Shown here in pieces: positions 1-41,540 of a stretch of 41,540 bases of DNA. How positions within the stretch are numbered: the stretch's first letter is position 1; each line of letters begins with the position of its first letter. Made by a program: the position numbers and the translations under genes. The notes below the pieces were generated by a model. It was not told the origin of the DNA, ran no database searches, and saw only the letters and a list, made by a program, of their open reading frames with translations. Origin of the DNA: Nitrospiraceae bacterium (lineage in GTDB: Bacteria > Nitrospirota > Thermodesulfovibrionia > UBA6902); contig CP070632.1 of NCBI GenBank assembly GCA_020356065.1, positions 1,531,159 through 1,572,698 on the forward strand, given 5' to 3'.

Positions 1-4
1 TAAA

Positions 5-80
<76 letters not shown>

Positions 81-152
81 TTTTCTGGTTGGATGTAAAT
101 ACAACTATTAAGTTTAATGAAGAATGCGACTTTTTTCAAGCCGGCCAAGGGA

Positions 153-893
153 TTACATATCAGGCTGTGATTTGCCGAGCATGCCTAGTACTTCATTGGA
201 ATAGGTTCTGCCCCTCTCATATAAATATAAGGGAGGTTCGATCTTAAGCCATGTTCCTGATCCCTTTGCTGCCTCTATCAGCACCATCTTGGCTTCATCA
301 TTTTTTTTTGAATGGACAAACCTCATTCTTTTTGGCTCCAGCCTGAATTCTTTCATCAAAGCAACTAGCTCAACAAGCCTGAATGGATGATAAATCAGAT
401 ATAACCTTCCGGAATGTTTTAAAAGATAAGATGCTGTTTCAACAAGTTCCCGCAATGATATCTCAATCTCATGTCTCGCTATGGCCCTTTCCTTATCACG
501 GCTCATGCGTCCAGTCTTAGGCTTTCTGAATGGGGGGTTGGCATAGGCAAAGTTAAAACTATTTGTGGAATACATTTCTTTGAGTTCCTTAATATTATGC
601 TGAAGAATTTCAATTCGGTCACCAAGGTCATTGATCATGACATTTCTTTTTGCCATGTCAGCAAGTGACTTCTGTAACTCCACAGCCGTAAGCTGAATAT
701 CACTTAAACGATTTGCAAGAAGAATTGATACAATACCTGACCCCGTCCCTAACTCAATGCCCGTGGAAGAACGTCTCGTGGCAATAAATTGCTCAAGCAG
801 TACAGCATCAATACTGAACCTGTAACCCTTCTTTGACTGAAAAATTCTTATGTCCCTGATTGAATCAAGAGTTTCATCTGCTCTGGGTTTCAT
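153..893 (-). CDS. trmN6: TrmN6-type tRNA1(Val) adenine-N6 methyltransferase
   Basis: A 246-residue SAM-dependent methyltransferase of the TrmN6/YfiC group, whose characterised member methylates N6 of A37 in tRNA1(Val). Visible motifs are the SAM-binding ELGTGSGIVSILL (about residues 46-58) and the adenine N6-methyltransferase signature NPPF (about residue 119), followed by a basic KPKTGRMSRDKERAIARHE stretch typical of this group. The length matches the family. No Shine-Dalgarno is visible before the ATG (TATTAAAAACATCCG precedes it). It is monocistronic or loosely linked to gph, 124 bp upstream on the same strand. The fold and N6-amine class are clear; the exact tRNA target is taken from the family. 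A less specific 'methyltransferase small domain' label would also fit. Confidence 0.82.
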   Translation of the reverse strand: MKPRADETLDSIRDIRIFQSKKGYRFSIDAVLLEQFIATRRSSTGIELGTGSGIVSILLANRLSDIQLTAVELQKSLADMAKRNVMINDLGDRIEILQHNIKELKEMYSTNSFNFAYANPPFRKPKTGRMSRDKERAIARHEIEISLRELVETASYLLKHSGRLYLIYHPFRLVELVALMKEFRLEPKRMRFVHSKKNDEAKMVLIEAAKGSGTWLKIEPPLYLYERGRTYSNEVLGMLGKSQPDM

Positions 894-1017
894 CGGATGT
901 TTTTAATAGTGGTCATTTCAAATCCGGATCTTTAAAGGATGAGAAATCTAACCCATATACTTAACAAAGGAAGACAGGGATGCTAAAAGCGACAGAAAAC
1001 CTGCACGGGATAAGAAT

Positions 1018-1701
1018 CTATCCCATCTGGTTAAGATCAGATAACACATGTAAAAGCTCATCAAATCGATCGATCATATGATCAGCATCTTTAAGAAATT
1101 CCCTGCTTCTAAATCCATAGGTTACGCCGATAACCGTGATCCCTGCTGCTTTCCCGGCCTCAATATCATAGTTGCTATCGCCTATTAAAACTGTTTCATC
1201 CCGTGAAGCACTGAACTGCTCCATCATATCAAAAACAGGAACTGGCGACGGTTTTTTTTCACGAACGCTGTCACTCCCCCAGACAAGATCAAAGTATTGC
1301 AGTATGTCCAGTCCCTGGAGCACCCTTTTAGAGTAAACCTCCCTTTTATTGGACAGGACTGCCTTTTTATAATCACTCAGCTTCGACAGGGTCTCCTTTA
1401 TATAAGGATAGGCAACAGTATTTTCGATCAGGTGATTGTCATAATACTCCAGGAACCTATTTAACACAAGGTCTTCAGGTTTTTGTCCTTTTGAATTGCT
1501 GATTGCTACAGCAGCTTTGGAATCGTCAGGAATTAACGATGCAAGGAGAATGGATATTCCTGATCCTACCATTGCCTTTGTTTCATCAACAGAATATTCT
1601 CGCACCCCAAAAGGTTCAAGTGCATAATTCAGTGCATTGGTAATGTCCTGTCCAGTATCGGCAAGAGTTCCGTCCAGATCAAATATCAGAAGTTTAATCA
1701 T
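1018..1701 (-). CDS. gph: HAD-family phosphoglycolate phosphatase
   Basis: A 227-residue HAD hydrolase of the Gph/PGP subgroup, which dephosphorylates 2-phosphoglycolate in the cytosol. HAD motif I is DLDGTLADT (about residues 8-16, nucleophile and acid/base Asp pair). Motif II is VLSNK (about residue 115). The motif III lysine lies in REKKPSP. Motif IV is IGDSNYDIEAGKAAG (about residues 173-187). The helical cap sits between motifs I and II. The gene follows the ATP synthase operon terminator and has its own extended -10 element, so it is probably a separate transcription unit. No Shine-Dalgarno is seen. Other HAD phosphatase substrates (for example pyrophosphate or other sugar phosphates) cannot be excluded. 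Confidence 0.82.
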   Translation of the reverse strand: MIKLLIFDLDGTLADTGQDITNALNYALEPFGVREYSVDETKAMVGSGISILLASLIPDDSKAAVAISNSKGQKPEDLVLNRFLEYYDNHLIENTVAYPYIKETLSKLSDYKKAVLSNKREVYSKRVLQGLDILQYFDLVWGSDSVREKKPSPVPVFDMMEQFSASRDETVLIGDSNYDIEAGKAAGITVIGVTYGFRSREFLKDADHMIDRFDELLHVLSDLNQMG

Positions 1702-1715
1702 TGTAAGCAGGAAAC

Positions 1716-1724
1716 ATTATAACA
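1716..1724 (-). promoter_or_regulatory. Extended -10 promoter element of gph
   Basis: On the minus strand the sequence is TGTTATAAT, a perfect TATAAT with the TGn extension. Its end lies 14 nt before the gph ATG. No good -35 is seen (GCCTGT at 17-nt spacing), as is normal for extended -10 promoters. The predicted transcript would have only about 7 nt of leader. Confidence 0.5.
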
Positions 1725-1737
1725 GATTGAGAGACTG

Positions 1738-1770
1738 CACAGGCGAACGGCCATTCGCTGGTGCCCTGTG
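1738..1770. other. Nested inverted repeat between the atp terminator and gph
   Basis: The outer arms CACAGG and CCTGTG enclose the inner arms GCGAA and TTCGC. It lies just upstream of the gph -10 element. It could be a second stem behind the atp terminator or an operator-like site. No family was recognised. Confidence 0.3.
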
Positions 1771-1774
1771 TTAC

Positions 1775-1811
1775 AAAAAAAATGCACGATACAGGAAACA
1801 TGCATCGTGCA
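1775..1811 (-). terminator. Rho-independent terminator of the ATP synthase operon
   Basis: On the minus strand a perfect 8-bp stem, TGCACGAT / ATCGTGCA, with a 13-nt loop is followed directly by eight T residues. It lies 23 bp past the atpC stop codon and in the right orientation to end the atp transcript. Confidence 0.85.
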
Positions 1812-1833
1812 GTAATATGGTATTTTATTATGG

Positions 1834-2244
1834 TTATCTTGCTGAATGCCTTTCTGCAACCTGAACTCTTGTGAGTGATCGTTCAATAGCAGCCGTGGCC
1901 CGCGCTTCATCAATCTCTTCCTGTTTCTTAAGCCGCTCCTCGGCACGTTTCATCGCTTCTTTGGCCCTTTCAATATCAATGTCTTCAGATCTTTCTGCGC
2001 TGTCAGCGAGAATGGTTACCTTATCAGGACCAACTTCTGCATATCCCCCGTTGACAAAGAAGTAGCCTGTTTTCGCTCCTTTCTTATAGGTCAACATACC
2101 TATTTTCATTGTTGTAAGGAAGGGAACGTGTTCCGGAAGTACTCCAAACTCTCCTTCGCTTCCAGTGGCGACTATTTCGTCAACTTCGTCAGTAAAAATA
2201 TGTCCGTACGGTGTCACAATATCTAATGTTAGTTTATCAGCCAT
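1834..2244 (-). CDS. atpC: F-type ATP synthase epsilon subunit
   Basis: 136 residues, the usual length. This central-stalk subunit couples rotation to the F1 head and can inhibit ATP hydrolysis. The N-terminal beta-sandwich is recognisable from LDIVTPYGHIFTDEVDEIV and GSEGEFGVLPEHVPFLT (about residues 28-45). The C-terminal helical hairpin is rich in Arg, Lys and Glu (about residues 90-136). The start is supported by AGAGGATG 7 nt upstream of the ATG. It is the last gene of the operon, separated from atpD by an iterated-word repeat, and is followed by the operon terminator. Confidence 0.96.
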   Translation of the reverse strand: MADKLTLDIVTPYGHIFTDEVDEIVATGSEGEFGVLPEHVPFLTTMKIGMLTYKKGAKTGYFFVNGGYAEVGPDKVTILADSAERSEDIDIERAKEAMKRAEERLKKQEEIDEARATAAIERSLTRVQVAERHSAR

Positions 2245-2269
2245 TTAACATCCTCTAATAAATGTTATT

Positions 2270-2357
2270 ATTCAATATTGTTTAAAAGTAGATCAAAAGT
2301 TGTTCAAAGATGGCTATTTTTTAATAAATTTAACTATTCTTGAACCATGTTGAAATG
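2270..2357. repeat. 11-nt iterated-word inverted repeat in the atpD-atpC gap
   Basis: The left arm reads as 11-mers GTTTAAAAGTA, GATCAAAAGTT and GTTCAAAGATG (2280-2312), preceded by a related ATTCAATATT. The right arm carries the reverse-oriented words ATTCTTGAACC and ATGTTGAAATG (2336-2357). It fills most of the gap between atpD and atpC. The word (GTTCAAA-like) is shared with the next repeat at 3800-3905. Confidence 0.6.
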
Positions 2358-2364
2358 ATTTAAT

Positions 2365-3777
<1,413 letters not shown>

Positions 3778-3799
3778 CTATAACCTCCAAATATATATT

Positions 3800-3905
3800 G
3801 TTCAAAATAGTTCAATAGTGGTTCAAAAATAGTTCAAATCTGTCTTTGTCACTGATTTAACACAACGCTTAAGAACTTTAAACGATCATTGAACAACTGT
3901 TGAAC
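3800..3905. repeat. 10-11-nt iterated-word inverted repeat in the atpG-atpD gap
   Basis: GTTCAA occurs four times at 3800, 3810, 3821 and 3832, a spacing of 10, 11 and 11 nt. The reverse complement TTGAAC follows at 3889 and 3900, spacing 11. The arms are separated by about 50 bp. The regular one-helical-turn phasing in both arms is directly visible. Confidence 0.75.
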
Positions 3906-3907
3906 AT

Positions 3908-4783
3908 TTATCCCTTAAGTGCTTCAACACCGCCAACAATGTCCATGAGTTCACCTGTAATTGCTGCCTGTCTCGCTTTGTTGAACTGCAGTGTAAGGGT
4001 CTCTACCATCTCGGTGCAGCTCTGTGTTGCATTTTCCATGGCACTCATCCTTGCTGCTTCTTCAGAAGCCGAACTTTCAAGGAGCGCCCTGTAAATCTGT
4101 ATATCTACATTTCGCGGAATCAGCCTATCGAAGATCGCTTCCATGGACGGTTCATAAATAAAATCTGCAGCAGAATCTGCGCCTGCCTCTTTTTCTCCTT
4201 CTTCAGGAGTTAGGGGGAGAAGTTTTACGGTAGTCACATCCTGCGCAACCATTGATTTGAATGAATTGTACACTACTGTCACCTCATCAATGGTTTCATT
4301 CATATAATGCTCTTTGATGTCATTTGCTATTTCTTCGGCACTGGAATAACGTACATTTCCTGAAATGCCTGTCCAGGAATGTCTTACCGTCATATCTCTT
4401 CTCTTGAAATAATCCCTGGCTTTTTTACCAATAGTGCTGATGCTGACTTCAAAACCTTCATTTTTGTAATTATCGATCGCGCCCTGCGCAGCCTTAAGGA
4501 TATTCGTATTAAAGGCACCACACAACCCCCTGTCAGAAGTGACAACAACAACCTCAACCGTCTTTCTCGGCCTGAATGAAAGCAAAGGATGGGACTCCCT
4601 GTCAGCGCCTTTTGCAAGACTTGCGAGAACCTCATGCATCTTATCAGCATACGGTCTGAGATCCAGCATCCTTGTCTGGACTTTTCTCAGTTTCGCAGCA
4701 GCCACCATCTTCATGGCCTTTGTTATCTTTTTGGTATTCTCAACTGCCTTTATTCTCTTCTGTATATCTCTTAACGTAGCCAT
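3908..4783 (-). CDS. atpG: F-type ATP synthase gamma subunit
   Basis: 291 residues, the usual length. This is the rotor shaft inside the alpha3beta3 hexamer. The N-terminal helix carries the family signature IKRIKAVENTKKITKAMKMV (within residues 9-30). The Rossmann-like middle holds TSDRGLCGAFN (about residues 82-92). The C-terminal helix ends QAAITGELMDIVGGVEAL. No Shine-Dalgarno precedes the ATG: upstream is GAATGTTAAAAAA, directly joined to the heptad repeat at 4796-4871. The other operon members at gaps (atpA, atpD, atpC) have good ribosome sites, so gamma may be translated less efficiently. That would suit its 1:3 stoichiometry, but this is inference. Confidence 0.97.
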   Translation of the reverse strand: MATLRDIQKRIKAVENTKKITKAMKMVAAAKLRKVQTRMLDLRPYADKMHEVLASLAKGADRESHPLLSFRPRKTVEVVVVTSDRGLCGAFNTNILKAAQGAIDNYKNEGFEVSISTIGKKARDYFKRRDMTVRHSWTGISGNVRYSSAEEIANDIKEHYMNETIDEVTVVYNSFKSMVAQDVTTVKLLPLTPEEGEKEAGADSAADFIYEPSMEAIFDRLIPRNVDIQIYRALLESSASEEAARMSAMENATQSCTEMVETLTLQFNKARQAAITGELMDIVGGVEALKG

Positions 4784-4795
4784 TTTTTTAACATT

Positions 4796-4871
4796 CAGAT
4801 TTCAGCATTTAGCTGTCAGCTAAGGATTTTTTTTTTGCTGATCGCTGACAGCTGATCACTGATTGCTGCCT
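4796..4871. repeat. Heptad inverted repeat H1 in the atpA-atpG gap
   Basis: Left arm heptads are CAGATTT, CAGCATT, TAGCTGT and CAGCTAA (4796-4823). The right arm is GCTGATC, GCTGACA, GCTGATC, ACTGATT and GCTGCCT (4837-4871). The reverse complement of the right arm reads as CAGCNNT-type heptads, the same word as the left arm. The loop is 13 nt with a T9/A9 run. The right arm ends exactly at the atpA stop codon (4872-4874). Confidence 0.75.
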
Positions 4872-6389
4872 TTACGCCTGAAATCCTTTCTTGAATTCTT
4901 CTATCGCCTGGACCAGTTTTGCCCTGAGGTCATCATCAATCGCTTTTTTGTCTGCAAGTTCGGTACGGAGATCATCTTTGGTCCCTTTAATGAACTTGAC
5001 GAACTCTTCTTCAAATTTTTTGATTGACTCAACCGGAATATCGTCAAGATACCCCTGGGTACCGGCAAACAGGACAATGACCTGGTCCTGCATGGTCATG
5101 GGAACATACTGGTCCTGCTTTAACAGTTCCACCATTCTTTTACCGCGTTCGATCTGTGCAAGAGTTGCCTTGTCAAGGTCAGAACCGAACTGGGCAAATG
5201 CCGCCATCTCCCTGAACTGTGCAAGGTCAAGTCTCAGTGTCCCAGCAACCTGCTTCATCGCCTTTGTCTGGGCAGCTCCACCAACACGGCTGACCGAGAG
5301 ACCAACGTTCACAGCAGGCCTCACACCGGCATAGAATAGCTCCGGCTCAAGATATATCTGTCCGTCTGTAATGGAAATAACGTTTGTAGGAATATAACCG
5401 GACACGTCACCGGCCTGGGTCTCGATAATCGGCAGTGCCGTCAGTGATCCGCCGCCAAGAGCGTCAGAGAGTTTTGCTGCCCTCTCAAGCAGTCTTGAAT
5501 GGAGATAGAACACATCTCCGGGGAACGCTTCTCGTCCCGGAGGACGTCTGAGCAGCAATGAGAGCTGCCTGTATGCAGTGGCCTGTTTACTAAGATCATC
5601 ATATACTATCAATGCGTGTTTACCGCTGTCCCTGAAGTATTCTCCCATTGCACATCCTGTATAGGGAGCAATGTACTGGAGAGGAGCCGGTTCACTCGCT
5701 GTTGATGAAACGATAATTGTGTGCTCCAGTGCACCTGCTTCTTCAAGCTTTTTGGCAACACGCACAACATTGGAACGCTTCTGACCGACAGCGACATAAA
5801 TGCAGACAACATCTCCGCCTTTCTGGTTTATAATGGCATCAATTCCTATGGCGGTCTTACCGACCTGACGGTCACCAATGATCAGCTCCCTCTGTCCTCT
5901 GCCAACAGGGATCATCGCGTCAACTGATTTCAGGCCGGTCTGGAGAGGCTCACGGACAGGCTGCCTGTCAATAATCCCCGGGGCAACAACGTCAACTATC
6001 CGGTTCTCTTTAGAATCAATCGGCCCCTTGCCGTCAATGGGCTGGCCGATAGCATTGACCACCCTGCCGAGCAGGGCTTCCCCTACAGGTACCGACATGA
6101 TCCTTCCTGTGCGTTTTACAACATCGCCTTCCTTGATCAGCGTATCTTCACCAAAAAGAACAGCGCCTACAGAGTCTTCTTCAAGGTTCAGGGCCATACC
6201 ATATACATCATTGGGAAACTGAAGCAGTTCAGAGGCCATACACTTGTCAAGGCCGTATATCTTTGCGATACCGTCACCCACCTTCACGACCGTTCCTACT
6301 TCACTGACATCCACACGTTTTTCAAAGTCAGTAATCTGTTTTTTTATCAGCTCACTTATTTCGTCAGCTTTAAGTTCTGAAACTTCCAT
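4872..6389 (-). CDS. atpA: F-type ATP synthase alpha subunit
   Basis: 505 residues, the usual length. This is the non-catalytic nucleotide-binding subunit of F1. Visible are the beta-barrel domain (about residues 25-95), Walker [14 protein letters not shown] (about residues 170-182), the Walker B strand [13 protein letters not shown], the [12 protein letters not shown] segment and the C-terminal signature [17 protein letters not shown] with the conserved arginine finger region. The start is supported by TTGGAGGTGAATGAATG. It lies between atpH and atpG in the operon. Heptad repeats occupy both flanking gaps. Confidence 0.99.
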
Positions 6390-6407
6390 TCATTCACCTC
6401 CAAAATA

Positions 6408-6475
6408 GAGTTATGAGTCTGGAGTTATGAGAAAAATTTGTTCCGATAACTCTTGACTCATAATCCGTAACTCTA
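6408..6475. repeat. Heptad inverted repeat H2 in the atpH-atpA gap
   Basis: Left arm heptads are GAGTTAT, GAGTCTG, GAGTTAT and GAGAAAA (6408-6435). The right arm is AACTCTT, GACTCAT, AATCCGT and AACTCTA (6448-6475). The reverse complement of the right arm gives GAGTTAC, GGATTAT and GAGTCAA, the same word as the left arm. The loop is 12 nt. The element fills the gap apart from the atpA ribosome site. Confidence 0.8.
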
Positions 6476-6478
6476 AAT

Positions 6479-7015
6479 TTATCTCATTAAATCCGATTTT
6501 AAAAGACGGAGCTGGCCCCTGACACTGCTGTCATATATGGTGCTGCCAACCCTGACGACAAATCCGCCCAGCAGCGACGGATCAATTTCGTTTTCTATTT
6601 CAACATCCCTGTCTATCAATTTCTTTAATGCGATTTTCAGCCTGTCGGCATAGCTTTTGTTCAGAGAAACCGGGGACACCACCAGAGCTGTTGCCTTTTT
6701 CTGCTTTTCGTTATATACATTTATTGAATAGGCTATGATCTCCTTCATAGCCGACAACTGCCCCTGCGTAATGATAAGGTTCAAAAATTTCTCGGTATTG
6801 GCATTAAATTTAAGTGAAGGTTTAATGGATGCAAAAGCCTTGCCTTTTTCTTCGTCAGTAAATATCTGCCCCGCAAACAACAGTCTGAGCTGTCTGTTTT
6901 CGTCTATAAGATAGGAAAATGCCTTCAGTTCCTCAATTACCCGGGGAACAACTGCAAGATTGACCGTGTTTAATATGGCCTTGCTGTATTTCTTTGCAAT
7001 CTGGTTCTTGTTCAA
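6479..7015 (-). CDS. atpH: F-type ATP synthase delta subunit
   Basis: 178 residues, the usual length for the OSCP/delta family that joins F1 to the peripheral stalk. The N-terminal helical bundle starts with IAKKYSKAILNTV. The C-terminal domain contains the family pattern IENEIDPSLLGGFVVRVGSTIYDSSVRGQLRLL (about residues 140-172), within which GGFVVRVG is diagnostic. The start codon is TTG, in a TTGA overlap with the atpF stop codon, which implies translational coupling. No upstream ATG is available in frame and the N-terminus aligns with the family at this point. Confidence 0.94.
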   Translation of the reverse strand: MNKNQIAKKYSKAILNTVNLAVVPRVIEELKAFSYLIDENRQLRLLFAGQIFTDEEKGKAFASIKPSLKFNANTEKFLNLIITQGQLSAMKEIIAYSINVYNEKQKKATALVVSPVSLNKSYADRLKIALKKLIDRDVEIENEIDPSLLGGFVVRVGSTIYDSSVRGQLRLLKSDLMR

Positions 7016-7587
7016 TTTTTTTCCTCAAGTCGTTTAATATAATCATCAATAAGTGATTCGTGCTCTTTTTGTCCAAGTTTTTCCCTTATTTCTTTTTCTG
7101 CAAGTTCCAGGGCCAGTAACGCGGCATCTGATTTTATTGTTTCTTTGGCCTTTTGCAGTTCAAAATCGATATTAGCCTTTGCCTGCTCAACTATTTTTTC
7201 CTTTAATCGTTCGCCCTCGGCAATGATAGCTTCTTTTTCCTTTTCTCCTGACTTTCTTGCAGCCTCAAGGATCTGCTCTATTTCCTGGTCCGTGTTATTC
7301 AGTCTTGCCCGTACCTCATCAAGGGTCTTTTGAGCAAGCTCCTTTGCCTCTGTCGCCTCCTTCAGAGATTTCTCGATCATTTCGGTGCGGCCTTTGAAAT
7401 ATGCGGCCATCGGCTTGCGTCCGGCAAAAAAAAGGATAACGACAAGTATGGTAAAATTTACAACCGGCCAGAGCCAGTCTTTCCATGTAAAATGCGCCTC
7501 TCCATGCCCTCCTCCGCCCGCGGCAAAGGTGGCTGAGGCAAATAAAAAATTAATGCTTACGATTAACGCAATTTGAAATTTACGCAT
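7012..7587 (-). CDS. atpF: F-type ATP synthase subunit b, with N-terminal extension
   Basis: 191 residues. This is a peripheral-stalk subunit. A hydrophobic signal-like stretch (about residues 6-22, ending FASATFAAGGGG) precedes the membrane anchor WLWPVVNFTILVVILFFAG (about residues 38-56). A long charged coiled coil follows to the C-terminus. The extra N-terminal hydrophobic segment with a Gly/His linker is longer than in E. coli b and is seen in b subunits of Geobacter-type operons. The ATG overlaps the b' stop by one base (TAATG), so coupling is likely. No a (atpB) or c (atpE) gene is in the window. Confidence 0.92.
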   Translation of the reverse strand: MRKFQIALIVSINFLFASATFAAGGGGHGEAHFTWKDWLWPVVNFTILVVILFFAGRKPMAAYFKGRTEMIEKSLKEATEAKELAQKTLDEVRARLNNTDQEIEQILEAARKSGEKEKEAIIAEGERLKEKIVEQAKANIDFELQKAKETIKSDAALLALELAEKEIREKLGQKEHESLIDDYIKRLEEKN

Positions 7588-8006
7588 TACGCTCCTACCA
7601 GTTTATCCACGATCTGTCTGGAAAAGGCCTCGATATCTGATTTAAGTGAATTTCTTGCCTTGTCTGTTGCAGCTTCAAGCTCAGCCCTGGCCTTTTTATT
7701 TATCTCCATGGCTTCATGCTGAGCAGACTGCACAGTGTTCTTCTGTACTTCCAGACCTTCATTGCTCAGGTTTTCGAAAATTGATCTGGCCTCAGTTCTT
7801 GCCCCGGTGAGTTTTCTTTCTATCTCTTCAAGAACATCGTCCTTTTTCTTCCCCATTTCATTTGCCTGCTCAAGTGCTCCCCTGGTGCTGTCATCCCTGT
7901 CTTTAAAAAGCTTCAGCAGGGGCCTGAACAGGATCGCATTCAGTAAAAACAATAAGATTAAGAAATTAGCCAGCTGAACGAAAAACCAACCATTGACTTC
8001 TAACAT
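7587..8006 (-). CDS. atpF': F-type ATP synthase subunit b'
   Basis: 139 residues. It is the second, shorter peripheral-stalk subunit and the first gene of the operon. One membrane anchor, FFVQLANFLILLFLLNAILF (about residues 8-27), is followed by PLLKLFKDRDD and a continuous Lys/Glu/Ala-rich coiled coil to the end. Paired b and b' genes are typical of cyanobacteria, alphaproteobacteria, Desulfobacterota and related groups. The start is supported by TAGGAGCGTTC before the ATG. A TTGACA-type promoter lies about 60 bp upstream. Confidence 0.92.
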   Translation of the reverse strand: MLEVNGWFFVQLANFLILLFLLNAILFRPLLKLFKDRDDSTRGALEQANEMGKKKDDVLEEIERKLTGARTEARSIFENLSNEGLEVQKNTVQSAQHEAMEINKKARAELEAATDKARNSLKSDIEAFSRQIVDKLVGA

Positions 8007-8066
8007 GAACGCTCCTAAATCTTAGATTTTATAAAAATGAAGAGTTATGACACGATAAAGTTCGTA

Positions 8067-8095
8067 AAATTAACACAGCAGGGATCTTTTGTCAA
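8067..8095 (-). promoter_or_regulatory. Candidate sigma70 promoter of the ATP synthase operon
   Basis: On the minus strand there is a perfect TTGACA (8095-8090), a 17-nt spacer, then TAATTT (8072-8067), 60 bp before the atpF' ATG. The -10 match is only 3 of 6, so the call rests mainly on the perfect -35 and correct spacing. Confidence 0.4.
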
Positions 8096-8236
8096 TAAAG
8101 CAATACGCGTATTTATTAATTTTATAAATCACTTCCTTAGTCATTAGAATAAAACGTGAAATTAACATACGGTCGGACAGTCTGTGACAGGAATATTATG
8201 ATATTTATGAGTGTTCAAGAGTTCATGCAGCATGTT

Positions 8237-8266
8237 TTGACTTTTTTATTTTCTTTCATTTAAACT
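8237..8266 (+). promoter_or_regulatory. Candidate promoter of the tol-pal operon, close to the ATG
   Basis: TTGACT (8237-8242), an 18-nt spacer and TAAACT (8261-8266). The hexamer ends 10 nt before the tolQ ATG at 8277 and no Shine-Dalgarno lies between, so a nearly leaderless transcript is predicted. Confidence 0.4.
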
Positions 8267-8276
8267 TCATAACATT

Positions 8277-8933
8277 ATGGGCGGAGATACAGTATTAACA
8301 TTGATATTAAAGGCTGGAGCGGTAGTCAAATTTGTATTATTTGTACTGCTTTTCTTTTCGGTTGTCTCCTGGGCCATCATCATATACAAACATCGACTTC
8401 TGTCAAAGGTCGAAAAGGAATCTGATGAGTTCCAGCGTGCGTTCATTAAAGGGAAACAATGGGATGCAGTATACCAGTCAACGAAACGGCTGACCCTCAG
8501 TCCTCTTGCCAATCTCTTCAGGGCTGCATATTCAATCGAAGATGCAACCCACGAGGAGATTCGGAGTACGCTGAAAAGGGTTGAGGCAATGGAGGCGACT
8601 CGTCTTGAAAGATATCTGACGTTCCTTGCAACCACCGGCTCTACCACTCCTTTTATAGGCCTCTTTGGGACCGTCTGGGGCATCATGAATTCATTTATGG
8701 GTATTGGACGAATTGGCGCCGCTTCCCTTGCAGTGGTTGCACCGGGTATAGCAGAAGCGCTGATAGCTACTGCTGCGGGGCTGGCTGCTGCCATACCGGC
8801 AGTTGTCGCGTATAACTATTACCTCAGCAGAACCCGCCACAATATAATCTTGATGGAAGACTTTACCCAGGAACTATTAGACCACTGTAAGAGGAAACAT
8901 GGAGAAGCTGAAACACAGACAGGCACTTTCTGA
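8277..8933 (+). CDS. tolQ: TolQ, proton channel of the Tol-Pal motor (ExbB/MotA family)
   Basis: 218 residues, the usual length. TolQ with TolR uses the proton motive force to energise TolA. Three membrane segments are visible: about residues 12-37 ([21 protein letters not shown]), about 122-145 ([21 protein letters not shown], the MotA/ExbB signature) and about 160-182 ([23 protein letters not shown]). It is the first gene of the tol-pal operon and its end overlaps tolR by 35 bp. No ribosome site precedes the ATG, but the N-terminus fits homologues and a promoter lies directly upstream. ExbB is the alternative, but the tolB-pal neighbours settle it. Confidence 0.94.
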
Positions 8934-9294
8934 GATCAATGTAACCCCTTTTGTAGATGTAATGCTCGTTCTCCTCATTATCTTCATGGTAACAGCACCT
9001 CTCCTGCAGCAGGGAATCGATATAAACCTTCCCCAGGCAAAGGGAAAAGAGATGCCTGATGCCGAACGAATTGTTATCACCATAAAAAAGGATGGGAAGA
9101 TCTATCTGGAAAAAACCGCTGTGACTCTTGAGGCCCTGAAAGTGTCTTTGTCAAAAAAGACAAACAAGGAAGTCTTTCTCAAAGCAGACACGAATGTTGC
9201 CTATGGAAATGTCGTAGCAGTAATGGGAGAACTGAGAGAAATGGGGATAGAAAAACTGGGGATGGTGACTGAGCCTAAAGCGCGTATTAAATGA
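8899..9294 (+). CDS. tolR: TolR, Tol-Pal motor stator partner (ExbD family)
   Basis: 131 residues. A short cytoplasmic N-terminus ([20 protein letters not shown]) leads into a single transmembrane helix that carries the conserved proton-accepting Asp of the TolR/ExbD family. A periplasmic domain follows ([10 protein letters not shown] onward), ending in a family-typical [37 protein letters not shown] before the ATG supports this start inside the end of tolQ. The 3' end overlaps tolA by 4 bp (ATGA), indicating translational coupling. Confidence 0.94.
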
Positions 9295-10040
9295 GACACC
9301 CCCTGTACATCGGGAAAGAACCAAATCTTCAAAAAATAATCATCACGTCAGCAATTGTCCATCTGTTCTTCATAACCCTTGCAACCATACCGTTCAAGAC
9401 AAAAGACAGAGAATATAAAAGTTACTATGTAAATATTGTCACTCCTGCCGAAGTAAGAAAGCCAAAAGCTTCCCTCGAGTCAAAAGAGACAGGCAAAGCT
9501 GAAAAAGAGTCGGTGAAGGTCAAAAAACCGATTCAGCGAAGAACAAAAGAAAGACCAAAAGCAAAGGCTGATATGACTCTGGAACCGGACAAAAAAGTGG
9601 CCCGTGAAATAGAGAGATTACGCGCAATAAGCACTCTTGCAAAACTGAAGAAAAAGCAAAGCGAAGGAAAATCGGGCAAACTGGATTCCATCAGAAAAAA
9701 GATACAGGGAAGTCTTTCAAAAAAGAGTGCTGCTGAAGAAACACCGGTAAGAGCTGCCGGAGTCCCCGGCGTCGTGAAATCTATTGACACCGAATCATAC
9801 AGCGCCCTTGTTTTTGAAAGGATCCACAGCGAGTGGATTTATCCTGACATTGATATATCTGCGCTGGAAACCATTATTTCGTTTAAGATCACCCGGGAGG
9901 GAAAGGTCGTTTCCCAGAAACTCATAAAATCGTCGGGCAATACGATATTCGACCGGTCAGCAATGAAAGCAGTGCTAAAGGCCAGCCCTCTTCCACCGCC
10001 TCCGGTAGAACAGGAAGTAGAGGTGAGGTTTCATTTATGA
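9291..10040 (+). CDS. tolA: TolA-like energy transducer with TonB C-terminal domain
   Basis: 249 residues. One N-terminal anchor (about residues 14-36, [20 protein letters not shown]) is followed by a Lys/Glu-rich periplasmic spacer (about residues 50-150) and a TonB/TolA C-terminal domain (about residues 165-249, with [16 protein letters not shown] and [23 protein letters not shown]). It bridges the TolQR motor to TolB and Pal in the outer membrane. The spacer is shorter than in E. coli TolA. It starts in an ATGA overlap with tolR and ends in one with tolB. By domain alone it could be called TonB; position makes TolA the better name. Confidence 0.88.
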
Positions 10041-11353
10041 ATACAAATATCAGACTACAGATTACAGATTGCAGACTACAGACAATAGACAGCAGACTTG
10101 AGACATATACAGGCAAGGCACTTAGAACAGACAACACCCATAAATTTTTTCTTTTTTTTGTCTGTGTTCTGTATTCTGTGTTCTTTGTTCTGTCAAATGC
10201 TGATGCAAAAATATATATTGATATTACTTCGCCGGGCATACGGCAGCTTCCCGTAACAGTAACCGCCAAAGGCACGGCAAGGGCCAAAGAACTTGAATGG
10301 ATTGCAAAGGCAGACCTTGAAGCTACGGGCATGTTCTCGTTTGTAGACCCGGACGTGCCGGGAGCTGAAATCATTGCTGATATGGATGTGGACACACATA
10401 ACGGACTGCAGGTCGTACTCTCGGTGATTGATCAGATTGAAGGCAGGGAGGTACTAAAGAAGAGGTATGATGCATCCAAATTGATAATCAGACCAATGGC
10501 CCACAGCATTGCCAATGATATTTATAAAGTTGCTACGGGAAAGAAGGGCGTGTTCCGGACCAGGATTACATATCTCTCAACATTACCATCAGGCAACAAA
10601 GGAATTAGTCTCATGGACTGGGACGGGTTTAATTCAGTACGCATAGTTACCAGAGGACTGAACTCCAGCCATAGCTGGACCCAGGACGGGAAATATCTGT
10701 TGTTTTCGGCCGAGCGAAATAGAAAGTGGAGAATTTACATTCTCGACTTAAAGACCCTTAAAGAATCCATACTGTACTCATCAAAAGGACTCAATCTTGT
10801 CGGAGGAACATCAACGGACGGCCTGGTCTCATTCTCATCATCCAGGGACGGCAGCTCGGAAATTTATTCCATTAATACGTTTGGTAAGAAGATGAAGAAA
10901 CTGACCCGGTCTTTTGGTATTGATCTTTCCCCTGTGTTTTCACCTGACGGAGAAAAAATCGCATTTGTGTCAGACAGAAGCGGGGGGCCCCAGATTTATA
11001 CAATGGATGCAAATGGAAAGAGCATAAACAGGCTTACATTTGAAGGTTCGTACAATACGTCCCCTGCATGGTCACCCGATAATAAATGGCTGGCATACTC
11101 AGGAAGGATCGATGGCAAAAATCAGATATTCGTGGTAAAATCTGACGGAAGTGAAACATGGCAGATTACCATGACTGGCAATAACGAGAGCCCGTCCTAT
11201 TCGCCTGACGGTCTCTTCCTGGCATTTGATTCTGACAGGGACGGTGAGCGGAGTATTTATATAATGCGTAATACTGGCGAAGGACAAAGAAGAATTACAA
11301 AAAAAGGCTCACAGGCAATGTCTCCAAGATGGTCGCCATATTTTAATGAATGA
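10037..11353 (+). CDS. tolB: TolB, periplasmic beta-propeller of Tol-Pal
   Basis: 438 residues. The mature protein begins near AKIYIDITSPGIRQLPVTV (N-terminal TolB domain), followed by a six-bladed propeller whose repeats read SPDGEKIAFVSDRSGGPQIY, SPDNKWLAYSG and SPDGLFLAFDSDRDG. The start in the ATGA overlap is supported by GAGGTGAGG eight nt upstream, and no other ATG, GTG or TTG lies between it and the hydrophobic core of the signal peptide. The first 53 codons are odd. They coincide with the heptad inverted repeat at 10051-10195, so the n-region (IRLQITDCRLQTIDSRLET) and the hydrophobic core (VCVLYSVFFVLS) are both read from 7-nt iterations. Confidence 0.95.
   Translation: MNTNIRLQITDCRLQTIDSRLETYTGKALRTDNTHKFFLFFVCVLYSVFFVLSNADAKIYIDITSPGIRQLPVTVTAKGTARAKELEWIAKADLEATGMFSFVDPDVPGAEIIADMDVDTHNGLQVVLSVIDQIEGREVLKKRYDASKLIIRPMAHSIANDIYKVATGKKGVFRTRITYLSTLPSGNKGISLMDWDGFNSVRIVTRGLNSSHSWTQDGKYLLFSAERNRKWRIYILDLKTLKESILYSSKGLNLVGGTSTDGLVSFSSSRDGSSEIYSINTFGKKMKKLTRSFGIDLSPVFSPDGEKIAFVSDRSGGPQIYTMDANGKSINRLTFEGSYNTSPAWSPDNKWLAYSGRIDGKNQIFVVKSDGSETWQITMTGNNESPSYSPDGLFLAFDSDRDGERSIYIMRNTGEGQRRITKKGSQAMSPRWSPYFNE
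10051..10195. repeat. Heptad inverted repeat H3 inside the 5' end of tolB
   Basis: The left arm is eight heptads from 10051: CAGACTA, CAGATTA, CAGATTG, CAGACTA, CAGACAA, TAGACAG, CAGACTT, GAGACAT. The right arm is five heptads from 10161: TCTGTGT, TCTGTAT, TCTGTGT, TCTTTGT, TCTGTCA. The reverse complement of the right arm repeats ACAGAAC/ACAGAAT, the same ACAGA core and period as the left arm. The loop is about 54 nt. This copy lies within coding sequence. Confidence 0.8.
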
Positions 11354-11405
11354 TAATGAGAATCAGTTAACATTAAACCATAATTTATTAAGGAGGACCC
11401 ACACT

Positions 11406-11963
11406 ATGAAAAAAATCCTGATTATCGCATTGCTGGTCTTTGCAGTAAGTTGTGCAAAAAAGTACACGAAACCATATGATGAACCTGCAAGAGCCCCGGA
11501 AGAGCCCATATCGGAAGAAACAATAGAAATTGAGGAAGAACAGGTTGAAGAAGTTGAGATACCCCGAGATCAGAGGATTGAAGAAGAAGATATGGCAAGC
11601 AGGGAAATGACAGCAGAAGAAAAAGCCCAGCAGATATTTCAGGACATACTGTTTGATTATGATAAGTACGATATCAGAGCTGAAGCAAGACCCGTACTTG
11701 ATTCAGTGGCCTCCTTTTTAAATGATGAAAAAGATTTAAATATAGCAATCGAGGGACATTGTGACGAAAGGGGAACAAATGAGTATAACCTGGCTCTTGG
11801 TGAAAAGAGGGCCAATTCCACAAAAAACTATCTTGTTTCCCTGGGCATAACACCTGACAGAATTACTGTAGTTACGTATGGAGAAGAAAAACAGCTTTGC
11901 GTGGACCAGAACGAAGATTGCTGGCAGCTGAACAGACGTGCCCATTTTGTTGTTTTAAAGTAA
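11406..11963 (+). CDS. pal: Pal, peptidoglycan-associated lipoprotein
   Basis: 185 residues from the ATG at 11406, chosen because AAGGAGGACC lies just upstream and a lipoprotein signal follows at once (KKILIIALLVFAVSC, lipobox AVSC). An acidic linker (about residues 25-65) leads to an OmpA-type peptidoglycan-binding domain (about residues 75-185), with ILFDYDKYDIRAEARPVLD, IEGHCDERGTNEYNLALGEKRA and the terminal RRAHFVVL. It anchors the outer membrane to peptidoglycan and binds TolB and TolA. An upstream in-frame ATG at 11346 would add 20 residues and bury the signal peptide, so it is rejected. Confidence 0.95.
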   Translation: MKKILIIALLVFAVSCAKKYTKPYDEPARAPEEPISEETIEIEEEQVEEVEIPRDQRIEEEDMASREMTAEEKAQQIFQDILFDYDKYDIRAEARPVLDSVASFLNDEKDLNIAIEGHCDERGTNEYNLALGEKRANSTKNYLVSLGITPDRITVVTYGEEKQLCVDQNEDCWQLNRRAHFVVLK

Positions 11964-12012
11964 ATGGTCATATGTTCTGATTCAGCAGAGCGGGAAGCGA
12001 GGACATTTAATA

Positions 12013-13017
12013 ATGAAGAATCATAATGGTACATATCAAATCTCAGGACTTTTTATATTCACCATCATTATAGCTGCTTTTTCCGTAACGGGGTGTGCAA
12101 CTACTGACGATGTGGGAAGAATTCAATATGATGTCAACAAGCTGAGAGCTGAAGTTTCTTCAATAAAAAAGAAGTCAGCCACAATCGAAAACAGGCTGCC
12201 TGACCAGGAAGACCTGTTTCAGAAAAAAATAACTGCACTGGAGGAAACGCAAAGCGCGACTGCAAGAACGGTTTCTGATCTTTTAATCCAGCTCCAGACC
12301 CTTACTTCTGAATTCCAGACACTGACAGGACAATTTGAAGAATCCCGTTACTTCACTGAAAAAAGTTCAACTGAAGTTATGAAAAGCAGAGAGGAGCAGG
12401 AGGTAAAGACAAAAGAACTGGAACAGGCGGTTGATGATTTAAAGAAAAAAATTGAGGAGTTGAAGATACTTAGCACGAAGCTCGTACAAGCTGATACAGA
12501 TCTTTCCATGACTGATGAAACGATCAAAAAAGACATAGCAGCATTGAAAGCCCAAAAGACTCAGACCGTTCAAAAGCAATCCTCTCAAACAAAATCAGCA
12601 AAGACACAGCCTTCAGCACAAAATGAAAAAATCAAGGCTCTCTATATGGAAGGGTATGAGTCTTTCAAGGCCGGAAAGACGGTAGAGGCAAGAGCAAAAT
12701 TTTCATCAGTACTGAATGATTACGGTGAAAATGATTATTCTGATAACGCCCGCTTCTGGATAGCAGAAAGTCATTACAAAGATGGCAGTTATGAAGATGC
12801 TATTCTGGCTTATGAGGATCTTTTCAAGAAAAATCCTGACAGTGATAAAGTGCCAGGGGCCATGCTGAAGCAGGGACTTGCCTTTTATGCCTTGCAGGAC
12901 AAAAAGACCGGCGAGATCATTCTTGAAAAACTCATTGCAAAATATCCTGACTCAGAGCAGGCAAAGCTGGCAATGAAGAAAATGCGGAAGACCGTTGTCC
13001 CGGAGAAAAGCAATTAA
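12013..13017 (+). CDS. cpoB: CpoB/YbgF-like Tol-Pal system coordinator
   Basis: 334 residues. The N-terminal hydrophobic segment FIFTIIIAAFSVTGC has a lipobox-like VTGC, so this version may be a lipoprotein. A long coiled coil (about residues 35-195) is rich in Lys, Glu and Gln. The C-terminal third holds TPR-like repeats (about residues 215-325: KALYMEGYESFKAGKTVEARAKF, FWIAESHYKDGSYEDAILAYEDLFKKNP). CpoB couples Tol-Pal constriction to peptidoglycan synthesis. The position directly after pal is the usual one. The coiled coil is longer than in E. coli CpoB. Confidence 0.88.
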   Translation: MKNHNGTYQISGLFIFTIIIAAFSVTGCATTDDVGRIQYDVNKLRAEVSSIKKKSATIENRLPDQEDLFQKKITALEETQSATARTVSDLLIQLQTLTSEFQTLTGQFEESRYFTEKSSTEVMKSREEQEVKTKELEQAVDDLKKKIEELKILSTKLVQADTDLSMTDETIKKDIAALKAQKTQTVQKQSSQTKSAKTQPSAQNEKIKALYMEGYESFKAGKTVEARAKFSSVLNDYGENDYSDNARFWIAESHYKDGSYEDAILAYEDLFKKNPDSDKVPGAMLKQGLAFYALQDKKTGEIILEKLIAKYPDSEQAKLAMKKMRKTVVPEKSN

Positions 13018-13068
13018 CTGTATAGACTGATAATTCAGCAAACAATACATACCCGGAAGGAGTTCTTA

Positions 13069-13422
13069 ATGATAAAAAAAATACTTGTTGTATCGGTACT
13101 CATGCTGTTACTTTTTCAGGGTGCTGCATCTGCGATGGGCACGCAGGGAGAAACGATATTCAGGGATGCTTTGTACGGAGCGGCAATCGGTGGTCTGCTC
13201 GGGAGTGCTTTCTATCTTCTTGATGATAATGAACTGGGGAAAAAAGTCGCATCAGGCGTTATTGTGGGTACGATAGGAGGTCTTGTTTTTGGTTTTGCAG
13301 AGACAACAGGAGTTGTGCAGATTGAGAATAACAAAATTAAGTTTGCCGTGCCTGCTCCGGTTATTAATATACAGAAGGATGAAATGATTTATTCTGCATC
13401 GTTAATTAAAGCAAAGTTTTAA
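13069..13422 (+). CDS. Small exported glycine-zipper protein, function unknown
   Basis: 117 residues. A cleavable signal (about residues 1-22, LVVSVLMLLLFQGAASAMG) is followed by two Gly-rich hydrophobic segments spaced by an acidic loop: DALYGAAIGGLLGSAFYLL and GVIVGTIGGLVFGFAE. Their GxxxG patterns suggest a glycine-zipper membrane or outer-membrane element. The last 35 residues look like beta strands. GGAAGGAG precedes the ATG. It is the last gene of the tol-pal cluster, 51 bp after cpoB, and a terminator follows, so co-transcription and an envelope role are likely. I do not recognise a named family. Confidence 0.75.
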   Translation: MIKKILVVSVLMLLLFQGAASAMGTQGETIFRDALYGAAIGGLLGSAFYLLDDNELGKKVASGVIVGTIGGLVFGFAETTGVVQIENNKIKFAVPAPVINIQKDEMIYSASLIKAKF

Positions 13423-13440
13423 TAATACAAACTCATATAA

Positions 13441-13471
13441 AGAGCCTCTTTTCTACAGGGGCTCTTTTTTT
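13441..13471 (+). terminator. Rho-independent terminator of the tol-pal operon
   Basis: The stem AGAGCCTC / GGGGCTCT (one G-U pair) with a 9-nt loop is followed by T7. It lies 19 bp after the stop codon of the small glycine-zipper gene. Confidence 0.85.
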
Positions 13472-13539
13472 AATTTTCTGCTGTATTACAGAAACATGGC
13501 TAATTTATTTAATTACCTGGCCCACATCATTCATAAACG

Positions 13540-13700
13540 TTATCAAGCAAGGCAGGCATACCATATAAACGTATTGAATGCGTTGTGAAGCATTCACGGG
13601 ATCTGCGTAATTATGCTTTGTTATATATATTCCTTTCAAAAAAGCCCATTGGATGTTACGCTCCCAATTCGTTTTTCCTGCATACCTGCCTTACTTATGA
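13540..13700 (+). repeat. ERIC-like intergenic element, copy A
   Basis: A 160-bp element ended by inverted repeats: left TCAAGCAAGGCAGGCATACC, right GCATACCTGCCTTACTTATG. Inside is a perfect hairpin TGAATGC-GTTGTGAA-GCATTCA (around 13575-13596) followed by a conserved GGGATC. The same order of blocks occurs in copy B (16028-16187, inverted) and, degraded, in copy C (20953-21110). It has no coding capacity. This copy fills most of the 360-bp gap between the tol-pal terminator and prfB. Confidence 0.75.
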
Positions 13701-13782
13701 ATATTCAGTGATAGATACCCTCCATGCTTTTCATGTATAATAATCCTGCCATGAAAAGAATAAACAGGAGGCAGTAATAATA

Positions 13783-14899
13783 ATGATTTCCAGTGATGAG
13801 CTGAAAGACAGATTAAAAGAGATCGAGCCCCGTTTAGCAGCCCTCCGGAGGTTTCTTTGATGTACCTTCCAAACTGAAACGCCTTGAAGAACTCCAAAAA
13901 GAACTGACAGCTGAGGACCTCTGGGACTCACCGGGCAGGGCCCAGGTTTTACTTAAAGAAAAATCAGGTATTGAAAATATCATCGGGCCTTTGCAAGCAC
14001 TGGATGATACGTTTGAAGATCTCAACATCCTTCTCGAACTGTCGGGTGAAGAAGGCGGCGAAGCAATGCTTGAGGACGCAGCAGGTTCTTTAAACGAACT
14101 TATTAGAAAAATTGATGATATCGAACTGAGAAGTACCCTTTCCGGCGAGACAGATACGAACAATGCTATCCTGACAATTAATCCCGGAGCAGGCGGGACA
14201 GAAAGTCAGGACTGGGCCCAGATCCTGATGAGAATGTACATGCGGTGGGCCGAAAGGAGCGGATTCAAGGTCGAGATAATAGAATACATGGCAGGTGATG
14301 AAGCCGGTATTAAGAGCGTTACCATGACCATCAGCGGTCAATACGCATATGGCTATCTCAAGGGGGAGGCCGGAGTCCATCGCCTTGTCCGGATATCTCC
14401 GTTTGATGCCAATAAAAGGCGGCATACTTCATTTACCGCTGTTCTCGTATATCCCGAAGTGAGTGAGGACATCGACGTTGAAATTAATGATGATGATATC
14501 AGGATCGACACATTCAGGGCTTCGGGTGCCGGAGGTCAGCATGTGAATAAAACAGATTCAGCCGTAAGGATCACGCATTTTCCAACCAATATTGTGGTCA
14601 GTTGCCAGAATGAACGGTCCCAGCAGAAGAACAGGGCCACTGCCATGAAAATACTCAAAGCAAAACTGTTTGCTCTGAAGCAGAAGGAGCAGGAAGATAA
14701 AATGGATGAAATGATCGGCGAGAAAAAGGATATCGCCTGGGGCAGCCAGATACGTTCATACACGTTGCAGCCCTATCAGTTGATAAAGGACCACCGGACC
14801 GGATTCGAAGCCGGTAATGTGAATGCCGTACTTGACGGTGATCTGGACGATTTTATTAAAGAGTATTTATTGTTCAGGAAAGAGAAAAGCAGGATATAA
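13783..14899 (+). CDS. prfB: Peptide chain release factor 2 with programmed +1 frameshift
   Basis: RF2 reads UGA and UAA stop codons. Frame 1 starts at 13783 (AGGAGG nine nt upstream) and runs 25 codons to an in-frame TGA at 13858-13860. A +1 shift at CTT-TGA continues from 13859 to 14899, giving 371 residues (E. coli RF2 has 365). The stop-codon-reading tripeptide SPF falls at about residues 205-207 and the catalytic GGQ at about 250-252, the same numbering as E. coli. The CGGAGG-TTT-CTT-TGA arrangement keeps the E. coli spacing between the internal Shine-Dalgarno and the slip codon. The product therefore controls its own level: low RF2 favours the shift. This is not a broken gene. Confidence 0.96.
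13845..13861 (+). promoter_or_regulatory. Programmed +1 frameshift site of prfB
   Basis: Internal Shine-Dalgarno CGGAGG (13846-13851), three-base spacer TTT, slippery CTT, stop TGA followed by T. The zero frame stops here, and the +1 frame is open to the GGQ domain and the normal C-terminus. Confidence 0.93.
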
Positions 14900-14906
14900 T
14901 TTACAG

Positions 14907-14968
14907 GTGATGGTGACAGGTTACTGGTGACAGGAAATTACCCAATACCTATCACCCTTGACCATTAT
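14907..14968. repeat. Heptad inverted repeat H4 between prfB and the nitroreductase gene
   Basis: Left arm heptads are GTGATGG, TGACAGG, TTACTGG and TGACAGG (14907-14934). The right arm is CCCAATA, CCTATCA, CCCTTGA and CCATTAT (14941-14968). The reverse complement of the right arm gives TCAAGGG and TGATAGG, matching the left-arm word TGACAGG in phase. It fills the 74-bp gap almost completely. Confidence 0.75.
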
Positions 14969-14973
14969 TATTT

Positions 14974-15477
14974 ATGGATTTATTTAATTTAATTAAAACA
15001 CGCCGAAGTGTAAGAAGGTTTACAGATGAACCTGTTTCTGATGAGGCTATTGATAAAATCATCGAAGCTGGTACATGGGCCCCGTCCGGAAAGAACAACC
15101 AGCCCTGGAGATTCGCGGTAATAAGAGATCATACTGTAAAGTCTCAGGTTTCGGAATTGACTCATTATGCAAAATGTGTGTTAAGCGCACATGTCCTTAT
15201 AGCGGTATTTCTTGATGAGACGTCAAGTTATCACAAAATTAAGGATGCCCAGGCAATTGGCTCCTGTATCCAGAATATGCTTCTCACCATTCATGACGAA
15301 GGGCTTGGCGCTGTCTGGCTTGGAGAGATTTTAAAAAACAGCGACAGAGTCAGAGATCTGGTTAATGGATCCAGGGACCTTGAACTCATGGCAGTCATTG
15401 CCATCGGCCATCCTGCCGGTGATAGTGGTACGGGCAGCAGAAAAGAAGTTGAGCAGACTATATTCTTTAGAAGATAA
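14974..15477 (+). CDS. Nitroreductase-family flavoprotein
   Basis: 167 residues, a short member of the NAD(P)H:FMN-dependent nitroreductase superfamily. Conserved elements are KTRRSVRRFTDEPV (about residues 8-21, FMN phosphate contacts), the IIEAGTWAPSGKNNQPWRFAVI segment (about residues 29-50), the helix DAQAIGSCIQNMLLTIHDEGLGAVWLG (about residues 90-116) and a terminal beta strand. The substrate cannot be inferred; relatives reduce nitro compounds or quinones, or dehalogenate. No ribosome site is seen before the ATG, because the heptad repeat H4 runs to within 6 bp of it. Confidence 0.85.
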   Translation: MDLFNLIKTRRSVRRFTDEPVSDEAIDKIIEAGTWAPSGKNNQPWRFAVIRDHTVKSQVSELTHYAKCVLSAHVLIAVFLDETSSYHKIKDAQAIGSCIQNMLLTIHDEGLGAVWLGEILKNSDRVRDLVNGSRDLELMAVIAIGHPAGDSGTGSRKEVEQTIFFRR

Positions 15478-15577
15478 TATATGATACACCATGAAAACTG
15501 TTCCACTCTCATCATTTGACTCTTTATAAAAATGTAAGATATAAACGTAAATAAAAAAATATGGATTAAATAGTTCA

Positions 15578-16000
15578 TTATTTTTTATCTTTCATATTAT
15601 GATGTCCTGACCATCTGAGTGTAAGTATCTCTGAGTCCTCATCCATTTTCCATGTATGCTCCAGTTCCTCACGCCAGATGACATAGTCCCCTTGATTATG
15701 AAGTCTCACCTTCACCTGATTGTCCGGACTGTTCTTTTCCCTGAAGGTGAAGGTAAAGTCCCCTCTGATTAAAATACTCATACCTGTTTTATCTGAACAG
15801 TCTGCCCAGACGTCCCGTACATCATTCTTTTTATACATTCCCCATTTGATTTCTATCTCATCAGTATTTCGAAGGCCGTACTTTGCCTTATCAAAAGGAA
15901 TGCCCTTTGCTTCGCACCATTTTTCAATCGTTCCCGTAAACCAGAAAGCAAAATCCCTGCCGTCTGTTTTTGCGTTCCCTTTTGTGATATGTATAGTCAT
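15578..16000 (-). CDS. Cupin-like protein, function unknown
   Basis: 140 residues, no signal peptide or membrane segment. The C-terminal half looks like a single-domain cupin barrel: ILIRGDFTFTFRE, then VRLHNQGDYVIWREELEHTWKMDEDSEILTLRW (about residues 97-130), where EHTW and the following strand resemble cupin motif 2. The N-terminal half (IEKWCEAKGIPFDKAKYGLRNTDEIEIKWGMYKKN) is not recognised. It stands between a plus-strand nitroreductase, with which it is convergent, and ERIC-like copy B. The substrate is unknown. Confidence 0.65.
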   Translation of the reverse strand: MTIHITKGNAKTDGRDFAFWFTGTIEKWCEAKGIPFDKAKYGLRNTDEIEIKWGMYKKNDVRDVWADCSDKTGMSILIRGDFTFTFREKNSPDNQVKVRLHNQGDYVIWREELEHTWKMDEDSEILTLRWSGHHNMKDKK

Positions 16001-16027
16001 GATGATTAACTACATTATGTATGAATG

Positions 16028-16187
16028 TTATCAAGCAAGGCAGGCACACCGAAAAACGACTTGCGAGCGGGACTTCGAAACGGCTTTATAAAACAGTCCG
16101 TATATGAACACAGCATAAATACGTTGATCCCTTGAAAGCTTCACAACGCATTCAATACGTGCTTACGGTATGCCTGCCTTGCTTATA
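16028..16187 (-). repeat. ERIC-like intergenic element, copy B
   Basis: The same element as copy A in inverted orientation. Ends are TCAAGCAAGGCAGGCACACC (left) and GTATGCCTGCCTTGCTTATA (right). Read on the minus strand the interior gives GTATTGAATGCGTTGTGAAG, identical to copy A over more than 20 nt, then a one-base hairpin change (GCTTTCA for GCATTCA) and GGGATC. It occupies the 208-bp gap between the cupin-like gene and the TraB/GumN gene. Confidence 0.78.
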
Positions 16188-16208
16188 AAAAATCGGGAAT
16201 CCATTAAG

Positions 16209-17114
16209 CTATTGAGAAATACCCTGTTTCTGAACGACCTTATATCCCTTCTGTCTCAAAAGATCTACCACACTTTTTTCCCCTACAAGATGTGCCGCTC
16301 CTACAACTACCAGAAGGTCACCATTCTGTCTTGCATGATGCAGAATTTTCGAAACCCACCTGCGGTTTCTTTTCACGATTAAGCGGTCATAAAGATCAGG
16401 AAACTCGGTGAAACTCTCATTCATGATACTGTCAAGTTTATCTGCATCTCCGTTTTTCCAGGCATGTACCATGTCCGCAAACATTGATTCGATAATTTTA
16501 ATTTCAATCAGTATCTGCTTCAGCAGAGCTTCCTGACGTGTCCTGCTGAGTCCTGCAAAGAGACTGATCTGGAATTCATTGGTCTCAAGAAATATAAGAT
16601 CCTTTTTATCCTGTTTCGCCTTTTTGAAAAAACGCCTGTCCACACCGAGCTCAGGATCAAAACCCAGCCTTATCATCTCAGTACCTGTAAGTGTAAGTGC
16701 AACCATCCATGGTCTGAAATGCTCAAACTGTACAATCGACAGTCCCGATGCCTCCAATCTCCTTTTGAGCAGCGCATACGTGTCAGCAGATACATTGCCT
16801 GATAATGACCGGCCCCTTGGATACATGCCGCGTCTTAACATTTTTGCCTGCAGAGAGCTGTCATCCATGCTGTCCAGGTCTGTTTCAAATACTACTTTGC
16901 TGCAGCAGCTATATATTTGTTCAATCTCTTCAGGCAGGGGGTATGATTCCCGGTTCAGTACATGAATTGAGCCGAGCAGATAAACAGTGTTATTCCCAGA
17001 TTCAAACGTCCATATAAAACTTTTCCCGTTTTTTGACTCTGCAAAGGCAGAAGTGATAAAAAGGAGCGTTAAAAGAACAGACGTTAAAAATAATAATTTA
17101 TTCTTGTGAAGCAT
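16209..17114 (-). CDS. TraB/GumN-family exported protein
   Basis: 301 residues. A signal peptide (about residues 1-25, LLFLTSVLLTLLFITSAFAES) is followed by the TraB/GumN fold. The N-terminal signature is NTVYLLGSIHVLNRESYPLPEEIEQIYSCC (about residues 39-68), with the GSxH motif. The paired C-terminal motif is LVVVGAAHLVGEKSVVDLLRQKGYKV, with GAAHL (about residues 268-293). Related Tiki proteins are metalloproteases that use the two GxxH-type motifs, but activity in bacterial members is unproven. The start lies one base after the mqnB stop codon, so the two are probably co-transcribed. Confidence 0.85.
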   Translation of the reverse strand: MLHKNKLLFLTSVLLTLLFITSAFAESKNGKSFIWTFESGNNTVYLLGSIHVLNRESYPLPEEIEQIYSCCSKVVFETDLDSMDDSSLQAKMLRRGMYPRGRSLSGNVSADTYALLKRRLEASGLSIVQFEHFRPWMVALTLTGTEMIRLGFDPELGVDRRFFKKAKQDKKDLIFLETNEFQISLFAGLSRTRQEALLKQILIEIKIIESMFADMVHAWKNGDADKLDSIMNESFTEFPDLYDRLIVKRNRRWVSKILHHARQNGDLLVVVGAAHLVGEKSVVDLLRQKGYKVVQKQGISQ

Positions 17115-17115
17115 C

Positions 17116-17853
17116 TTATGTGCACCTGCTTATAAACAACAACTGATCAAATTCCAGCATGCGTAACACCGTCTGCTGGCAATTCTCTGCAGCCTCTTTT
17201 AATTTCCATTTTCTCCTGTCACGGATACCGGCAATATTACTGATCCCTCTTATTTCAGCCATAGGAATACCATAAATGGCACAAACCTGCGCAATAGCTG
17301 CACCTTCCATGTTTTCACAAATTCCGCCAAATCTCTTTTCAAGTTCCATTGCCCTTTTTTGTGTGCCTGTTGCTGCCCCGACCGTTATAAAAGGGCCTGA
17401 CCTGATTTGTATACCCCTATGTATGTTTGCTTTTAAAAATGACTTTGACAGTGCGGACAGAGGAAACGCATTAAAATACTTCTTTTCACCTTTTTGAAGT
17501 GTCGGAATCCCGATTTCCTGCATGTCCTTCCATCCTTCTGAAGTAATCACCCCGTCATCTCCTGATATTTCCATTGTAGCAACAGCAACATCCCCTGGCC
17601 CCAGACCGGAACCCGGATAAGCCCCTCCTACCCCTATGGTAATGATTTTATCAGCAGGCACATTCTCAACCACTGCCGTTACCGCATGCGCTGCATTGAC
17701 CTTTCCTATACCTGTATTGACGAGCAGAACATCAAGACCTGCAAGCTTTCCCCTGTGTGCTTTTTTCCCGGCAACAGCTGCTACCCTCCCTCTTTTTAGA
17801 AGGGAAAGAAGCATATCCGATTCAAAAGACATTGATGATACCACTGCAATCAT
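17116..17853 (-). CDS. mqnB: Futalosine hydrolase
   Basis: 245 residues of the nucleoside phosphorylase/hydrolase superfamily. MqnB cleaves futalosine to dehypoxanthine futalosine plus hypoxanthine in the alternative menaquinone pathway. Supporting segments are VNTGIGKVNAAHAV (about residues 49-62), GVGGAYPGSGLGPGDVAVAT (about residues 78-97), the ENMEGAAIAQVCAIYGIP signature (about residues 181-198; purine ring and ribose contacts) and EIRGISNIAGIRDRRKWKLKEA near the C-terminus, which fits MqnB better than MTA/SAH nucleosidase. No other mqn gene is in the window. It has no Shine-Dalgarno: a TATAAT lies 8 nt before the ATG. Confidence 0.85.
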   Translation of the reverse strand: MIAVVSSMSFESDMLLSLLKRGRVAAVAGKKAHRGKLAGLDVLLVNTGIGKVNAAHAVTAVVENVPADKIITIGVGGAYPGSGLGPGDVAVATMEISGDDGVITSEGWKDMQEIGIPTLQKGEKKYFNAFPLSALSKSFLKANIHRGIQIRSGPFITVGAATGTQKRAMELEKRFGGICENMEGAAIAQVCAIYGIPMAEIRGISNIAGIRDRRKWKLKEAAENCQQTVLRMLEFDQLLFISRCT

Positions 17854-17861
17854 GTTTACGT

Positions 17862-17891
17862 ATTATAGTATAAAACTGCCTGATCTCTTAA
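17862..17891 (-). promoter_or_regulatory. Candidate promoter of mqnB, predicted leaderless
   Basis: On the minus strand there is TTAAGA (17891-17886), an 18-nt spacer and a perfect TATAAT (17867-17862). Only ACGTAAAC separates it from the ATG, so transcription would begin at or beside the start codon. Confidence 0.5.
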
Positions 17892-17927
17892 GCGCTGAAT
17901 AAAATTGTATAATTACGGATCTTTATC

Positions 17928-17950
17928 ATCACAGGCTCCTGTGATATAAT
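17928..17950 (+). promoter_or_regulatory. Operator-like palindrome overlapping a TATAAT element
   Basis: ATCACAGG-CT-CCTGTGAT is a perfect 8-bp inverted repeat with a 2-bp centre (17928-17945). Its last base is the first base of a perfect TATAAT (17945-17950) facing the downstream hydrolase gene. A dimeric regulator bound there would block the promoter. No regulator family was assigned; no clear -35 was found. Confidence 0.45.
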
Positions 17951-18060
17951 CTTTTTGCATGTCCTGATATGTAAAAATTATTATGCATTCGATACTGTTT
18001 ATTCTTTATTCAGTTATACTTCTGTTCCCGGCGTATGCCGGAGAAAGGGAGGCACATACA

Positions 18061-18678
18061 ATGCTTGACAACATTCACTGGTTAGGCCATGACACATTTA
18101 AAATTGTTGGTGAAAAAATCATATACACTGACCCCTTCAAAATCAAGAAAAAGGAGCATGCTGACATTATACTTATTACCCATGAGCATTATGACCACTG
18201 TTCTCCAGAGGACATTAAAAAGATCCAGGGACCCGATACAGTAATTGTAGCTACTCCGGACTGCGCCGGGAAGCTTTCAGGGAAGGTCAACACAGTCAAG
18301 CCGGGCGACAGGATCACGGTAAAGGGGATAGAGATAGAAGCTGTCCCGTCCTACAACACAAACAAGCAGTTCCACACAAAAGAAAGAAACTGGGTGGGAT
18401 ATGTATTTATGGTACAAGGTCAGAAAATATACATTGCGGGAGATACAGATCATATCCCAGAAATGAAAAACATAAAGACTGACATAGCCTTGCTTCCTGT
18501 TTCAGGCACGTATGTGATGACCGCCGAGGAGGCTGTGCAGGCCGCCATTGATATCATGCCAAAAATTGCCGTACCAATGCATTATAACTCTATTGTTGGA
18601 TCAGAAAAAGACGCGAAAAAGTTTGCAGAGGGACTAAAAGGCAAGATCGAGGTAAGAATTTTGAAGGAAGAGGAATAA
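18061..18678 (+). CDS. Metallo-beta-lactamase-fold hydrolase (UPF0173/YtkL-like)
   Basis: 205 residues from the ATG at 18061. The metal-binding motif is THEHYDHCSPEDI (about residues 40-52, HxHxDH-like). Later ligands are in YIAGDTDHIPEM (about residues 125-136) and the terminal PMHYNSIVGSEKDA. The short two-strand start (IHWLGHDTFKI) is typical of the UPF0173 group. AAAGGGAGG eight nt upstream supports this start. An in-frame ATG at 17983 would add a signal-like segment (SILFILYSVILLFPAYAG) and export the protein. It has no ribosome site, but a TATAAT lies 33 bp before it, so both starts should be kept in mind. The substrate is unknown. Confidence 0.85.
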   Translation: MLDNIHWLGHDTFKIVGEKIIYTDPFKIKKKEHADIILITHEHYDHCSPEDIKKIQGPDTVIVATPDCAGKLSGKVNTVKPGDRITVKGIEIEAVPSYNTNKQFHTKERNWVGYVFMVQGQKIYIAGDTDHIPEMKNIKTDIALLPVSGTYVMTAEEAVQAAIDIMPKIAVPMHYNSIVGSEKDAKKFAEGLKGKIEVRILKEEE

Positions 18679-18679
18679 T

Positions 18680-18751
18680 CAGTAGTTGGTAGTCAGTAGT
18701 CAGAGGAATGTCAGTAACGTTTTTGCCCTTAACTACTAACTCCTGACTACT
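18680..18751. repeat. Heptad inverted repeat H5 upstream of nth
   Basis: Left arm heptads are CAGTAGT, TGGTAGT, CAGTAGT and CAGAGGA (18680-18707). The right arm is AACTACT, AACTCCT and GACTACT (18731-18751). The reverse complement of the right arm reads AGTAGT-CAGGAGT-TAGTAGT, the same word as the left arm. The loop is 23 nt. It lies between the hydrolase stop codon and the nth start. Confidence 0.8.
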
Positions 18752-18762
18752 ATTTAAACGAC

Positions 18763-19392
18763 ATGGCTGACATTAAAAAGATAGTAAAACATCTCTTAAC
18801 AAAATACCCAGACCCCAAGATTGAGCTCAGGTTTAATAACCCGCTTGAGCTTCTGGTCGCAACCATCCTGTCTGCCCAGTGCACAGATATAAAAGTGAAT
18901 GAGGTTACGAAAGACCTGTTTAAAAAATATAGAACAGCAGCCCATTATGCCGGAGCGGAAACAGCAACATTGGAAAAGGAGATCAGGCCGACAGGGTTTT
19001 ATAAAAACAAGACAAAGATGATAATTCAATGCTGCGATCAGATAGTCAGGGATTTCAGCGGGAAAGTGCCCGATACTCTTGAGGAGTTGACCAGCCTTGC
19101 CGGAATTGGCAGAAAAACAGCAAACGTGATTCTTGGAAGTGCGTTCGGGAAACAGACAATGGGCGTAGATACGCATGTATTGAGGGTCTCGAACAGGCTG
19201 GGAATTGCCCATTCCAAAAACCCGGATAAGGTAGAGGAAGAACTGGTTAAACAGTTCCCTAAAAACAGGCTGACGTCCATAAACCTGGCACTGGTATTGC
19301 ACGGCAGGCGGACATGCAAGGCAAAGAAGCCCCTCTGCCCGGGGTGCGTTCTCTACAGGGAATGCGAATGGCCGGATAAAGTAGCAGCCTGA
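18763..19392 (+). CDS. nth: Endonuclease III
   Basis: 209 residues (E. coli Nth has 211). This DNA glycosylase/AP lyase removes oxidised pyrimidines. The helix-hairpin-helix is LTSLAGIGRKTANVIL, with catalytic Lys at about residue 118. The catalytic Asp is in GVDTHVLRVSNRLG (about residue 136). The [4Fe-4S] ligands are in CKAKKPLCPGCVLYREC (C-x6-C-x2-C-x5-C, about residues 186-202). All key residues are present. No Shine-Dalgarno is visible: the sequence before the ATG is TATTTAAACGAC, directly after heptad repeat H5. Confidence 0.96.
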   Translation: MADIKKIVKHLLTKYPDPKIELRFNNPLELLVATILSAQCTDIKVNEVTKDLFKKYRTAAHYAGAETATLEKEIRPTGFYKNKTKMIIQCCDQIVRDFSGKVPDTLEELTSLAGIGRKTANVILGSAFGKQTMGVDTHVLRVSNRLGIAHSKNPDKVEEELVKQFPKNRLTSINLALVLHGRRTCKAKKPLCPGCVLYRECEWPDKVAA

Positions 19393-19523
19393 TTACATCC
19401 TTTTCATCCTTTACATTATATAATTCATTACTCTCTTAAAAAATAATGCAGGATCGGGCTGATATGATCTCGTGAAAAGAGGGAATAAATAATTATCATT
19501 GATGTGACGCATTTGCAAGAATA

Positions 19524-20285
19524 ATGATTATATTGATCGATATAGGAAATACAAATATTACCCTGGGTATCTCTGACGTTAATGCTGTGAGGAATATTTC
19601 ACGCGTTGATACAAGGCATCCGGAAGCGGGAGCAGATTACTATCAAAAGGTCCTCACCGACCTGATTGAAAGTCATAACATGCCTGTTATTAAAGGCGCG
19701 GTTGTATGCTCCGTAGTATCTGAAGTTACGCCTTTCATGCATAATGCGGTGAAAGAGCGATGTAACATAACTCCCATAATTGTTGATCATACGATAAAGA
19801 GCGGTCTGAGGTTTCGTATCAATAATATTCATGCACTGGGAGCTGACAGGATAGTCAACGCCGCTGCAGCACACCATTTGTACAAAGGGGACGTAATGGT
19901 CATTGATTTTGGAACAGCAACCACTTTTTGTGCCATCACTGAGGAGGGTGATTACCTTGGAGGTGCCATAATGCCCGGCTTAGGCATATCAGCAGAATCA
20001 TTGAAAGAAAAGACCTCCGGGCTTCCATTGGTTGAATTAAGGGCCCCTGAATCTGTTCCGGGCATAGATACGACGGATAACATATTAATAGGATTGCTGA
20101 TCGGCCATGCCGGCGCTGCTGAAAGAATAATACATGACATCAGCAAGAAAACAAAAAAAACTTTTTCTGTTATTGCAACAGGGGGCTATACAGACCTCGT
20201 TTCCCCTTTTATGAGAGGAATAGATTACATTAATCCATCTCTCACTCTTGAGGGACTCAGAATTATATATACCCTTAACTGCTAA
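19524..20285 (+). CDS. coaX: Type III pantothenate kinase
   Basis: 253 residues, the usual length. It phosphorylates pantothenate in the first step of CoA synthesis. It is an acetate/sugar kinase-fold enzyme: phosphate-1 loop IDIGNTNITLGI (about residues 4-15), pantothenate motif HALGADRIVNAAAAH (about residues 103-117), phosphate-2/catalytic strand MVIDFGTATTFCAI (about residues 124-137) and GLGISAESLKEKTSGLPLVEL (about residues 154-174). The ATG has no visible ribosome site. BirA, a frequent neighbour of coaX, is not present here. Confidence 0.94.
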   Translation: MIILIDIGNTNITLGISDVNAVRNISRVDTRHPEAGADYYQKVLTDLIESHNMPVIKGAVVCSVVSEVTPFMHNAVKERCNITPIIVDHTIKSGLRFRINNIHALGADRIVNAAAAHHLYKGDVMVIDFGTATTFCAITEEGDYLGGAIMPGLGISAESLKEKTSGLPLVELRAPESVPGIDTTDNILIGLLIGHAGAAERIIHDISKKTKKTFSVIATGGYTDLVSPFMRGIDYINPSLTLEGLRIIYTLNC

Positions 20286-20354
20286 TAATGATTTTGATAT
20301 TATTTATAGTGAGTTCCCTTTTTTTATAGTAAAATGATATCAAGGAGGTCTATT

Positions 20355-20807
20355 ATGAAAGTTGAACGAATTTTATTTCCGACAGATTTTTCAAGCGGTG
20401 CACAGAATGCCCTGCCCTGCGCTGTGGACCTGGCTGAGCATTACAATTCCAAACTTTATATCCTGCATGTTGTTTATGACATTAACAAGGCGGTGGGAGT
20501 ACATGTTCCGCATATTTCATCGGATGAAGTATACAGAGAGATGAATGACTGGGCGATGGAGCAGATTGCTTCATGCTGTGTAGAAGAAATACGCAAGCTC
20601 AGTGATGTGGAAAAGAAAGTAGTGCAGGGCATCCCCAATGAGGAAATCCTGAAATTTGCAGCAGACGAAAAAATCGACATGATCGTCATGGGAACATATG
20701 GAAGAGTCGGCATAGAAAGACTGATTTTCGGAAATACCGCAGAAAGAGTAGTCAGGCGGGCCCCCTGTCCTGTCCTGACGGTAAGAATTCCCGAACACAG
20801 ACGATAG
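20355..20807 (+). CDS. Universal stress protein, UspA family
   Basis: 150 residues from the ATG at 20355, preceded by AAGGAGG. This is a single Usp domain: the N-terminal strand RILFPTDFSSGAQNALPCAVDLAEHY and the ATP-binding signature GTYGRVGIERLIFGNTAERVVRRAPCPVLTVR (about residues 117-148), with the G-x2-G-x9-G pattern of nucleotide-binding Usp proteins. An upstream in-frame ATG at 20334 lies before the ribosome site and is not used here. A hairpin with a weak T tract follows, so the gene is probably a single unit. Confidence 0.92.
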   Translation: MKVERILFPTDFSSGAQNALPCAVDLAEHYNSKLYILHVVYDINKAVGVHVPHISSDEVYREMNDWAMEQIASCCVEEIRKLSDVEKKVVQGIPNEEILKFAADEKIDMIVMGTYGRVGIERLIFGNTAERVVRRAPCPVLTVRIPEHRR

Positions 20808-20822
20808 GAGCGGTCTCAATAT

Positions 20823-20866
20823 GGCCCATAAAAAATCATAAAAACAAGCACTTATGGGCCTTCTCC
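20823..20866 (+). terminator. Hairpin after the universal stress protein gene
   Basis: GGCCCATAA (20823-20831) pairs perfectly with TTATGGGCC (20852-20860) across a 20-nt loop and is followed by TTCTCCCTTT. The T tract is interrupted, so it is a weak intrinsic terminator at best. Confidence 0.45.
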
Positions 20867-20952
20867 CTTTATGTCATTGATCCTGCCTGAATAACCTCTC
20901 TATTGATGGACAGCAGATTTCAACCGGTTGTCACGTTTATACCTTATTATTC

Positions 20953-21110
20953 ATGACGTAAGGCAGGTATGCCGTAAAAACGTATTAAATGGGTTATGAT
21001 GCATTCATGGGAACAAAACATGTATGTTTATTCATAAATCTTATTTTTTTTGTTTGCTCAGGTATTGCTGCTCCGAATTCGTATCTGGTTTACTGTATAA
21101 AATTTATGAA
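20953..21110 (+). repeat. ERIC-like intergenic element, degraded copy C
   Basis: The left end GTAAGGCAGGTATGCCGTAA matches copies A and B. The interior CGTATTAAATGGGTTATGAT and GCATTCATGGGA aligns with the hairpin and GGGATC block. Near the right end GCTCCGAATTCGT aligns with GCTCCCAATTCGT of copy A, but the terminal inverted repeat is no longer recognisable. It sits in the 372-bp gap before the TonB-like gene. Apart from this and the preceding hairpin I see nothing else in that gap. Confidence 0.6.
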
Positions 21111-21179
21111 GAATCTGGGGTAGAATATTTATAAGAAGAGAAACATGTACCGAATTAATCATTTGACTGAGCAATATCT

Positions 21180-21992
21180 ATGAATTTTTCAAATTACGTT
21201 TCAATATCCGTTGTTTTTCACATGGCCCTGGCCCTGCTATTGGGTATGATATCCTCTTCCTACCGACCTTCCGTAAACATCTTCGATGTTGATGTTATCG
21301 CACCTTTTGATACGGATGTACCAGAGGTCAGGGAAAAAAACAAGCCTGTCCCCGAAAAAAGAAATAAGCCCGTGCTGGTTAAAAAGCGCCGCCCGCCACT
21401 TGAGGAGAATGTGAAACCTGATACATTATTCGATGAAGATACCGGTGCCGCAACCAGTAAAAAAAGTGCCTTGGCTAAAGTGGAATCTGCTGACCGGATG
21501 CAGCATAAGAATCAGGAAGAATATGAAACTCCTGCATTTAGTTCAGGGGATAAAGACCGTGCCGGGGAGGAGAGCAGTGAGGTAAAACTGGTGCCTCCTT
21601 CAGTCCTGTTTGACAGGAACACTATCAATAAATATGCGAGTAAGGGCCCTTCACAAAGCAAGGGGCTGACATTCGATGCGCCTGAATTTAAAAACAGGGG
21701 ATATATGAGATTACTCAAAGACAAGATAGAAAATATCTGGAAATATCCCAAAGGAGCGGCACGACTTGGCAGGTCAGGAGATCTCTACATCCTTTTTTCC
21801 ATAAAAAGAGACGGAAGACTTGGGAAAGTCGAGCTGGTAAGGACATCAGGCTATAGAGAGCTTGATGAAGCTGCAATAAAGGCTGTGAAAGACGCCCAGC
21901 CATACTGGCCACTGCCCGACGATTGGGAAAAAGATGAACTTGATATCAATGGACATTTCATCTACGTCTTTGGCACCACGTACCTGATGTAA
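21180..21992 (+). CDS. TonB-family energy transducer
   Basis: 270 residues. One N-terminal membrane anchor (about residues 6-27, YVSISVVFHMALALLLGMIS) is followed by a Pro/Lys/Glu-rich periplasmic spacer (about residues 40-160) and a TonB C-terminal domain (about residues 180-270: MRLLKDKIENIWKYPKGAARLGRSGDLYILFSIKRDGRL, TSGYRELDEAAIKAVKDAQPYWPLP). It is a second transducer besides TolA. No ExbB/ExbD pair accompanies it, so it may use TolQR or a distant pair. No ribosome site precedes the ATG. The next genes are cdaA-cdaR-glmM, 57 bp on with their own promoter. Confidence 0.82.
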   Translation: MNFSNYVSISVVFHMALALLLGMISSSYRPSVNIFDVDVIAPFDTDVPEVREKNKPVPEKRNKPVLVKKRRPPLEENVKPDTLFDEDTGAATSKKSALAKVESADRMQHKNQEEYETPAFSSGDKDRAGEESSEVKLVPPSVLFDRNTINKYASKGPSQSKGLTFDAPEFKNRGYMRLLKDKIENIWKYPKGAARLGRSGDLYILFSIKRDGRLGKVELVRTSGYRELDEAAIKAVKDAQPYWPLPDDWEKDELDINGHFIYVFGTTYLM

Positions 21993-22029
21993 AACGTCTT
22001 TGATGACTTCCTATTATTGTCCGTAAACC

Positions 22030-22038
22030 TGCTATAAT
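22030..22038 (+). promoter_or_regulatory. Extended -10 promoter of cdaA-cdaR-glmM
   Basis: TGCTATAAT is a perfect extended -10 element. It ends 11 nt before the cdaA ATG and no Shine-Dalgarno intervenes, so the leader is expected to be only a few bases long. Confidence 0.5.
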
Positions 22039-22049
22039 ATTTTCCAGCC

Positions 22050-22814
22050 ATGGAATTCATCAAGCTCATACGATGGCAGGACATCCTTGATATCCTCCTT
22101 GTAGCAACTATTCTCTATAGGGTACTTTTAATTATTAAGGGTACGAAAGCGGTACAGATGCTGCTCGGTATAGGCGTGCTGTTTGTAACTCTTCTCTTTT
22201 CAAAGTATCTGGGTTTATATACAATTGACTGGATTATCCAGAGTCTGTGGACACAGATTGTCCTTGCAGTAATCATCCTGTTTCAGCCCGAGATCAGAAA
22301 AACACTCGCGCATATGGGAGAGGCCAGGTTCTTACCATCTTTTGCTTCAGCCGAGGAAATGAGGTCTATTGAAGAATTAGTAAGAGCCGCTGTCGCTCTC
22401 TCAACAAGACAGATAGGGGCGCTTATTGTCATTGAAAAGGAAACAAGTCTTAATGACTTCATAGAGATGGGTACCCAGCTTGATGCCAAGGTCACGCACG
22501 AACTGCTGTTGAGTATTTTCCATCCGACCTCACCCATGCACGACGGGGCGGTCATCATAAGAGGCAACAGGGTTGTTGCTGCAGGCTGCTTTTTACCTCT
22601 TACGTTAAGCACGGATATCTCCAAAGCATTTGGCACGAGACACAGGGCCGGCATCGGTCTCACTGAGGAGACAGACGCAGTGGTACTCATTGTATCTGAA
22701 GAGACGGGAAGCATAACAACCGCGATAGGCAGCAGCATCGAAAAGAATGTGGATATGGGCTCATTACGGGACTTTCTTACCATGCATTTTATAACACAGG
22801 AAAAAAAGAAATGA
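22050..22814 (+). CDS. cdaA: Diadenylate cyclase CdaA (c-di-AMP synthase)
   Basis: 254 residues, CdaA type. N-terminal membrane helices (about residues 10-75, including DILLVATILYRVLLII and QMLLGIGVLFVTLLFSKYL) are followed by a DisA_N/DAC domain. The catalytic motifs are intact: DGA at about residues 165-167 (in SPMHDGAVIIRGNRV) and RHR at about 197-199 (in FGTRHRAGIGLTEETDAVVLIVSEETG). It condenses two ATP to cyclic di-AMP at the inner membrane face. The cdaR start codon overlaps its stop (ATGA), and glmM follows, the conserved cdaA-cdaR-glmM order. Confidence 0.95.
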   Translation: MEFIKLIRWQDILDILLVATILYRVLLIIKGTKAVQMLLGIGVLFVTLLFSKYLGLYTIDWIIQSLWTQIVLAVIILFQPEIRKTLAHMGEARFLPSFASAEEMRSIEELVRAAVALSTRQIGALIVIEKETSLNDFIEMGTQLDAKVTHELLLSIFHPTSPMHDGAVIIRGNRVVAAGCFLPLTLSTDISKAFGTRHRAGIGLTEETDAVVLIVSEETGSITTAIGSSIEKNVDMGSLRDFLTMHFITQEKKK

Positions 22815-23470
22815 TAAAGGATTTTTTTACATCAAACATTTGGCTGAAGCTGGCTTCACTGATTATGGCCATCATACTATGGTTTTTTGTGATCTTAAGC
22901 GGCCGCTCTGAAAGAACAATTGATATTCCTGTTAATTTTGTTAATCTGCCGCCCAAACTTGAGGTTGTGGACTCTCCTCAAACCGTCAGGATCACCATAG
23001 AGGGTCGGGAAAGTATTCTCAAAGACCTGAAAGCAGGCAGTGTACATGCGCTCATTGATCTGAGTGAAGTAAAAACAGGCAAATCCTTTATTACGATTAC
23101 CCGTGATAACATAGAGCTGACAAAAATGCTTGCCATTAAAAACATTGATCCTGAGACAGTAAGCCTTATGATCGAAGATCAGTTAAGCAAACAGGTTAAT
23201 GTAATTCCGGACATTGTCGGGACACCGGAAAAAGGCTATGCGATAGTTGAGGTGATATCATCTCCTAAATCAATTATTATTGAAGGTCCTAAAAGTCTGG
23301 TAAGAAAGATCCGTAGAGTAAAGACAGAACCGATCGATATAAATGACATCAATGCAGACCTGACATACAGGGCAAACCTGGTTCTGGCTAACGGTAACAT
23401 AAGAAAGAGCCTTAATAAGGTTGAAGTGAATATTTCAGTTAAGAAGATAACTGCAGAGGACAACAAATAA
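22811..23470 (+). CDS. cdaR: CdaR, YbbR-domain regulator of CdaA
   Basis: 219 residues. One N-terminal membrane anchor (about residues 10-29, IWLKLASLIMAIILWFFVIL) is followed by two YbbR-type repeats outside the membrane (about residues 38-110 and 118-205): IDIPVNFVNLPPKLEVVDSPQTVRITIEGRE and VNVIPDIVGTPEKGYAIVEVISSPKSIIIEGP. Bacillus CdaR has more repeats, so this is a short version. It modulates CdaA. It is translationally coupled to cdaA (ATGA overlap), and its stop codon directly abuts the glmM ATG. Confidence 0.9.
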   Translation: MIKDFFTSNIWLKLASLIMAIILWFFVILSGRSERTIDIPVNFVNLPPKLEVVDSPQTVRITIEGRESILKDLKAGSVHALIDLSEVKTGKSFITITRDNIELTKMLAIKNIDPETVSLMIEDQLSKQVNVIPDIVGTPEKGYAIVEVISSPKSIIIEGPKSLVRKIRRVKTEPIDINDINADLTYRANLVLANGNIRKSLNKVEVNISVKKITAEDNK

Positions 23471-24835
23471 ATGGCAACCAGAAAAAAAGGGACAAAACTT
23501 TTCGGAACTGACGGTATCAGAGGTAAAGCCAACCATGCTCCGATGACAGGTGAGATTGCATTTGAAGTAGGAAGGGCAGCGGCACATGTACTGAAGAAAA
23601 AACATGGACGTAACTGCATATTAATAGGCAAGGACACCAGGCTTTCAGGATACATGCTTGAAAGTGCGCTGACATCAGGCATATGCTCAATGGGAATGAA
23701 CGTAGAACTGGTAGGCCCCATGCCGACACCAGGCATAGCCTTTGTTACCAGAAGCCTCAGAGTTGACGCAGGCGTTGTTATTTCAGCCTCGCATAATCCT
23801 TATGACGATAATGGGATCAAGTTCTTTTCATCCAGCGGATTAAAGCTCCCGGACAGCACCGAAGCAGAAATCGAAAAGACCATGTTCTCAGCCGGACTTG
23901 AGAAAATAAGGCCCAATGGGGCTCACATAGGAAAAGCTCACAGGATCGATGACGCTTCAGGAAGGTACATAGAATATGTCAAATCAACATTCCCTAAAGG
24001 ACAGACCCTTGAAGGAATGAAAATTGTCGTTGACTGCAGCAATGGTTCGGCCTATAAAATCACGCCTTCCGTATTAAGGGAACTTGGCGCTGATGTCATA
24101 GCCATTTATAACAACCCCGATGGTTTAAACATTAATGAAAATTGCGGTACGACTCACCCTGAATCCATGCAGAAAGCAGTACTGAAACACCAGGCTCACA
24201 TCGGTATCGCACATGATGGAGACGCTGACAGAACGATTCTGTGCGATGAAAAGGGCGAGATAATAGATGGCGATAAAATAATGGCAATATGTGCCATGGA
24301 TATGAAAAAAGAAGGGACCCTGAAACGTAATACAGTCATAGCAACGGTCATGAGTAATATCGGATTTGAGCTTTTTTTAAAAAAGGCAGGAATAAAGATG
24401 GTGAGGACAGACGTAGGTGACAGATATGTAGTTGAGGAAATGTTAAAAAGAGACTGCAACCTGGGGGGAGAGCAGTCAGGACATATTATTCTGCTTGACT
24501 ATAATACAACAGGAGACGGCCCCATCACTGCTCTGCAGGTTTTATCAATAATGATAAGGAGCGGTACATCCCTGTCCGGGCTTGCATCATGTGTTCCCAT
24601 ATATCCTCAGATCCTGGTCAATGTCCCCGTAAAAAAAGTCAGGGACATTCATGACTTCCCAAAAGTAAAATCAGCAATCAGGAAAGCAGAAAAAAAGCTG
24701 AACAGTGGAAGGATACTCGTACGGCCCTCCGGCACAGAGCCAAAGATCAGGGTCATGATAGAGGGGGATAATATGGAAAGCATATCAGAATTGGCCAATG
24801 ATATTGCAGAGGTGATCAGGAAAGAAATGAAGTAA
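23471..24835 (+). CDS. glmM: Phosphoglucosamine mutase
   Basis: 454 residues, the usual length. It converts glucosamine-6-phosphate to glucosamine-1-phosphate for cell-wall precursors. The start segment is KLFGTDGIRGKAN. The active-site serine loop is SASHNPYDDNGIKFF, with phospho-Ser at about residue 107. The metal-binding motif is DGDADR (about residues 253-258). The sugar loop is GGEQSGHII and the phosphate-binding loop RPSGTEPKIRVMIEG (about residues 418-432). AGAGGA lies upstream of the ATG, which follows the cdaR stop without a gap. GlmM activity is known to be linked to CdaA in Firmicutes. Confidence 0.97.
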   Translation: MATRKKGTKLFGTDGIRGKANHAPMTGEIAFEVGRAAAHVLKKKHGRNCILIGKDTRLSGYMLESALTSGICSMGMNVELVGPMPTPGIAFVTRSLRVDAGVVISASHNPYDDNGIKFFSSSGLKLPDSTEAEIEKTMFSAGLEKIRPNGAHIGKAHRIDDASGRYIEYVKSTFPKGQTLEGMKIVVDCSNGSAYKITPSVLRELGADVIAIYNNPDGLNINENCGTTHPESMQKAVLKHQAHIGIAHDGDADRTILCDEKGEIIDGDKIMAICAMDMKKEGTLKRNTVIATVMSNIGFELFLKKAGIKMVRTDVGDRYVVEEMLKRDCNLGGEQSGHIILLDYNTTGDGPITALQVLSIMIRSGTSLSGLASCVPIYPQILVNVPVKKVRDIHDFPKVKSAIRKAEKKLNSGRILVRPSGTEPKIRVMIEGDNMESISELANDIAEVIRKEMK

Positions 24836-24843
24836 GCAGATAA

Positions 24844-24920
24844 ATTCAAAATTTCAAATTATTACCATATCTTATTTGTCATTATGAATTAATTTGTAAT
24901 TGGGTTTTGACATTTGATAT
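24844..24920. repeat. Possible AT-rich heptad inverted repeat H6 after glmM
   Basis: Left ATTCAAA, ATTTCAA, ATTATTA (24844-24864); right TTTGTAA, TTGGGTT, TTGACAT, TTGATAT (24893-24920). The period and inverted layout agree with H1-H5, but the low sequence complexity makes this copy much less certain. Confidence 0.4.
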
Positions 24921-24968
24921 TAAGTCAAATTTGACTTTTCAAAGGATTCTGAAGTATTTTATATACTT

Positions 24969-25045
<77 letters not shown>

Positions 25046-25054
25046 ATTAAAACT

Positions 25055-25087
25055 AAGGACTTAGGGCTTAGCTCTGAGTCCTTTTTT
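25055..25087 (+). terminator. Rho-independent terminator after tRNA-fMet
   Basis: AAGGACT (25055-25061) pairs with AGTCCTT and runs into T6. It lies 9 bp after the tRNA 3' end. Confidence 0.8.
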
Positions 25088-25302
25088 GCGTTTCGGGGTA
25101 TTTCCCAACGGATTTCTCACTGTACTACACTGAAGCATTCCATTCTGGCAATGGCACTCACGATATTACCATCACTCTAAGGGGGAATGAATCCTTTAAC
25201 ATAAATTATGAATCGGCGAATGGAAACAATATCTTAGGTAATATTTTTCTGAGGGAATTTAAAATCGTAATAAATATTGACAGCTATGCTCAATATATGT
25301 AA
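25078..25302 (+). pseudogene. Possible gene remnant next to tRNA-fMet
   Basis: A reading frame open between a TGA (25075-25077) and a TAA (25300-25302) has no ATG, GTG or TTG start. Its translation has protein-like segments (for example DITITLRGNESFNINYESA) but matches nothing I recognise. Its position at a tRNA 3' end would suit a decayed integrated element. The rest of the gap (25303-25532) is AT-rich, with scattered ATTG/CAATATT words and no gene that I can see. Confidence 0.18.
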
Positions 25303-25532
25303 AATAATAATATTCAAGATTGATAAATTAATTAACAATATATAATCAATATTGTAAAATTATTTCCAAGAATATTAACATGTGGCTAAAATCAGCATCG
25401 CAAGTACTGCATTGATGAGGCATACGTTATTTCATTTCATAAATCAGTTAATTAGTGATATGCAATATTGAGAAACAACAATTCCTTGATTATTAACATA
25501 GTCGTCAGTATGCACAATTAGATATCATTTCC

Positions 25533-26132
25533 ATGAAAGTTCTTATAGCTACAGGCAACAGATTATTATCCACAGGTCTTGAGCGATTGTTGACCAGTCA
25601 TAATGGTACCACACATAAGTTTCACACAACCTATTCATCACAATATGCCTCTCCCGGTACCTGGACTGGCCATGATGTAATTTTGACAGATTACGCATTT
25701 TTAACGAGAATACCAAAGGAGAGTTTTGACAGGAGTAAAATTCTTGTGCTCGATGCCGGATTGGAAAAAGATACGATCGTGACACTTTACCTGACTGAAA
25801 ACATATCCGGTCTCATTCCTGTAGATTCTGATGTTACCATGTTACTGAAGGCCATTAAAGCTGTACAAAAAGGGGAGATATGGATAGACAATCAAACGAT
25901 AAAACATCTGCTTGATAAAAAGATTTCAAGGAAAGCCAGGCAGGTGGCCAAACTGACAGAAAGGGAACACGCAATCATAAAATTAGTAGCTGAGGGGTAT
26001 AGAAATAAGGAGATTGCAGCTTTTTTGTCAATCAGTGAACAAACGGTAAAATCTCACCTGAACCGGATATTCCGGAAATCAGATGTTTCAACCCGCACTG
26101 AATTACTTGCAAAGATTCATGCGCAGGCCTGA
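25533..26132 (+). CDS. LuxR-type regulator with degenerate receiver domain
   Basis: 199 residues. The C-terminus is a clear LuxR/NarL helix-turn-helix (about residues 143-197): LTEREHAIIKLVAEGYRNKEIAAFLSISEQTVKSHLNRIFRKSDV. The N-terminal 120 residues have receiver-like strand order, but the first strand (MKVLIATGN) lacks the acidic pair and only one Asp (ILTDY, about residue 52) could serve as phosphoacceptor. It is therefore probably not controlled by ordinary phosphorylation. It converges on a second protein of the same build (26147-26767), and both lie just upstream of the Tad pilus locus, which they may regulate. Confidence 0.8.
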   Translation: MKVLIATGNRLLSTGLERLLTSHNGTTHKFHTTYSSQYASPGTWTGHDVILTDYAFLTRIPKESFDRSKILVLDAGLEKDTIVTLYLTENISGLIPVDSDVTMLLKAIKAVQKGEIWIDNQTIKHLLDKKISRKARQVAKLTEREHAIIKLVAEGYRNKEIAAFLSISEQTVKSHLNRIFRKSDVSTRTELLAKIHAQA

Positions 26133-26146
26133 TACTCTCCCTGGAG

Positions 26147-26767
26147 TCAATGTATGTGATCATGATCAGACGAATCGAAAACAAAAAACTGCTTTGACAA
26201 AGTGATTAAGTCACATCTGTCTGTGACGTCACTTTTTTTCTGAATATTATTAATCCGAAGTCGTACATTTCTCGTATTTGTCCCGATAGTTCTTGCAATC
26301 ATGTCATTATCCATTCCTGTTCCAATTAACCCGAGAATATCCAGGTCTATCGATTTTAAATTCCACAGCCTGGACAATTCTGACAGTCTGACCAAAAGCT
26401 GCTTCATACATTTTTTGCTTATCCAAAGATTGTCCTTCATAACTGTATTGAAGGATTTTAACAGCATTTCCCTGTCTGAGCTTACATCGAGTATCCCGTG
26501 TATGCGACCTGCTATGAGAGCATAATTAATTGCCTGAACATCACAAACGGTATCCATTAGAAGCACCTTTGATGTGCATTCATTGATATACAGATAGTTC
26601 TCCAGAACATGCATATCAACAATAATAATATCGAAGAACTTATCTTTCAGGGTATCACCGAGATGCGCACTGCTGCAGATACTGACCTTTATATCATTAT
26701 TTCCAGAGAGAATACAGTTGATGCCCAGAGCCATCAACTGATTGCTGAATGACAGGAGAATTCTCAT
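26147..26767 (-). CDS. Divergent LuxR-type regulator with degenerate receiver domain
   Basis: 206 residues, the same architecture as its convergent neighbour. The receiver-like part starts MRILLSFSNQLM without the acidic pair, while IIIVDMHVLENY (about residue 54) supplies a possible Asp. The C-terminal helix-turn-helix is recognisable but altered: LDILGLIGTGMDNDMIARTIGTNTRNVRLRINNIQKKSDV (about residues 142-182), where the usual TVKSHL recognition-helix start is replaced by NVRLRI. It ends in a His/Asp-rich tail (FDSSDHDHIH). The stop codons of the two regulators are 14 bp apart. A TTGACA-type promoter lies directly before the start. Its binding target is likely different from that of its partner. 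Confidence 0.72.
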   Translation of the reverse strand: MRILLSFSNQLMALGINCILSGNNDIKVSICSSAHLGDTLKDKFFDIIIVDMHVLENYLYINECTSKVLLMDTVCDVQAINYALIAGRIHGILDVSSDREMLLKSFNTVMKDNLWISKKCMKQLLVRLSELSRLWNLKSIDLDILGLIGTGMDNDMIARTIGTNTRNVRLRINNIQKKSDVTDRCDLITLSKQFFVFDSSDHDHIH

Positions 26768-26773
26768 AACATA

Positions 26774-26802
26774 ATTTTCTACTAGTAATATGATTCTGTC
26801 AA
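26774..26802 (-). promoter_or_regulatory. Candidate promoter of the minus-strand LuxR-type gene
   Basis: On the minus strand there is a perfect TTGACA (26802-26797), a 17-nt spacer and GAAAAT (26779-26774, 4 of 6). Only six bases separate it from the ATG at 26767, so a leaderless transcript is predicted. Confidence 0.5.
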
Positions 26803-27041
26803 TTCCCCATTAGTTAAGGTTCCACATCAGTTTTAATAATGCCCTCAACTTTAGTATTACATTCATACTATTGGATGACCTCATGAAACTTTAGTTTTAA
26901 CCATATTTAATTTTCAAAGAATGTACTGATTGGTAATATACAAAAGTCCGGTAATTTTTTAGACTTAATGTATCAAATTCCCAATAACAGATTAATAAAA
27001 AAACGACGATTGTTTATAAATGGGCGTTGTCCATATTTCAT
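26803..27041. other. AT-rich intergenic region upstream of the Flp/Tad locus
   Basis: No gene is seen on either strand. A direct repeat AACTTTAGT occurs at 26848 and 26888, 40 bp apart, and could mark regulator sites. The pilin promoter must lie here or just downstream, but no convincing -35/-10 pair was found. Confidence 0.3.
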
Positions 27042-27066
27042 CTTCTAAAGAAGGGAGGAGCTTCTA
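27042..27066 (+). promoter_or_regulatory. flp1 ribosome-binding site with two competing hairpins
   Basis: AGAAG (27049-27053) can pair upstream with CTTCT (27042-27046), leaving GGAGG free, or downstream with CTTCT (27061-27065), placing GGAGGAG in the hairpin loop just before the ATG. The second pairing is also possible before flp2. The stems are only 5 bp, so the effect is uncertain. Confidence 0.3.
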
Positions 27067-27231
27067 ATGTCAAAGATTATTCAGTTCTTAAGAGATGAAG
27101 AGGGGTCGAATGCAGCAGAGTATGCTCTGATCATTGCTCTGGTTGCTACTGTTCTTATTGCAGGAGCCACGTTACTTGGAAATAACATTTCTGCCAGGTT
27201 GACGAACGCAGCGGGCGTCATTGGTCCATAA
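27067..27231 (+). CDS. flp: Flp-type pilin, first copy
   Basis: 54 residues. This is a class III (Flp) prepilin: short charged leader MSKIIQFLRDEEG, cleavage expected after Gly13, then SNAAEY with the conserved Glu-Tyr pair, then the hydrophobic helix ALIIALVATVLIAGATLLG. It is the structural subunit of the Tad pilus and is processed by the prepilin peptidase encoded two genes on. A strong AAGGGAGG ribosome site lies upstream. A near-identical copy follows 249 bp later. Confidence 0.93.
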   Translation: MSKIIQFLRDEEGSNAAEYALIIALVATVLIAGATLLGNNISARLTNAAGVIGP

Positions 27232-27246
27232 GCGAAAACATGGGAT

Positions 27247-27282
27247 GGAACGTCATCTGTTTGAATAAGCGGGTGGCGTTCC
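27247..27282 (+). promoter_or_regulatory. Hairpin after flp1
   Basis: GGAACGTCA pairs with TGGCGTTCC (one G-U) around a loop region containing TTTGAATAAG. There is no T tract. The same hairpin with the same loop follows flp2 (27513-27546). A role in mRNA stability or partial attenuation is inferred. Confidence 0.5.
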
Positions 27283-27315
27283 CAATCTCATTTTGTAAGA
27301 AGGGAGGAACTTCTA

Positions 27316-27495
27316 ATGTCAAAGATTATTCAGTTCTTAAGAGATGAAGAGGGGTCGAATGCAGCAGAGTATGCACTGATCATTGCTCTGGTTGCTACTG
27401 TTCTTGTTGCAGGTGCAACCTTACTGGGAAATAACATTTCTGCCAGGTTGACGAACGCAGCTGGCCTAATTGGTCCAGCAGCAGCCGGTCCATAA
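27316..27495 (+). CDS. flp: Flp-type pilin, second copy
   Basis: 59 residues, nearly identical to the first copy. It has the same leader, Gly13 cleavage site and Glu-Tyr pair. It differs by Ile31 to Val, Val51 to Leu and a five-residue C-terminal extension, AAAGP. The ribosome site and first 19 codons are almost base-identical to copy 1, whereas codons 31-37 differ at several synonymous positions. Either both pilins are assembled together or one is expressed under different conditions; the sequence does not tell. Confidence 0.93.
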   Translation: MSKIIQFLRDEEGSNAAEYALIIALVATVLVAGATLLGNNISARLTNAAGLIGPAAAGP

Positions 27496-27512
27496 ACAAA
27501 AGCTAAGTGAAT

Positions 27513-27546
27513 GAACGTCAACTGTTTGAATAAGCAGTTGGCGTTC
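27513..27546 (+). promoter_or_regulatory. Hairpin after flp2
   Basis: GAACGTCAACTG pairs with CAGTTGGCGTTC (12 bp, one G-U) around the loop TTTGAATAAG. It is the counterpart of the flp1 hairpin, with a longer perfect stem and an identical loop. No T tract follows. It separates the highly expressed pilin genes from the assembly genes. Confidence 0.55.
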
Positions 27547-27614
27547 CCTAAATAATTGATTTGTAAGAATCTTGATTATTAACAAGAGAATTTTTATGGG
27601 ACGTTATAGTGAAC

Positions 27615-28148
27615 ATGTCTGATATACATTTATTATATATATTGATTCCTTTACTGATTACAGCTGTTATATGGGATATACGTAAAGCAAGAATACCAAA
27701 CTGGCTGACGTTTTCTTCAATTATTCTAGCTATCGGTTATTGGACTGCTTCAAACGGGTTAGATGGTCTTCTGTTCAGTGTAGGAGGAGTAACCACGGGG
27801 CTTGCTGCTCTGATTTTTTTCTATGCAATGGGAGGGATGGGAGCCGGCGACGTCAAACTGATGGGAGCTGTAGGAGGACTGCTCGGTCCAAAGTGGGTAT
27901 TTATGGCGTTCATTCTCACCGGACTTGCCGGAGGCCTTTACGCAATAGGACTGCTTGCCGTTAAGGGTAAGCTTCTTGAGACAGCAAAAAGATACTTCAC
28001 AATATGTAAAGCATTCATTGTCACGCGAAAAATAATCTATATTCCTCCGGCAGGTAAAGCCGCTGAGCTCAGACTGCGTTACGGACTGGCTATTGCTATT
28101 GGAACGTGCTGTTCTGTCTTTATGAAGAATTTTAAATATATATTGTAA
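27615..28148 (+). CDS. cpaA: Prepilin peptidase (CpaA/TadV, A24 family)
   Basis: About 177 residues, a multi-pass inner-membrane aspartic protease that cleaves Flp prepilin. The two catalytic Asp are visible: ITAVIWDIRKARIPNWLT (about residues 15-32) and FYAMGGMGAGDVKLMGAVGGLLG, with the GxGD motif (about residues 72-94). There are about five hydrophobic helices. It lacks the N-terminal methylase domain of PilD, as expected for TadV/CpaA. The ATG at 27615 is preferred; a GTG two codons upstream (27609) is possible. Neither has a strong ribosome site. A mini-ORF (MGRYSEHV, from 27596) overlaps the start region. Confidence 0.9.
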   Translation: MSDIHLLYILIPLLITAVIWDIRKARIPNWLTFSSIILAIGYWTASNGLDGLLFSVGGVTTGLAALIFFYAMGGMGAGDVKLMGAVGGLLGPKWVFMAFILTGLAGGLYAIGLLAVKGKLLETAKRYFTICKAFIVTRKIIYIPPAGKAAELRLRYGLAIAIGTCCSVFMKNFKYIL

Positions 28149-28165
28149 TTAACTGGAGGTGCATT

Positions 28166-28987
28166 ATGGAAAAATACAAATCTCTTATACTGTTTGTTGC
28201 AGCAGTGCTGGTAGCCTCATTTACCGCTCTTCTTGCATACAACTGGATGAAGAGCAAGTCATTTACGGAAGAAGGATCTATCAAGACCCAGGAGGTGGCA
28301 GTTTCGACTACGTATCTGCCAATGGGAACAGTAATTAAAAAACAGATGGTCAAGACCATTCCATTCCTTAAGGGAAGTCTTCCCGAAACAGAGGTGTTTA
28401 CAGATGCTTCACTCTTAAACGGAAGGGTGTTGATTTCTCCTGTGAATGCGAATGAACCCATACTCAAATCACGTTTGGCGCCTGACTCCGTATCCGGCGG
28501 CGGTGTGGCCGCAATAGTTGATCCGAATAAAAGGGCCATGGCCGTAAAGATTGATAAGGTAAGCGGTGTATCAGGATTTATTCATCCCGGAAACAGGGTT
28601 GATGTTCTTGTATCATTAAACAAGCTGGATAAAAAAAGAACGCCTGTAACAAAAATTGTCCTTCAGAATATTCTTGTGATCGCCACAGGGACAGAGATTC
28701 AGCAGAAAGACAAGGAGAAAGCGACATCCGTGGAGGTAATTACCCTCGAGCTGACCCCTGACGAATCAGAACGGCTGGCGCTTGCCACATCACAGGGGAA
28801 GATTCAGCTGGCACTGCGCAATTACTCAAATGCCGAGGAAGTTGCGTCAAAAGGGGTCACCATAGACAGACTGCTTTACGGAATGCCCGTGGAAAAAAGC
28901 AGTAAAAGAAAGTATGTAAGAAGAACTCCTAAAGCAACCATAGTACAACTAATAAAGGGAAGTACCGTAAGTGAAATCAAATTTTAA
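28166..28987 (+). CDS. cpaB: Flp pilus assembly protein CpaB/RcpC
   Basis: 273 residues. One N-terminal membrane helix (about residues 6-25, LILFVAAVLVASFTALLAYN) is followed by an SAF domain (about residues 42-105, EVAVSTTYLPMGTVIKKQMVKTI and LINGRVL-like segments) and the RcpC/CpaB core (MAVKIDKVSGVSGFIHPGNRVDVLVSL, VVTLELTPDESERLALATSQGKIQLALRN in pattern). It probably contacts peptidoglycan and the secretin in the periplasm. TGGAGGTG precedes the ATG. It sits 17 bp after the peptidase gene, with the secretin gene next. Confidence 0.92.
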   Translation: MEKYKSLILFVAAVLVASFTALLAYNWMKSKSFTEEGSIKTQEVAVSTTYLPMGTVIKKQMVKTIPFLKGSLPETEVFTDASLLNGRVLISPVNANEPILKSRLAPDSVSGGGVAAIVDPNKRAMAVKIDKVSGVSGFIHPGNRVDVLVSLNKLDKKRTPVTKIVLQNILVIATGTEIQQKDKEKATSVEVITLELTPDESERLALATSQGKIQLALRNYSNAEEVASKGVTIDRLLYGMPVEKSSKRKYVRRTPKATIVQLIKGSTVSEIKF

Positions 28988-29000
28988 AAGGAGACTGCAG

Positions 29001-30542
29001 ATGATGAAAATTGAAAAGACGAGAAACAATTATTACATATCAGGTGTAATTATTGCGGTCTTCATTATATGCATAGTTATTCCCTTCAACACATGGGGAG
29101 ATGATTATGCGCAGGAAGCGCCTTTAACGGTTACGCCGCAAGTGCTCAGCCTTAATGTTGGCAAATCTCTTATTCTTGAAAGTATGGGAAAGGTGAGTCG
29201 TGTTTCAATTGCTGATCCCGAGATCGTTGATGCAATTGTGATAACACCAAACCAGATATATCTGACCGGAAAAGCCGGTGGTTCGACAAATCTCTCTCTG
29301 TGGCAAAAGGATAAACTGCATGCTATCTATAATGTCGACGTGTCGATTGACGTTACATCATTAAAGAAAAAGCTCTATGAGATACTGCCCGAGGAAAATG
29401 ATATTCGTGTTACCGGTAATGGAAGCAGCATCGCCCTTTCAGGCAGGGTCTCATCTGCCTCGGCTCTCTCCCAAGTCCTCGCAATTGCCGATACCTATGC
29501 TCCGAAGGACAAAAATGAAAAAGGCAAAGTCATGAATCTGCTCGAGGTAGGCGGAGTACATCAGGTAATGCTTGAGGTCCGTGTTGCTGAGATAACACGT
29601 GATGTAGGGAAGAGGCTGGGGATTAATTTCAATTCCCTTGGCCCAAGCGGGAGAACGTTTGGAGTGAATAAACTCAACAACCTGTCATCCATGTCTCAAC
29701 TTGCCGGAGTACCGGTAGAAAGAAAGTTTGATCTGTTTCCACCGGGGGGAGAAGTAATTTTGCCGGATAAAGGTTTTCCTGCAGATCCTTTGCAGATTTC
29801 CGGTTTTACTAATTTACTTTTTCGTTTCCTGGGAGGTGACTACTCATGGACCGTGCTGATCGATGCATTAAAGGATGAAGGATTGATAAGCGTGTTGGCG
29901 GAGCCTACCCTTATCGCCTTGAGCGGCCAGTCAGCCAATTTTCTTGCCGGCGGTGAATTTCCGGTGCCTATGCCTCAGGGACTGGGAACAGTTGCCATTA
30001 TGTTCAAGAAATTTGGTGTCGGTCTTACCTTTACTCCAACAGTTCTGAGCAATAACAAAATCAACATGAAGGTTGCACCTGAAGTGTCAGAACTTGATTT
30101 TTCGATTGCAACAGAACAGCAGGGATTCCTTATTCCGGGACTCACCACAAGACAGGCCTCAACAGTCGTTGAGCTGGGGGACGGCCAGAGTTTTGCCATT
30201 GCCGGTCTGCTGCAGGAAAATGTCCGGGAAAATATAACAAAGTTTCCAGTGTTAGGGGACATCCCCGTACTCGGCACGTTGTTCAGAAGCAGCGCATTTC
30301 AGAAAAATGAATCAGAGCTGGTCATCATTGTTACCCCTCATCTGGTAAAGCCGCTTGATATGGCAAAGCAGACATTGCCTACGGATCAGTTTATTGAACC
30401 AAGTGATTATGAGTTCTATATAAAAGGAACGCTGGAGGGAAAAGAGGATAACATAAACACTTCATCAAGTCATGCATCTCAGGTAGTCCACAATGAAAAG
30501 GGAGGCCTTGAGGGAGATTTCGGTCATATCATTCCTGAATAG
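29001..30542 (+). CDS. cpaC: Flp pilus outer-membrane secretin CpaC/RcpA
   Basis: 513 residues from the ATG at 29001, chosen because AAAAGGAG lies just upstream; an in-frame ATG at 28971 inside cpaB has no such site. A signal peptide (about residues 12-31) is followed by the pilus-type N-domain with LTVTPQVLSLNVGKSLILE and VVDAIVITPNQIYLTGKAGG-like strands, then a BON-like segment and the secretin core (about residues 180-450). The hallmark C-terminal stretch FPVLGDIPVLGTLFRSSAF plus ELVIIVTPHLVKPL is present. It forms the multimeric pore for the pilus. Confidence 0.94.
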   Translation: MMKIEKTRNNYYISGVIIAVFIICIVIPFNTWGDDYAQEAPLTVTPQVLSLNVGKSLILESMGKVSRVSIADPEIVDAIVITPNQIYLTGKAGGSTNLSLWQKDKLHAIYNVDVSIDVTSLKKKLYEILPEENDIRVTGNGSSIALSGRVSSASALSQVLAIADTYAPKDKNEKGKVMNLLEVGGVHQVMLEVRVAEITRDVGKRLGINFNSLGPSGRTFGVNKLNNLSSMSQLAGVPVERKFDLFPPGGEVILPDKGFPADPLQISGFTNLLFRFLGGDYSWTVLIDALKDEGLISVLAEPTLIALSGQSANFLAGGEFPVPMPQGLGTVAIMFKKFGVGLTFTPTVLSNNKINMKVAPEVSELDFSIATEQQGFLIPGLTTRQASTVVELGDGQSFAIAGLLQENVRENITKFPVLGDIPVLGTLFRSSAFQKNESELVIIVTPHLVKPLDMAKQTLPTDQFIEPSDYEFYIKGTLEGKEDNINTSSSHASQVVHNEKGGLEGDFGHIIPE

Positions 30543-30553
30543 AGGAGGAAAAA

Positions 30554-30946
30554 ATGTTTAAAACATGCTTAATCATAGCTGGTTGTCTATGTACTATTTT
30601 GATTGCAGTTCAGGCTCATTCTGATAATGCTGAACAGAGTGAGCAGATAAGTGTAGCAGGTGTTTCAGATGAGGAACGTACAGAACCAGGCACTATTCAG
30701 TTAGGACCGGATTCTGAACATGCTGCAAGCAGTAACATGAGCAGACTGGAGCTTGACTACGGCACGTCATATCGGCTAGCTGTGTATGGCCAGATACTGA
30801 ATCCTGATGCAGAGAAAAATACAGAGCCGGTCACCGGACTTGATGGGCAGGCTGCAGAAGTAATTATTGACAAGTACAGAAAGAGTTTTGAAAAACCAAA
30901 AAAAGATCCGGTTTACATTTTAAATGTTGGATCGAGCAGAAAATGA
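30554..30946 (+). CDS. Small exported protein of the Tad locus, unknown
   Basis: 130 residues. The signal peptide (about residues 1-21, CLIIAGCLCTILIAVQAHS) may instead be a lipoprotein signal at one of its Cys residues. The mature part is acidic and probably disordered, with a short conserved-looking patch MSRLELDYGTSYRLAVYGQILNPDA (about residues 60-84). Position between the secretin and TadE suggests a pilotin or CpaD-like role, but no CpaD signature is seen. The RIQL-like NPDA... region resembles patches in small Tad-locus proteins only loosely. A strong AGGAGG site precedes the ATG and the stop overlaps tadE by 4 bp. Confidence 0.72.
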   Translation: MFKTCLIIAGCLCTILIAVQAHSDNAEQSEQISVAGVSDEERTEPGTIQLGPDSEHAASSNMSRLELDYGTSYRLAVYGQILNPDAEKNTEPVTGLDGQAAEVIIDKYRKSFEKPKKDPVYILNVGSSRK

Positions 30947-31380
30947 TCAGGAAGATGATAAACGTCCATAAAGAACAACAGGGCGCAGTAGCGGTCGAGT
31001 TTGCCCTGCTGCTGCCGATTCTTGCTGTACTGCTCTTTGGGGCGGTTGAATTTGGAGCCATACTATACGACAAGGCCGTGGTTACAAACGCAAGCAGGGA
31101 GGGGGCACGATTCGGGGCTGTATACAGGGAGCCCGGGGAAGAGATAACATGCGGTGATATAAATACTGTTGTCCAGAATTACACGACAGGCCATTTGATA
31201 ACCTTTGGTGGAGGCGGTCCTGCCGACCCAACCTATCCGTTAGGCTGTGATCCGGGATCTGGAAACGAGCTTACGGTACGGGTCTCTTATGATTATGATT
31301 ATCTGGTTCTCCCGAATCTGGTTACCAGCCTCATTGGCCCTATAACCCTTGTGGGTGAGACCACAATGATAAAAGAGTAG
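30943..31380 (+). CDS. tadE: TadE-like pseudopilin
   Basis: 145 residues. The N-terminus is GAVAVEFALLLPILAVLLFGAVEFGAILYDKAVVTNASREGAR (about residues 10-52): TadE signature with a Gly before AVAVEF, suitable for prepilin-peptidase cleavage, a hydrophobic helix and the NASREGAR motif. The remaining part is a small beta-rich domain with two Cys. TadE pseudopilins support Flp assembly. It starts in an ATGA overlap with the preceding gene. Confidence 0.9.
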   Translation: MIRKMINVHKEQQGAVAVEFALLLPILAVLLFGAVEFGAILYDKAVVTNASREGARFGAVYREPGEEITCGDINTVVQNYTTGHLITFGGGGPADPTYPLGCDPGSGNELTVRVSYDYDYLVLPNLVTSLIGPITLVGETTMIKE

Positions 31381-31406
31381 AGCAACAAATCAGGAAGAAG
31401 AGCTAT

Positions 31407-32603
31407 ATGAAGTACAATAACGACTGGAAACAGGGAAGTACAAAGAAATTACAGGATACGCACGGGGCAACGGCTGTTATCGTTGCAATATCAATGGTCG
31501 TTCTAATTGGAGCTGTTGCTCTGGCTGTTGACATCGCTCACCTGGCTGTTGTACGGGGTGAACTGCAGAATGCCGCTGATGCAGGCGCACTTGAGGGAGC
31601 CCGTGTCCTGTATAACTACGATGGAAGCGGAACGGAAAGTGTAAATACAGGAGCCAACCTTGCTGCCCAGCAGGCGGCCCTTAAAAATGACAGTGACAAT
31701 GAGGCTGTTGAAGTCGACCTGGGTTCAGATGTCCAGCGAGGGCACTGGGATACAGCGTCTCACAATTTTACCCCAAGCAGCAGCATGGACACAAGCGTTA
31801 TAAACGCGGTCAGGGTAACCACCCACAGAAGTGCTTCCCAATCCATCTTTGCCCAGATCTTTGGTATTCAGAGTTTTGCTGGTTCTGCTACGGCTGTTGC
31901 CTACAGGGGATATGCCGGCAACAGCGTTGACTTTGATGAACCTCTGGCAATATGCAGGGACATGATCGAAGACACAAATGGCGAATACCAGTGTACAACG
32001 GGTTTGATGGTCCCATCGCCTGTGGAGACTGCAAGGTGGACGAATTTCTCCGAGGACTGTGAATTAAATGCGAGTCAGAGTAATGTAACTCCCATTATCT
32101 GTACTGACACTGACCCTGTTGATCTGTCTGCTATTTCGACAATAAACGGTGAGGTGCAGCCGACCATGAATGCAATGAAACAGTGCTGGGAAAATGCAAC
32201 AAACAGAACGCAGTTCTGGAGTTTGACGCTGCCTGTAGTTGAATGTATAGAGCCTGTGGTGTGCAGTCAGATTGTGGGTGCTGTCAGCGTTAACGTTGTA
32301 TGGGTTACGGAGAACGGAAATGACCCTCAATATAACGAAATTCCCCAGCAGATGGAGGACTGGTCAAGTGTAGTGGATTGTTCAGCTTTTAATCTGTCTG
32401 AAGCAACCGGGAGAGAACAATGCTGGAATGATTTTACAAATCACTTTCATCTGTCTTTTTATGATGCAAACGGAGTATTGCAGCCAGCTCCTTACCAGCA
32501 AAATACTCTCTATTTCCTGCCGTCTTGTGAATTTACGGGTGAAGGAGGTCCGGGTGGACTTGATTTCAATGTGCATGCCAAATATCCAAAGCTGGTTCAA
32601 TAA
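31407..32603 (+). CDS. tadG: TadG-like protein with a Cys-rich C-terminal region
   Basis: 398 residues. The N-terminus is GATAVIVAISMVVLIGAVALAVDIAHLAVVRGELQNAADAGALEGARVL (about residues 20-68): Tad_N/TadG signature with a membrane helix and the conserved NAADAGALEGA. The periplasmic part lacks the von Willebrand A domain found in long TadG proteins. Instead it has about ten Cys spread from CRDMIED (about residue 180) to the terminal FLPSCEF, suggesting several disulfide bonds. It follows tadE by 26 bp. It may be the tip or an outer component, but the C-terminal region is not recognised. Confidence 0.82.
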   Translation: MKYNNDWKQGSTKKLQDTHGATAVIVAISMVVLIGAVALAVDIAHLAVVRGELQNAADAGALEGARVLYNYDGSGTESVNTGANLAAQQAALKNDSDNEAVEVDLGSDVQRGHWDTASHNFTPSSSMDTSVINAVRVTTHRSASQSIFAQIFGIQSFAGSATAVAYRGYAGNSVDFDEPLAICRDMIEDTNGEYQCTTGLMVPSPVETARWTNFSEDCELNASQSNVTPIICTDTDPVDLSAISTINGEVQPTMNAMKQCWENATNRTQFWSLTLPVVECIEPVVCSQIVGAVSVNVVWVTENGNDPQYNEIPQQMEDWSSVVDCSAFNLSEATGREQCWNDFTNHFHLSFYDANGVLQPAPYQQNTLYFLPSCEFTGEGGPGGLDFNVHAKYPKLVQ

Positions 32604-32612
32604 AGGAGTCCT

Positions 32613-33797
32613 ATGCAAAGTAATAGTGTATCTGTTGGATTAGAGATTAAAAACGAACAAGTAAAAAGTGAACTGATAGAGATCATATCTTCCATTGCGG
32701 GTTTCCGCGTTATGAAATTTCTCGATCAGGAGGATTGCGACATTATTGTTCTGGAGATCGGTGACGATCCGGAAAAAGAATTTCAATGTATTCACTCACT
32801 GCACGATGCAGATGCGAATAAGGGCGTTTTTCTTACGTCGTCGCGTACCGAACCGGAGATTCTGCTCCGTGCATTAAGGGCCGGAGCAAAAGAGTTTTTT
32901 ACACAGCCTTTGAAAAGAGAAGAGATAATCAATGCTTTTGGAAAATTCAGGGAAAAAAAGGTGTATGCCCCTTCAAATGGCAATGGAAAGAAAAAAGGAA
33001 AAATCATTAATGTTCTGGGAAGTAAAGGCGGTATAGGTACGACAACAATTTCTGTGAACCTTGCTCTCAGTCTTCTTGCATCGCCAAATGATAATCAGAC
33101 ATCTGTAGCTATCATGGACCTGAATCTTCTCTTTGGAGAAGTACCGATCTTTCTTGGCCTGAAGCCTGTCTTCAGCTGGGGAGAGATCGTGCAAAATATT
33201 TCCCGTCTGGACTCCACGTATTTAAAGAGCGTTATGGCAAAGCATGATTCAGGGATGCACATCCTTCCTTCTCCTTCACAGTTTGATGGTATCACTGTAG
33301 CGAATTCAGAAATAATAGGTAAAATCCTGCAATTAATGCTGAAAGAATATGACTACATAGTGATCGACAGTGGTCAGTCATTGGATGACATGTCCCTGAA
33401 AGTTCTTGAACTGTCCGATACAGTATTAATTAACTCCATATTGAGTCTTCCCTGTCTTATCAACTGCAAGCGCCTCCTGGAATCATTCTGGAGAATGGGA
33501 TATCCGCGTAATGAACATATCAAGATTATTATCAATCGATATCATAAGAATTCTGACATATCACTGAAGGATGCTGAAAAGGGGATACAGAGAAATATCT
33601 TCTGGACAATTCCAAACGAATACCAGTTGACAATGTCTGCTATCAATCAGGGCAAACCCCTCACCGCTATGTCAAACAAATCTGATATCACCAGAAAAAT
33701 AAGGAACCTGGCAGCCGCATGTTTAAAGGATATGAATACGATAAAAAACGAAACTTACCATGTCCCGGAACCGAATCTGTCCGGAATAAGATCTTAG
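32613..33797 (+). CDS. cpaE: CpaE/TadZ-type ParA/MinD-like ATPase
   Basis: 394 residues. An N-terminal receiver-like domain (about residues 1-115; GVFLTSSRTEPEILLRALRAGAKEFFTQPL) is joined to a MinD/ParA ATPase. The deviant Walker A motif is SKGGIGTTT (about residues 137-145), followed by AIMDLNLLFGEVPIFLGL and the Walker B-like YDYIVIDSGQSLDDMSL. TadZ/CpaE proteins position the pilus machine at the pole. AAAGGAG precedes the ATG. The receiver part lacks a clear phosphoacceptor, as is usual for this family. Confidence 0.92.
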   Translation: MQSNSVSVGLEIKNEQVKSELIEIISSIAGFRVMKFLDQEDCDIIVLEIGDDPEKEFQCIHSLHDADANKGVFLTSSRTEPEILLRALRAGAKEFFTQPLKREEIINAFGKFREKKVYAPSNGNGKKKGKIINVLGSKGGIGTTTISVNLALSLLASPNDNQTSVAIMDLNLLFGEVPIFLGLKPVFSWGEIVQNISRLDSTYLKSVMAKHDSGMHILPSPSQFDGITVANSEIIGKILQLMLKEYDYIVIDSGQSLDDMSLKVLELSDTVLINSILSLPCLINCKRLLESFWRMGYPRNEHIKIIINRYHKNSDISLKDAEKGIQRNIFWTIPNEYQLTMSAINQGKPLTAMSNKSDITRKIRNLAAACLKDMNTIKNETYHVPEPNLSGIRS

Positions 33798-33835
33798 CGT
33801 CTGTGAGAATAACATACCACAAGGAGATTTAACGT

Positions 33836-35218
33836 ATGTCAGAAAATAATATTGTGAATAAATTATTTAGTGGGAAAAAAGATCAGGGAGTTTTGGACAG
33901 AATTCCTGAAGAACATCAAATGGTATTTACCCCTACAAATGAATACTACGAATTGAAAACACGTATACATGACAAGATGCTCGATCTCATGGATCTGACC
34001 CTTATTGATTCTCTAGACCAGCATATCCTCAGGAGAGAAATCGGGAAACTGATTGAGAAGATATTATATGAAGAAAGCAGCAGCGTTCCACTAAATCTGG
34101 CTGAGCGGGAACAGTTGACCAGAGAAATTCAGGACGAAGTCCTGGGACTGGGGCCATTGGAGCCTCTTTTACAGGATCCGGTTATCTCAGATATCCTCGT
34201 TAACACATATAAACAGATATACGTGGAAAAACACGGAAAGCTTGAAAGCACAAATGTACGATTTAAGGATGATAATCATTTGATGAGAATAATTGACAAA
34301 ATTGTATCTGCTGTCGGCAGAAGGATAGACGAATCCTCCCCCATGGTTGATGCAAGGCTTGCCGATGGCTCACGAGTTAATGCAATCATTCCTCCGCTGG
34401 CTATTGACGGCCCCATGCTTTCTATCAGGCGGTTTGCCGTGGACCCCTTGGAGCTGGATGATCTTTTAGCCCTGAATACCCTGACCCCCCCTGTAGGGGA
34501 ACTCCTGAAAGGAATAGTCAAAGCAAGGCTGAATGTCCTGATAGCCGGCGGAACAGGTTCTGGTAAAACAACACTGCTGAATGTTCTGTCACGCTTTATA
34601 CCGGCAAATGAAAGAATTATTACCATAGAAGATTCTGCTGAACTGCAATTAAAACAGGATCATGTTGCAAGAATGGAAACAAGGCCTGCGAATATTGAAG
34701 AGAAGGGTGAGATTACACAGCGCGATCTGGTCCGGAACAGTCTCAGAATGCGTCCTGACCGTATTATTGTCGGAGAGGTACGAGGAGTTGAGGTGGTAGA
34801 CATGCTCCAGGCCATGAACACCGGCCATGACGGGTCTCTCACTACCATTCATGCGAATTCACCGCGCGATGCCTTATTACGACTTGAAACACTGGTTGCA
34901 ATATCCGGACTTCAGATACCTACTGAGGCCATACGTCGTTATGTCAGTTCTGCTCTTGATGTCATTATTCATCTTGATCGACTCGTCGATGGAAGAAGAA
35001 AAATAACAAGTTTTCAGGAATTGACAGGCATGGAAGGAAATGTCATCACTCTGCAGGAGATAGTCAGATTTGAACAGAAGGGAATAGACGAGAGCGGTTT
35101 TGTGAAAGGACATTTCAGGGCATCCGGAATACGGCCACGATTTATTGAACGGTTTAAAGTGCTGGGTATTCCTGTCCCTTATGATATGTTTGAACCCGGA
35201 CGAATTTTGGAAGTGTAA
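33836..35218 (+). CDS. cpaF: Pilus assembly/retraction ATPase CpaF/TadA
   Basis: 460 residues, the usual length. It is a type II/IV secretion ATPase that drives pilus extension from the cytosol. The N-terminal domain includes [27 protein letters not shown] (about residues 97-123). Walker A is GGTGSGKTT (about residues 238-246). The Asp box is [10 protein letters not shown]. Walker B is [40 protein letters not shown] (about residues 303-342) with His-box residues. AAGGAG lies upstream of the ATG. All catalytic motifs are intact. Confidence 0.97.
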
Positions 35219-35239
35219 CTTCTGATTACAGGAGGCAGT

Positions 35240-36208
35240 ATGATAACAGTTTTTATCGGCATAGGAATTTTTATCACTATCGTTTTATTGATTCAGGCAG
35301 TCTATATTACGGTCAGCGCATACTCGGTTTCAGAGAGCAGAACTATAAAGAAAAGGTTGAGATCACTCTCAGCAGGCGGCGCTGTTCATGAAGAGATCGA
35401 TATTTTAAAAAATCGACTCTTAAGTGAAGTGCCGTGGCTGAACAGTCTTCTTTTGCGTTATACGAGATCCCATCATCTGGACAGATTGCTGGAACAGGCA
35501 AATTCAAACATGTCCCTCGGATTTTTCTTTCTCCTTACCGCATTTTTTGTTGTGTCAGGATTTGTTGCAGGATATATCCTGAGAATGAATCCGTATATGA
35601 TGATTATTATTGCTCCTCTTCTAGGCATGATCCCGTACTTGTACCTTTCTTCCAGAAGAGCCAGCAGGTTAAAGGCTTTTCAGGAGCAGTTACCTGACGC
35701 TCTTGATCTTATGGCACGTGCCCTCAGGGCCGGACATGCCTTTACCGGTGGGCTGAATATGGTTGCTGAAGAATTTGCGGATCCGATAGGACCTGAATTT
35801 GCAAAGACAATTGATGAAATAAATTTCGGAATCGGAGTGAATGAAGCCATGATAAACCTTGCGAGGCGTATCGATATCCCTGACCTTCAGTTCTTCACGC
35901 TGGCGGTAATCATACAAAGGGAGACCGGAGGAAACCTTGCGGAGATCTTTGAAAAAATTGCATATATAATACGGGAACGTTTCAAGCTTTTTGGAAAAGT
36001 ACGCGCATTGTCTGCAGAAGGAAAGTATTCGGCTATCATTCTTTTTGTCCTTCCTATTGTCATGGCAGTATACATTTCCATAGTGAATCCTTCATATATG
36101 TCTTTGTTATACACGGATCCCATGGGATTTAAAATGGTGTGTATGGCCATTGGCCTGATGATTACAGGGGCCTTCGTCATGAGAAGGATGATAAATATAA
36201 AAGTATAG
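35240..36208 (+). CDS. tadB: Flp pilus inner-membrane platform protein TadB
   Basis: 322 residues. An N-terminal helix (about residues 2-25), a paired helix region (about residues 90-135, FFFLLTAFFVVSGFVAGYIL and MIIIAPLLGMIPYLYL), the T2SSF domain (about residues 155-285, QLPDALDLMARALRAGHAFTGGLNMVAEEFADPIGPEFAKTIDEINFG) and two C-terminal helices. The T2SSF domain contacts the CpaF ATPase. AGGAGG precedes the ATG; tadC follows after 13 bp. Confidence 0.93.
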   Translation: MITVFIGIGIFITIVLLIQAVYITVSAYSVSESRTIKKRLRSLSAGGAVHEEIDILKNRLLSEVPWLNSLLLRYTRSHHLDRLLEQANSNMSLGFFFLLTAFFVVSGFVAGYILRMNPYMMIIIAPLLGMIPYLYLSSRRASRLKAFQEQLPDALDLMARALRAGHAFTGGLNMVAEEFADPIGPEFAKTIDEINFGIGVNEAMINLARRIDIPDLQFFTLAVIIQRETGGNLAEIFEKIAYIIRERFKLFGKVRALSAEGKYSAIILFVLPIVMAVYISIVNPSYMSLLYTDPMGFKMVCMAIGLMITGAFVMRRMINIKV

Positions 36209-36221
36209 GGAAGAGGGATAT

Positions 36222-37163
36222 ATGATGAGAGATGAAGTTGTAATTTCAATAATGGTGTTTGTCGGATCAATTCTTTTTTTGATGGGATTTATATCGATTT
36301 ATTTTATGCAGGAAAGAAAAAAGAAAATTATTGATCAGATAAAAAGTGAGGGTGAGAATCTAATTCTCAGGAAGAAAACTGATTATGGTAAAGATGTCCA
36401 GAGCACGTTAGGTAAGATCATAAGCTCAATAGGTAACACGTTTAAGCCCAAAACAGAACAGAATAATTCAGCAATTCGCAGGAACTTATTACAGGCAGGA
36501 TACCGTAAACATAACGCTCCAGCGATCTTTATGGGATATAAGATCTTCTTTGCAATTTGCCTTCCTGTATTATTCTCGGTCTGGAAATTATTATTAATTA
36601 CGGTGTTTTCACCTGCCTTTTTTATGGGTCTCTCCATTATGCTGGCTTTGACGGGGTTTTATTTGCCTAACCTTTGGGTAAAGATGAAGAAAGCCTGGAG
36701 GAAAGACAAAATTATAGAAGGGTTTCCGGATGCCCTTGACCTGATGGTTATCTGTGTTGAGGCAGGGATGGGGATGGATGCTGTGATTTCACGTGTCGGA
36801 GAGGAAATGAAATTGAGAAACAAAGTAGTGAGCGAGGAGTTCCGGCTTTTAAGTCTGGAACTCAGAGCCGGCAAACCCCGCCGGGAGGCCCTGAAGAATC
36901 TTGGGATGAGGACAGGGATTGATGATGTAGCCAGTCTGATGACGCTGTTGATCCAGACAGATAAATTCGGGACCAGCGTGGCCCAGGCCCTCAGGGTGCA
37001 TTCTGATTCAATGAGAACCAAACGACAGCAGAGAGCAGAAGAGATAGCTGCCAAATTGCCGGTGAAGCTGGTTTTTCCATTGATTCTTTTTATGTTACCC
37101 GCACTTTTAGTGACAATAGTCGGTCCTGCAGTAATTAAGATGATCAGGGTATTAAAGTTTTAG
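36222..37163 (+). CDS. tadC: Flp pilus inner-membrane platform protein TadC
   Basis: 313 residues, a paralogue of TadB. N-terminal helix (about residues 5-27), middle helices (about residues 105-148), T2SSF domain (about residues 165-280: GFPDALDLMVICVEAGMGMDAVISRVGEEM, ELRAGKPRREALKNLGMRTGIDDVASLMTLLIQTDKFGTSVAQAL) and a final helix (LPVKLVFPLILFMLPALLVTIVGPA). It pairs with TadB to form the platform. It is closely spaced to tadB, with AGAGGG before the ATG. Confidence 0.93.
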   Translation: MMRDEVVISIMVFVGSILFLMGFISIYFMQERKKKIIDQIKSEGENLILRKKTDYGKDVQSTLGKIISSIGNTFKPKTEQNNSAIRRNLLQAGYRKHNAPAIFMGYKIFFAICLPVLFSVWKLLLITVFSPAFFMGLSIMLALTGFYLPNLWVKMKKAWRKDKIIEGFPDALDLMVICVEAGMGMDAVISRVGEEMKLRNKVVSEEFRLLSLELRAGKPRREALKNLGMRTGIDDVASLMTLLIQTDKFGTSVAQALRVHSDSMRTKRQQRAEEIAAKLPVKLVFPLILFMLPALLVTIVGPAVIKMIRVLKF

Positions 37164-37211
37164 TTTCAAGGTACTAATAATGTTAATTATGTTGACATAA
37201 GGGGGGATATT

Positions 37212-38798
37212 ATGAAAAAAAAATACAGGAGAAGGGTCATGATGATGAATAATAAATTGTCGTTCCGTTTCTGTTATTATGTCTCGCTGATTCTTTGCTT
37301 CAGTCTTTTAACTGGCTGTTCCTCCATGCACAATATCAGCTTGGGGACATCACAGAATTCAGAAAAAAACAGTAACAGGGTTCTCAAGAATGTCTATTTA
37401 ATTGTCAAGAACCCGGGAGGTAATCCGGATTCCCATTACCAGCTTGCGAAATTCTTTCAGATGAGAGGCCGTCATGAAGAGGCTATTGATGAATTCAATA
37501 AAACTGTACTGATCGATCCTGAATATATCAACGCATACAATGGAATGGGTATTTCTTTTGATATGATGGGAGAGTATTCCATGGCGGATGAGTCATATCA
37601 GAAAGCCCTTTTGCTCAATCCGGATTCGGATCATGTGCTGAATAACATGGGGTATTCCTTTGTACTTCAAAACAAAATTGATAAGGCCATCACGACTTTT
37701 CAACATGCTATTGCCGTTCAGGGGGAGGAGCCCCGTTACTACAATAACCTTGCAATCGCATATGCATATAACCGTCAGTATGACGAAGCAATGGATGCAT
37801 GTAATAAGGGCGGGGACAATATCGACGTCCACTACAGTATTGCGGATATGTACTATAAACAGGGGTTATTCGCTGAGTCAAAAAACCATTTTGAAAAAAT
37901 CATGGATATAGATCCATCATTCAGGGATGCCAGGACGAAGTGGGAAGCAACTGAAGCCATGACCAGGATAGCACAGGAACCTGAGACAATGACCGAACAG
38001 GATGCTCCCGCGTCTTTGCCTGTCACAGACACCATGGAAAAAGAAGTCACGGAAATTGCCGTGCAGGATAATACGGTAACAGAGATGCATACACCAGATA
38101 CAGACGTTGAAATATCAAATGGGAATGGTATAGACCGGATGGCAAGAAAAGTTGGCGAATTCCTGAGAAAAAAGGGCATAAATGTAACGTGGCTTACAAA
38201 TGCTGATCATTTTAATTATCAGGAAACGAACATTTATTATCGTTACGGATATCGTGACAGCGCAATGCATATTGAAAAAATGCTGCCGGGAACCCAGGGG
38301 TATCAGGAATCAATCATATCTGACAGGCCGGAAAACATCAACGTGAAAGTCATTATAGGCAGAGATTTGTTAGCACACCGGGATATTCTTGAGTTACATA
38401 CGGAACCTCTGTTTGCAGCGAAGACAGGCAAAAATATGTCACATTTTTCAAGTGAAGAGGGTAATCAGAATACAGAGCAGAATGAGACTGCGTTGGAAGT
38501 TGAAATATCAAACGGCAATGGTGTTAACAACATCGCGAAAAAAGTTGCCACCTATCTTCAGAAAAAGGGGATAAGGGTAACACGGATTACAAATGCTGAT
38601 AACTTCAATCACGAAAAAACAGAAATCTTGTATCGCAAAGGAAATTTTGAAAGTGCCTCACATATAGAAAATATATTGCCCGGGGAGCAGAATTATGAAG
38701 AAGCTGCCATACATGACAGACCTTCCAACATCAGGGTTAAAGTAATCCTGGGAAAAGACATGGTCACTCACAAGAATGAATTTGAGATAGAGAGTTAA
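37212..38798 (+). CDS. TPR lipoprotein with two LytR C-terminal domains (TadD-like)
   Basis: 528 residues. The lipoprotein signal ends in LLTGC (Cys36). TadD-type TPR repeats follow (about residues 65-240: HEEAIDEFNKTVLIDPEYINAYNGMGISFDMMGEYSMADESYQKALLLNPDS). After an acidic, Thr-rich linker come two LytR_C-type domains, about residues 297-386 and 429-521. Each starts VEISNGNG and ends in VKVI(I/L)G(R/K)D. The two domains align over their full length, an internal duplication. TadD is needed for secretin assembly; the added LytR_C domains may bind envelope polymers, which is inference. An AAGGGGGG site precedes the ATG. Confidence 0.85.
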   Translation: MKKKYRRRVMMMNNKLSFRFCYYVSLILCFSLLTGCSSMHNISLGTSQNSEKNSNRVLKNVYLIVKNPGGNPDSHYQLAKFFQMRGRHEEAIDEFNKTVLIDPEYINAYNGMGISFDMMGEYSMADESYQKALLLNPDSDHVLNNMGYSFVLQNKIDKAITTFQHAIAVQGEEPRYYNNLAIAYAYNRQYDEAMDACNKGGDNIDVHYSIADMYYKQGLFAESKNHFEKIMDIDPSFRDARTKWEATEAMTRIAQEPETMTEQDAPASLPVTDTMEKEVTEIAVQDNTVTEMHTPDTDVEISNGNGIDRMARKVGEFLRKKGINVTWLTNADHFNYQETNIYYRYGYRDSAMHIEKMLPGTQGYQESIISDRPENINVKVIIGRDLLAHRDILELHTEPLFAAKTGKNMSHFSSEEGNQNTEQNETALEVEISNGNGVNNIAKKVATYLQKKGIRVTRITNADNFNHEKTEILYRKGNFESASHIENILPGEQNYEEAAIHDRPSNIRVKVILGKDMVTHKNEFEIES

Positions 38799-38800
38799 AA

Positions 38801-39760
38801 ATGAAATTAAGATACCGATTACCATTTGTATTCATAATTGTCATTACCATATCAATGATTTCCTGTTCTCACCATAACGCCAGGAGTAACCTTATCAAAA
38901 AAAACCAGATCAGGGCCATGATCAATCAGCATAATCAGGATAATCTGTCTCCATATCGGGAGGATATTGGAAAACTATTACCTGAGTTGACCGCAGAGGA
39001 TTATGAGAAAAGGGGCGATGAGTATGTGAGACAGGACAATATGAATATGTCGTTTATCGAATATGAGAAAGCGGCCCGGTTGAACCCGGAATCCACAGTC
39101 TTAAAATACAAGATGGGTACGCTCATGCTGAAAAAAGGATTTACGGAAGATGCTGAAAGCATGTTTCAAACCATCCTTACCATTGATCCTGACAATGCCC
39201 CTGCCTACATGGGTCTCGGAAAATCGGCATTTATCAAGGGAGACCTTCAGGGGGCGGAAATAAATTTTCATGAAGTATTAATACGGGATGATCAGCAGTG
39301 GAAGGCGTACAATTACCTAGGAATTATTTGTGACCGTCAACAAAGATTTGAAGAAGCGGTAAAACATTATGCGTCTGCCATATGGCTCCAGCCAGCTAAT
39401 GCCGCCTTATATAACAACATGGGAATGTCCCTGTACTTAAGTGGTCAGTATGATAAGGCAGTCAGGGCTTTTGAAGAAGCTTTGGGGAGATCGGACGATA
39501 AAAAGATATTCAATAATATGGCGCTTGCCCTCTACAAAACAGGTGAAAAAGACAGAGCCTTTAACAACTTTAACAAGGCCGGTGACAGGGCGTCTGCCTA
39601 TAATAATCTGGGATATATGCATTTAATCACAGGCGAAAGCGACAAAGCTGCAAAGGCATTTTCAGAGGCGATAGAAATTAATCCAAAATTTTATGTAAGG
39701 GCCAATGAAAATCTGGAAGAAACAATTGCAATATCCTCTGAGATTGCAGAACAGCAGTGA
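38801..39760 (+). CDS. TPR lipoprotein of the Tad locus
   Basis: 319 residues. The signal FVFIIVITISMISC has a lipobox-like MISC (Cys22). About six TPR repeats span residues 65-310: EKRGDEYVRQDNMNMSFIEYEKAARLNPES, YMGLGKSAFIKGDLQGAEINFHEVL, YNNMGMSLYLSGQYDKAVRAFEEAL and a final NLGYMHLITGESDKAAKAFSEAIEINPKF. It starts 2 bp after the preceding TPR lipoprotein, so the two are surely co-transcribed. It is a second TadD-like scaffold for the secretin or outer-membrane part of the pilus. Confidence 0.85.
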   Translation: MKLRYRLPFVFIIVITISMISCSHHNARSNLIKKNQIRAMINQHNQDNLSPYREDIGKLLPELTAEDYEKRGDEYVRQDNMNMSFIEYEKAARLNPESTVLKYKMGTLMLKKGFTEDAESMFQTILTIDPDNAPAYMGLGKSAFIKGDLQGAEINFHEVLIRDDQQWKAYNYLGIICDRQQRFEEAVKHYASAIWLQPANAALYNNMGMSLYLSGQYDKAVRAFEEALGRSDDKKIFNNMALALYKTGEKDRAFNNFNKAGDRASAYNNLGYMHLITGESDKAAKAFSEAIEINPKFYVRANENLEETIAISSEIAEQQ

Positions 39761-39803
39761 TCGAGTGACCTGTCTGTTTTCCCGGCTATTAAGGATAATT
39801 TGA

Positions 39804-40859
39804 ATGAGTAACATAAAAAAAATTAATATTATTCTGTTAATCAGCCTGCTGACAATATTTACGTTCGTCCCGCATGGACATACATTATTTAAGCGTGACA
39901 TGAATAAGGCGAAGAAGTTTATCGCTGAAGGCAGTTACGAAAAGGCAATTCCCCTGCTTGAAACAGCTGTATTGGAGCGAATTACAGATCCTGAAGCACA
40001 TTTTCTGTTGGCAGTTTCATATTTTAACAATGATAATACTGATAATGCTGATCAGGTGTTTGAACTTACAGCTCAACTTGAACCTGATTATAGAGACGAT
40101 ATTGGACAAGTGTATAAAGAAGCATCTATCAGGTCCCTTACCAGGGGGGACGTCCTTATTGCGTGCAGTCTTTTTGAAAAAGCGGTCGAGCATTATCCAA
40201 TGATTGAGAGAGGGATCAAAACTGTCTTTAGCGGGGGTACACGAAATATTGAGTATTACAAAAAATGCATCAACAACGCAAAAGGCAGGAGTAAAGATCT
40301 GAGTCATACGGATAATGGGATATCAATACATGGTTCTTATGGATTGCGTGATAAAAAAATGAATGGAATTTCCAAAAACACAATATTGATAAAGGGCAGC
40401 CCGGAGCAAAAGCAGGCATATAACGGAATAGTAATTCATGGTATGCAGCAAATACCTGCTTCAGAATCCGTAGACCTGAATAGAATAACCGGAGTGCATG
40501 ACAAACAGAACGTTGTGAATGATTATTACATAAAACCCAAAATGAAAGTTGTATTAGAGAGAAAATTTACGTTTGATGATGCCTTTGATAACAAATATGG
40601 CCAGATTAAAACTATAAAATTTGAAGAGGATGATATCAGAGTTGATGATAAAATCGAAGTTGTAAGCCAGTTGAAGGGAACAGGCATTTTTAGAGGCAGC
40701 GAAATTGGTATATGGAATGGCGACATGGATAATCTTAAATGGACAGCAACAAAAAACGGCTATTATGCAGAAAAAGTCAAAGATATAAAAAAAGGAGCAT
40801 TTACAATCAGCCTTGCGGAAAGAAGAGATGTTGAAGTAATAGTGAGGGTAATACGATAA
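39804..40859 (+). CDS. Exported TPR protein with unknown beta-rich C-terminal domain
   Basis: 351 residues. The signal peptide (about residues 8-28, INIILLISLLTIFTFVPHGHT) is followed by TPR-like repeats to about residue 140 (AKKFIAEGSYEKAIPLLETAVL, AHFLLAVSYFNNDNTDNADQVFELTAQLEPD). The linker carries two similar patches, DNGISIHGSYG and YNGIVIHGMQQ. The C-terminal domain (about residues 245-351; KMKVVLERKFTFDDAFDNKYG, KLKGTGIFRGSEIGIWNGD-like, DVEVIVRVIR) looks all-beta and is not recognised. AAGGA precedes the ATG. It is the last gene of the Tad run; the function is inferred only from position. Confidence 0.75.
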   Translation: MSNIKKINIILLISLLTIFTFVPHGHTLFKRDMNKAKKFIAEGSYEKAIPLLETAVLERITDPEAHFLLAVSYFNNDNTDNADQVFELTAQLEPDYRDDIGQVYKEASIRSLTRGDVLIACSLFEKAVEHYPMIERGIKTVFSGGTRNIEYYKKCINNAKGRSKDLSHTDNGISIHGSYGLRDKKMNGISKNTILIKGSPEQKQAYNGIVIHGMQQIPASESVDLNRITGVHDKQNVVNDYYIKPKMKVVLERKFTFDDAFDNKYGQIKTIKFEEDDIRVDDKIEVVSQLKGTGIFRGSEIGIWNGDMDNLKWTATKNGYYAEKVKDIKKGAFTISLAERRDVEVIVRVIR

Positions 40860-40861
40860 TC

Positions 40862-40907
40862 ATCCCTGACAAAATTAATTAATGAAGTCATCACCTTTAG
40901 TCAGGAT
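40862..40907 (+). terminator. Possible hairpin at the end of the Tad operon
   Basis: ATCCCTGAC (40862-40870) pairs with GTCAGGAT (40900-40907), with one bulged base and a 29-nt loop. There is no T tract directly after it. Only weakly supported as a terminator. Confidence 0.3.
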
Positions 40908-40987
40908 TGAAAAACAAATTATGTTAATGAATACCTTGCTTCTTTTTTATTTCATTAGATATTTTTTTCAGAAAGATTCACAGAATT

Positions 40988-41353
40988 ATGGATAAGAGAG
41001 TTTTTAATAGACTGAACGTGGATATTAAGATATCGTTTAATCTCTGGAATCCACTTGTCTGGAAAAAGGAATATAATGGAGTTATCAAAAATATCTCGGA
41101 AAACGGCCTTTTTATAAGCACGGTAACTCCGAGTTTCCCAGACGAAGCCCTGCTCGAAATATATCTCCGTGCTGATAATGAAATAATATTTATCCCTGCC
41201 AAAGAAAATAAAATAATCTGGAGGACATCGGTATCCGGTAATGTATGCGGCAGTATAGGGGTGGTGTTGTTACATCCGCCAAAAGTCTATTATAAATTTG
41301 TACGGCATCTCAAGGGTATTGATACATTATCGGACACAATCACGCCGGGATAA
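40988..41353 (+). CDS. PilZ-domain protein (predicted c-di-GMP receptor)
   Basis: 121 residues, a single PilZ domain. The N-terminal RxxxR c-di-GMP motif is visible (KRVFNRLNVDI, Arg4 and Arg8), followed by the second motif (D/N)xSxxG as KNISENGLFI (about residues 34-43). The rest is a six-stranded beta barrel with a terminal helix (YYKFVRHLKGI). Both ligand motifs are intact, so binding of cyclic di-GMP is expected. It lies 128 bp after the last Tad gene on the same strand and may link pilus function to c-di-GMP, though it could be separately transcribed. Confidence 0.85.
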   Translation: MDKRVFNRLNVDIKISFNLWNPLVWKKEYNGVIKNISENGLFISTVTPSFPDEALLEIYLRADNEIIFIPAKENKIIWRTSVSGNVCGSIGVVLLHPPKVYYKFVRHLKGIDTLSDTITPG

Positions 41354-41383
41354 CGATTTTAAAGTTCAGCCTCGTCACGATAT

Positions 41384-41540
41384 CTAGAACCTATCTCAAA
41401 AACAATTTAGCAGTAATTGTCATGCCCGCAGTTTGTAAGCGGGCATCCAGAACATCTTGAAAAGACTGGATTCCCGATCGAGTCGGGAATGACGATTCAT
41501 GGTTTGTTACTTATAAAATCAATTTTGAGATAGGTTCTAG
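41384..41540. mobile_element. MITE-like element with CTAG-ended terminal inverted repeats
   Basis: Perfect 18-bp inverted ends: CTAGAACCTATCTCAAAA at 41384-41401 and its reverse complement at 41523-41540. Between them are two hairpins: TGCCCGC / GCGGGCA (around 41423-41446) and ATTCCCGA / TCGGGAAT (around 41470-41490). There is no room for a transposase, so it would be a non-autonomous element. The right end coincides with the window edge, so a target duplication cannot be checked. CTAG may be part of the ends or a duplicated target. Confidence 0.7.

Follow-up and report, generated by a model that had tools for sequence, protein, structure and literature searches.

We found that two LuxR-type regulator genes, luxA and luxB, converge just upstream of a Tad locus, and that this convergent pair recurs in two further genomes, represented by the loci L057 and L058, a recurrence that is more than chance. 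We consider it reasonably probable that LuxA is a non-phosphorylated regulator of the CsgD/VpsT kind that would act on flp and on luxB through an operator placed between them, with LuxB as its diverged partner. In the mechanism that we propose from sequence comparison, LuxA, probably as a dimer, would bind the near-palindromic operator TNAAACT-TT-AGTTTNA repeated between luxB and flp, and this binding would set the Tad pilin operon and luxB jointly, presumably by activation rather than repression and in response to a putative input signal. LuxB would be a duplicate that kept the receiver-like half while its DNA-reading helix diverged, and it would most likely tune LuxA, either as a heterodimer partner or as an antagonist made under the same operator; alternatively, it may read a different site.

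The locus would be a case of CsgD/VpsT-like matrix regulation, a known type, here on a Tad locus. The two facing regulators probably act as a switch for sticky surface fibres, which we propose because some relatives lie beside curli-amyloid genes and the same DNA word stands beside family members in both settings. Both an operator and its binder can be predicted at this locus, which also supplies a natural partner whose DNA-reading helix is altered; binding, antagonism and the input signal are thus directly testable. In the literature that we covered, which is partial, we found no LuxR regulator of a Nitrospirota Tad locus, no pseudo-receiver regulators of Tad pili in Nitrospirota and no match to the word AACTTTAGTTTTA.

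The window is the whole stretch of 41,540 nucleotides that was analysed, and the features discussed below lie in it as follows.

25533..26132, + strand: LuxA, 199 aa; pseudo-receiver and LuxR/NarL helix-turn-helix, recognition helix SEQTVKSH
26133..26146: gap of 14 bp between the convergent stop codons
26147..26767, - strand: LuxB, 206 aa; pseudo-receiver and diverged helix-turn-helix NTRNVRLR; fast-evolving paralogue of LuxA
26768..27066: divergent promoter region of 299 bp between luxB and flp, common to both
26844..26859: predicted operator box 1, CTCAACT-TT-AGTATTA, 7-2-7 layout
26884..26899: predicted operator box 2, TGAAACT-TT-AGTTTTA, 40 bp from box 1
27020..27034, + strand: small hairpin in the flp leader, ATGGGC-GTT-GTCCAT
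27067..27231, + strand: flp pilin 1, Pfam Flp_Fap
27316..27495, + strand: flp pilin 2, near-duplicate of the first, Pfam Flp_Fap
27609..37163, + strand: Tad genes, the presumed regulated target

Gene content and conservation of the pair beside Tad genes

Both regulator genes are intact ORFs. The first-pass annotation had described two proteins of the same build and about 200 residues, facing each other with 14 bp between their stop codons, and this description holds, the ORFs of 199 and 206 aa both matching the GerE/LuxR Pfam family, LuxA at 57.1 bits and LuxB at 23.7 bits, barely above the cutoff of 23.5. The two are paralogues with 27% identity across 192 columns. Structure prediction of the two N-domains, which had also been proposed there, gave confident AlphaFold2 models with a receiver-like N-domain in both proteins and a helical DNA-binding domain; mean pLDDT is 92.8 for LuxB and 90.0 for LuxA, in which residues 131-137 fall below 50. 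Full-length Foldseek matches of the models include LiaR, VraR, RcsB and VpsT.

The Tad genes comprise those for prepilin peptidase, CpaB/RcpC, secretin, TadE, a Tad/TadG-like protein, a CpaE-like protein and CpaF, together with two T2SSF genes (TadB, TadC) and a 130-aa ORF without a Pfam match. The two flp genes (27067-27231 and 27316-27495) are near-identical and the stretches upstream of them are alike too, which amounts to a tandem duplication. Upstream of LuxA are a tRNA-Met and a phosphoglucomutase/glmM-like gene; the tRNA-Met (24969-25045) stands between the glmM-like gene and LuxA and is followed by a terminator-like hairpin at 25055-25083. An Rfam scan of 24836-27700 returned tRNA only.

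Convergent LuxA and LuxB genes lie just upstream of flp-tadV-cpaB in the window, in L057 and in L058, so that the pair stands beside Tad in all three genomes found with a LuxB orthologue, and these genomes come from two orders. In L057 and L058 the pair is followed by flp, a prepilin peptidase gene and cpaB, and the luxB-flp divergent region spans 203 and 456 bp, respectively. The LuxA orthologues at these two loci are 54-55% identical and the LuxB orthologues 40-42%. By position, beside flp/tad in three genomes, the pair is a candidate for Tad-locus regulation, and the earlier proposal that the two are local regulators of the pilin promoter gains from this synteny (3/3) and from the recurrence of the flp-luxB word beside other family members.

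The pair is rare in the genomes sampled, in three samples that overlap and of which the phylum sample was drawn from a larger group. LuxB matches with E<1e-100 occur in 2 of 395 phylum genomes, namely the window's own and G314, the genome of L058. A LuxB orthologue is present in 2 of 176 genomes in the order of G314 (G314 itself and G451, which has the sequence of L057), and among 47 genomes of the window's own order the best LuxB match outside its own genome reaches only 3.1e-13. The plasmid collection gave one distant LuxB match only. TadB is present in 49 of the 395 phylum genomes and the pair in just two of these 49, hence most Tad loci of the phylum do without it.

The 20-kb stretches around the Tad genes of G015 (same genus) and G042 (same family) hold no LuxA or LuxB match. 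In a tree that leaves out L057 and L058, whose contigs end before tadB, and in which the tadB of G314 comes from another contig than its pair, the window's TadB clusters with the G314 protein (99/94) and separately from those of the pairless G015 and G042; it is thus nearer to the TadB of a pair-bearing genome of another order than to its counterparts from pairless members of the same genus and family. Because of this grouping and of the missing pair near Tad in G015 and G042, the pair and the Tad locus seem to have been inherited together, by transfer or by loss elsewhere. A genomic island at the tRNA was also considered, with tRNA-Met here, tRNA-Leu upstream of LuxA in L058 and none in L057, and was rejected as unproven, a search of the window and of the 19 kb that follow it having shown no exact repeat of the tRNA gene of at least 14 bases.

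Conservation of the pair away from Tad loci had been named in the first-pass annotation as a point that would speak against its role there. The orthologous pair was found at Tad only, whereas the wider LuxA family lies mostly elsewhere, partly by curli or PilZ genes; the LuxA family is not Tad-specific, though the window's branch is.

A regulator of this general class is known at flp/tad genes from Pseudomonas aeruginosa, where PprB is a NarL/LuxR-type regulator of these genes, according to the accessible text of PMC3510237. The window pair resembles PprB by position. Unlike the window pair, with its degenerate receivers and two paralogues, PprB is the response regulator of a classical PprA/PprB pair; no kinase was found among the flanking genes scanned with Pfam.

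A recurrent word as predicted operator, and its likely binder

The luxB-flp region contains AACTTTAGTATTA and AACTTTAGTTTTA, 40 bp apart. The distances between the boxes and the start codon of flp are about 175 and 215 bp, and no flp promoter was recognised there. Their 7-2-7 layout is that of NarL-type sites. The pattern AACTWTAGTWTTA matches exactly at three places in the 3.17-Mb genome, and the 299-bp luxB-flp region accounts for two of these, a rarity that is partly circular there, the pattern having come from the window's own region. Similarly, each of the three pair-bearing genomes holds a single TCAACTTTRGTWY, invariably between luxB and flp, against four occurrences of the reversed pattern across all three, and since TCAACTTTRGTWY was fitted to the luxB-flp sites the information added is the absence of other sites. 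For an 11-mer common to L057 and L058, the expectation in the corresponding region of the window was 0.0004-0.0007 occurrences and one was seen, a figure weakened by the choice of word.

The recurrence beside other family members was measured with the word AACTWTAGTTTTA, which was defined at the window's flp promoter before other loci were tested. With at most one mismatch it lies within 600 bp of 18 of 42 other family members (no site at the remaining 24), against a mean of 0.53 and a maximum of 5 for 300 permuted words; this test followed an earlier sight of matches in some loci, the word being left unchanged and the 600-bp flank chosen then. When sites are counted once, 15 of 38 loci together carry 21 that differ from the word at one position or none, six of them exact, compared with 0.62 on average and never more than 3 in 200 dinucleotide shuffles, and distal sequence holds no exact and four one-mismatch matches in 254 kb.

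In the phylum sample, exact matches to the stricter word AAACTTTAGTTTWA number 21 and come from 18 of 395 genomes. The word is present in 7 of the 24 genomes that bear family members and in 11 of the 371 that do not (p = 2.5e-5). Within the class the counts are 7 of 23 against 8 of 144 (p = 0.001; 0.004 excluding the window's own genome), whereas the reversed word, commoner overall (51 against 18 of the 395 genomes), is not tied to the family (5 of 23 against 26 of 144, p = 0.43). Five of the 21 matches fall at the window or less than 1 kb from a family gene (G000, G024, G136, G280 and G357), and the pair-bearing G314 has no match to AAACTTTAGTTTWA.

The operator words are short and AT-rich. 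At one mismatch the first word is not over-represented in the window's genome (15 against 71 for its reversal), and when two or three mismatches are allowed the counts over each whole source stay close to chance for the window (4, mean 3.2) and L058 (5, mean 2.7), L057 alone lying above chance (7 against a mean of 2.0). A strand- and position-free test on the three intergenic regions was borderline, its best 14-mer being reached by 3 of 60 shuffles and its best 20-mer, in which the window row is not the operator, by 1 of 60. In 6 of 7 genomes the loose 7-2-7 pattern was less frequent than its reversed control, and a loose palindrome with two mismatches was discarded as too common for use.

The third exact match of AACTWTAGTWTTA in the window's genome (L160:3015-3027; C1:1466014) lies about 375 bp ahead of a gene for a sigma-54 activator and, with its flanks, shares 19 of 20 bases with box 2 and its flanks. 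A regulon running through this activator, 92 kb away, was considered and set aside, there being no clear orthologue for a conservation test: its best matches in six other genomes reach 38-46% identity, and each of these genomes has at least a dozen matches. Elsewhere, at L134:2146-3574, an exact operator word lies upstream of a small gene and a gene fusing PilZ and sigma-54 activator domains.

Which of the two proteins would bind the boxes was judged from the family. We collected 48 non-redundant members, in whose tree the LuxA orthologues form one clade and the LuxB orthologues another, each at 100/100, with poorly supported deeper branching; the stem of LuxB measures 2.03 changes per column and that of LuxA 0.9. 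LuxA has the recognition helix SEQTVKSHLNRIFRK, and the LuxB counterpart reads NTRNVRLRINNIQKK. The helix SEQTVK[SA]H is near-invariant across the family, unlike in ten receiver proteins used as a yardstick, and it is lost in all three LuxB proteins, in agreement with the earlier observation of one normal and one altered helix (NVRLRI for TVKSHL). LuxA carries the family helix and the Trp that follows the receiver, with the word lying beyond luxB before flp; LuxB retains the Trp and not the helix. Since LuxA keeps the family helix, and since LuxA and LuxB are the sole family matches in their own genome at E<=1e-12, we infer that LuxA is the likeliest binder of the boxes.

It is also conceivable that the pair regulates Tad with LuxB binding the boxes and LuxA acting elsewhere or upstream. 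The gene luxB adjoins flp and diverges from it in 3/3 genomes, which is a usual spot for a local regulator, and the LuxB helix remains basic. However, the word recurs beside members with LuxA's helix, at loci where no LuxB orthologue was found, and the helix varies among the three LuxB orthologues, yet the boxes persist; we therefore regard binding by LuxB as unlikely. With LuxA as the predicted binder, LuxB, which is intact in three genomes with a changed helix, most likely modulates LuxA.

Signal input, 3′ ends and phosphorylation

VpsT of Vibrio cholerae (3KLN/3KLO), a matrix regulator, likewise joins a pseudo-receiver to a LuxR domain, and for each of the two proteins it gives the best match by sequence in the PDB (E 3.6e-15 for LuxA, 3.8e-5 for LuxB), although by fold alone it is outranked by LiaR, VraR and spr1814. 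Unlike VpsT, the window pair adjoins a Tad locus and has a diverged second paralogue. The Trp after the receiver is invariant in all 29 family members aligned and corresponds to a residue that we take to be W131 of VpsT. The VpsT-type c-di-GMP motif is W[F/L/M][T/S]R; VpsT itself has W-L-T-R, whereas LuxA has W-I-D-N and LuxB W-I-S-K. Arg134 of VpsT is needed for c-di-GMP binding, as stated in the accessible part of PMC3359988. Its equivalent is Asn in all three LuxA proteins and K, K and R in the three LuxB proteins, in which the Thr position is variable. Thus, even though VpsT is the nearest structure by sequence, the motif Trp is invariant and PilZ genes often adjoin the relatives, we consider it decidedly unlikely that the pair are direct c-di-GMP receptors acting as VpsT does.

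The first-pass annotation had further suggested that the tail-to-tail placement gives mutual antisense control, a suggestion that found no support. The stop codons are separated by 14 bp in the window, 18 bp in L057 and 34 bp in L058, and the sole + strand terminator-like site near the end of luxA sits within luxB (26210-26227), so that the luxA transcript could read into luxB. However, the gap length is not conserved, the 3′ regions fold in an ordinary manner (z 0.20, 0.12 and 1.72 in the three genomes), close gene convergence is common in bacteria, and the layout follows also from luxB being divergent from flp. That overlapping 3′ transcript ends repress each other, and that this is the point of the arrangement, is accordingly very improbable.

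Conserved RNA structure between the stop codons or in the flp leader was also considered and dropped, the folds being ordinary. In the flp leader, the small hairpin at 27020-27034, about 30 nt upstream of the flp start, has counterparts at a like place in L057 (ATGGGTTTTACCCAT) and L058 (GGGTTTTACCC), in which one pair is changed on both sides (C-G to U-A); the fold z-scores are not significant. The same hairpin was scored as terminator-like in the terminator listing.

Receiver degeneracy was read from an alignment of ten receivers of related genomes with the 48 family members. At the acidic-pair positions LuxA has T-G and LuxB F-S, which bears out the earlier statement that neither receiver has the pair, the Thr/Ser position is Asp in both proteins, and the Lys is lost in both. 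The beta-3 Asp at the phosphosite position is kept in both, a point absent from the first-pass annotation. Across the family the Asp-Asp pair is found in 0 of 48 members (one row is gapped there, a late start having been chosen, and one retains the second Asp), the phosphosite Asp in 45, the Thr/Ser in 8 (Asp or Gly in 33) and the Lys in 4, and the LuxB of L057 has Asn at the phosphosite. Of the residues that mark a phosphorylatable response regulator, the phosphosite Asp alone remains in the window pair, and phosphorylation of the pair is unlikely.

It is barely credible that both are ordinary two-component regulators phosphorylated at the beta-3 Asp by a kinase encoded elsewhere: this Asp is widely kept and, 7-10 kb past the end of the window, the ORF list shows a kinase-like gene next to an ordinary response regulator, but the acidic pair, the Lys and the Thr/Ser are mostly gone, the phosphosite itself is Asn in the LuxB of L057, and the nearby kinase-like gene has its own regulator. 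This regulator, at L201:7169-9705 in the window's own genome, is of the ordinary LuxR type and has the Asp-Asp pair; the kinase-like gene comes after it.

Our preferred reading of LuxA as a non-phosphorylated regulator places it among the pseudo-receivers, which have the receiver fold without the phosphotransfer residues and have been reviewed with VpsT, CsgD and FleQ among them (PMC12632262). In the text of that review available to us, the terms 'Tad' and 'pilus' were not found, and how pseudo-receiver regulators are switched is given as an open question.

Relatives beside curli genes

CsgD, the enterobacterial curli regulator, has the same architecture as the window proteins, and some LuxA relatives lie by csgEFG and curlin genes. 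With the CsgD model PRK10100, LuxA scores 66.4 and LuxB 27.8 bits, far under the equivalog cutoff of 250, and for LuxA the MadR model scores higher (73.8 bits, cutoff 300). In further contrast to CsgD, the window's branch is linked to Tad, and the relatives often have PilZ genes between or beside them. CsgD homologues outside the gammaproteobacteria are reported from few taxa, and the terms Nitrospira and Thermodesulfovibrio are absent from the main text of that paper as far as it was accessible (PMC3521004).

In G010, a genome of the same order as the window's, the genes run LuxR, PilZ, LuxR, CsgE, CsgF, CsgG and curlin genes. L060 carries LuxR, CsgF, CsgG and curlin (tblastn), and curlin-repeat genes adjoin the family members at L145, L150 and L153 (Pfam run for L145 and L150). 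Linkage to csg genes was found at L053, L060, L145, L150 and L153 and not at the window, which is linked to Tad. Of these five loci, L060 is the only one with the word immediately ahead of csg genes; it lies before the second LuxR in L053, before its LuxR in L150 and inside a curlin gene in L145, and was not found in L153. Elsewhere, it often lies just after one LuxR gene, before PilZ or the next gene.

Curli and Tad pili, which are unrelated surface fibres, are thereby linked by one regulator family and one DNA word. As a tentative and rather doubtful extension, the family and its operator word may form a matrix switch independent of the fibre, placed on curli in some Nitrospirota and on Tad elsewhere, in which a duplicate without the family helix, made from the same divergent promoter, would be a protein antagonist giving feedback or a pulse without phosphorylation.

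PilZ genes lie beside or between family members at many loci, and the Desulfuromonadales relatives L072 and L078 are near apparent polysaccharide genes (Pfam run for L078 only). At L053:8653-15054, a LuxR-PilZ-LuxR-CsgE-CsgF-CsgG-curlin cassette in the same order has operator words between PilZ and the second LuxR. In the window, a PilZ-like gene lies at the far end of the Tad locus (40988-41353; 21.3 bits, just under the cutoff of 22.5), and PilZ genes accompany LuxA relatives as well.
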